In this document: piece after piece, positions 1-41,868 of the stretch
Position numbering within the stretch: the stretch's first letter is position 1
Layout: every line of letters starts with the position of its first letter
Source of the DNA: an uncultured Wenzhouxiangella sp.
GTDB lineage: Bacteria > Pseudomonadota > Gammaproteobacteria > Xanthomonadales > Wenzhouxiangellaceae
NCBI GenBank assembly: GCA_913057255.1
Contig: CAJXNU010000003.1
Coordinates: forward strand, 1-41,868
Length of the DNA: 41,868 bases
Direction of reading: 5' to 3'
The notes under the pieces: model-generated
Database searches by the model: none
What the model saw: the letters and a program-made list of their open reading frames with translations, nothing else
Told to the model about the DNA's origin: nothing
Program-made: the position numbers and the translations under genes

Positions 1-71
1 CCCCGGGCAGGATTCGAACCTGCGACCTGCCGCTTAGGAGGCGGCTGCTCTATCCCCTGAGCTACCGAGGC
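1..71 (-). tRNA. tRNA-Arg (anticodon CCT), 3' end cut off by the window edge
   Basis: Reverse complement gcctcggtagctcaggggatagagcagccgcctcctaagcggcaggtcgcaggttcgaatcctgcccgggg has D-arm, anticodon loop ctCCTaa and T-loop ttcgaat. The acceptor pairs GCCTCGG with CCGGGG(c). Confidence 0.95.
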
Positions 72-82
72 AGATAATTGGT

Positions 83-1222
83 TTAGATTGGTACCGCGTT
101 AAGCTCCAATTGGTCTTGAATCATCGGCCCACGCCATCCGTTGAGCCAATCGGGCGATTCGCCTTTGAGCAGTCGCGTCAACTCTCGTTTGCTGGCAACA
201 ACACTGGGTTCGATATTTAAATCATTGGCCAGCGCACCGATTTTTGTTTGCCAGGTTTTGAGTGTCTGTCTTTGCTCTGGGGTCAATGGCAATAATCCGC
301 TGGGTACCTCGAAGCCTGAGGGATCCGTGCTCTCTAGCACAGCCAAACAGGGCTCTGAAAATCGCCGAAGAACATTTTTCAGCTGAGAGATCGCCCTCAT
401 CGTGCCAATGCGCTCGGCTTGGCTCGCCAGTTCGACTAAATTCTCATCTTTGATGACGAACGAACGCGGAAGATTGCGAGCCTTGGCCTCCTCATCTCGC
501 CACTGGGCCAGATTGGCCGCATAAGCCATGGCGATTTTAGATAACCGTCCAGCGCCTTTAACCCGTAAGAGAGCAGGGTGCCGATGCGCGGATTTTCTCT
601 GCCTGACCAAGCGCGCACAGTCTTCTTGCACCCACTCGAGTCTGCCGAGTCGCTCAAGTTCATCACACAGAGTCTCTGCCAAGCGAGGCAGATAAATCAC
701 GTCTTGCGCGGCATACTCCAGTAATGAGCCTGCCAAGGGCCGTTGACACCAGTTAGAGCGAGCTTGACCCCCGGGTAGAGCGACTCCAAACACTTGCTCA
801 ATCAGATGCTCATAGCGAATCTGGGCGGGGAATCCAAGAAAAGCGGCGGCCACCTGAGTATCCAGCAATTGTTCTGGGTAGCTATCGGTCAGAAGAGACA
901 AAATTTCTAAATCCTCACCAACGCTGTGGAGGACTTTGGTGGCATTGGGTTGGTCGACCAGAGCTTTAAGTGGATCATGGTCTTCCAGCGTGACCACGTC
1001 AATTAACCAGACTGAGTCCCCGTCGCTGAGCTGAATCAAGCCAGGTGAGGGATAAAAGGTCCGCTCTCTCACAAATTCGGTATCAATGCCGATTATGGGT
1101 CGTGTCGATAAATGATCGGACACCTCCTCATAGCGAGAGCTTGAGTCGACCCAATCCGCCTGCTTAACGGCTTGAGGTGCATGGAGAAGTGCGACGTTGG
1201 GTAGATTGACAGGCACAGACAT
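83..1222 (-). CDS. rnd: Ribonuclease D
   Basis: DEDD exonuclease motifs (IIGIDTEFVRERTFYPSPGLIQL; LHSVGEDLEIL; YAAQDVIYLPRL) and HRDC-like C-terminus. Start set at MSVPVN rather than the longer ORF. Confidence 0.93.
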   Translation of the reverse strand: MSVPVNLPNVALLHAPQAVKQADWVDSSSRYEEVSDHLSTRPIIGIDTEFVRERTFYPSPGLIQLSDGDSVWLIDVVTLEDHDPLKALVDQPNATKVLHSVGEDLEILSLLTDSYPEQLLDTQVAAAFLGFPAQIRYEHLIEQVFGVALPGGQARSNWCQRPLAGSLLEYAAQDVIYLPRLAETLCDELERLGRLEWVQEDCARLVRQRKSAHRHPALLRVKGAGRLSKIAMAYAANLAQWRDEEAKARNLPRSFVIKDENLVELASQAERIGTMRAISQLKNVLRRFSEPCLAVLESTDPSGFEVPSGLLPLTPEQRQTLKTWQTKIGALANDLNIEPSVVASKRELTRLLKGESPDWLNGWRGPMIQDQLELNAVPI

Positions 1223-1285
1223 GGTGTCTAGTTTAGCGCGATCGGCTGGCATCAATGGGTGTTTGGGGATATTCTTTGTGGCGTG

Positions 1286-2581
1286 ATGAATCGAGCAAGC
1301 GCCCAAATTCTATGGCCCGTGATCATTGGGCTGTCGGTGTTCTTATGGCAGCCTTCATTGGGCATGCAGGAGGCTGAGCTGGAGCACCCGCGACTGATAC
1401 AGGCGCTGGAGCTAGCGGAGGCACAAGACTATGAGCGCGCCCGCGATCTCGTTGCCTTGGCTCGGCTGGAAGGCGCGGATGCGACGGCGGCCTCAGCCCT
1501 CGAGGAGAGGATTTCAGCACTTAAAGCTGAGCACATCGTTCGAATCGAGAATCAGATCCAGCAAGCGATAGAGAGCAATCAGCCCACAAAAGCGCGTGAT
1601 CTCTTGGTGCAGTTGGTGGCTTTGGGGAGTGCACAAGGCCAAGTGGTCACCTACCGAAGGGCCATCGACAACCTTGAGCGCTACGGCAGCTACGTGCCTG
1701 GAGAGGTGATTATTGACCCGTTCTTGGTCGGTGATCAGTTAGCCCCCGAATTGGTGGTGATTCCTGAGGGGCAGTTTATGATGGGTTCGTCTGCCAATGA
1801 GCGTGGCCGCTTAGATCACGAGGGCCCGAGGCATCGGGTGGTTCTCGATGGTGGGCTCGCGCTCGGCCGTTTTGAGGTGACGGTTGGGCAGTTTCGATTA
1901 TTTGTTGAAGAAACCGGTCATCGAACCGATGCCGAGCGGGCCGGTCGCGCAAAGATCTATGATCCTCGGACTCGGCGCATCACCGATCAACCAGGGATCA
2001 ATTGGCGCATGGATTATCAGGGACAGAGGGCAGAGGAGAATCTGCCTGTGATCCATGTCTCCTGGCGTGATGCCCAAGCCTATGTAGACTGGCTGTCAGA
2101 AAAGACCGGTGAGCCCTATCGTCTGCCATCAGAGGCTGAGTTTGAGTACGCCCTGCGGGCTGGCAGTCAATGGGCCTATCCGTGGGGTGCAGACCTGCCC
2201 ACTGAGCCTCATGAGAACCTTGCAGGCGATGGTGACCAATCGCCCACGCAAGCGCGGTGGGCGGTTTCATTCCCCGATTATGCTGATGGGCATTGGGGGC
2301 CAGCACCTGTGGGTCAATTTCCTGCCAATGCCATGGGTTTACATGACATGGGGGGCAATGTGATGGAGTGGACAGCGGATTGCTGGCACGACAGTTATGT
2401 TCGGGCCCCAGCCGATGGCTCAGCTTGGGTGAATCGAGGTTGTCGTCAACACGTTGTCCGCGGGGGCTCGTGGGCATCCACGCCGGTGCTGGCACGTTCT
2501 GCACATCGCCTGCCCATGCCTGCAAACCAAAGTGATGTGCGCGTGGGTTTTCGGGTGGCCAGGGATTTGAGTCATGAGTAA
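1286..2581 (+). CDS. Exported SUMF1/formylglycine-generating-enzyme-like domain protein (probably not a true FGE)
   Basis: N-terminal hydrophobic signal-like segment, helical region, then SUMF1 motifs PEGQFMMGS, HRVVLDG, PVIHVSWRDAQAYVDWLS, RLPSEAEFEYALRAG, GNVMEWTADCW, VVRGGSW, VGFRVARD. Confidence 0.85.
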   Translation: MNRASAQILWPVIIGLSVFLWQPSLGMQEAELEHPRLIQALELAEAQDYERARDLVALARLEGADATAASALEERISALKAEHIVRIENQIQQAIESNQPTKARDLLVQLVALGSAQGQVVTYRRAIDNLERYGSYVPGEVIIDPFLVGDQLAPELVVIPEGQFMMGSSANERGRLDHEGPRHRVVLDGGLALGRFEVTVGQFRLFVEETGHRTDAERAGRAKIYDPRTRRITDQPGINWRMDYQGQRAEENLPVIHVSWRDAQAYVDWLSEKTGEPYRLPSEAEFEYALRAGSQWAYPWGADLPTEPHENLAGDGDQSPTQARWAVSFPDYADGHWGPAPVGQFPANAMGLHDMGGNVMEWTADCWHDSYVRAPADGSAWVNRGCRQHVVRGGSWASTPVLARSAHRLPMPANQSDVRVGFRVARDLSHE

Positions 2582-2603
2582 TTGGCATCATGAGTAATTG
2601 GCA
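2572..2603 (+). repeat. Exact 2x tandem repeat of a 16-bp unit tcatgagtaattggca
   Basis: 2572-2587 and 2588-2603 are identical. The repeat spans the upstream stop codon and duplicates the start codon of the next gene. Confidence 0.97.
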
Positions 2604-3834
2604 CTTGGGTCGCGAAGCACATACAGACGATGCACCACGGCAGCGGGCGCATGATGCCAATCGCTATCGGCGAATGCGCAATGTCTCTATTGTAGGCCTA
2701 GTCGCCAATGGGTTTCTGGGCGGTGGCAAACTTCTCATGGGGTGGGTGGCTCAATCACAATCTCTCATGGCCGATGGCATCCATTCATTGGCCGATGCCT
2801 TGACTGACGTCGCGGTGATTGTCACCGCTCGGTTTTCGAACCAAGGGGCCGATGCCGAGCATCCCTATGGGCATGCTCGGATTGAAACGGCAGCCACGGC
2901 CGGGCTGGGTGTGGTCTTAATCGTCACTGGTCTAGGGATCATTGTCGATGCAGCTGGGCGATTGATGGATCCCAGTTTGTTGCTTAGGCCAAGCGCATTG
3001 GCGCTCACTGGTGCGTTGATGTCTATTCTGGTGAATGAAGCGCTGTACCAATATACCCGTTGGGTCGGCATTCAGATCAAGTCCTCTTTGTTGTTGGCCA
3101 ATGCTTGGCATCACCGAACGGATGCCTTGTCATCTGTGGTGGTGCTCATTGGTGTCGGTGGCGTTTTGATGGGGTGGGAGGCGCTAGATGCTATTGCAGC
3201 CGTTGCGGTGTCTATGATGATCATTCACGTGGGCTGGCAGCAACTCAAAGGGGCCTTTGTCGAGTTGGTGGATACCGCGCTGCCCCCTGATAGACTGGAT
3301 GAGATCACGCGCGTGATTAAGAGCATCGATGGCGTCAGTCATCCACACCGCTTGCGCACCCGACGCATGGGAGATCATGCTCTCATTGATGTCCATGTGG
3401 CCGTCTCGCCTCGCATCAGCGTATCTGAAGGCCATCAATTGGCAGAGTTGGTGCAGGCAAAGCTAAAGACTGTCTTGGACGAGGTGAGCGATGTGATTGT
3501 CCACATTGACCCTGAGGGGCAGGAGAGCGTTTGGCTGGACTTGCCTGATCGGAATGAAGTTGTTGAACAACTCAACCGCATCTTTGCCAAAGAGCTTGGA
3601 GAGGGTAGTGCGTTGGATGCCTCATCGGTGACCTTGCATTATTTGGATGGTCAGATCGATGTCGAGTTGATTTGGAAGGAGACCATAGATATTGATCCAA
3701 ATCAGATGTCTAAAGTGCTTGAGGTCGCTCGAGCCGCTGAGGCCGCCTTGGCGCACATCCGAACCATTCAAGTCTCCTTTGTCTCCGATGAGCGAGGACA
3801 CAGCGGTCAGGGTTCTGACAAAGTCCTTAATTAG
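2590..3834 (+). CDS. Cation diffusion facilitator (CDF) family transporter with extended C-terminus
   Basis: MADGIHSLADALTDVAVIV and HHRTDALSSVVVLIG (HxxxD/DxxxD-type CDF metal sites), followed by a cytoplasmic domain and about 100 further residues. Confidence 0.9.
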   Translation: MSNWHLGREAHTDDAPRQRAHDANRYRRMRNVSIVGLVANGFLGGGKLLMGWVAQSQSLMADGIHSLADALTDVAVIVTARFSNQGADAEHPYGHARIETAATAGLGVVLIVTGLGIIVDAAGRLMDPSLLLRPSALALTGALMSILVNEALYQYTRWVGIQIKSSLLLANAWHHRTDALSSVVVLIGVGGVLMGWEALDAIAAVAVSMMIIHVGWQQLKGAFVELVDTALPPDRLDEITRVIKSIDGVSHPHRLRTRRMGDHALIDVHVAVSPRISVSEGHQLAELVQAKLKTVLDEVSDVIVHIDPEGQESVWLDLPDRNEVVEQLNRIFAKELGEGSALDASSVTLHYLDGQIDVELIWKETIDIDPNQMSKVLEVARAAEAALAHIRTIQVSFVSDERGHSGQGSDKVLN

Positions 3835-3883
3835 ATGGCATCTTTGCTGACTTTTTAATCAATCGGATCCATCACCAAATCTG

Positions 3884-5134
3884 ATGCACTCACTGATTCT
3901 CCGGCGCGTCTCATCGATACCCAGTTTTGGTTGGTTTGCTTTGCTTGCCGCCCTGTCTTCTGGGTTTGGTCAAACCTTTTTTATTGGGCTGTTTGGTTCA
4001 GACTTTCAAGCGGCTCTTGGGCTCGATGCGGCGGGACTTGGCTATTTGTATGGTTCGGCCACGCTACTCAGTGGGCTGTTGATGTTTTGGTTGGGCGAGC
4101 TGGCGGATCGACTGCCCATGACCCGAGCCATCGTGATCAGCTTATTGGTGCTGGCGATGGGCTGTGTTTTGGTGTCACTGGCCGATGAGTCCAGCTTGCT
4201 TTGGCTGGGGTTTTTGGCGCTTAGATTGGGCGGCCAAGGCTTGACGGGGCATTTGGCCATTGTGGCAGCAGCGCGCTATGCGCTCATTAACCGAGGCCGG
4301 AGTGTGGCCATGGCCTCGTATGGGTTCATCGCCGCTGAGGCGACTTTCCCATTGATCTTAGCCGGCTTGCTCAAATTGCTTGATTGGCAACAGGTCTGGT
4401 GGGTGGCAGTGGTCTTTTTGCTGTTGGTCGCTTTGCCCAGTCTGGTGGGGTTAGCCCATACCTTTGGCAAGCGGGATGATCCGATACCATCTTCTAGTGA
4501 TAATCGGTCCGAGTGGACAGATTCGTCAGCGGCTCCATCTATAAAATTGACGCGTTGGTCATTGCTGGTGCAGCCTGCATTTTTGCTTAGCCTGCCCATG
4601 GTGCTTGGCAGTGCTTTCGTGATTACTGCACTGTTTCTTCACCAAGGCTCATTGGCTGAGATCAAACAATGGCAGATGACAACGGTTGCGCAAGCCTTCG
4701 TTGTATTTGCCTTCAGTCAGGCGCTGGCTGCTTTTGTAACGGGCCGTCTGGTTGATGCGTTCGGATCCCTGATGATTTTGAGATTCTTTCTGTGGCCCAT
4801 GGCAGGTGCCTTGTGTGTTTTAGGCTTTGGTGATGTGCCATCTCGCATTTGGTGGATTTTTGCGGGACTTGGCGCCACAGCTGGTGCCAATGGGGTGGTG
4901 GCGGGTGCCATTTGGGCCGAGTTATTTGGACTTAAGCAGTTGGGTTTAATCAGAGGGGTGTATGCCGCATTTATGGTGATCGCCTCAGCGATTGCACCCA
5001 TGCTGTTTGGTCAGTTCCTTCAAATGCAGTGGCCGTTGAGTTGGATTGGAATCGTGGCCCTATTGATGGGCGTGCTATTGCCACAGCTGTTGGTGCCATT
5101 CATCAACTCAAGCCGGCCTGAGGCCAATCATTAA
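3884..5134 (+). CDS. Major facilitator superfamily transporter
   Basis: About 12 hydrophobic segments; MFS-like loop GELADRLPMTRAIVISLL; GRLVDAFGSLMILRFFL in the second half. Confidence 0.85.
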   Translation: MHSLILRRVSSIPSFGWFALLAALSSGFGQTFFIGLFGSDFQAALGLDAAGLGYLYGSATLLSGLLMFWLGELADRLPMTRAIVISLLVLAMGCVLVSLADESSLLWLGFLALRLGGQGLTGHLAIVAAARYALINRGRSVAMASYGFIAAEATFPLILAGLLKLLDWQQVWWVAVVFLLLVALPSLVGLAHTFGKRDDPIPSSSDNRSEWTDSSAAPSIKLTRWSLLVQPAFLLSLPMVLGSAFVITALFLHQGSLAEIKQWQMTTVAQAFVVFAFSQALAAFVTGRLVDAFGSLMILRFFLWPMAGALCVLGFGDVPSRIWWIFAGLGATAGANGVVAGAIWAELFGLKQLGLIRGVYAAFMVIASAIAPMLFGQFLQMQWPLSWIGIVALLMGVLLPQLLVPFINSSRPEANH

Positions 5135-5241
5135 TCGGCTGCTTTGTCCTTGAGTTGCGGTCAGTGGTCAATTCCAGTAGGGTGGTGTGATCGTCTCCGC
5201 TCTATCGGCGATTGATATTCAACTCCTCTCAGAAAGGCTGA

Positions 5242-6393
5242 ATGCCCATGAGTCAGCTCCAGATTTTGGCGGTTTTGGTGGCCACCGTGGCACTGGCTCA
5301 CTGGGCTGCAAAAAAGCCGGTCGGGCGGATTTTTGGGGGTGCGCTGTTGGTCATTATCTTTGTTGCAGTGCTGGCCAATGTTGGCGTGGTGCCACTGGCT
5401 AGAGAGAATGTGCCCGTCTACAACCAACTGCTGGGCACGGCTGCACCCATCTCTATTTTCATGCTGTTGTTATCAGCTCGGCTTGATGCACTGACCCGAC
5501 TCGGTTGGCCCTTGCTGGTGATGTTTGCCTTGGCTGCCTTGGGTACCGTGATCGGCGTCGTGATGGCTGGCCTCATTTTGGGAGCGTCTGATTGGATGGG
5601 GGAGTGGTATGGGCCGTTGTCGGGTATGTTTGCCGCCACCTATATTGGCGGCGGCGCCAATTTCAATGCCCTGGCATTTCATTACGAGTTCATGCAAAGT
5701 GGCAATCTGTATGCTGCCGCCGTTGTTGCGGATCACATCTTGACGGTGGTCTGGATTGCGTTGCTGTTGATCTCCCCGACACTTCTGTCCTTTGTTTTAC
5801 CTAAACGAGATGACATGACCCAAGCACTCGGTGGTGAGGTAGAACAGGTTGCAGATCAACGACCCAGCTTGGGCGATTTCGCCATGTTAATGGCACTGGG
5901 TCTTGGTGCTTTTGTTGTCTCTGGTTGGCTGAGCGATGGCATCGAGCAAGTATTCGAGATCCGTGTGCCATCAATCTTGGTTTTGACCACCTTGGCATTG
6001 ATTTTGGCGCAGTTTAAAAGCATCTCAGCGTTGAGAGGCGCTGATACCTTGGGTATGTATGGAGCCTATCTGTTCTTGGCGGCACTCGGCGCCTACTGTG
6101 AGGTCGCTGCACTGAGAGAAACCGGTCAGATTGGGCTTTTGTTGATGGTATTTGTCACCCTGCTTTTATTGATTCATGGCGCTGTGGTGATTGTGGCTGG
6201 TCGGCTGCTCAAACAGTCACCTGAGGTGGTGGCGTTGGCTTCCGCCACAACGGTTGGCGGCTCGACGGTGGTCTTACCCCTGGTTGAGCGCTTCGGCCGG
6301 AAAGACTTGTTGTTGCCTGGCGTGGTGCTCGGCTCACTGGGTAATCTGGCAGGCACCTACATTGGTTTTTCTTTGGTCTATGCCATTGGCTAG
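5242..6393 (+). CDS. DUF819 family integral membrane protein
   Basis: Polytopic membrane protein with MFAATYIGGGANFNALAF and SATTVGGSTVVLPLVERFGRKDLLLPGVVLGSLGNLAGTYIGF. Start could be 5248 (MSQLQ), which is better spaced from AAAGG. Confidence 0.8.
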   Translation: MPMSQLQILAVLVATVALAHWAAKKPVGRIFGGALLVIIFVAVLANVGVVPLARENVPVYNQLLGTAAPISIFMLLLSARLDALTRLGWPLLVMFALAALGTVIGVVMAGLILGASDWMGEWYGPLSGMFAATYIGGGANFNALAFHYEFMQSGNLYAAAVVADHILTVVWIALLLISPTLLSFVLPKRDDMTQALGGEVEQVADQRPSLGDFAMLMALGLGAFVVSGWLSDGIEQVFEIRVPSILVLTTLALILAQFKSISALRGADTLGMYGAYLFLAALGAYCEVAALRETGQIGLLLMVFVTLLLLIHGAVVIVAGRLLKQSPEVVALASATTVGGSTVVLPLVERFGRKDLLLPGVVLGSLGNLAGTYIGFSLVYAIG

Positions 6394-6448
6394 CATCAAT
6401 GGCCGAGACCCAATTGCCGAATTAAAGAGGCGCGTGCACAGGGGGTGA

Positions 6449-6535
6449 TGGTGCCGGGGGGGGGAATCGAACCCCCACTCTGTTTCCAGAACCGGATTTT
6501 GAATCCGGCGCGTCTACCAGTTCCGCCACCCCGGC
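6449..6535 (-). tRNA. tRNA-Leu (anticodon CAA), CCA encoded
   Basis: Reverse complement gccggggtggcggaactggtagacgcgccggattCAAaatccgg...gtgggggttcgattcccccccccggcacca. Long variable arm typical of tRNA-Leu; acceptor GCCGGGG/CCCCGGC + A + CCA. Confidence 0.96.
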
Positions 6536-6549
6536 AAGAGTGACCCGCT

Positions 6550-6555
6550 ATTTTA
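6550..6555 (-). promoter_or_regulatory. Possible -10 element (TAAAAT) for tRNA-Leu
   Basis: Minus-strand ...ttgggTTAAAATagcgggtcactctt|gcc with -10 about 15 nt from the tRNA 5' end. No convincing -35. Confidence 0.3.
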
Positions 6556-6575
6556 ACCCAAGAATTTGAGAAGTG

Positions 6576-7151
6576 CTAGGCAGCATCCAAGCTTAGTTGC
6601 TTTTCAATGCGCTCATGCCAGCCATTTTCGATGGGCTGGAAGATGCAGCATTGCTCCAAGGCATCGGCATAGATGTGCATGGTGACGGCTGTTTGGTCCG
6701 TTGCCGGGTTGGCGATGGTGTGATATTCATGCGGCGGAATGAGGCTGCCGGCACTGCCAGGCCCAGCCACCATGGTGGTGCGTGGCTCAAAATGCACACG
6801 GTCACCCAAGTCTTGGGTCAATTCATACTGCACCACTTGGATTTGACCATGCCAGACGGCCTCAACGCACCAGAGCCCATCGTGGTCATGGATGGGCGTA
6901 GCTTGGGAAGCCCCCCACGTCATGGCCATAATGGTGAAGTTCAAATCCTCATCGCGGTGAATCAGGCGCCTGGCGTAATGGTCGCCGTCATTGACATAGA
7001 CTTCAGGAGGCAATTCAATTGTCTCATTGTCCATCAACTCGCACAGTGCCTGACGCACGTTGGTGGTGATGGTTTCATCGCATGATCCTGCTTGAATGGC
7101 CTCAGTGATCGACTTCACCACCAGTGCCTTGCCTTTGAAGTCCAAACTCAT
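6576..7151 (-). CDS. Cysteine dioxygenase-like cupin (CDO type I family)
   Basis: Cupin metal motif TPIHDHDGLWCVEAVWHG and downstream HEYHTIAN, ~190 aa; resembles bacterial thiol dioxygenases. Start overlaps upstream stop (TCATG on + strand). Confidence 0.8.
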   Translation of the reverse strand: MSLDFKGKALVVKSITEAIQAGSCDETITTNVRQALCELMDNETIELPPEVYVNDGDHYARRLIHRDEDLNFTIMAMTWGASQATPIHDHDGLWCVEAVWHGQIQVVQYELTQDLGDRVHFEPRTTMVAGPGSAGSLIPPHEYHTIANPATDQTAVTMHIYADALEQCCIFQPIENGWHERIEKQLSLDAA

Positions 7152-8233
7152 GCCAGCCAGCTCCTTATGGGTGTCTCAAACAATTTTGAGTCTACCAGAA
7201 ACGCATCGTGTCCTTTAGCGGAGTTTAAGATCTCAAAACTCACCTCTGAGCCACTGGATTCAAGCGCTCCGGCCAGCGTTTGCTGTTGATGTGCCGGAAA
7301 CAAAATATCGGAATCCACACCCAAAACCAAGGCATGTCCCGTGAAGCTTCGTGTAAAGAGCTGGATCAGAGATTCGTCACTGTCGCAGGCATCGAAAGTG
7401 TCCATGGCCCGTGACAAATACAGATAGGCGCAGGGATCAAACTGCCCCACAAACTTTCGGGCGTGGGTCTCTAAGTAAGACTCCACTTCAAACCTCATAC
7501 CAAAGGCCTGCTGCGGAAAATAATCTTGCCGCTTGCGCCCGAATCGGGCATCCCACTCGCGGGCCGATCGATAGGTGATCATCCCCAGCTTTCTGGCCAG
7601 GCGCATCCCCACCTCGGGCCAGTTGTCTTCGTTGTACTGACCGTCTTGGAAGTTTCTGTCGGTGACAATGGCCTCCCGCTGAACCGATCGAATAGACAGC
7701 GCAAAGGGAGCCGATGAGCAAGCGGTTGAAATGAGCGCCACTCGCTGGGTTTTTTTGGGGAAGGCTTTGAGCCAAGCCAAAGCGGTCATGCCACCCATGG
7801 AGGGGCCCACCAGCCCATACAGGGTGTCAATGCCAAGATCGTCAATCACCAGTTGGGCTGCGCGGGCGATGTCATCGATGGTGATCTCAGGAAAGCTCAG
7901 TCGCCATGGACGGCCCGATTTGGGATTGATGCTCTCAGGGCCGGTGGAGCCCAGGCACGACCCGAGTGAATTGACACAGACCACAAAAAAGCGATGGGTG
8001 TCGATGGCCAAGTTGGGGCCAATCATGCCTTCCCACCAACCTTGACTCGGATCATTGGGTTGTGAGGCGGCATGGGCGCTGGCTGATAAACCGGTAAAGA
8101 CCAAGATCGCATTGGATTTCGATTCATTGAGGGTGCCCCAAGATTCCCAGGCTAGGGTCACCTGGGGCAATTCGCCCCCACGGGTGAGCGAAAAAGGCGT
8201 GGTTTGGGTGAAATATCGGGTGGCCGGTCCCAT
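7148..8233 (-). CDS. metX: MetX-family alpha/beta-hydrolase O-acyltransferase (homoserine O-acetyl/succinyl- or L-serine O-succinyltransferase)
   Basis: GLSASAHAASQ, VNSLGSCLGSTGPESINPKSGRPW, nucleophile elbow GLVGPSMGGMTAL, C-terminal VLGVDSDILFPAHQQ and KGHDAFLVD. Confidence 0.85.
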   Translation of the reverse strand: MGPATRYFTQTTPFSLTRGGELPQVTLAWESWGTLNESKSNAILVFTGLSASAHAASQPNDPSQGWWEGMIGPNLAIDTHRFFVVCVNSLGSCLGSTGPESINPKSGRPWRLSFPEITIDDIARAAQLVIDDLGIDTLYGLVGPSMGGMTALAWLKAFPKKTQRVALISTACSSAPFALSIRSVQREAIVTDRNFQDGQYNEDNWPEVGMRLARKLGMITYRSAREWDARFGRKRQDYFPQQAFGMRFEVESYLETHARKFVGQFDPCAYLYLSRAMDTFDACDSDESLIQLFTRSFTGHALVLGVDSDILFPAHQQQTLAGALESSGSEVSFEILNSAKGHDAFLVDSKLFETPIRSWLA

Positions 8234-8351
8234 GGGGTCTCAACGTGTGATGTCCAGATTAAGATTTTAGCTCGTCTGGGCGAGGCACGCGACCCACCAT
8301 TTCGTTCATTGAGCCTGTGGTAGTGTGCTCACTTTCAAACGGAGGCTTTCC

Positions 8352-9878
8352 ATGGCTCGACTCGGTCTGATTCTAGGGGACCAACTCAATCCCAATCATG
8401 CACTCTTGGATGAGCTCGACCCTGCCATGGATGCCTTGCTGATGGGGGAAGTGGTCGACGAGGCGAGCTATGTGCCTCATCACATCAAAAAAATCGTCAT
8501 GATTTTTTCAGCCATGCGTCACCGTGCTGAGGATCTTAAAAAAGCCGGCTGGAGGCTTCACTATCATCCATTCGACCCCGACAGTGCCATCAAAAGTTTT
8601 AGTGACCTTTTAGACGCTCAATATGGGCGGGACCCGTTTGATGAGTTGCTGGTGGCGCAGCCCGGGGAGTGGCGCGTTCTAAATGAGTTGCAAACTTGGG
8701 CGAGCGACCACGACATCACACTAACGATTCTGCCCGATCGACGGTTTATTGATGATTTATCGGTCTTTAATGATTGGGCTCAAGGCAAGAAACAATTCCG
8801 GATGGAGTTTTTCTATCGCTTAATGCGTCAAAAAACAGGCTATCTGATGAGTGGTGGCGAACCAGTCGGGGGTGTCTGGAACTTGGATGCGGACAACAGG
8901 AAGCCCTACAAGGGCGATCCACCCATTGTCCCGATCAAGGGAAGCCCGCCCGATGCCATCACCCAATCTGTGATCAAGGAGTTAGATGGTCATTGGTCAA
9001 GTTTTGGGGAAATCGAAGGATTTGATTATCCAGTGACGCCAGCAGCGGCCCTAGAGGCCCTAGACGAATTTATCGAACATCGCTTGGTGGCCTTTGGCGA
9101 TTTCCAAGATGCGCTGGTCGATGGTGAAGACTATCTGTTTCACTCTCGCCTATCGAGCGCGCTCAATGTGGGTTTGCTTGATCCTCGCGTGGTGTGCGAG
9201 AGAGCCATCAATGCCTATGAGAAGGGGGCAGCGCCTCTCAATGCCGTGGAGGGCTTTGTGCGGCAAATCATTGGTTGGCGCGAATTCATCCGAGGCGTTT
9301 ATTGGCACTTCATGCCTGAATACGCCGAGCGCAATACGCTAGACCACGACCAAGCACTCCCGGAGTGGTATTGGACAGGCCAAACCCAGATGCGGTGTTT
9401 GGCTCAAGCCATTGATGCCACCAGACGAAACGCCTATGCCCATCACATTCAGCGCCTGATGGTGACCGGGAATTTTGCGCTGTTGTTGGGGGTGATCCCT
9501 GAAGAGATTTGTCGCTGGTATTTGGCGGTCTATATCGATGCTTATGACTGGGTAGAGTTACCCAATACTTTGGGGATGGTGATGCATGCCGATGGCGGTG
9601 TGGTTGGATCCAAACCCTATGCAGCCAGCGGCAAATACATCCAGCGAATGGGAGACCATTGCAAGCACTGCGTCTTCAATGTCAAAGAGACGGTGGGCGA
9701 GAGCGCATGTCCTTTTAATTCACTGTATTGGGATTTCTTGATCCGTCACCGTGAGCGTTTTGCCGGCAATGCGCGGATGCGCATGATGTATCGAAATGTC
9801 GATCGCATGGATTCAGCGCAGCAGGCCTCGATCCAAGAGCGTGCTCAATGGATCAAAGAGCACATTAATGAGCTATAG
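8352..9878 (+). CDS. Cryptochrome/photolyase family protein, Fe-S cluster bacterial type (PhrB/FeS-BCP-like, putative (6-4) photolyase)
   Basis: N-terminal LGLILGDQLNP; Cys pattern EEICRWYLAVYIDAYDWVE...GDHCKHCVFN...GESACPFNSLYWDFL. RBS ggagg 7 nt upstream of ATG 8352. Confidence 0.92.
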   Translation: MARLGLILGDQLNPNHALLDELDPAMDALLMGEVVDEASYVPHHIKKIVMIFSAMRHRAEDLKKAGWRLHYHPFDPDSAIKSFSDLLDAQYGRDPFDELLVAQPGEWRVLNELQTWASDHDITLTILPDRRFIDDLSVFNDWAQGKKQFRMEFFYRLMRQKTGYLMSGGEPVGGVWNLDADNRKPYKGDPPIVPIKGSPPDAITQSVIKELDGHWSSFGEIEGFDYPVTPAAALEALDEFIEHRLVAFGDFQDALVDGEDYLFHSRLSSALNVGLLDPRVVCERAINAYEKGAAPLNAVEGFVRQIIGWREFIRGVYWHFMPEYAERNTLDHDQALPEWYWTGQTQMRCLAQAIDATRRNAYAHHIQRLMVTGNFALLLGVIPEEICRWYLAVYIDAYDWVELPNTLGMVMHADGGVVGSKPYAASGKYIQRMGDHCKHCVFNVKETVGESACPFNSLYWDFLIRHRERFAGNARMRMMYRNVDRMDSAQQASIQERAQWIKEHINEL

Positions 9879-10142
9879 CGGCTCTTTGAGCTGCGTGGTG
9901 CCAATCCCCCGCTCTGGCAGAAGCACGGGGATGCCATCGGCCACCACATAGACCACTTTCCCATCTCTCGTGATCAATGCGGCTTGGATTTTTTCGTTGA
10001 CGGGGCTGTGGTCGACGTATTGCAAGCCCTCAGTGTCGATGATTTGATTGAGCTTTTTGACTCGACTTTGACTCAGCGGGACCAATGGTTCATGGCTAAC
10101 CGGGCAGCATAAAATATCAAGTAAGGGATTGGGGTTGCTCAT
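9873..10142 (-). CDS. Trm112-like (UPF0434/YcaR-type) protein with C-terminal extension
   Basis: LLDILCCPVSHEPL...ADGIPVLLPERG pattern typical of Trm112/YcaR small proteins. Start at MSNPN. Confidence 0.8.
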   Translation of the reverse strand: MSNPNPLLDILCCPVSHEPLVPLSQSRVKKLNQIIDTEGLQYVDHSPVNEKIQAALITRDGKVVYVVADGIPVLLPERGIGTTQLKEPL

Positions 10143-10225
10143 GGCTTCTATTGTAGCGTGCCTCTGGCCCGTTGTCGTCTGAGGCAAGCCTTGCTAACAT
10201 GGTCTTTTATCAGCGGGATGAACGC

Positions 10226-10720
10226 ATGAGCAGCCAGCCAAAAGTCGGTGTCATCATGGGCTCTCAGAGTGACTGGGAGACCATGAAACACGGGGTTAAA
10301 GTCCTCGAAACCTTGGAAGTGCCCCACGAGGTGCGGGTCGTGTCCGCGCACCGGACGCCTGATGCCATGGCCGATTACGCCAAATCCGCGGCCAGCCGTG
10401 GTCTCCAAGTGATCATGGCCGGTGCCGGTGGGGCCGCACACTTGCCAGGCATGGTGGCCAGTCACACCCACTTGCCAGTGCTGGGCGTTCCGGTGGCATC
10501 CAAACACCTCCACGGCCAAGATTCTTTGCTTTCGATTGTTCAGATGCCAGCTGGCGTTCCGGTGGGCACGTTGGCCATTGGCAAGGCGGGTGCCACCAAT
10601 GCAGGTTTGCTGGCCGCGAGCATTGTCGGGCTGTCTGATCCCCAGGTCCAGGCGCGGTACGCTGCTTGGAGACAAAACCAGACCGAGCAGGTCTCATCTC
10701 AATCCATTCCGAACGATTGA
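10226..10720 (+). CDS. purE: N5-carboxyaminoimidazole ribonucleotide mutase
   Basis: [50 protein letters not shown]. Confidence 0.97.
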
Positions 10721-10731
10721 GGCCAGATCGC

Positions 10732-11856
10732 ATGCGCATCGGCATCATGGGAGGAGGGCAGTTGGCCAGAATGATGGCCTTGGCCGGGCATCCGCTTGGA
10801 CTGGAGTTTGTCTTTATTGACCCCGCACCCGATGCCTGTGCCCGCTCTTTGGGCGAGCACAAAGTCATTGATTGGTCGGCAGCTGATCTCGTGAGTCAGT
10901 TGGCTGGATGCGATCGCGTGACCTTTGACTTCGAAAATGTGCCTGCTCAGAGTCTAGAGACCCTCGCTGCCCATTTTGATGTCAGGCCCTCACCCAAGGC
11001 TTTGGAGATCTCACAAGACCGGCTGGCAGAAAAGGAGCTATGCGCCTCTTTGGGGATTCCCGTCGCGCCTTTTCAGTCAGTGGATTCTAGGCCGGATTTG
11101 ATGGCGGCCATGGATGGGCTGGGTCTGCCGGCGCTTCTCAAAACTCGACGTTTGGGTTACGACGGTAAAGGGCAGTATCGATTGGTCCAAGCGGAGGATC
11201 TGGAGCCGGCGTGGCAACGCTTGGGTGAGCAGGCTTTGATATTGGAAGGCTGGGTGGACTTTGATCATGAGTGTGCCTTGACTGCGGTGAGAGATGCCAA
11301 TGGGACGGTGCTTTTTTACCCACTGACCCACACGCTGCATCGAGAGGGCATCTTGCGGTTTGCATTGAGCGGCTCGCCTGCCAATGTGCCATGGCAAAAA
11401 GACGCTCAAGAGGTCGTGACCCAACTCATGGAGCGGCTCGACTATGTGGGCTGTTTGACGGTTGAGTTCTTTGTGACAGCGGAAGGTTTGGTGGTCAATG
11501 AGTTGGCCCCGCGGGTACATAATTCAGCCCACTGGACCATTGAGGGTGCGGTGTGTTCGCAATTTGAAAATCATCTCCGCGCACTCACCGATCTTCCACT
11601 GGGGGCGACGCGTGCCAGAGGCTGTGCCTTGATGATCAATTTCATTGGCCAAATGCCCATCAAGGATATGTTGGCACTCGATGGCCTGTCGTGGCATGAC
11701 TATGGCAAACAAGCCAGAGCGGGCAGGAAAGTGGGCCATGCCACTTGGTTGCTGGATGATTTTGAGTCACTCAAAGACCGAGTCGGTGAGCTCGTGGCCT
11801 ATCTTGATCCAATCGACGCTCAGGGATTGACTGGTTTGATCAAAGCCGCGGGTTGA
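10732..11856 (+). CDS. purK: N5-carboxyaminoimidazole ribonucleotide synthase
   Basis: MRIGIMGGGQLARMMALAGHPLG, ATP-grasp LKTRRLGYDGKGQ, NELAPRVHNSAHWTIEGA; follows purE. Confidence 0.97.
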   Translation: MRIGIMGGGQLARMMALAGHPLGLEFVFIDPAPDACARSLGEHKVIDWSAADLVSQLAGCDRVTFDFENVPAQSLETLAAHFDVRPSPKALEISQDRLAEKELCASLGIPVAPFQSVDSRPDLMAAMDGLGLPALLKTRRLGYDGKGQYRLVQAEDLEPAWQRLGEQALILEGWVDFDHECALTAVRDANGTVLFYPLTHTLHREGILRFALSGSPANVPWQKDAQEVVTQLMERLDYVGCLTVEFFVTAEGLVVNELAPRVHNSAHWTIEGAVCSQFENHLRALTDLPLGATRARGCALMINFIGQMPIKDMLALDGLSWHDYGKQARAGRKVGHATWLLDDFESLKDRVGELVAYLDPIDAQGLTGLIKAAG

Positions 11857-12881
11857 TCTTTCGGGAAGACCACGAGGTGCTTGGGCACCAAACTCACGCG
11901 AATCTCTTCATTGACGACATAGTTGGTGTGGCTGGGAAATAAGGCTGCCACCTGCGTGCCATCCGACAGCGCCAGGCGGTAGAGAATATCGGCCCCTTGA
12001 AATTGACGCGCCACCACTTTGAGCGGAAGTCCCTGATCATCCAGTCTGAGATCATCTGGCCTGACCAATAACAACAGTTCGTCATCGGAAGGGCAGTCAG
12101 CCGGTAGCGATGACCGCCCCAGCGCGTGGATTAATTGGTTGCCTTCCACTCGGGCATTGAGGTAGCTACCACGTCCTGTGAACGCGGCCACATAAGGCGT
12201 GGCGGGCTGGTGATAGAGCTCATAAGGGCTGTCCCATTGCAGCATGCGCCCATCTTGCATCAGCCCAATCCGATCGGCTAGGGCAAAGGCCTCTTCTTGA
12301 TCATGGGTAACCAACAAGGTCGCCGTGCCTCTTTCTTTCAGGATGGCTCGGACTTCCTCTCCTAAGCCACGTCGAAGCCCCGTATCCAGATTGGAAAATG
12401 GCTCATCGAGTAACAGCACAGCGGGTTCGGGTGCCAGTGCCCGGGCCAAAGCCACGCGTTGTTGTTGACCGCCGGATAATTCGTGCGGGTAGCGTTGTCC
12501 AAGGCCGGTGAGTCCCGTCAGTTCCAATAATCCCTCAACGCGACTGAAACGCTCATCCCGGGATAAGGATCTGAGGCCAAAGCTTACGTTGTCAATCACT
12601 CTGAGGTGAGGAAACAGCGCTTGATCTTGAAAGACCATGCCGACGCTACGTTTCTCGGGCGCCACCATATCATCGGCTGAGCTCACCACTTGATCGTTGA
12701 TTCGGATCTCACCGGACAACAGTCGCTCAAACCCAGCGATGGCTCGGAGTGCTGTGGTCTTGCCACAGCCCGATGCGCCCAATAAACAACCGATTTCACC
12801 TCGAGCGAGAGAAAAGCTTAGACCGCGGACCACAGAGAGCCGGCCATAGCTTAGATGGATATTGTCAACGGTGAGAATCAT
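11820..12881 (-). CDS. Fe3+/polyamine-type ABC transporter ATP-binding protein (FbpC/PotA-like, TOBE-containing)
   Basis: Walker A LLGASGCGKTTALRAIAG, signature LSGGQQQRVALARALA, Walker B LLLDEPFSNLD, LLVTHDQEEAFALADRI, C-terminal TOBE-like segment. Confidence 0.9.
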   Translation of the reverse strand: MILTVDNIHLSYGRLSVVRGLSFSLARGEIGCLLGASGCGKTTALRAIAGFERLLSGEIRINDQVVSSADDMVAPEKRSVGMVFQDQALFPHLRVIDNVSFGLRSLSRDERFSRVEGLLELTGLTGLGQRYPHELSGGQQQRVALARALAPEPAVLLLDEPFSNLDTGLRRGLGEEVRAILKERGTATLLVTHDQEEAFALADRIGLMQDGRMLQWDSPYELYHQPATPYVAAFTGRGSYLNARVEGNQLIHALGRSSLPADCPSDDELLLLVRPDDLRLDDQGLPLKVVARQFQGADILYRLALSDGTQVAALFPSHTNYVVNEEIRVSLVPKHLVVFPKDQPAALIKPVNP

Positions 12882-14071
12882 GCGCTTTGGCTGACAGCGA
12901 AATGGGCCTCAATCAGTCGATGCAGCGTCTCAACGATTTGGTCGACTTCGCTGGCTTCAATAATCAAAGGTGGCAGTAAGCGGATGATGGTGCTTCGCGT
13001 GACATTAATAATGAGGCCCGCATCCAGTGCGGCCTGTTTGAGTGCGGTGACATCGCAGTCGAACTCAATGCCCACCATCAAACCACGACCTCTCACTTCC
13101 ACCACATGCGGATGGTCGCTGAGTTTGATGCGCAAGCCATCCAGCAACCGTTTGCCCATTTGCTCTGCACCTTGACAGATCTGGTCTTCATGCATCACCG
13201 CCAATACTTCCAAGCCCACTCGACAGGCCAATGGATTGCCACCAAAAGTCGTGCCATGCGAGCCTGGAGGCATAAGTCGCGCGACCGATTCAGTGGCCAG
13301 ACACGCGCCAATCGGCATGCCGTTGCCCAAAGCTTTGGCCAGTGTTAATACATCGGGCTTGAGTTCGGGCTCATGTTGGAAGGCAAACCATTTTCCAGTC
13401 CGTGCCATCCCGCATTGGATCTCGTCTAGCATGAGCAGCGCATGGTGCTGATCACATAAATCACGCAGCGACTGTAAGTAGCCACTTGGCGCGACCCGCA
13501 CGCCACCTTCTCCCTGTATGGGCTCGATCAGGGCAGCGACCAAGTTTGGATGGCTTTCAAATGCCTGCTTGGCGGCAGCCACATCACCGAAAGGGACGCG
13601 CACAAAATCACCCACCAATGGTCCAAACCCCGCTTGGATGGCCGGGCTGCCAGATGCGCTCAGTGAGGCGAGGCTCCGACCATGAAAGCTCTCACTGGCG
13701 ACCAAAATGGCGGGCTGTTCAATGTGCTTTTCGTGTGCATACCGACGTGCGATCTTGATGGCGCACTCGACGGCTTCAAGGCCGGAGTTGGCTAAAAACA
13801 CTCGATCTAGCCCTGAGATGTCACAGAGTTGTTCAGCGAGCTGTTCTTGCAAGGGCAGGTGAGCCACATTGGCGGTGTGCCAAAGCGTGTGCGCTTGATC
13901 ACACAACGCGTCGGTGAGTCTCGGATGGGCGTGGCCAAGGCTGCACACAGCAATGCCGCTCAAGGCATCCAAATAACGCCGACCCTCTGTGTCAAACAGC
14001 CAGACACCCTCACCACGCTCGAATGCCACGGGCATCCGAGCGTAGGTGTCAAACAGATGGGTCTCAGTCAC
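12878..14071 (-). CDS. argD: Acetylornithine aminotransferase family protein
   Basis: Class III PLP aminotransferase: FLANSGLEAVECAIKIARRY, FHGRSLASLSASG, LLMLDEIQCGMARTGKWFAFQ, LAKALGNGMPIGA, GTTFGGNPLACRVGLEVL. Confidence 0.9.
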   Translation of the reverse strand: MTETHLFDTYARMPVAFERGEGVWLFDTEGRRYLDALSGIAVCSLGHAHPRLTDALCDQAHTLWHTANVAHLPLQEQLAEQLCDISGLDRVFLANSGLEAVECAIKIARRYAHEKHIEQPAILVASESFHGRSLASLSASGSPAIQAGFGPLVGDFVRVPFGDVAAAKQAFESHPNLVAALIEPIQGEGGVRVAPSGYLQSLRDLCDQHHALLMLDEIQCGMARTGKWFAFQHEPELKPDVLTLAKALGNGMPIGACLATESVARLMPPGSHGTTFGGNPLACRVGLEVLAVMHEDQICQGAEQMGKRLLDGLRIKLSDHPHVVEVRGRGLMVGIEFDCDVTALKQAALDAGLIINVTRSTIIRLLPPLIIEASEVDQIVETLHRLIEAHFAVSQSA

Positions 14072-14101
14072 CTGAGGCTACCTCATGGGCGATGCGCGCA
14101 C

Positions 14102-14680
14102 TCAGTTTAGCTGAGCGGCTGCAAACTCCCAGTTCACCACAGACCAAAATGCTTCCATGTACTTGGGACGAACATTTCGGTAGTCGACGTAATAGGAGTG
14201 CTCCCACATATCACATGCCAGCAGAACGGTGTCACCCTCAGTGATCGGCGTGCCGGCATTGCTGGTGGTTTTAATGGCGATCTCACCCGCGGGCGTTTGT
14301 ACCAACCAAGCCCAGCCGGAACCAAAGACATTCACGGCAGCGTCTGTGAACTGTGATTTGAATGTGGCGAAATCACCGAAAGTCTGGTTGATCAGCTCAG
14401 CCAAACGGCCGGTGGGCTCACCTCCGCCGTTGGGGCTCATGCACTGCCAGTAGTAGTCATGGTTGGACATTTGTGCGGCGTTGTTGAAGATGCCATTGCT
14501 GCTGGTTTTGACAATCTCTTCCAGGCTTTTGCCTTCATATTCGGTGCCTGCAATCAGTCCATTGAGCTTGTCCACGTAAGTCTGGTTATGTTTGCCATAG
14601 TGCAGATCTAGGGTTTCTGCCGAGATGTGCGGCTCCAACGCGTGGCGATCATAGGGGAGGTCGGGTAATGTAAAGGGCAT
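14102..14680 (-). CDS. sodB: Superoxide dismutase [Fe]
   Basis: MPFTLPDLPYDRHALEPHISAETLDLHYGKHNQTYVDKLN, FNNAAQMSNHDYYWQCMSP, GSGWAWLV, DMWEHSYYVDYRNVRPKY. RBS aaaggag. Confidence 0.96.
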   Translation of the reverse strand: MPFTLPDLPYDRHALEPHISAETLDLHYGKHNQTYVDKLNGLIAGTEYEGKSLEEIVKTSSNGIFNNAAQMSNHDYYWQCMSPNGGGEPTGRLAELINQTFGDFATFKSQFTDAAVNVFGSGWAWLVQTPAGEIAIKTTSNAGTPITEGDTVLLACDMWEHSYYVDYRNVRPKYMEAFWSVVNWEFAAAQLN

Positions 14681-14737
14681 ATCGGGCTCCTTTGTTTGTA
14701 TTCGTGAGTATCAATTCAAGTTAGAAAGAACGATCAT

Positions 14738-14758
14738 ATAGGATCGGTTTAGTCCTAT
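14738..14758. promoter_or_regulatory. Candidate operator: hyphenated palindrome ATAGGA-N9-TCCTAT upstream of sodB
   Basis: Sequence atagga tcggtttag tcctat, 58-78 bp upstream of the sodB ATG, in a longer-than-average intergenic gap for this window. Confidence 0.4.
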
Positions 14759-14849
14759 TATGCCAGCCCTCACTGTCCAAGCTTGTGAAATTCTGACTTT
14801 ATGAGTCCTGCTGGCTTTGAGTTAGCTTATCTAAGTCCAAGCACCGAGG

Positions 14850-15476
14850 TCAGTCCATCTCCAGACTCTGCAACTGTCGCCAGCGGTTACAAATGGTGCA
14901 AAACAAGGTCGCCGTTCTCTCCGTGTCATAAGCGGCAGAATGGGCCCGTGAGCCCTCCCAGTCAAGCCCTGCAGCTGCCACGGCACGTGCCAAAACCGTT
15001 TGGCCAAAGGCAAGACCACCTAAGGTGGCGGTGTCGAAACAGCTAAAGGGATGGAACGGGTTTCTCTTATAACCGACCCGCTCGACCGCGGCGTTTAAAA
15101 AGCCTAGATCAAAATGGGCGTTGTGTCCGACTAAGACCGCACGTTTGCATTGATTGTCTCTTAAGGCCTGCCTGACCGGTGTCAGCAACTCGCGAAGTGC
15201 AACGTCCTCGGTCACGGCAGGGCGCAGCGGGTGATCGGGCCGAATGCCATTAAATTCTAGGGCGGCAGCTTCGATGTTGGCACCCTCGAATGGATGAATG
15301 TGTCTAACCATCACCTCCCCCGGTTGCAGCCAGCCTTCTTCATCCATATGAATGATGCAAAGCGCCAGCTCCAGCAAGGCGTCGGTTTTGGGATCGAATC
15401 CACCGGTCTCAACATCAACCACCACGGGCTGGAAGCCCCGGAAGCGCTGAGTCAGTTCGGTTGCATCTACATTCAT
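14850..15476 (-). CDS. rnt: Ribonuclease T
   Basis: [72 protein letters not shown]. Confidence 0.95.
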
Positions 15477-15556
15477 TGAAAGGACTTTACAGCAGACAGT
15501 GTGCCCTTATGATACTGCCTTGAGACCGGTGAGATGAGACTCAATCGAGCATGGCC

Positions 15557-16216
15557 TCATGATTTCTCTTTGAGGTATTTCTTCTTGTCTTTCCAACGAC
15601 ACACATCCACGACCGGGCAGTGCGCACAGTCTGGGTTTCTGGCCTTACAGGTGTATCGCCCATGCAAAATCAACCAATGGTGAGCGTTCAAAAGGTATTG
15701 CTCCGGCACGCGCTTGAGCAAGGCTTTCTCAACGGCCAAAGGGGTTTTACCGGGTGCCAAACCCGTTCGGTTGGAGACTCGGAAGATATGGGTATCGACG
15801 GCCATGGTGGGTTGGCCAAAGGCCGTGTTGAGAACCACATTGGCGGTCTTTCGCCCAACGCCTGGGAGTGCTTCGAGAGCTTCGCGCTCTGATGGGACTT
15901 CGCCTTGATGTTTTTCAATCAACTGTTGGCAGGTGGCTATCACATTTTTGGCTTTGTTGTTAAATAAACCAATGGTCTTAATGTAGTCTTTCAAGCCCTC
16001 GACACCCAAAGCCAGAATCGCTTCGGGGGTGTTGGCGACTTTGAATAATTTGTCGGTGGCTTTATTGACCCCCACATCTGTGGCCTGTGCCGATAGAGTG
16101 ACCGCCACCAACAGCTCAAACGGCGTCGAAAATTTCAATTCAGTGGTGGGGTTGGGGTTGAGCTCACTTAAGCGCTCAAAAAAAATCTCACGCTGGGCTT
16201 TGGTCATGCTGGCCAA
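15557..16216 (-). CDS. nth: Endonuclease III
   Basis: [53 protein letters not shown], 4Fe-4S loop [20 protein letters not shown] start at 16216 (GAGG 9 nt upstream) or ATG at 16207. Confidence 0.97.
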
Positions 16217-16889
16217 TGTCGGCTACCTCATTGTCTGATTTTTCTTGGAGCGATGAGCGTCTCACCCAGTACTGTCTGGCAGCGACCAACAGCCCCAAGC
16301 CAATAAAAGCACCCGGGGGCAGAAGGGCCAGCAATAAACCTTGATTGTTGGCCGAAACTGTCAGGGTGAGTGCAGACGCCCATGGACCGAGCAAGTTGTC
16401 TGCATTGGCAAACACTGTGCCTTGGCCAATCAGCTCTCTTCCTGCGCCCAAGACAATCAGCACCAAAGCAAACCCAATGCCTTGGGCCAAACCATCTTGA
16501 ATGGCCAAGCCCACCGGTTGCTTGGAGGCAAAGGCTTCGGCTCGAGCCAAGATGGTGCAGTTGGTGACAATCAAGGGAATAAAAATGCCCAGCGTTCGAC
16601 TCAGCTCATAAAAGTAGGCTTGTAGCAAAAGCTCCACCACCGTGACAGCCGAGGCAATAATCAACACAAACAAAGGAATCCGAATATCGCGTCGGATCTG
16701 ATGCTGGATCAAAGAGACTAGGGTGTTGGTCATCACCAAGACACACACCGTCGCCAACCCAAGGCCAATGCCATTGACCGCATTGGTGGTGACAGCCAGC
16801 AAAGGACACAGCCCAAGCAATTGGACAAGACCTGGGTTGTTATCCCATAGACCTTGGCGCCAAATGGATGTTGGGTTGGCTTCACTCAT
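16188..16889 (-). CDS. rnfE: Ion-translocating oxidoreductase complex subunit E (RnfE/RsxE)
   Basis: [72 protein letters not shown]. Start at MSEANPTS. Confidence 0.95.
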
Positions 16890-17505
16890 CGGTCGTTGAC
16901 TGGTGCTGGCTGGCGGCATTGGCCCAAAGACGGTCCCGTTCTTGCTCATAGGTCTCTAGAGTCAATGCAATGGCCTCGATGACTGCAGTTGAGGTGATGG
17001 TCGCTGAGCTGATGGTATCAAACTCACCGCCTAAGCGATTGGCTTGCCAACGATTGGGTGGAGGGTCAGTGAGCGAACGTCCAGCAAATTGATCAATCCA
17101 GTCGCTCTTGGTGTGTTCAATGGCATCACCCAGCCCAGGCGTTTCTCGGTGATCCAACACGCGCACAGCGATCAGCTCGCCGTCGGGATCGATGGCGATG
17201 ACCAGTCGAATATTGCCGTTGTAGCCATCGGGTGTGGTCCAGTCAATCAAGGCGGCCTTCGGCACTTGATTTTGGTAGGCCAGATGCACAGTGGCCTCTT
17301 GCTGGGCCTCAACCAGCATCAAAGGCTCTTCAAGCGTCACGAGGGGCGGATCAAAGAAACCGTCTGGAAGAATCGAGGCGAGCTGCTGGGCAATGTGTGC
17401 CTGTTTTTCTTGTTCAATGCGGTCTTCGGTGAGCCGGTGAACACCGGACAAAAGGCCGGCAAAGACCAGCGTCAGCATGACGGTTTTGATGAGTGTCTGA
17501 ATCAT
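16882..17505 (-). CDS. rnfG: Ion-translocating oxidoreductase complex subunit G (RnfG/RsxG)
   Basis: N-terminal [22 protein letters not shown] attachment motif [14 protein letters not shown]. Confidence 0.95.
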
Positions 17506-18563
17506 CGGACGCTTCTAGTCTCATCTCGCTTGTGTTTGGGGTGGCCAAAAATTCTTGGCACCGTGTAGCGGTCGATCAATGGCACAAACATATTCATCAG
17601 GAGCACTGCGAAAGCCACGCCATCTGGGAATCCGCCCCAGGCGCGAATCACCAGCGTTAAGACCACCACGCCAATAGAGAAAATAATTTTTCCTTTGGGC
17701 GTACTCGAGCCAGAGACCGGATCGGTGGCAATGAAAAATGCACACATCACCAACGATCCCGCTGCCAACTGCTGAAGCGGTGATCGAAACAAGTCTGGGT
17801 CCATTAGCCAACCTGGCAGCGTGATCACGATGGTGCCCAATAAGACGGCCAGTGGCACATGCCAAGTGATGATGCGTTGCCCAATCAGATACAGCCCGCC
17901 TATGAGATAGGCCAGCGCTAACCACTCCCAGCCGCTGGCGCCAAAAAGCCCAAACATGGGATCGATGCCAATCTCAGATAAGGTTTGTCCATCCAATCGG
18001 CCCGTGCGAAGTTGGTCCAGCGGCGTGGCTTGCGAGATCGCATCCATAGTTCCACCGAGCGCCTGAGGCCCCTGCAAAATGGCCACCCAGGTGGTGTTCC
18101 AATCGGGTACCGTCTGCGCCAGTGTTCGCGGAATGACCCATTGAGTCAGTGCCAGCGGAAAAGCGATGATCACAGCCGCAAAACCGACCATGGCCGGATT
18201 GAATAGATTGTGGCCAATGCCCCCGTAGAGCTGTTTGGCGATGATGATGGCGAAGAACATACCCACCCCGGACACCCACCAAGGCGCCAATGGTGGAATG
18301 CTTAATGCAAATAACACAGCCGCCACCACTGCGCTTAGGTCTTTGAGATACACACCCACCGGACGCTGTCTCAGCTGAAGCATCACGGCCTCAAAGCTCA
18401 GAGCAAACCCAATGGCCAAGGCCAACTGAATAAAGATGCCCCATCCAAACAACCAGGCATGGACTGCGATCGCGGGCAGTAGAGCGATCAATACCTGGCC
18501 CATGACCTGAGAGACATTGCGTCGGGCCGGTCGGTGGGGCAAGGTCGCGCGCTGTCCGATCAC
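17502..18563 (-). CDS. rnfD: Ion-translocating oxidoreductase complex subunit D (RnfD/RsxD)
   Basis: Polytopic; NLFNPAMVGFAAVIIAFP, FMN motif DAISQATPLD, FFIATDPVSGSSTPKGKIIF, WGGFPDGVAFAVLLMNMFVPLID. Confidence 0.95.
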   Translation of the reverse strand: MIGQRATLPHRPARRNVSQVMGQVLIALLPAIAVHAWLFGWGIFIQLALAIGFALSFEAVMLQLRQRPVGVYLKDLSAVVAAVLFALSIPPLAPWWVSGVGMFFAIIIAKQLYGGIGHNLFNPAMVGFAAVIIAFPLALTQWVIPRTLAQTVPDWNTTWVAILQGPQALGGTMDAISQATPLDQLRTGRLDGQTLSEIGIDPMFGLFGASGWEWLALAYLIGGLYLIGQRIITWHVPLAVLLGTIVITLPGWLMDPDLFRSPLQQLAAGSLVMCAFFIATDPVSGSSTPKGKIIFSIGVVVLTLVIRAWGGFPDGVAFAVLLMNMFVPLIDRYTVPRIFGHPKHKRDETRSVR

Positions 18564-20137
18564 GACTCGCCTTCCTTTTTCTGACGGGCTCGGGCAATGG
18601 CTGCCTCAATCTCTGATTGGGCACTGGAGTTGGCTTCCAGGCGCGCGCGTCGAGCCTGCCTACGGGCTTCACGCTCCGCTTGTCGTTGCTCAAGCCGTCG
18701 ATTTCTGGCTTCAAACCGCTCCTTGGCTAAGGCCTGTCTTCGTTGGTCCATGTCTAAGGCCCGCAATTGGTCTTTGCTGTGCCGGTACCAATCCAGCAAT
18801 GGCAAATGACTGGGGCAGACTTCCGCACACAGCCCGCACTCAATGCAATCCATCATGCCCATTTGATGCGCTTTTTCATGCGCGCCTTGGCTGGCCAATT
18901 TAAACAGCGTTTGGGGCAGCAATTGGGCTGGGCACACCGATACACAAAACCCGCAGTTGATGCAGGGCATTGACCCGACTGAGTTCGGTCTATCTGCTCG
19001 GGTCAACGCCAAGATACACAAACTGCCTTTATCGATCGGTGATCGCTGATCTGACACGGTATGTCCAGAGACTGGGCCACCGATGATGAGGTCAATCTCG
19101 GATTCAGGGCAGTTGAAGCCACCGGCTTGATGGATCAGATCAGTCACGGGTGTGCCGATGGGCGCATACACATTGCACGGGTTTTGGATGCCGGGGCCGG
19201 TGATGCTCACCAACCGATGGGTCAGGGGTGTATTTTCAATCACGGCATCGGCCACGCTGGCGGCCGTGGCCACGTTCAGACAAATCACCCCAATGTCTTT
19301 GGGTAGGCCATCGAAGGGGACTTCTTGATTGGTGAGCGTCTTGATCAACTGACGCTCCGCCCCTTGAGGATAGATGCTGGGAACTTCGATGAACTCAATA
19401 TCCAGCGCTGGGTCCAATGGATGCGGTTGAATGCATGCTAAAAAACCATCGCTGACCGAGCCATGGCTGTCTTTGAGCGGGTCCTCAACAGCCACAATGA
19501 GCCGCTTGGCACCGAGTGCCTTGGCCAACAGGCGACCACCCAAGACAATCGTTCCAGGGCGGTGCCGCATCAAGGCCTCATCACAGGCAATGTAGGGCTC
19601 ACACTCCACCCCGTTTAAGATCACGGTATCGATGCCTCCTGAGGCCTGTCGCATTTTCTCCGAGGTTGGAAATTGGGCGCCACCCAGTCCAACAATCCCC
19701 ATTCTCTGCAAATGATCCATCAGCTCATCGGGCGTGATCTCAGGCAGCGGCGTGTTGGGTGGGTAATCATCGGGCAGTTTTTTGGGCGCTTGTGTGCGGT
19801 CGGTTTGTATGTGCAGGCAAGGCACGTCATGGCCCATGTCTTTGAGTGCCGGCCGCGACACGATGCCTAAGAATGTGCCAGCAACTGGGGCGTGAAGCCT
19901 GGGGTGGGCATCCCCCATCCCTCGAGTGAGCGTTTGTCCAGCGGCCAGTTGTTGCCCAACACTCACAGCCAGATGATCGGTGATCTGGTGGAGATCTAGA
20001 GGCTGATGTCGATGGCCTTTAAGCGGCAGATAAAGTGCCTCAGGAACCGGTATCGATTGAGTCGGGCGTTGCATGGCCATGGCTTTGTGATCTGCCAGCG
20101 GCATGCCACCAAAAAAGCCATGCACGCTCACTGACAT
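18560..20137 (-). CDS. rnfC: Ion-translocating oxidoreductase complex subunit C (RnfC/RsxC)
   Basis: GMGDAHPRLHAPVAGT, GIVGLGGAQFPTSEK, NGVECEPYIACDEALMRH, two CxxCxxCxxxCP clusters (CINCGFCVSVCP; CIECGLCAEVCP). Confidence 0.96.
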   Translation of the reverse strand: MSVSVHGFFGGMPLADHKAMAMQRPTQSIPVPEALYLPLKGHRHQPLDLHQITDHLAVSVGQQLAAGQTLTRGMGDAHPRLHAPVAGTFLGIVSRPALKDMGHDVPCLHIQTDRTQAPKKLPDDYPPNTPLPEITPDELMDHLQRMGIVGLGGAQFPTSEKMRQASGGIDTVILNGVECEPYIACDEALMRHRPGTIVLGGRLLAKALGAKRLIVAVEDPLKDSHGSVSDGFLACIQPHPLDPALDIEFIEVPSIYPQGAERQLIKTLTNQEVPFDGLPKDIGVICLNVATAASVADAVIENTPLTHRLVSITGPGIQNPCNVYAPIGTPVTDLIHQAGGFNCPESEIDLIIGGPVSGHTVSDQRSPIDKGSLCILALTRADRPNSVGSMPCINCGFCVSVCPAQLLPQTLFKLASQGAHEKAHQMGMMDCIECGLCAEVCPSHLPLLDWYRHSKDQLRALDMDQRRQALAKERFEARNRRLEQRQAEREARRQARRARLEANSSAQSEIEAAIARARQKKEGES

Positions 20138-20688
20138 TAGGCCTGCACCCGGATATCAATTGACATGGGTTTGGGATGAATCATGGGCCGTTGGGCTGGC
20201 ACCAAGTCGATGCAGTCAACCGGGCAGGGTGCGATGCATAGCTCACAACCGGTGCACTCGGAGGCCAAGACGGTGTGCATCATTTTTTGTGCGCCCAAAA
20301 TGGCATCCACGGGACAGGCCTGAATACATAACGTGCAGCCGATGCAGCGGTCTTCATCAATCAGCGCAACTACAGGTGGCTTATGGCTGCCGTGCTCTTC
20401 ATTGAGCGGCTTGGATTCTTTGCCAAGCAAATCAGCCAAGGCATCGACACCGGCCTGACCACCGGGAGGGCATTGGTTGATGTCAGCCTCGCCCGAGGCA
20501 ATGGCCTCGGCATACGGCCGACAGCCCGGATAGCCGCATTGGGCGCATTGCGTCTGTGGCAGCAGCGCATCGATTTGTTCGACCACAGAGTCATCGTTTG
20601 CACCCCAGCGTCGACTCACCCAGAGAATCAGTGCGACCACAGAAACGGTCAGCAGAGTCAAAATAAGAACGCTAGGAATCATGCTCAC
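20137..20688 (-). CDS. rnfB: Ion-translocating oxidoreductase complex subunit B (RnfB/RsxB)
   Basis: N-terminal [32 protein letters not shown], ferredoxin motifs [16 protein letters not shown] and [16 protein letters not shown]. Confidence 0.96.
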
Positions 20689-21263
20689 AGCTTGGCAAAG
20701 CCTGTAAAGCCCATGAACGCCAGCGCCATTAGACCGGCAGTCACCAAGCCAATCGGTGCACCTTTAAAAGCATCAGGCACATCGGCTAAAGCCAAGCGTT
20801 CGCGACCTGCGGCCAATGCGATGAGGACCACTCCAAAACCCAAAGCGGCACCAAAGCCGTAGAGGGCGGATTCAATCAAAGAATGGGTCTGTTGTTGATT
20901 CAGCAAAGCCACGCCCAAGACGGCACAATTGCTGGTGATCAAAGGCAAATAGATCCCGAGCACGCGATGCAATAAAGGTGCGCCGTGGCGCATGAACAGT
21001 TCGGTCAATTGCACCAGGCCTGCGATGATAACGATAAAGGCCACGGTGGAGAGATAAGTGAGCTCCAATGGGATGAGGACATGGACTGAGATCATGTGGC
21101 TGGCCACAGAAGCCAGTGTCAAGACAAAAGCCGTGGCCAATGACATGCCAATGGCCGATTCGATATTCGAAGACACGCCCATGAATGGGCATAATCCCAG
21201 AAACTTAATCAGCACAAAGTTATTGACTAAGGCGGCTGATATCAAAATGAAAACCCAATCCAT
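20685..21263 (-). CDS. rnfA: Ion-translocating oxidoreductase complex subunit A (RnfA/RsxA)
   Basis: [58 protein letters not shown]. Confidence 0.96.
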
Positions 21264-21319
21264 CGATGCCTTGTCCTTTGCGTGATCCTATCTGTCGAGT
21301 CGATGCCCTCAGCAAACCA

Positions 21320-22972
21320 TCAGGTCAGAGACTCCCGAGACTCATCGATGACTTGATCAAGCTGAGTTTGTTCAATCCGTTGCATGAGTGGTTTGAATTT
21401 CTCGATCGAATGGTTCAGCAGTGGCTCGCTCACGGCATCAAAGTGCTCTATCGAGGTGTTTAAAAATTGGGATGCTTCATGGGCCGTGGCGGGGATCACC
21501 GGCTGCAACCAAGTGATCAATACCCGAAATAAGTTCAGGCCTTGCGTGCAGATCGCCACCACCTCATCTTCTCGATTGTCCTCTTTGGCCATTTGCCACG
21601 GTTTGTGTTGATCAATGTACTGATTGGCTTCATCTGCCAAAGCCATGATCTGGCGGATGGCGCCAGCGAAGTTGAGCTGATCGTAATCGGTCTCGATGGC
21701 ACGCTGTTGCTCGATGAAGTGGGCGTAGAGATCAGGGTCGGGTAGAGCGCTGCTGAGTTGCCCATCGCCGAGTTTGTGGATGAAGCCACTGCAGCGGCTG
21801 GCAATGTTTACAAGTTTGCCGACCAGATCTGAATTCACCCGCGCTTTGAAGTCTTCTAGCGATAGATCGATATCGCCTAGGCTGGGTGTGAGCTTGGCGG
21901 CAAAGTAATACCGCAAGGCGTCGGCGTTGATGTGATCAAGCCAAGTTCTTGCCTTGATGAAGGTGCCGCGCGACTTCGACATTTTTGCGCCATTGACAGT
22001 CAAAAAGCCGTGCGCGTGCACCTGGGTGGGCTGGCGAAAGCCTGCGCCTTCGAGCATGGCTGGCCAGAACAAGCAATGAAAGTAAATGATGTCTTTGCCG
22101 ATAAAGTGGTGCATCTCGGTATCGGTCTCAGGCGAGAGCCAGGCGTCAAAATCCAGTCCCTCGCGCTGACAGATGTTTTTGAAACTCGCCAGATAACCGA
22201 CTGGGGCATCAAGCCAAACATAGAAATATTTGTCGGTTTGTCCAGGGATGGGGAACCCAAAATAAGGCGCATCTCGGGTGACATCCCAATCGCGAAGCGC
22301 CTCACCAAACCACTCTTTGAGTTTGTTGGCCACCTCAGGTTGCACGGCGCCTGAGTCAATCCATGCAGACAGGCCCTCTCTAAACTGCTCGAGCGTGACA
22401 AAGAAGTGCTCGGTGTCTTTCAACACCGGTGTGGCACCAGAGATGGCAGAGTGCGGGTCAATTAAGTCGGTGGGGTCGTAACTGGCACCACAGGCATCGC
22501 AGGAGTCACCGGCCTGATCGGTCGCTTGGCAACGCGGGCAGGTGCCTCGAATGAAGCGGTCTGGCAAAAAGATGCTGGCCTCGGGGTCGAAGTATTGTGA
22601 GATGGTGCGATTGTCGACCGCCCCTTTTTCTTGCAGCCTAGCCCAGATCAATTCGACCAATGCTTGGTTGGTCTGGGTGTGCGTTGAAGAAAACTCGTCA
22701 TAGGAAATATTGAAATCCTGAAAATCTTTTTGGTGCTCGGCTGACATTTCCTCAATCAGCTGCTCTGGCGCGATGCCTCGCTTTTTGGCATGCAGCATGA
22801 TTGGGGTCCCGTGGGCATCATCGGCCCATGCAAACCACACCTCATGACCCATTGCGCGCTGGAAACGCGTCCAGATGTCGGTCTGCACGTACTCGAGCAT
22901 GTGCCCCAAATGAATGGAGCCATTGGCATAAGGCAAGGCGGCTGTGACCAAGATTTTTCGCTGCTGAGTCAT
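21320..22972 (-). CDS. metG: Methionyl-tRNA synthetase (short form lacking C-terminal tRNA-binding domain)
   Basis: ILVTAALPYANGSIHLGHMLEYVQTDIW, Zn knuckle CPRCQATDQAGDSCDACG, GAKMSKSRGTFI, anticodon-binding helical domain. Confidence 0.96.
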   Translation of the reverse strand: MTQQRKILVTAALPYANGSIHLGHMLEYVQTDIWTRFQRAMGHEVWFAWADDAHGTPIMLHAKKRGIAPEQLIEEMSAEHQKDFQDFNISYDEFSSTHTQTNQALVELIWARLQEKGAVDNRTISQYFDPEASIFLPDRFIRGTCPRCQATDQAGDSCDACGASYDPTDLIDPHSAISGATPVLKDTEHFFVTLEQFREGLSAWIDSGAVQPEVANKLKEWFGEALRDWDVTRDAPYFGFPIPGQTDKYFYVWLDAPVGYLASFKNICQREGLDFDAWLSPETDTEMHHFIGKDIIYFHCLFWPAMLEGAGFRQPTQVHAHGFLTVNGAKMSKSRGTFIKARTWLDHINADALRYYFAAKLTPSLGDIDLSLEDFKARVNSDLVGKLVNIASRCSGFIHKLGDGQLSSALPDPDLYAHFIEQQRAIETDYDQLNFAGAIRQIMALADEANQYIDQHKPWQMAKEDNREDEVVAICTQGLNLFRVLITWLQPVIPATAHEASQFLNTSIEHFDAVSEPLLNHSIEKFKPLMQRIEQTQLDQVIDESRESLT

Positions 22973-23059
22973 TTTTTTATTATGGCACGGCAGGCCGTCG
23001 TTTCAGTGTGGGTTCGCTACAATAACTGAGACTTCATTTTGACACTTAGGGTGACTCAC

Positions 23060-24142
23060 TTGAGTGACGAGAGCCAACAGAAACTCAAAGCGGTAGCCTC
23101 AGCGGTCACCGATCCCAATTTAGGTGCACCGCTGGGTGAGGCCGTCCGGGCCTTGGCGGTGCGCGATGGCAAGGTGGCCATTGAGCTGGTGCTCGGATAT
23201 GCCGCCAAACACGGGGTGGCTGCCATCGAGCAGGCGCTTACCGAGGCACTGTGCGCCGTCGATGGGATCCATGCCGTCAGCGTGGATATTCGCTCAGAGA
23301 TTTTGCAACACGCGGTCCAAGGGGGCTTGGCGCCGTTGGACGGGGTCCGCAACATCATTGCAGTGGCCTCAGGGAAGGGCGGGGTTGGTAAATCTACCGT
23401 GGCGGTGAACTTGGCCCTGGCGCTGCAAAACGAGGGAGCCCGCGTCGGGCTTCTAGACGCCGATATCTATGGCCCCAGCGTGCCCAGAATGTTGGGATTG
23501 TCAGGCTCTCCCAAAACCCATGGCCAAAACCAAATCCTACCGATGGAGGCATTGGGCTTGCAGGTGATGTCGATTGGGGTGCTCGTCGATACCAATCAGG
23601 CCATGATTTGGCGGGGTCCCATGGCCACTCAGGCGCTTCAACAAATGCTCAACCAAACCCAGTGGTCTGGACTGGATTACCTGATACTGGATTTGCCGCC
23701 AGGTACGGGAGACATTCAATTGACGCTGTCACAGCGGGTGCCGGTGGCGGGGGTGGTCACGGTCACCACGCCTCAGGCCGTGGCCTTAGATGATGTCAGG
23801 CGCGCCGTGGCGATGTTTAATAAGGTTAAGATTCCTATTCTGGGTGTGGTCGAAAACATGAGCACCTATATTTGTCGCCATTGTGGCGAAGAAGAAGCCA
23901 TCTTTGGCCACGGCGGTGGTGAACAAATTGCAAAAGAGACTGGCATTAATTTACTCGGCCAGGTGCCATTGAATGCCCAATTGGGTCGCACGACCGATGA
24001 GGGTCAGTCATTGATCCAGCAGGCCCCAGATCATCCGGTAAGCGTTCGCTTTGGAGAGATCGCGCGCCGGGTCGGGGCCGAACTGGCCCAACAGTCTCGG
24101 AATCGACAGGTTCGGATGCCGAAAATAAAAATTGTGGAATAG
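23060..24142 (+). CDS. apbC: Iron-sulfur cluster carrier protein ApbC (Mrp/NBP35 family P-loop ATPase)
   Basis: IIAVASGKGGVGKSTVAVNLALAL, LLDADIYGPSVPRMLG, YLILDLPPGTGDIQLTL, VVENMSTYICRHCGEEEAIFG. TTG 23060 has AGGG 8 nt upstream; GTG 23051 or TTG 23039 also possible. Confidence 0.95.
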   Translation: MSDESQQKLKAVASAVTDPNLGAPLGEAVRALAVRDGKVAIELVLGYAAKHGVAAIEQALTEALCAVDGIHAVSVDIRSEILQHAVQGGLAPLDGVRNIIAVASGKGGVGKSTVAVNLALALQNEGARVGLLDADIYGPSVPRMLGLSGSPKTHGQNQILPMEALGLQVMSIGVLVDTNQAMIWRGPMATQALQQMLNQTQWSGLDYLILDLPPGTGDIQLTLSQRVPVAGVVTVTTPQAVALDDVRRAVAMFNKVKIPILGVVENMSTYICRHCGEEEAIFGHGGGEQIAKETGINLLGQVPLNAQLGRTTDEGQSLIQQAPDHPVSVRFGEIARRVGAELAQQSRNRQVRMPKIKIVE

Positions 24143-24161
24143 ATAAGGAAGGTCACCTGCA

Positions 24162-24731
24162 GTGAGTATCAAATCAGATCGATGGATTCGTCGCATGGCC
24201 GAGGAGCACGGCATGATTGAGCCGTTTGAGCCTGGCCAAATCAAAACCAATGCCGAGGGCCACAAACTCGTTTCCTATGGCACCTCAAGCTACGGCTACG
24301 ATGGGCGCTGTGCCGATGAGTTTAAGATCTTCACCAACATCAACTCAGCCGTGGTCGATCCTAAGGCCTTCGATCAAGACAGCTTTGTCGATGTCAAAGG
24401 CGATGTTTGCATCATTCCCCCAAACTCGTTTGCACTCGCGCGGACGGTGGAGTATTTCAAAATCCCTCGAAATGTCTTGACCATTTGCTTGGGCAAATCC
24501 ACTTATGCCCGCTGCGGCATCATTGTCAATGTCACCCCGCTTGAGCCTGAGTGGGAAGGGCACGTCACCTTGGAGTTTTCCAACACCACGCCATTGCCCG
24601 CGAGGATTTATGCCAACGAGGGTGTGGCGCAGTTTCTGTTTCTAGAATCCGATGAGGTCTGCGAGACCTCATACGCGGACCGGTCGGGTAAGTACATGGG
24701 TCAGCGGGGCGTGACCTTGCCGAGGACCTAA
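24162..24731 (+). CDS. dcd: dCTP deaminase
   Basis: GTG start; [78 protein letters not shown]. Confidence 0.97.
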
Positions 24732-24737
24732 AGTGAC

Positions 24738-25898
24738 TTAAGGTTGCGGCTGCTGCTCGACAGAGAGCTCAGTGGTGAAGCGCTGATTGGCACGCGCGAT
24801 GTCGACTTCTAACACGGTGCCTGGCGGAGATTGAGCGATCTCGAAGCTCAAGACCCGCGCATCGGTGATGGGCTCGCCGTCTACTGCCACAATGACATCA
24901 CCCTCGACCAGGCCAGCCTCCGAGGCGGGACCTCCAGGCGTGACTTCAATCAGGCGAGCACCCCCAATCCAAGCGCCACCTTGTCCTGCCAGAGGCAGTG
25001 GCACATCCATCAGCTGAACACCGATCCAGCCACGCTGGACTTGGCCATATTCGATGATTTGGTCGGCCACGGTCCGAACAATGGGTGCTGGAATCGCAAA
25101 TCCAATGCCTTGGGCGCCCATGGTTTGGCTTAAAGAGGCCGAATTGATGCCGATCACCTCACCCTGGGCGTTAATGAGCGCACCACCTGAATTGCCGGCA
25201 TTAATAGCAGCGTCGGTTTGCATAAAGTTCTCAAGGCTGGTGAGGTTTAACTGCCCTCGACCCAACGCGCTGATGATGCCAATGGTCACGGTGTGATTGA
25301 GGCCAAAGGCATTGCCAATGGCGAGTGCCACATCACCGACTCGAGGTAGGCGCTCCAACGCAAACTGAGCGCTGGGCAGATCATCTAAGTCAATTTTTAA
25401 AACGGCCAGATCAGTGTCTGGGTCAGTGCCCACCACTTGGGCCTCGGCGACCCGCCCATCCCACAGAGCGACCGCGATGTCATCGACGTCGGCGATCACA
25501 TGTCGCGCGGTGACCACGTGCCCAGTCGCATCCAGGATCACGCCCGAACCCAGGCCACTTCGCGGCCGAGTGATCATTCGATCCCGATTGAGTGCCCGAA
25601 ACAGCGGGTTGGTGCTCCGAAGGGCCAAAGGCTCTTGGACCATCGTGCGGGTGTAAATGCTGACCACCGAGGGCGCGGCTTGATTCACGGCGGGCGCATA
25701 AGTTTGGGTCGCAGGGGCCACCATCGGGCGGGCAGGCAAAAGCTCTGGGCGAATCCAAACCACAACAAAAGCCACGGCCAAGCCGAGAATCACGAATTGT
25801 GCAACGAAAAAAATCAGTCGGGACAAGGCATTTATCCAGTGTTTAGGGTCTTTGGCATACAAAAAAATTGCTTCTGGCAGTATAATTGGTCTCATCAT
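24738..25898 (-). CDS. DegS/AlgW-type trypsin-like serine protease with PDZ domain
   Basis: N-terminal TM; GHVVTARHVIADVD, DTDLAVLKID, TDAAINAGNSGGALINAQGEVIGINSA, PDZ GPASEAGLVEGDVIVAVDG. Confidence 0.92.
   Translation of the reverse strand: MMRPIILPEAIFLYAKDPKHWINALSRLIFFVAQFVILGLAVAFVVVWIRPELLPARPMVAPATQTYAPAVNQAAPSVVSIYTRTMVQEPLALRSTNPLFRALNRDRMITRPRSGLGSGVILDATGHVVTARHVIADVDDIAVALWDGRVAEAQVVGTDPDTDLAVLKIDLDDLPSAQFALERLPRVGDVALAIGNAFGLNHTVTIGIISALGRGQLNLTSLENFMQTDAAINAGNSGGALINAQGEVIGINSASLSQTMGAQGIGFAIPAPIVRTVADQIIEYGQVQRGWIGVQLMDVPLPLAGQGGAWIGGARLIEVTPGGPASEAGLVEGDVIVAVDGEPITDARVLSFEIAQSPPGTVLEVDIARANQRFTTELSVEQQPQP
25881..25886 (+). promoter_or_regulatory. petA: Possible -10 (TATAAT) for petABC
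   Basis: ggcagTATAATtgg, 38 bp upstream of petA ATG 25924. Weak -35, so low confidence. Confidence 0.35.
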
Positions 25899-25923
25899 TT
25901 GATCAATAGCTGTGGAGTCTTTG

Positions 25924-26544
25924 ATGTCTGAAACAGAACCATTGGCCTCAGTTCGTGCGCCTGAGGATCCATCGAGGCGTCGTTTGCTGGGTGCTGCGAC
26001 CGGTGTGGTCGGCGCCGTGGGTGTGGGCGCGGCCGCCTGGCCATTTTTGGCGACCCTAAGGCCCAGTGATAAGGCAAAAGTGATTGGTGCACCGGTTGAG
26101 GTCTACATCGGCACCCTAGAGCCTGGTCAGATCACCCGCGTGCAGTGGCGTGGACAGACCATTGGCATCATGCGTCGCACGGAGAATATGCTGGCGCAGT
26201 TGCCGAGCCTAACGGATCGTCTGCGCGATCCGGAATCAGACATCCCCCAGCAACCTGCCTATGCGCAAAACGAGTACCGCTCGCTTCGGCCAGATATTTT
26301 GGTTGTAAACATGCACTGTACCCACTTAGGTTGCATTCCTCGTGTCATCCCAGAGGTCGGTGCACAGCCTTTTGATGAGAACTGGAAGGGTGGTTTTTTC
26401 TGTCCCTGTCACCGGTCAATGTTTGACCTAGCCGGTCGTGTCTACACGGGCGTGCCGGCCGTTTTGAATCTTTTGGTTCCACCTTATTCGTTCTCAGATG
26501 AGGAGCATGTGGTGATTGGTATTAATCCTGAGGGAGTGGCCTAA
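25924..26544 (+). CDS. petA: Ubiquinol-cytochrome c reductase iron-sulfur (Rieske) subunit
   Basis: RRRLLGAATGVVGAVGVGAAAWPF, CTHLGCIPR...GGFFCPCHRSMFDLAGRVYTGVPAVLNLLVPPY. Confidence 0.97.
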   Translation: MSETEPLASVRAPEDPSRRRLLGAATGVVGAVGVGAAAWPFLATLRPSDKAKVIGAPVEVYIGTLEPGQITRVQWRGQTIGIMRRTENMLAQLPSLTDRLRDPESDIPQQPAYAQNEYRSLRPDILVVNMHCTHLGCIPRVIPEVGAQPFDENWKGGFFCPCHRSMFDLAGRVYTGVPAVLNLLVPPYSFSDEEHVVIGINPEGVA

Positions 26545-26547
26545 ATC

Positions 26548-27768
26548 ATGAATCAATTGATGAACTCAATCGGTAACTGGGTTGATGAGCGCTTGCCAGT
26601 CTCTGATTTCTGGAAAAAGCACATCAGCGAGTATTACGCACCCAAGAACTTCAACCTCTGGTACTTCTTTGGTTCTTTGTCAATGCTGGTCTTGGCCAAT
26701 CAGCTGCTGACTGGCATCTTCTTGACCATGCACTATAAGCCAGGTGCAGAGACCGCCTTTGCCTCCGTGGAATACATCATGCGCGATGTGGAGTGGGGGT
26801 GGTTGATTCGGTATATGCACTCGACCGGCGCCTCGCTCTTTTTCGTGGTGGTCTATCTGCACATGTTCCGCGCGCTGATGTATGGCTCTTATCAAAAGCC
26901 CAGAGAGATCGTTTGGATTTTGGGTGTGACCATTTACTTGGTGCTGATGGCCGAGTCATTCATGGGCTATGTCCTGCCGTGGGGCCAAATGTCTTACTGG
27001 GGCGCTCAGGTGATCATTTCGCTGTTCGGTGCTGTGCCCTACATCGGTGAAGCGCTGGTGGAATGGATCCGAGGCGATTACTTTGTTGCCGATGCGACCT
27101 TGAACCGCTTCTTCGCTCTCCATGTGGTGGCCTTGCCCTTGGTCTTGGTTGGGCTGGTGGTGTTGCATTTGGCCGCGCTGCATGAGGTGGGTTCAAACAA
27201 CCCTGAAGGCGTGGACATTAAGGCCAAGAAAGACTCGGCGGGACGGCCGCTGGATGGCATTCCCTTCCATCCCTACTACACCATCAAAGATATTTTTGGC
27301 GTCGGGGTCTTTCTTACCTTGGCGGCCTTCATTGTCTTTTTTGCGCCTGAGTTTGGTGGAAAGTTCTTAAAGCCCGATAACTTTGTGCAGGCCAATTCAT
27401 TGGTGACGCCAGACCACATCCCGCCGGTTTGGTATTTCACGCCGTTCTACGCCATTTTGCAGGCGGTGCCAGACAAGTTGATGGGTGTGATCTTGATGGG
27501 CGTTTCGGTATTGATCTTGTACATCGTGCCTTGGTTGGATCGCTCGCCTGTGCGCTCCTTGAGATACCGCAGTTGGCCTTCGAAGGTCGCGCTCGCCATC
27601 TTCGTAATTGCCTTCATTCGATTGGGCATGCTGGGGTTGTCGCAAGACTCAAGCACGTTTGAGCTGAGACTGTGGACTTTCGTGTATTTTGCGTTCTTTA
27701 TTTTGATGCCTATCTGGACGCGTCTAGAGGCGACCAAGCCGGTGCCAGAGAGGGTGTCCTCGTCATGA
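26548..27768 (+). CDS. petB: Cytochrome b (bc1 complex)
   Basis: GSLSMLVLANQLLTGIFLTMHYKP, RYMHSTGASLFFVVVYLHMFRALMYGSY, GYVLPWGQMSYWGAQVI, PDHIPPVWYFTPFYAILQAVP. Confidence 0.98.
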   Translation: MNQLMNSIGNWVDERLPVSDFWKKHISEYYAPKNFNLWYFFGSLSMLVLANQLLTGIFLTMHYKPGAETAFASVEYIMRDVEWGWLIRYMHSTGASLFFVVVYLHMFRALMYGSYQKPREIVWILGVTIYLVLMAESFMGYVLPWGQMSYWGAQVIISLFGAVPYIGEALVEWIRGDYFVADATLNRFFALHVVALPLVLVGLVVLHLAALHEVGSNNPEGVDIKAKKDSAGRPLDGIPFHPYYTIKDIFGVGVFLTLAAFIVFFAPEFGGKFLKPDNFVQANSLVTPDHIPPVWYFTPFYAILQAVPDKLMGVILMGVSVLILYIVPWLDRSPVRSLRYRSWPSKVALAIFVIAFIRLGMLGLSQDSSTFELRLWTFVYFAFFILMPIWTRLEATKPVPERVSSS

Positions 27769-28520
27769 ATAGAGGTCTGTTGACGTTGAAATGCTTGATC
27801 GTATCCCTAGCGCTTAGCTTCGCTGTGGTCTCTTCTGTCGGTGCGGCACCCAAAGGCAATTTGGATGCCTCTGGAGCGAATGTCTTTGATCTCGCCTCGG
27901 TCCAGCGGGGGGCTGCCTTATTTGCTAACTACTGCATGGCGTGTCATTCGGCCAAGTACATGCGGTACAAGCGGATGGAAGAAGACTTGGATCTCACCGA
28001 AGACCAAATCCAAGAATTTTTGGTGCCTGCCGGTCTCGAGGTCAGTGATTACATGATCTCGTCGATGCCTTATGAGGCCTCAGCTGAGTGGTTCGGGAAA
28101 TCACCTCCTGATTTGAGCTTGACGGCCCGATCTCGAGGTCCAGATTGGATTTATACCTTCTTACGAAGCTACTACCTCACCGAAGATGGTTGGAACAACA
28201 CGGTGCTTGCAAACCCAGCCATGCCGCACGTGCTCTGGGAGCTGCAAGGCATTCAGCGGCCAGTGATGGAAATGGTCGAAGATGAAACGGGTGCCATGGA
28301 AGTAAAAGTGGCGAGCTTAGAGCTTGATCAACCGGGCACTTTGTCTCCAAGTGCTTATGATGATGCCATTCGAGACATCGTGGCATTCATGCAATATATT
28401 GCTGAGCCTGCGGTATTGAAGCGGCAGCGCCTGGGTATTTGGGTTCTATTGTTTCTGGCATTATTTACCTTCTTGTCGTATCTTCTGTACCACGAGTACT
28501 GGAAAGACATCAAAAAATAA
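27765..28520 (+). CDS. petC: Cytochrome c1
   Basis: Signal peptide; heme motif ANYCMACHSAKYMRYKRM; SKSPPDLSLTARSRGPDWIYTFLRSYY-like segment; C-terminal TM anchor. Overlaps petB stop (ATGA). Confidence 0.97.
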   Translation: MNRGLLTLKCLIVSLALSFAVVSSVGAAPKGNLDASGANVFDLASVQRGAALFANYCMACHSAKYMRYKRMEEDLDLTEDQIQEFLVPAGLEVSDYMISSMPYEASAEWFGKSPPDLSLTARSRGPDWIYTFLRSYYLTEDGWNNTVLANPAMPHVLWELQGIQRPVMEMVEDETGAMEVKVASLELDQPGTLSPSAYDDAIRDIVAFMQYIAEPAVLKRQRLGIWVLLFLALFTFLSYLLYHEYWKDIKK

Positions 28521-28593
28521 GGATGATGCGTTGTCAGTCGGTGGTTTTTTGAATGCATCCTAAGACGTCAATGCTGAACGGAGTGACCCGATT

Positions 28594-29208
28594 ATGATGG
28601 CATTGTATTCTTCGGAGAACTGTTTGGATTGCCACCGCATTCGATTTGTGCTGGCGGTCAAAGGAATCAACGTGGAGATCATCCATGTTGAGCAAGACCG
28701 GGCCGCCACGGCCGATCTGGCTGAACTCAATCCGTACGGCGAAACCCCGACTCTGGTCGATCGAGATATGGTTTTGTATGGCACTTGGGTGGTGGCCGAT
28801 TATCTCGATGAGCGCTATCCGCATCCCCCATTGATGCCCATTGATCCCGTGTCGCGCTCGAGGCTTCGGCTGGGGATGTACCGCATCAGCCGTGACATGA
28901 TCGAGATGGGCAAAGTCATTGAGACCTCCACAGGTGAAAAACGCATCGCCAGTGCCCGACAGCATTTGAGTGAGACCTTGATTGAGTCTGATGGTTTATT
29001 TGCTCTGGCGCCTTACTTTCTCCATGATGAGCTCACGCTGATCGACTGCGCCTTGGCGCCCTTGTTGTGGCGGTTGCCAGCCTATGAGGTTCGCCTCACC
29101 GTGCGTCAATGTCCCAACCTCAACAAGTACATGGAGCGCATGTTCAAGCTCGATGCGTTCCAGAGAAGCCTCACTTCGGTTGAGCGTGAACTCCGCATGG
29201 GCGCTTGA
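28594..29208 (+). CDS. sspA: Stringent starvation protein A (GST-like)
   Basis: ALYSSENCLDCHRIRFVLAVKGINVEIIHVE, LNPYGETPTLVDRDMVLYGTWVVADYLDERYPHPPLMP. Confidence 0.95.
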   Translation: MMALYSSENCLDCHRIRFVLAVKGINVEIIHVEQDRAATADLAELNPYGETPTLVDRDMVLYGTWVVADYLDERYPHPPLMPIDPVSRSRLRLGMYRISRDMIEMGKVIETSTGEKRIASARQHLSETLIESDGLFALAPYFLHDELTLIDCALAPLLWRLPAYEVRLTVRQCPNLNKYMERMFKLDAFQRSLTSVERELRMGA

Positions 29209-29233
29209 TGCCCTCGAGTCAGTCCCCAAAGCC

Positions 29234-29656
29234 ATGAGCAGTGATGGAATGCCCTCAACCAAGCCCTATTTATTAAGGGCCATGCATGAGTGGATTGTTG
29301 ATTCCAATCTAACGCCCCATTTGTTGGTCACCGGTGAAGCCCCTGGCCTTGAGGTACCACCACAAGCCATTCAAGATGGCCAGGTGGTGCTCAATGTCTC
29401 ACCCAGCGCGATCAGAGATCTGGTCATGGACAATGACGGCGTGAGCTTTGTGGCCCGTTTCGGTGGTGTGTCACAGGCGGTCTGGATACCCATCGCTGCG
29501 GTAGAGGGGATCTATGCGCGCGAAAATGGTCGCGGCATGGCCTTTCCCGAGGAATCTGATGGGCCATCACCCTCGTCGGATCAATCGACAGACTCGGATG
29601 CTGACGGCGAAGAATCTAAGCCCAGCAAGGGACCCTCTCTTCGAGTGATCAAGTAA
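29234..29656 (+). CDS. sspB: ClpXP protease specificity-enhancing factor SspB
   Basis: STKPYLLRAMHEWIVDSNLTPHLLV, ARFGGVSQAVWIPIAAVEGIYARENGRGMAF; follows sspA. Confidence 0.95.
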   Translation: MSSDGMPSTKPYLLRAMHEWIVDSNLTPHLLVTGEAPGLEVPPQAIQDGQVVLNVSPSAIRDLVMDNDGVSFVARFGGVSQAVWIPIAAVEGIYARENGRGMAFPEESDGPSPSSDQSTDSDADGEESKPSKGPSLRVIK

Positions 29657-29699
29657 CTCAGACCTCATTGTTTTAAAGATACTGTTCGGGGCTGACCGC

Positions 29700-30011
29700 T
29701 TATGGCTTCAGGTGCGGGTCGGTGATGATTTCTTGGGCTTGGCCGTCGAGCATTTTTAGAATGGCACGATGCCGGTTTCCACCATCCTGGCTAAATTCAA
29801 AGCTATAGCGACGCAACAGGCGCCAGCCGTTTGAGGTTTGGCAGGGCCATGCCGATTTTAAGCTCACCGTTTGGTCTAATAACTGCCACTCATTGAGCGA
29901 GCAAAAGCGCCTGGCCAGATCGACGGCACGCTCACGCGCCCTGACTGAGCTCACCCACCAAGCGATCAGTCCAATCAGTGCACCAATGCCAATGAGATTG
30001 GGATCCAACAT
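29700..30011 (-). CDS. DUF3301 family protein
   Basis: N-terminal TM, ARERAVDLARRFCSLNEWQLLDQTVSL, RRYSFEFSQDGGNRHRA; typical size (103 aa). Confidence 0.8.
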   Translation of the reverse strand: MLDPNLIGIGALIGLIAWWVSSVRARERAVDLARRFCSLNEWQLLDQTVSLKSAWPCQTSNGWRLLRRYSFEFSQDGGNRHRAILKMLDGQAQEIITDPHLKP

Positions 30012-30548
30012 TTATGTCCGAGTTCGCAATAGCACATAGACCGCACCGGTGCCGCCATCGTGGTGAGGGGCAGAAGCAAAGGCCAGGACGCCACTGTGAC
30101 GAGCCAAGACGCCAGCGCTCATGCGCTTGAGTTTCGGGCCATCGGGGCCAGATCTCAAGCCCTTGCCATGAATGATCTTGACGCAAGTCAGCCCCGCACG
30201 CTGCGCTTCAGCCAAGAACTCACGGAGGGCATTGGTGGCGACTTTCACCGTCATCTCATGCAAATCGAGGGACTCTTCTACTCGCCAATGACCCCGTCGG
30301 AGGCGTTTTAAGACCCGTTGATTGAGGCCCTCTGAAAGGTAGCTGATTTCTTCACCCGTCTCGACGGCATTGAAATCAAAGTGGCCATGAGCCAGCTCAT
30401 GCATCACCGCTTGCTCATCGAGGGCGCGCTGTTTGGGTTTTGGGGGCGGGGCTTTTGGACGAGAGTGATCACGCTCAGGCCTGACCTTTTTCTCAACGGG
30501 GCCGACTGCTGATCGAAAAAGTGCGACATCGTCTTCGTCGATTGACAT
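30012..30548 (-). CDS. smrA: Smr domain protein (SmrA-like putative endonuclease)
   Basis: SLDLHEMTVKVATNALREFLAEAQRAGLTCVKIIHGKGLRS, LAFASAPHHDGGTGAVYVLLR. Start at MSIDEDD. Confidence 0.85.
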   Translation of the reverse strand: MSIDEDDVALFRSAVGPVEKKVRPERDHSRPKAPPPKPKQRALDEQAVMHELAHGHFDFNAVETGEEISYLSEGLNQRVLKRLRRGHWRVEESLDLHEMTVKVATNALREFLAEAQRAGLTCVKIIHGKGLRSGPDGPKLKRMSAGVLARHSGVLAFASAPHHDGGTGAVYVLLRTRT

Positions 30549-30622
30549 GAAATCTCGCCCTTGGTTGCTGATTGAGGCCTCGGATTCCATTATAGTGTCT
30601 GTTTTGGCAAGGCAATGACAAC

Positions 30623-31393
30623 ATGCATATTCTGATTTCTAATGACGATGGGCTCTACGCTCGAGGCATCCGTTTCCTCTCAGAAGAGATCGCTCGGCAT
30701 TGCGATCAAGTCACGGTAGTGGCCCCCGACAGAGATCGCTCAGGTGCGTCTAACTCGCTGACACTTGATCAGCCCATTCGGGTGGAGTCGCTAGAAGAGG
30801 GGCGCTACAAGGTGTTCGGTACGCCCACCGATTGTGTTCACGTCGCGATCACCGGTTTGTTATCGGATGAACCAGACATGGTCATCTCTGGCATCAATGC
30901 AGGAGCGAACCTCGGCGATGATGTGCTGTACTCAGGGACGGTGGCCGCTGCCATGGAAGGTCGTTTCCTGGGTCTCCCCGCCATCGCCGTCTCATTGGTT
31001 TATGGCCCTGAGGGTCCAACCCATTACGAAACTGCTGCACTGGCCGCTTCGATGTTGATGCGTCAATTACAGCATGAGCCTCTGCCTGCCGATACGATTT
31101 TGAATATCAATGTCCCGAACTTGCCTTGGAGTGAGATCAAGGGCTTTGAAACCACCCGTTTGGGCCATCGCCACCGATCCGAAGATGTCATTCCAGTTCA
31201 AGACCCCAGGGGTCGCCAATTTTTCTGGGTGGGGCCACCGGGTGGTGAGGAAGACAATGGTCCGGGAACGGACTTCAATGCCATCCGCCAAGGTTACGTA
31301 TCGGTGACCCCGATTCATGTCGATCTGACCCGCTATCAAGCACTCGATCAAGTCAGTCAATGGATCGAGCGATTGAATCAAGGCAACGACTGA
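30623..31393 (+). CDS. surE: 5'/3'-nucleotidase SurE
   Basis: [65 protein letters not shown]. Confidence 0.97.
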
Positions 31394-31442
31394 GGCTCGG
31401 CTCATGCATGGCGTTGTTCACCCTAAGGCCGTTGGTGTTGGG

Positions 31443-32072
31443 ATGACCTCGAATACCACCCGCGCTCGGTTGATCGACCGACTCAGAGAAGCCGGCATCA
31501 CCGATGAGCGGGTGCTGCAAGCCATGGCAGTGACACCGCGCCATCAGTTTGTTGATGAAGCGCTCTCCTCGCGTGCCTATGAGGACTCTGCTTTGCCCAT
31601 TGGGCGAGGTCAAACCATCTCGCAGCCTCAGGTGGTGGCATTGATGACCTCGGCTGTCTGTGGTGAGGTGCTTCCTCAAAAAGCGCTGGAAATCGGCACC
31701 GGCTCAGGCTATCAGGCGGCGGTACTGGCTCAGCTGGCCAAGCAGGTGTTCACCACAGAACGCATTGCAGAGTTGTCGCGCTTAGCCAAGCAGCGCTTTC
31801 ATCGCTTGGGTTTGCACAATATTTTGGCGCGCCATCAAGATGGTTTGGGTGGTTGGCCATCGCAAGCGCCCTTTGATGCCATTGTGGTGACAGCCGGTGG
31901 TCAAGTGCCCCAAGCGCTCTATGATCAGTTGGCTGAAGGTGGCATCTTGGTCGCGCCCGAGCAAGTCAATGAGCATCAGCGCTTGATCAAGGTCAAGCGC
32001 GTGAATGGGCGCTTGGAGCGAACAGAGTTAGGGCAGGTGAGCTTCGTGCCATTGCTTGAAGGAGTGGCTTAG
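31443..32072 (+). CDS. pcm: Protein-L-isoaspartate O-methyltransferase
   Basis: AMAVTPRHQFVDEALSSRAYEDSALPIGRGQTISQP, ALEIGTGSGYQAAVLAQL, DGLGGWPSQAPFDAIVVTAGG. Confidence 0.97.
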   Translation: MTSNTTRARLIDRLREAGITDERVLQAMAVTPRHQFVDEALSSRAYEDSALPIGRGQTISQPQVVALMTSAVCGEVLPQKALEIGTGSGYQAAVLAQLAKQVFTTERIAELSRLAKQRFHRLGLHNILARHQDGLGGWPSQAPFDAIVVTAGGQVPQALYDQLAEGGILVAPEQVNEHQRLIKVKRVNGRLERTELGQVSFVPLLEGVA

Positions 32073-33446
32073 GTGGTCGCGATCTTTACACCCATTTATG
32101 ACCGCGTACTGATGTGGTCTCGGCACCGGCATGCTGAGCGGTATCTGATGGGCATGAGCATGGCGGAGTCTATTTTCTTTCCCATTCCGCCGGATGTGAT
32201 GTTGGCACCGATGGTGCTTGCCAATCGAGCTCGGGCCTGGTGGTTGGCTGGGATGACCACGTTGGCCTCGGTCATTGGCGGCGTGATTGGCTATTTGTTG
32301 GGATACTGGGCACTTGAGCTCATCATGCCCTTGATAGAACGCGCCGGCTATGTCGGTGCCTATGACCAGGCCGTCGAAGCCTTTGAAAACTACGGCATCT
32401 GGTTTGTAATTTTGGCTGGGTTTTCTCCCATTCCTTTTAAGCTCATCACGATCGCCGCTGGGGCATTGGGCATGCCGTGGTTGGGCTTTGTGGCCGGCGC
32501 ATTGATTGGTCGAGCCTCTCGTTTTTATATGGTGGCAGGCATTATTTATGCCGGTGGCGAACGCGCAGCTGAGCACTTGCGTTCATGGGTCGATCGCATC
32601 GGTTGGGCCGTGGTGGGGCTGGCCTTGGTGGTGGCCTTGTTGTGGTTGACCGGCTGTGCGAGTACAACGCCTGCGCCAGTGGTTCATCGGTCGGGCTTAA
32701 GTGGCACAGCGAGCGCCATCGCACCGGCCACCTACACCGTCCGGGCGGGGGATTCTTTGTATTCCATCGCTTTTCGCTATGGACTGGATTGGCAAGAGGT
32801 GGCCGCTTGGAATGGCATTCCATCGCCCTATGTGATTCGTCAAGGTGACGAGCTTCGTCTGCGGCGGCCAGTGGGGCGCCGTGTCGCTGTCACTCGTGAT
32901 GCAAGGTCTACGCAGACGCCCCGCATCAATGAAACCCGCCCGCTGAGTCAAGTGCCGCCGAGTCAAGTGCGGTCGGCCGAACTTCAGGTTCGGCCCACCG
33001 CAGAGCCAAAGACGGACACGTTGGTGGTTGCAGGCGCGGATCAAGCCGATGCGCCCACGCGCCGAGTGGAGGGCTTGGATTGGCAATGGCCGCTCGACGG
33101 GGCGGTCGAGCGTGCGTTTAATCCCTCGGCGACTCGGCGCGGGCTGGGTATCAACGGTGCTGCCGGTGATGTGGTGGTGGCGGCCGCCGATGGTGAGGTG
33201 GTCTATAGCGGGACGGCTCTGATCGGTTATGGTGAGTTGGTGATCATCAAGCACTCGCCCACGCTGCTTTCTGCCTATGGCTACAACAGCAAGCGTCTGG
33301 TGGACGAGGGCATGCGGGTAGAGGCCGGCGCCCCGATCGCCGAGGTGGGACAAAACACCGATGGCCAGTGGCAGCTGCATTTTGAAGTGCGTCGCAATGG
33401 AGATGCGGTGGATCCGAGGGCCTTTTTGCCATCTACAAACCAGTGA
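32073..33446 (+). CDS. DedA/YqaA-type membrane protein fused to NlpD-like LysM + LytM(M23) domain
   Basis: Single ORF: DedA part MVAIFTPIYDRVLMWSRHRHAERYLMGMSMAESIFFPIPPDVMLAPM...FVILAGFSPIPFKLITIAAGAL...SWVDRIGWAVVGLALVVALLWL; lipobox LTGC (Cys195); LysM YTVRAGDSLYSIAFRYGLDWQEVAAWNGI; LytM-like C-terminus. GTG start abuts pcm stop. Confidence 0.88.
   Translation: MVAIFTPIYDRVLMWSRHRHAERYLMGMSMAESIFFPIPPDVMLAPMVLANRARAWWLAGMTTLASVIGGVIGYLLGYWALELIMPLIERAGYVGAYDQAVEAFENYGIWFVILAGFSPIPFKLITIAAGALGMPWLGFVAGALIGRASRFYMVAGIIYAGGERAAEHLRSWVDRIGWAVVGLALVVALLWLTGCASTTPAPVVHRSGLSGTASAIAPATYTVRAGDSLYSIAFRYGLDWQEVAAWNGIPSPYVIRQGDELRLRRPVGRRVAVTRDARSTQTPRINETRPLSQVPPSQVRSAELQVRPTAEPKTDTLVVAGADQADAPTRRVEGLDWQWPLDGAVERAFNPSATRRGLGINGAAGDVVVAAADGEVVYSGTALIGYGELVIIKHSPTLLSAYGYNSKRLVDEGMRVEAGAPIAEVGQNTDGQWQLHFEVRRNGDAVDPRAFLPSTNQ
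32975..32995 (+). repeat. Intragenic inverted repeat GGCCGAAC-TTCAG-GTTCGGCC (8-bp perfect stem, 5-nt loop)
   Basis: Read directly; lies in the NlpD linker between LysM and LytM. Confidence 0.6.
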
Positions 33447-33502
33447 CTTGCTGGTCATCCCCAAAGTAGCTTCGAAAAAAAGACGCTATCTATCGGTATC
33501 TC

Positions 33503-33531
33503 TTGACTTTTTCTATTTTTTTGTTCATCAT
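33503..33531 (+). promoter_or_regulatory. amiB: Possible sigma70 promoter TTGACT-N17-CATCAT upstream of amiB
   Basis: -35 TTGACT (33503-33508), 17-bp T-rich spacer, -10 CATCAT (33526-33531); amiB ATG at 33574. Confidence 0.35.
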
Positions 33532-33573
33532 CGGGCTCAGTCGTTATTTCTAGAGCGCAGGTTTTATTGGGCC

Positions 33574-34908
33574 ATGAGACAACTTTTTGGGATCAGACCG
33601 ACCTGGCAACGAATCAGCTTAGCGCTTTTGCTGTGGTGCGTTGGGCATGCTGCCAGCGCTCAATCGGTGGAGAATCTCCGTCTCTGGTCTGGCCCGGATG
33701 GCACCCGCGTGGTGTTTGATCTTGACCAGTCGGTTGACTATCGAATCATTGAACTCGATGACCCTCATCGGGTGGTGGTGGACTTGCAGAACACCCGCTT
33801 GGCCGGTGAGCTGGCCTTACCCTCGAAGAAAACGGACTTGATCACGAACGTGCGCCATGGGATTCGGCAAGGGACCGATCTGCGCGTGGTGTTCGATCTC
33901 GGCGCCCGGGCCAAGCCACAAAGCTTTTTGCTCACACCCGCCGGCGCTTATGGCCATCGTTTGGTGGTGGACCTAGTGCCCGAGGATGTTGTGCCGGCCG
34001 CCGAACGGGTCCGGCAAGCAGTGCAAACCGCGCAAACTGGCGAGCGCAAAATGATCGTGGCCATTGATGCTGGGCACGGCGGGGAGGATCCCGGTGCCAT
34101 CGGTCCATCAGGCAGTTACGAAAAGACGGTGGTCCTAGAAATCGCTCGAGAGCTTAAAAAGCGGCTCGATGCCATGCCAGGTGTCCAAGGTGTTTTGCTT
34201 CGAACTGGAGATTACTTCATCCCCTTGGGCGAGCGCTATCAACGCGCACGTCAGGCCGAAGCCGATTTGTTTATCTCCATCCACGCAGATGCGTTCAGAG
34301 ACTTCCGCGTCAGAGGAAGCTCAGTCTACATTTTGTCGCAACGGGGAGCTTCATCTGAGGCGGCTCGTATGTTGGCAAAAAGTGAAAACGAGGCCGATCT
34401 CATTGGGGGCGTGAAATTAGACCGTGGTGACGATGTATTGAGTTCCGTGTTGTTGGATTTGTCTCAAAGTGCGACGCTTGAATACAGCGCCCTTGCGGCT
34501 GAAAACTTACTCAACCAATTGGGTACGGTGGGGCGCCGGCACCGCAAGCGGGTGGAGAGTGCCAATTTTGTGGTGCTCCGTTCGCCTGATGTGCCTAGCG
34601 TATTGGTGGAAGTCGGTTTTATCTCAAACCCGCAAGATGAGCAGAACCTCAATAGCGCTCACCATCGGAAGAAAGTGGCCAATGCCTTGGCACAAGGGAT
34701 TCATCAACACTTCATGCGAACAGCGCCACAAGGCACCTGGTATGCCGCCCATCGCTCAGAGCAACGTTACATCGTTCAGCAGGGTGATACCTTGGGCGTG
34801 ATCGCTCAGCAGCATCGCGTGAGCGTCAATGACCTTCGGGCCAGCAACAATATCGATGGTGATTTGATTCGACCTGGCGCTGTTTTGGTCATTCCGGCCG
34901 GCTCATAA
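33574..34908 (+). CDS. amiB: N-acetylmuramoyl-L-alanine amidase with AMIN domain and C-terminal LysM
   Basis: Signal peptide, AMIN (VENLRLWSGPDGTRVVFDLD), Amidase_3 (IVAIDAGHGGEDPGAIGPSGSYEKTVVLEIA...DLFISIHADAF...VPSVLVEVGFISNPQDEQNL), LysM (YIVQQGDTLGVIAQQHRVSVNDLRASN). Confidence 0.95.
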   Translation: MRQLFGIRPTWQRISLALLLWCVGHAASAQSVENLRLWSGPDGTRVVFDLDQSVDYRIIELDDPHRVVVDLQNTRLAGELALPSKKTDLITNVRHGIRQGTDLRVVFDLGARAKPQSFLLTPAGAYGHRLVVDLVPEDVVPAAERVRQAVQTAQTGERKMIVAIDAGHGGEDPGAIGPSGSYEKTVVLEIARELKKRLDAMPGVQGVLLRTGDYFIPLGERYQRARQAEADLFISIHADAFRDFRVRGSSVYILSQRGASSEAARMLAKSENEADLIGGVKLDRGDDVLSSVLLDLSQSATLEYSALAAENLLNQLGTVGRRHRKRVESANFVVLRSPDVPSVLVEVGFISNPQDEQNLNSAHHRKKVANALAQGIHQHFMRTAPQGTWYAAHRSEQRYIVQQGDTLGVIAQQHRVSVNDLRASNNIDGDLIRPGAVLVIPAGS

Positions 34909-34935
34909 CCTTCAAGTGGGGTTACACTTTGTGGC

Positions 34936-36759
34936 ATGTCCATTCGTGCCCTTGATCAACACCTAATTAACCAAATAGCTGCCGGCGAAGTCGTCGAGCG
35001 TCCAGCCTCTGTCGTGAAAGAGCTCGTTGAAAATGCGATTGATGCGGGTGCTCGTCGCATTGAAGTGCATGTCGAGTCTGGGGGCATGGCCCGCATTAAA
35101 GTGCATGATGATGGGGCGGGCATACCTGAGCAGGAGTTGCGATTGGCTCTGAGTCCTCATGCGACCAGCAAAATCAGCTCGCTGGCTGATCTCGAGGCGG
35201 TGGCGAGTCTTGGATTTAGGGGCGAGGCTCTGGCTTCCATCGCATCGGTGTCTCGCTTTCGCCTGGCTTCCAAGCCCGAGGGTCAAAGCAGCGGCTTTGA
35301 GATCCTAGCAGCAGAAGGCGAGCTGGGAGAAGTCGCGCCAGTGGCCCAGCCCAAAGGCACAACCGTCGATGTGAAAGATCTGTTTTTTAATACGCCGGCG
35401 CGGCGAAAATTCATGCGAACGGAAAAGACAGAGTTTGGCCACATTGATGACGTGATCCGTCGCATGGCATTGGCGCACATGTCGATTGGATTTGAGCTTT
35501 ATCACAACCAACGCGTTGTGCGGCAATTGAATCCAGCCAGCGAGCCTCAGCAGGTCACGCGACGCATTGGCCAGGTCTTTGGAGAGGCATTCCTAGACAA
35601 TGCCGTGGACATTCAAAGAACCCACGAGGATTTGTTTCTAAGCGGTTGGATTGCCAAGCCCACCTTTTCCAGATCTCAAGCAGACATGCAGTTTTTCTTT
35701 GTCAATGGCCGATTGGTCAAAGACCGTGTGGTCGCCCACGCCATCCGACAAGCGTATCGGGATGTGCTGTTTCATGGGAGACATCCGGCGTTTGTGTTGC
35801 ATTTGGCCATCAATCCAGAGGCCGTGGATGTGAATGTACATCCCCAAAAAACGGAGGTTCGATTTCGAGAGTCTCGGCGTGTGCATGATTTCTTGTTCTC
35901 TAGCTTGCATCATGCCTTGGCAGACACCAAGCCACAGGGGAGGCCGACAGATCCGACAGCTGCTGATGATCCAAGGTCACAGCAACCCTTCGGAGACACC
36001 ATTGCAGGGGGCCGGCCAAGCCACTGGGCCTCATCTGGTGGTGAGGGACTGGTATCAGGCCAGCGACCTTTAGGGCTTGGCAGTGCTGAGACACTGGGTC
36101 AGTACCAGAGGCTGATTCAGCCTGAGGGCTCGCCGGGCCAGTTGGGTCAGAGCGATGACGCGGTGGGCGAGGAGATTCCTCCTCTGGGTTATGCTCGGGC
36201 GCAATTACACGGCATCTTTATCGTGGCCGAAAACCGCGATGGGCTGATCCTAGTCGACATGCATGCAGCCCATGAGCGCATTGTCTATGAGCAACTTAAA
36301 GTGGCGTGGCAAGAGGACAAAGTTCAGTCGCAGCGACTATTGGTGCCGACGCAGCTGACACTCACTGGTCCGCAAATCGGGGCCTATGAGCAGCACATGG
36401 AGGCGCTGGAACAGCTGGGGTTTGATCTATCCGCAGCTGGCCCTGGGGAGATGGTCATTCGGGCTTTGCCCAGTCTCTTGTCCCAAAAACAATCGATTGA
36501 ACTGGTGGGTGATGTGCTCACCGAATTGGCCCAAGTCGGGACAAGTGGTTTGGTCGAGGAAGCGTTGGATCATCTGCTGGCCACCATGGCTTGCTATGGC
36601 TCGGTTCGAGCCAACCGAAAGCTCACCATTGAGGAAATGAATGCCTTACTCAGAGCCATGGAGGTCACTGAACGGGCGGATCAGTGCAATCACGGCAGGC
36701 CCACTTGGGTTCACCTGGATTTAAAGGCTTTGGACCGATTGTTTCTCAGAGGCCAATGA
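34936..36759 (+). CDS. mutL: DNA mismatch repair protein MutL
   Basis: IRALDQHLINQIAAGEVVERPASVVKELVENAIDAGA, GFRGEALASIASVSRF, C-terminal DMHAAHERIVYE and QCNHGRPTW. Confidence 0.98.
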   Translation: MSIRALDQHLINQIAAGEVVERPASVVKELVENAIDAGARRIEVHVESGGMARIKVHDDGAGIPEQELRLALSPHATSKISSLADLEAVASLGFRGEALASIASVSRFRLASKPEGQSSGFEILAAEGELGEVAPVAQPKGTTVDVKDLFFNTPARRKFMRTEKTEFGHIDDVIRRMALAHMSIGFELYHNQRVVRQLNPASEPQQVTRRIGQVFGEAFLDNAVDIQRTHEDLFLSGWIAKPTFSRSQADMQFFFVNGRLVKDRVVAHAIRQAYRDVLFHGRHPAFVLHLAINPEAVDVNVHPQKTEVRFRESRRVHDFLFSSLHHALADTKPQGRPTDPTAADDPRSQQPFGDTIAGGRPSHWASSGGEGLVSGQRPLGLGSAETLGQYQRLIQPEGSPGQLGQSDDAVGEEIPPLGYARAQLHGIFIVAENRDGLILVDMHAAHERIVYEQLKVAWQEDKVQSQRLLVPTQLTLTGPQIGAYEQHMEALEQLGFDLSAAGPGEMVIRALPSLLSQKQSIELVGDVLTELAQVGTSGLVEEALDHLLATMACYGSVRANRKLTIEEMNALLRAMEVTERADQCNHGRPTWVHLDLKALDRLFLRGQ

Positions 36760-37688
36760 AGCCCATTGTGATCATCTCAGGGCCGACAGCGGCCGGGAAA
36801 ACGGCCCTAGCGCTTGCGCTGGCGGCCAAGCATCCGGTGGACTTGATCAATGTGGATTCTGCTCAAGTGTATCGGGGCATGAACATTGGCACAGCCAAGC
36901 TCGAGCCAGAGGTATTGCGCCAATACCCGCATGCGCTCATCGATATTCGAGAGCCTGAAGAGAGTTATTCAGTCGCTGAGTTTGTCGTCGATGCCGATCA
37001 GGCCATTGAGAGGGCGCACGCAGCGGGTCGGTGGCCTGTTTTCGTTGGTGGGACACCGCTCTACATCCGGGCGTTGCTCTATGGCCTGGACCGATTGCCC
37101 AGCGCCGATCCTGCGTTGAGACGTCGGATTGTTGAACAGGCCACATCGGTTGGTTGGCAGAGGCTTTATGAGGAACTAATTGCCCTCGATCCCAGTCTAA
37201 AATTATCGATTAAAGCCACCGATCCGCAGCGGATCCAGCGGGCACTTGAGATCTACCGGTTAACCGGCGAGCGCCCAAGTGATTTGATGACGCACAATCG
37301 GGTGCCGCGATATCCCAGTTACCGGCTGGTGGTAACCCCCAAAGACCGATCGGTGCTTCATCAGCGCATTGCCACTCGTTTTGACCAGATGCTTGAGGCA
37401 GGGTTTTTAGATGAGATGGCGGTGTTGATGAAGCGCCCAGGCCTAAGCGTCGAGCATGCATCGATGAAAAGTGTGGGCTACCGCCAGGCATGGTCGTATT
37501 TGGCCTCGGATGAGGGCTCATTGGAGGCGCTGCGCTCTGCTGTGGTGGCGGCGACGCGCCAGCTGGCTAAGCGACAGCTGACCGCTTTGCGGAAACTTTC
37601 GCAAACCCTCTGGTATGATTCTGAATGCAAGCGATTGGAGGATAAAGCCATCAGTTCAATCGTTCGTTTCATGGAAAATCGAGTGTGA
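36756..37688 (+). CDS. miaA: tRNA dimethylallyltransferase
   Basis: IIISGPTAAGKTALALALA-type P-loop, DSAQVYRGMNIGTAKL, FVGGTPLYIRALLYGL, RIQRALEIYRLTGERPS. ATGA overlap with mutL. Confidence 0.97.
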   Translation: MKPIVIISGPTAAGKTALALALAAKHPVDLINVDSAQVYRGMNIGTAKLEPEVLRQYPHALIDIREPEESYSVAEFVVDADQAIERAHAAGRWPVFVGGTPLYIRALLYGLDRLPSADPALRRRIVEQATSVGWQRLYEELIALDPSLKLSIKATDPQRIQRALEIYRLTGERPSDLMTHNRVPRYPSYRLVVTPKDRSVLHQRIATRFDQMLEAGFLDEMAVLMKRPGLSVEHASMKSVGYRQAWSYLASDEGSLEALRSAVVAATRQLAKRQLTALRKLSQTLWYDSECKRLEDKAISSIVRFMENRV

Positions 37689-37734
37689 GCAAGATCTTTT
37701 TGTGTGTGGATTAGCCAATGGAGAGTAGGTCAGA

Positions 37735-37974
37735 ATGTCTAAAGGACAATCGTTGCAAGATCCTTTTTTGAATGTCTTGCGGCGCGAAAAAGTGCCGGTG
37801 TCAATCTATTTGATCAGCGGGATCAAACTGCAAGGTCAAATTGAATCATTTGATAACTTTTCGATCTTGTTGAAAAACACCGTGAGTCAGATGATATACA
37901 AGCACGCCATCTCGACCATCGTCCCCGCTCGGAATGTCGATTTTGGTGAGGATGATATTGAGGAGTCGCCCTAA
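37735..37974 (+). CDS. hfq: RNA chaperone Hfq
   Basis: [62 protein letters not shown]. Confidence 0.99.
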
Positions 37975-38024
37975 TTTTTAATGGCACAGAAAAAGAGACC
38001 GCACAGGCTCTCAACCAGCGCTGT

Positions 38025-39284
38025 GTGTTGTTGCACCCCGAACTGGGGGTGACGCTGACCAACGAGGCGTGCTCAGAGTTTCGCTGCTTGGCTGAATCTG
38101 CTGGCCTCGAAGTTGTTGCAGAGATCAAGGCCAGCCGTCACCGAGCAGACCCCAGCACGCTGGTGGGTTCAGGGAAAGTCGACGAGCTCTCCGCCATGCT
38201 CAAAGACAAAGAGGCGGGCTTGTTGCTGGTCAACGGTCGCTTAAGCCCGATTCAGGAGAGAAATCTAGCTCGCCAACTCGATGTTCCCGTGTTGGATCGG
38301 ACCACGCTGATCTTGGATATTTTTGCCCAAAGGGCACGATCTCATGAAGGGCAGTTGCAAGTTGAACTGGCCCAGTTGCGGCACTTATCGACTCGGCTGA
38401 TTCGTGGCTGGACGCACCTTGAGCGCCAACGAGGGGGGATCGGCATGCGCGGGCCTGGTGAGACGCAGTTGGAGACGGATCGACGCTTGGTTGCCCAGCG
38501 GATTCGTCAATTGAGTGCCCGTTTGGGGCGCGTGGAGCGCCGTCGCTCTGAGGGGCGGCGTGCCAGAGACCGATCCGAGCTACCGGTGGTGGCCTTGGTG
38601 GGTTACACCAATGCCGGCAAATCCACCTTGTTTAATCGGTTAACTGAGGCCGATGTTATGGCCAAAGACCAGTTATTTGCCACGCTGGACCCAACCGTTA
38701 GACGCATGAAAGGTGACCAAGGGTCCCAAATCTTGCTATCAGATACCGTTGGGTTCATCCGTGACCTGCCGCATGAGTTAATCGCTGCTTTCCGCTCGAC
38801 TTTAGAAGAAACCGCTCAGGCAGATCTGATCTTGCATGTGGTCGACGCCGCTGATCCGGATCGTCTGACCTATCAGGCGGTGGTTGAAGAAGTGCTCTCG
38901 GATATGGGCGCCAGTGAGGTGCCGACTCTATGTGTCATGAACAAAGTCGACCAGACCGAGCGGGAGCCTGGGATTGAGCGCTCGGCAGATGGTGCCATCA
39001 TCCGAGCGCATGTGTCGGCTCTGACTGGAGCGGGGATTGAGCCTTTGCAGGCAGCGATTCGGGAGCTCTTGAGTCAAGGCCGCATCCAACGGGACATCGC
39101 CTTGCCGGTGACAGGCCAGCGACTGCGCGCCAAGCTGTTCGACCTCGGCGCGGTTCGATCCGAATCCATAGAGCCCGATGGCACCAGCCTTCTGAGCGTT
39201 GAGCTAGATCGCCGAGATGCGCAATTGTTGGGGCGACTCGGCGGTGCGGACGGACAAATGGCCCAACAACTCCTGTTAAACTAA
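38025..39284 (+). CDS. hflX: GTPase HflX (true start may be further upstream)
   Basis: ERQRGGIGMRGPGETQLETDRR, LVGYTNAGKSTLFNRLTEA, SDTVGFIRDLPHELIAAFRSTLEE, VMNKVD. The frame is open back to 37974. Confidence 0.96.
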   Translation: MLLHPELGVTLTNEACSEFRCLAESAGLEVVAEIKASRHRADPSTLVGSGKVDELSAMLKDKEAGLLLVNGRLSPIQERNLARQLDVPVLDRTTLILDIFAQRARSHEGQLQVELAQLRHLSTRLIRGWTHLERQRGGIGMRGPGETQLETDRRLVAQRIRQLSARLGRVERRRSEGRRARDRSELPVVALVGYTNAGKSTLFNRLTEADVMAKDQLFATLDPTVRRMKGDQGSQILLSDTVGFIRDLPHELIAAFRSTLEETAQADLILHVVDAADPDRLTYQAVVEEVLSDMGASEVPTLCVMNKVDQTEREPGIERSADGAIIRAHVSALTGAGIEPLQAAIRELLSQGRIQRDIALPVTGQRLRAKLFDLGAVRSESIEPDGTSLLSVELDRRDAQLLGRLGGADGQMAQQLLLN

Positions 39285-39329
39285 GCGTCTTGGCCAGTTT
39301 TTGATTGATTTGAGATAGCGGAGAAGGAA

Positions 39330-40496
39330 ATGCCTTGGAATGAGCCTGGTCGCTCGAGTGGTGGTGGAAAGGATCCTTGGAAAGGCGGCAATGGCGAGCA
39401 GCCACCCGACTTGGATGAGGTATTTTCAAACGTTCAGCAGCGCTTAAAAAAAATCCTTGGGGGCGGCGATGGCGGCAAGGATGGGAAGAAGTCTGGCTCA
39501 GGTGGGTCCGGCTCCTCGCCATCCAATGCCGGCATTCTTGTCGTCGTGGCTGTGATTGTGGCCGGGTGGGTGCTATGGAACTCAATCCACATCATTGATG
39601 AATCAGAAAGAGGCGTGGTGCTTCGCTTTGGTGAATACACCCGCACTCTGAGTCCTGGTTTGAATCTGACGTTGCCACGACCCATTGAAGAAGTCACCAA
39701 TGTCAACGTCGCGCGTGTTCGCTCAATTGAAGGCGCCAGTCGGATGTTGACGGGCGATGAAAATTTGATTGATTTGGCCTATGCGGTTCAATACCGAGTC
39801 AATCAACCCGAGCAATTCTTGTTCAATGTTGCAGTCCCCGAAGAGTCGCTGGCACAAGCAGCAGACAGTGCGATACGCGAAGTGGTGGGCACCAACAACA
39901 TGGACTACATCTTGGAAATTGGTCGGGGGCAGATCGCGCTCGATACTCAAGTGCTGTTAGAGGAAATTTTGACTCGCTACAACCCGGGCATTGAAATTAC
40001 CTCGTTTAACTTGCAAGAGGTTCGCCCACCCAATCAAGTGCGGGCAGCCTTTGATGACGTGGTTCGTGCCAGAGAAGACCAAATCCGGTTTGCCAATGAG
40101 GCGCAGGCCTATGCAAACCAAGTGATACCCGAGGCGCGAGGCCAAGCAGCACGCGTGTTGGAAGAAGCCGAAGGGTATCGTGAATCAATCATCGCCAAAG
40201 CATCGGGTGAGGCGGATCGATTCTCAGAGATTTATGCAGCCTATGCGCAAGCACCTGAAGTCACTCGCGAGCGTCTGTATTTGGAGACCCTTGAGACCGT
40301 ATTTGGCCGTTCAGCAAAAATCTTGATGGATGTGGCTGATCAAAACTCAATGTTCTACTTGCCCCTCGATCGAATGATGGGTGCTGAAGGTCGCTCAGCC
40401 GGCACAGCGCCACCGCCGCCAATGCTGACACCGTCTGAGCCGAGCAGGGCAACAGGGACTGATCCAAGAGCCAGAACTGGCCGGGAGGGCCGCTAA
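39330..40496 (+). CDS. hflK: FtsH protease activity modulator HflK
   Basis: MPWNEPG..., Gly-rich N-terminus, TM, DESERGVVLRFGEYTRTLSPGLNLTLPRPIEEV, SPFH/band 7. Confidence 0.97.
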   Translation: MPWNEPGRSSGGGKDPWKGGNGEQPPDLDEVFSNVQQRLKKILGGGDGGKDGKKSGSGGSGSSPSNAGILVVVAVIVAGWVLWNSIHIIDESERGVVLRFGEYTRTLSPGLNLTLPRPIEEVTNVNVARVRSIEGASRMLTGDENLIDLAYAVQYRVNQPEQFLFNVAVPEESLAQAADSAIREVVGTNNMDYILEIGRGQIALDTQVLLEEILTRYNPGIEITSFNLQEVRPPNQVRAAFDDVVRAREDQIRFANEAQAYANQVIPEARGQAARVLEEAEGYRESIIAKASGEADRFSEIYAAYAQAPEVTRERLYLETLETVFGRSAKILMDVADQNSMFYLPLDRMMGAEGRSAGTAPPPPMLTPSEPSRATGTDPRARTGREGR

Positions 40497-40497
40497 G

Positions 40498-41361
40498 ATG
40501 CGCATTATTTTACCCATCGTCATTGTGGCTGGCCTGTTCGTCGGTCTCAACAGTTTATTTGTGGTCAAAGAGACGGAGTTCGCGATTAAGTTTCGTCTTG
40601 GTGAAATTATTCGCACCGATTTCGAGCCTGGCTTGCATTTCAAAATGCCGTTTGTGAACAACGTTCTCAAATTCGACAATCGAATCATCACGCTCGACAT
40701 GCAGCCAGAGCAGATGAATACGGCTGAGCAGAAGTTCGTTGAGGTTGACTACTATGTGAAGTGGCGCATTTTTGATCCGGCCGCTTACTATGTCGCCACG
40801 CAAGGCGAGATGATGTTCACCCGCTCGCGGTTGGCTCAGTTGATTCGAAATGATCTTCGTGATGAGTTCGCGCGTCGCACCTTAAGCGAAGTGGTCTCAG
40901 AGCAGCGCCGGTCAATGATGGATGAACTTCAGGTTCGGGCTGACCTGCGGTTCGAGGATTTTGGAATTGATGTGGTGGATGTTCGGATTAAACGAATTGA
41001 GTTGACCGATGAGGTCTTGAACTCTGTCTTTGATCGTATGGAAACCCAACGAACTGAATTTGCCAACGAATTGCGGTCTCTGGGTCGTGAGCGGTCTGAG
41101 CGCATTCGTGCAGACGCCGATCGTCAAGTCAGGGTTTTGTTGGCGGATGCTGAGCGAGATGCAGCGCGCATTCGCGGGGATGGTGATGCCCAGGCGACTG
41201 AGATTTATGCGGCAGCCTACAATCAAGACAGAGAGTTCTTCGCTTTCTGGCGGAGCTTGCAGGCCTACGACCATGCCTTTGGGACTGAAAATGACGTGAT
41301 GCTGATGGACACGCGTTCGGAGTTCTTCCGTTACTTTGATCAGCCTCGACCGCAGCAATAA
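40498..41361 (+). CDS. hflC: Protease modulator HflC
   Basis: LFVVKETEFAIKFRLGEIIRTDFEPGLHFKMPFVNNVLKFDNRI; band 7 protein following hflK. Confidence 0.97.
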   Translation: MRIILPIVIVAGLFVGLNSLFVVKETEFAIKFRLGEIIRTDFEPGLHFKMPFVNNVLKFDNRIITLDMQPEQMNTAEQKFVEVDYYVKWRIFDPAAYYVATQGEMMFTRSRLAQLIRNDLRDEFARRTLSEVVSEQRRSMMDELQVRADLRFEDFGIDVVDVRIKRIELTDEVLNSVFDRMETQRTEFANELRSLGRERSERIRADADRQVRVLLADAERDAARIRGDGDAQATEIYAAAYNQDREFFAFWRSLQAYDHAFGTENDVMLMDTRSEFFRYFDQPRPQQ

Positions 41362-41371
41362 AACACGTTAA

Positions 41372-41868
<497 letters not shown>

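Follow-up and report, generated by a model that had tools for sequence, protein, structure and literature searches.

A fused dedA-nlpD gene in Wenzhouxiangella and its possible processing by signal peptidase II

NlpD is a murein hydrolase activator, an outer-membrane lipoprotein encoded at the surE-pcm-nlpD locus. The stretch of DNA analysed here (the window; 41,868 nucleotides, nt, from an uncultured Wenzhouxiangella sp.) carries this locus, with a difference: its NlpD-like protein has no signal peptide of its own and makes up the C-terminal portion of a polytopic, DedA-type membrane protein.

The fused reading frame and its two halves

The original prediction described one uninterrupted 457-codon open reading frame, DedA-type at first and carrying LysM and LytM domains thereafter, and both our reading of the frame and its Pfam domains bear this description out, as they do the positions given for a lipobox and for a TTG codon within it. 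The features of the locus in the window genome (G000) are as follows; G023 (also L031) is a second species of the same genus.

30623..31393, + strand: surE, named by sequence similarity; same gene order in L031
31404..32072, + strand: pcm; its stop abuts the fused frame
32057..32065, + strand: Shine-Dalgarno sequence tgaAGGAGt within the pcm 3' end, duplex -8.3 kcal/mol
32073..33446, + strand: fused dedA-nlpD frame, 457 amino acids (aa), identified by Pfam and by the intact homologous fusion in G023/L031
32073..32654, + strand: DedA half, residues 1-194 (VTT_dom 40-158), the predicted upstream product of signal peptidase II (SPase II)
32577..32579, + strand: TTG codon 169, earlier proposed as an internal start; CTG in G023; duplex -1.9 kcal/mol, no Shine-Dalgarno sequence
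32598..32654, + strand: hydrophobic segment common to both halves (residues 176-194), forming the last helix of DedA and presumably the signal-peptide h-region of NlpD
32646..32657, + strand: lipobox L-T-G-C, residues 192-195; SPase II is predicted to cut after codon 194
32655..33443, + strand: NlpD half, the predicted mature lipoprotein, residues 195-457, LysM and degenerate LytM/M23
33574..34908, + strand: AmiC-type amidase (AMIN, Amidase_3 and LysM), the expected NlpD target; same neighbour in G023

A GTG that adjoins the pcm stop (TAG, 32070-32072) opens the frame, which ends with TGA and contains no internal stop, and the Shine-Dalgarno sequence within pcm is the strongest near any start considered. 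Three Pfam domains scored above their gathering scores, namely, VTT_dom (residues 40-158), LysM (221-263), and Peptidase_M23 (355-448), and Cys195 of the lipobox is the sole cysteine of the protein.

In the DedA half, VTT_dom reached 47.9 bits (cutoff, 33.9) and both reentrant motifs (PIPPDVMLAPM and AGFSPIPFK) are present, and the UptA profile gave a weak match far below its cutoff. Its YqaA-like length (~194 residues) and its position downstream of pcm and upstream of nlpD, where unfused relatives also have dedA, make COG1238/YqaA the probable type of this half. DedA proteins of COG1238 are 99% single-domain, have no established function, and have been suggested to be linked to the outer membrane (PMC10127716). 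Unlike these proteins, the fusion continues beyond its last helix, in the same frame, into a periplasmic lipoprotein domain (LysM-LytM), and it offers a physical link to a DedA subfamily without established function.

The NlpD half resembles NlpD in its LysM and degenerate LytM domains, its lipobox cysteine, its surE-pcm locus, and the AmiC-type amidase gene next door. As read from the sequence, only the last zinc/catalytic His of M23 (QLHFE) is left in its LytM domain; RGLGIN stands in place of HxxxD, and Gln in place of the first His of HxH. Against the NCBIfam NlpD equivalog (cutoff, 311 bits), this half scored 139 bits and the separate NlpD of an unfused relative scored 167 bits. Since this E. 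coli-centred cutoff excludes the whole genus, we term the half NlpD-like on the basis of domain order and locus. The best Foldseek matches of the structural model were the LytM domains of DipM and EnvC, both tied to amidase/autolysin control.

Spread and origin of the fusion

As checked by homology and domain searches, the fusion is conserved in a sister genome. More specifically, G023 (1.8 Mb, 98% complete), which was assembled independently, codes for a stop-free fusion of 454 aa that is 67% identical to that of the window over residues 3-456; its joint falls on the same residue, and its lipobox reads L-A-G-C. As two independent assemblies carry the same stop-free fusion, it is not due to a sequencing error or indel. 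The matches listed from 43 genomes of the family, 300 of the order, and 369 of the class included no further stop-free full-length fusion, although very diverged fusions may escape this search. L032-L035 were considered as further fusions and rejected, as at least one stop lies between dedA and nlpD or the two are in different frames; likewise, the long open frames in G050, G039, G335, G070, G076, G425, and other class genomes are broken at the joint by a stop or frame change. In a tree built from SurE, Pcm, and the LytM domain, the window species and G023 form one clade (100% UFboot) on a long stem branch. This one supported clade, with no other fusion among the matches listed, points to a single fusion event that was retained across considerable divergence. 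The two genomes are small (2.1 and 1.8 Mb versus mostly 2.3-4.2 Mb in the genus, where some smaller ones are incomplete), and small genomes together with the long stem branch suggest a reduced, fast-evolving lineage.

Three states are thus found in the genus, i.e., an overlapping dedA/nlpD pair, loss of dedA, and fusion. As expected, relatives have dedA and nlpD as two genes downstream of surE-pcm, with two refinements: where unfused genus members have both, nlpD starts within or just past the dedA 3' end in another frame, and in nine or more members of the genus an ortholog of this dedA was undetectable. In genus relatives L009, L014, L015, L016, L022, L025, L026, and L058, and also in L090, dedA was undetectable and nlpD directly follows pcm. 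The COG1238-like dedA is therefore dispensable to some members of the genus. G015 and G014 carry only DedA paralogs (28-32% identical).

Comparison with unfused genus members (n = 11) indicates how the joint may have arisen. In these, dedA ends in ...WWLW-stop, and nlpD begins inside or just past that end in another frame. The distance from the start of the codon for Trp178, the conserved Trp (GW) of the last DedA helix, to the NlpD Cys codon is 51 nt in both fusions versus 101-124 nt in the 11 unfused members; against nine of the 11, the shortfall is 50 or 53 nt, leaving a remainder of 2 when divided by 3. This difference in spacing points to one net deletion of ~50 nt, which would have taken the dedA stop, the basic n-region of NlpD, and one of two consecutive hydrophobic segments, and so joined the frames. 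The hydrophobic stretches are similar in their codons (e.g., LVVAVLWMAGC of NlpD in G029 and LVVALLWLTGC in the window), so that the breakpoints cannot be placed exactly; slippage is a plausible cause of the deletion.

The shared helix and the fate of the fused chain

The topology of the DedA half determines on which side of the membrane the NlpD half would lie. Across 28 unfused DedA proteins, net loop charges were +3.1 at the N terminus, +1.8 after the first reentrant helix, and -2.8 after TM1, and the segment before the last helix holds ~3 Arg/Lys at a net charge near zero. This positive-inside pattern argues for an N-in/C-out topology in which the last helix would run from cytoplasm to periplasm, placing NlpD where LysM can bind peptidoglycan. 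An AlphaFold model (pTM 0.52; high confidence in the DedA part and LytM) showed residues 136-197 as one continuous helix and 198-215 as disordered, and we assume that the chain kinks between its last two passes through the membrane. Alignment A1 had put separate NlpD rows on the DedA region, and the NlpD part of the model rests on few rows; the model was therefore used for helix boundaries only.

A C-out last helix may also explain the absence of fusions by stop loss. Across the class (e.g., L034, L035, and L037-L045), dedA and nlpD often share a frame with just one stop separating them; loss of that stop would take a single mutation, with many chances for it, and no such fusion was seen. In unfused relatives, plain stop loss would be unlikely to work, because the second hydrophobic segment would remain, starting on the periplasmic side and facing the wrong way after the C-out helix. 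After the deletion, only one hydrophobic segment precedes Cys195 in the fusions.

The lipobox pattern [LVI][ASTVI][GAS]C follows this segment at the same residue in both species, as LTGC (window) and LAGC (G023). The segment itself is 53% identical between them, and the lipobox positions L(-3), G(-1), and C(+1) are unchanged, with the lipobox Cys being the only cysteine in one fused protein and one of two in the other. Coming from two sequences and three residues, this constraint on the lipobox is suggestive. A typical lipoprotein carries an N-terminal signal with a basic n-region and a Cys within ~35 residues of the start; in the fusion, by contrast, the Cys is residue 195, the presumed signal closes a series of membrane segments, and the usual close basic n-region is absent, with Arg170 and Arg175 preceding the h-region. 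The original prediction that one segment doubles as terminal DedA helix and NlpD signal gains support from the 50-nt-shorter joint, the kept lipobox, and the N-in/C-out topology, and we regard it as well supported that the joint helix would serve both halves.

Our best reading, which we hold to be somewhat better than an even bet, is that the chain is a polyprotein processed by SPase II into DedA and an outer-membrane NlpD lipoprotein. In an ancestor of the two small-genome Wenzhouxiangella-like species, a net deletion of ~50 nt would have joined the overlapping, out-of-frame dedA and nlpD. The fused chain would insert as a DedA membrane protein, and its last helix (residues 176-194), directly before Cys195, would carry LysM-LytM into the periplasm; Cys195 would then be lipidated by Lgt, and LspA would cut after Gly194 to yield a native-length DedA and an NlpD lipoprotein, which Lol would move to the outer membrane, where it would activate the AmiC-type amidase encoded next door. 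What the sequences show is the fusion itself, its conservation, the geometry of the deletion, retention of the lipobox, selection on both halves, and the encoded enzymes; topology, lipidation, cleavage, sorting, and amidase activation are inferences. The stricter proposition, a natural SPase II polyprotein in which the last transmembrane (TM) helix of a polytopic protein is the lipoprotein signal and both products, an inner-membrane member of a lipid-transport family and an outer-membrane division lipoprotein, arise in equal amounts, seems to us evenly poised between true and false.

Several findings are consistent with processing. An LspA, an Lgt, and a LolC/E protein are encoded in the genome, and cleavage would leave a DedA of 194 aa, against about 191-193 aa in unfused genus members. 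The predicted mature NlpD starts with Cys-Ala-Ser (window) or Cys-Arg-Ala (G023), i.e., with Ala or Arg at +2 and no Asp, in contrast to the Lol-blocking Asp of E. coli NlpD(S27D). That inner-membrane-retained E. coli variant fails to rescue chaining, which the outer-membrane form rescues, and septa split efficiently only if NlpD is located in the outer membrane (PMC5533458). If this requirement holds here, cleavage would be needed, in agreement with the kept lipobox. In a literature search that was thin on subscription journals, we found no published SPase II cleavage after a polytopic protein; acceptance of this substrate by Lgt and LspA is therefore assumed. In G000, lspA is split over two contig ends (C47:14059-14334 and C159:4-219, profile positions 2-92 and 69-140), and it is whole in G023; the split is an assembly break, not a gene loss. 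If cleavage occurs, Lgt and LspA would take the last helix of a multi-spanning protein as substrate, which would widen the definition of a lipoprotein signal; predictors that require an N-terminal signal would overlook such lipoproteins; and the coupling of DedA to septal amidase control suggested at the outset would amount to equal synthesis and shared membrane insertion only.

A permanent tether, which we consider possible at roughly one chance in four, would leave the chain uncleaved, lipidated or not, with DedA anchoring NlpD to the inner membrane, where it would act in the manner of a membrane-linked amidase activator such as EnvC docked on FtsX. In hydrophobicity, the last helix would qualify as a stable TM helix (mean Kyte-Doolittle value, 2.2-2.9 across 19 residues), both species keep both halves in one chain, and the EnvC-like protein that is also encoded could supply normal activation. 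However, a plain tether has no need of a lipobox, and this one is kept while its surroundings drift; an NlpD retained in the inner membrane does not work in E. coli (PMC5533458), and the NlpDs of unfused relatives all have lipoprotein signals. If the tether were real, an amidase activator that in E. coli is outer-membrane by need would sit on an inner-membrane DedA base.

Separate translation of nlpD from TTG169 or from GTG180/181 within the dedA frame, possibly beside a read-through fusion, is improbable. The GTG codons 180 and 181 occur in both species, and nlpD would have started in or near the dedA end in unfused ancestors, but predicted duplexes were -1.9 to -6.2 kcal/mol at the internal codons versus -8.3 and -9.8 kcal/mol at the fusion starts of the two species, and the internal values fall short of the 5% background of -7.5. 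In addition, a signal starting at 180 or 181 would have no Lys or Arg, and the dedA stop needed for coupled reinitiation is lost. TTG 32577, the internal NlpD start originally suggested, was rejected as the main start, since it is CTG in G023, and no internal candidate has a strong Shine-Dalgarno sequence or a conserved basic n-region. Of the three options put forward at the outset, the polyprotein is thus favoured, the tether is possible, and the internal start is disfavoured.

An assembly or sequencing artefact, or a decaying pseudogene losing one half, is very improbable: the window comes from a draft MAG (2.09 Mb in 198 contigs, 95.5% complete) and this dedA is absent from many genus relatives, but the fusion is present in two independent assemblies, with proteins that are 67% identical, the DedA half has a dN/dS of about 0.12, and both reentrant motifs are identical in the two species. 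The DedA parts are 72% identical (dN 0.19; dS 1.5, which is near or beyond saturation, so that the low dN alone is meaningful), and identity is 78% in LytM and 33% in the linker. On these values, both halves of the fusion are under purifying selection, which we also count in favour of the polyprotein.

Known systems and the amidase neighbourhood

We found no published DedA-NlpD fusion, with the same thin coverage of subscription journals. The nearest precedent known to us is FbcH of Bradyrhizobium, a cytochrome b/c1 polyprotein processed by type I signal peptidase. Both are chains in which a polytopic membrane protein is followed by a periplasmic protein, and in FbcH the internal signal is cut by signal peptidase; the two differ in that FbcH involves the type I enzyme and a cytochrome product, whereas the lipobox of the fusion would call for type II. 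The fusion resembles EnvC-FtsX and other inner-membrane-linked amidase activators in carrying a LytM activator of an amidase; it differs in that EnvC, which FtsX recruits, is a soluble protein of its own, with no DedA involved.

The AmiC-type gene directly downstream codes for the sole Amidase_3 protein detected in this genome, and we consider this amidase the likely partner that the NlpD half would activate. The genome additionally encodes an EnvC-like protein, so that amidase activation may not depend on NlpD alone. The amidase adjoins nlpD in G023, G019, G017, and G026, and lies >160 kb away in G018. In enterobacteria, rpoS usually follows nlpD; the gene next after the nlpD half here is not rpoS, and the nlpD half, the amiC-type amidase, and mutL stand in a row (33447-36759).
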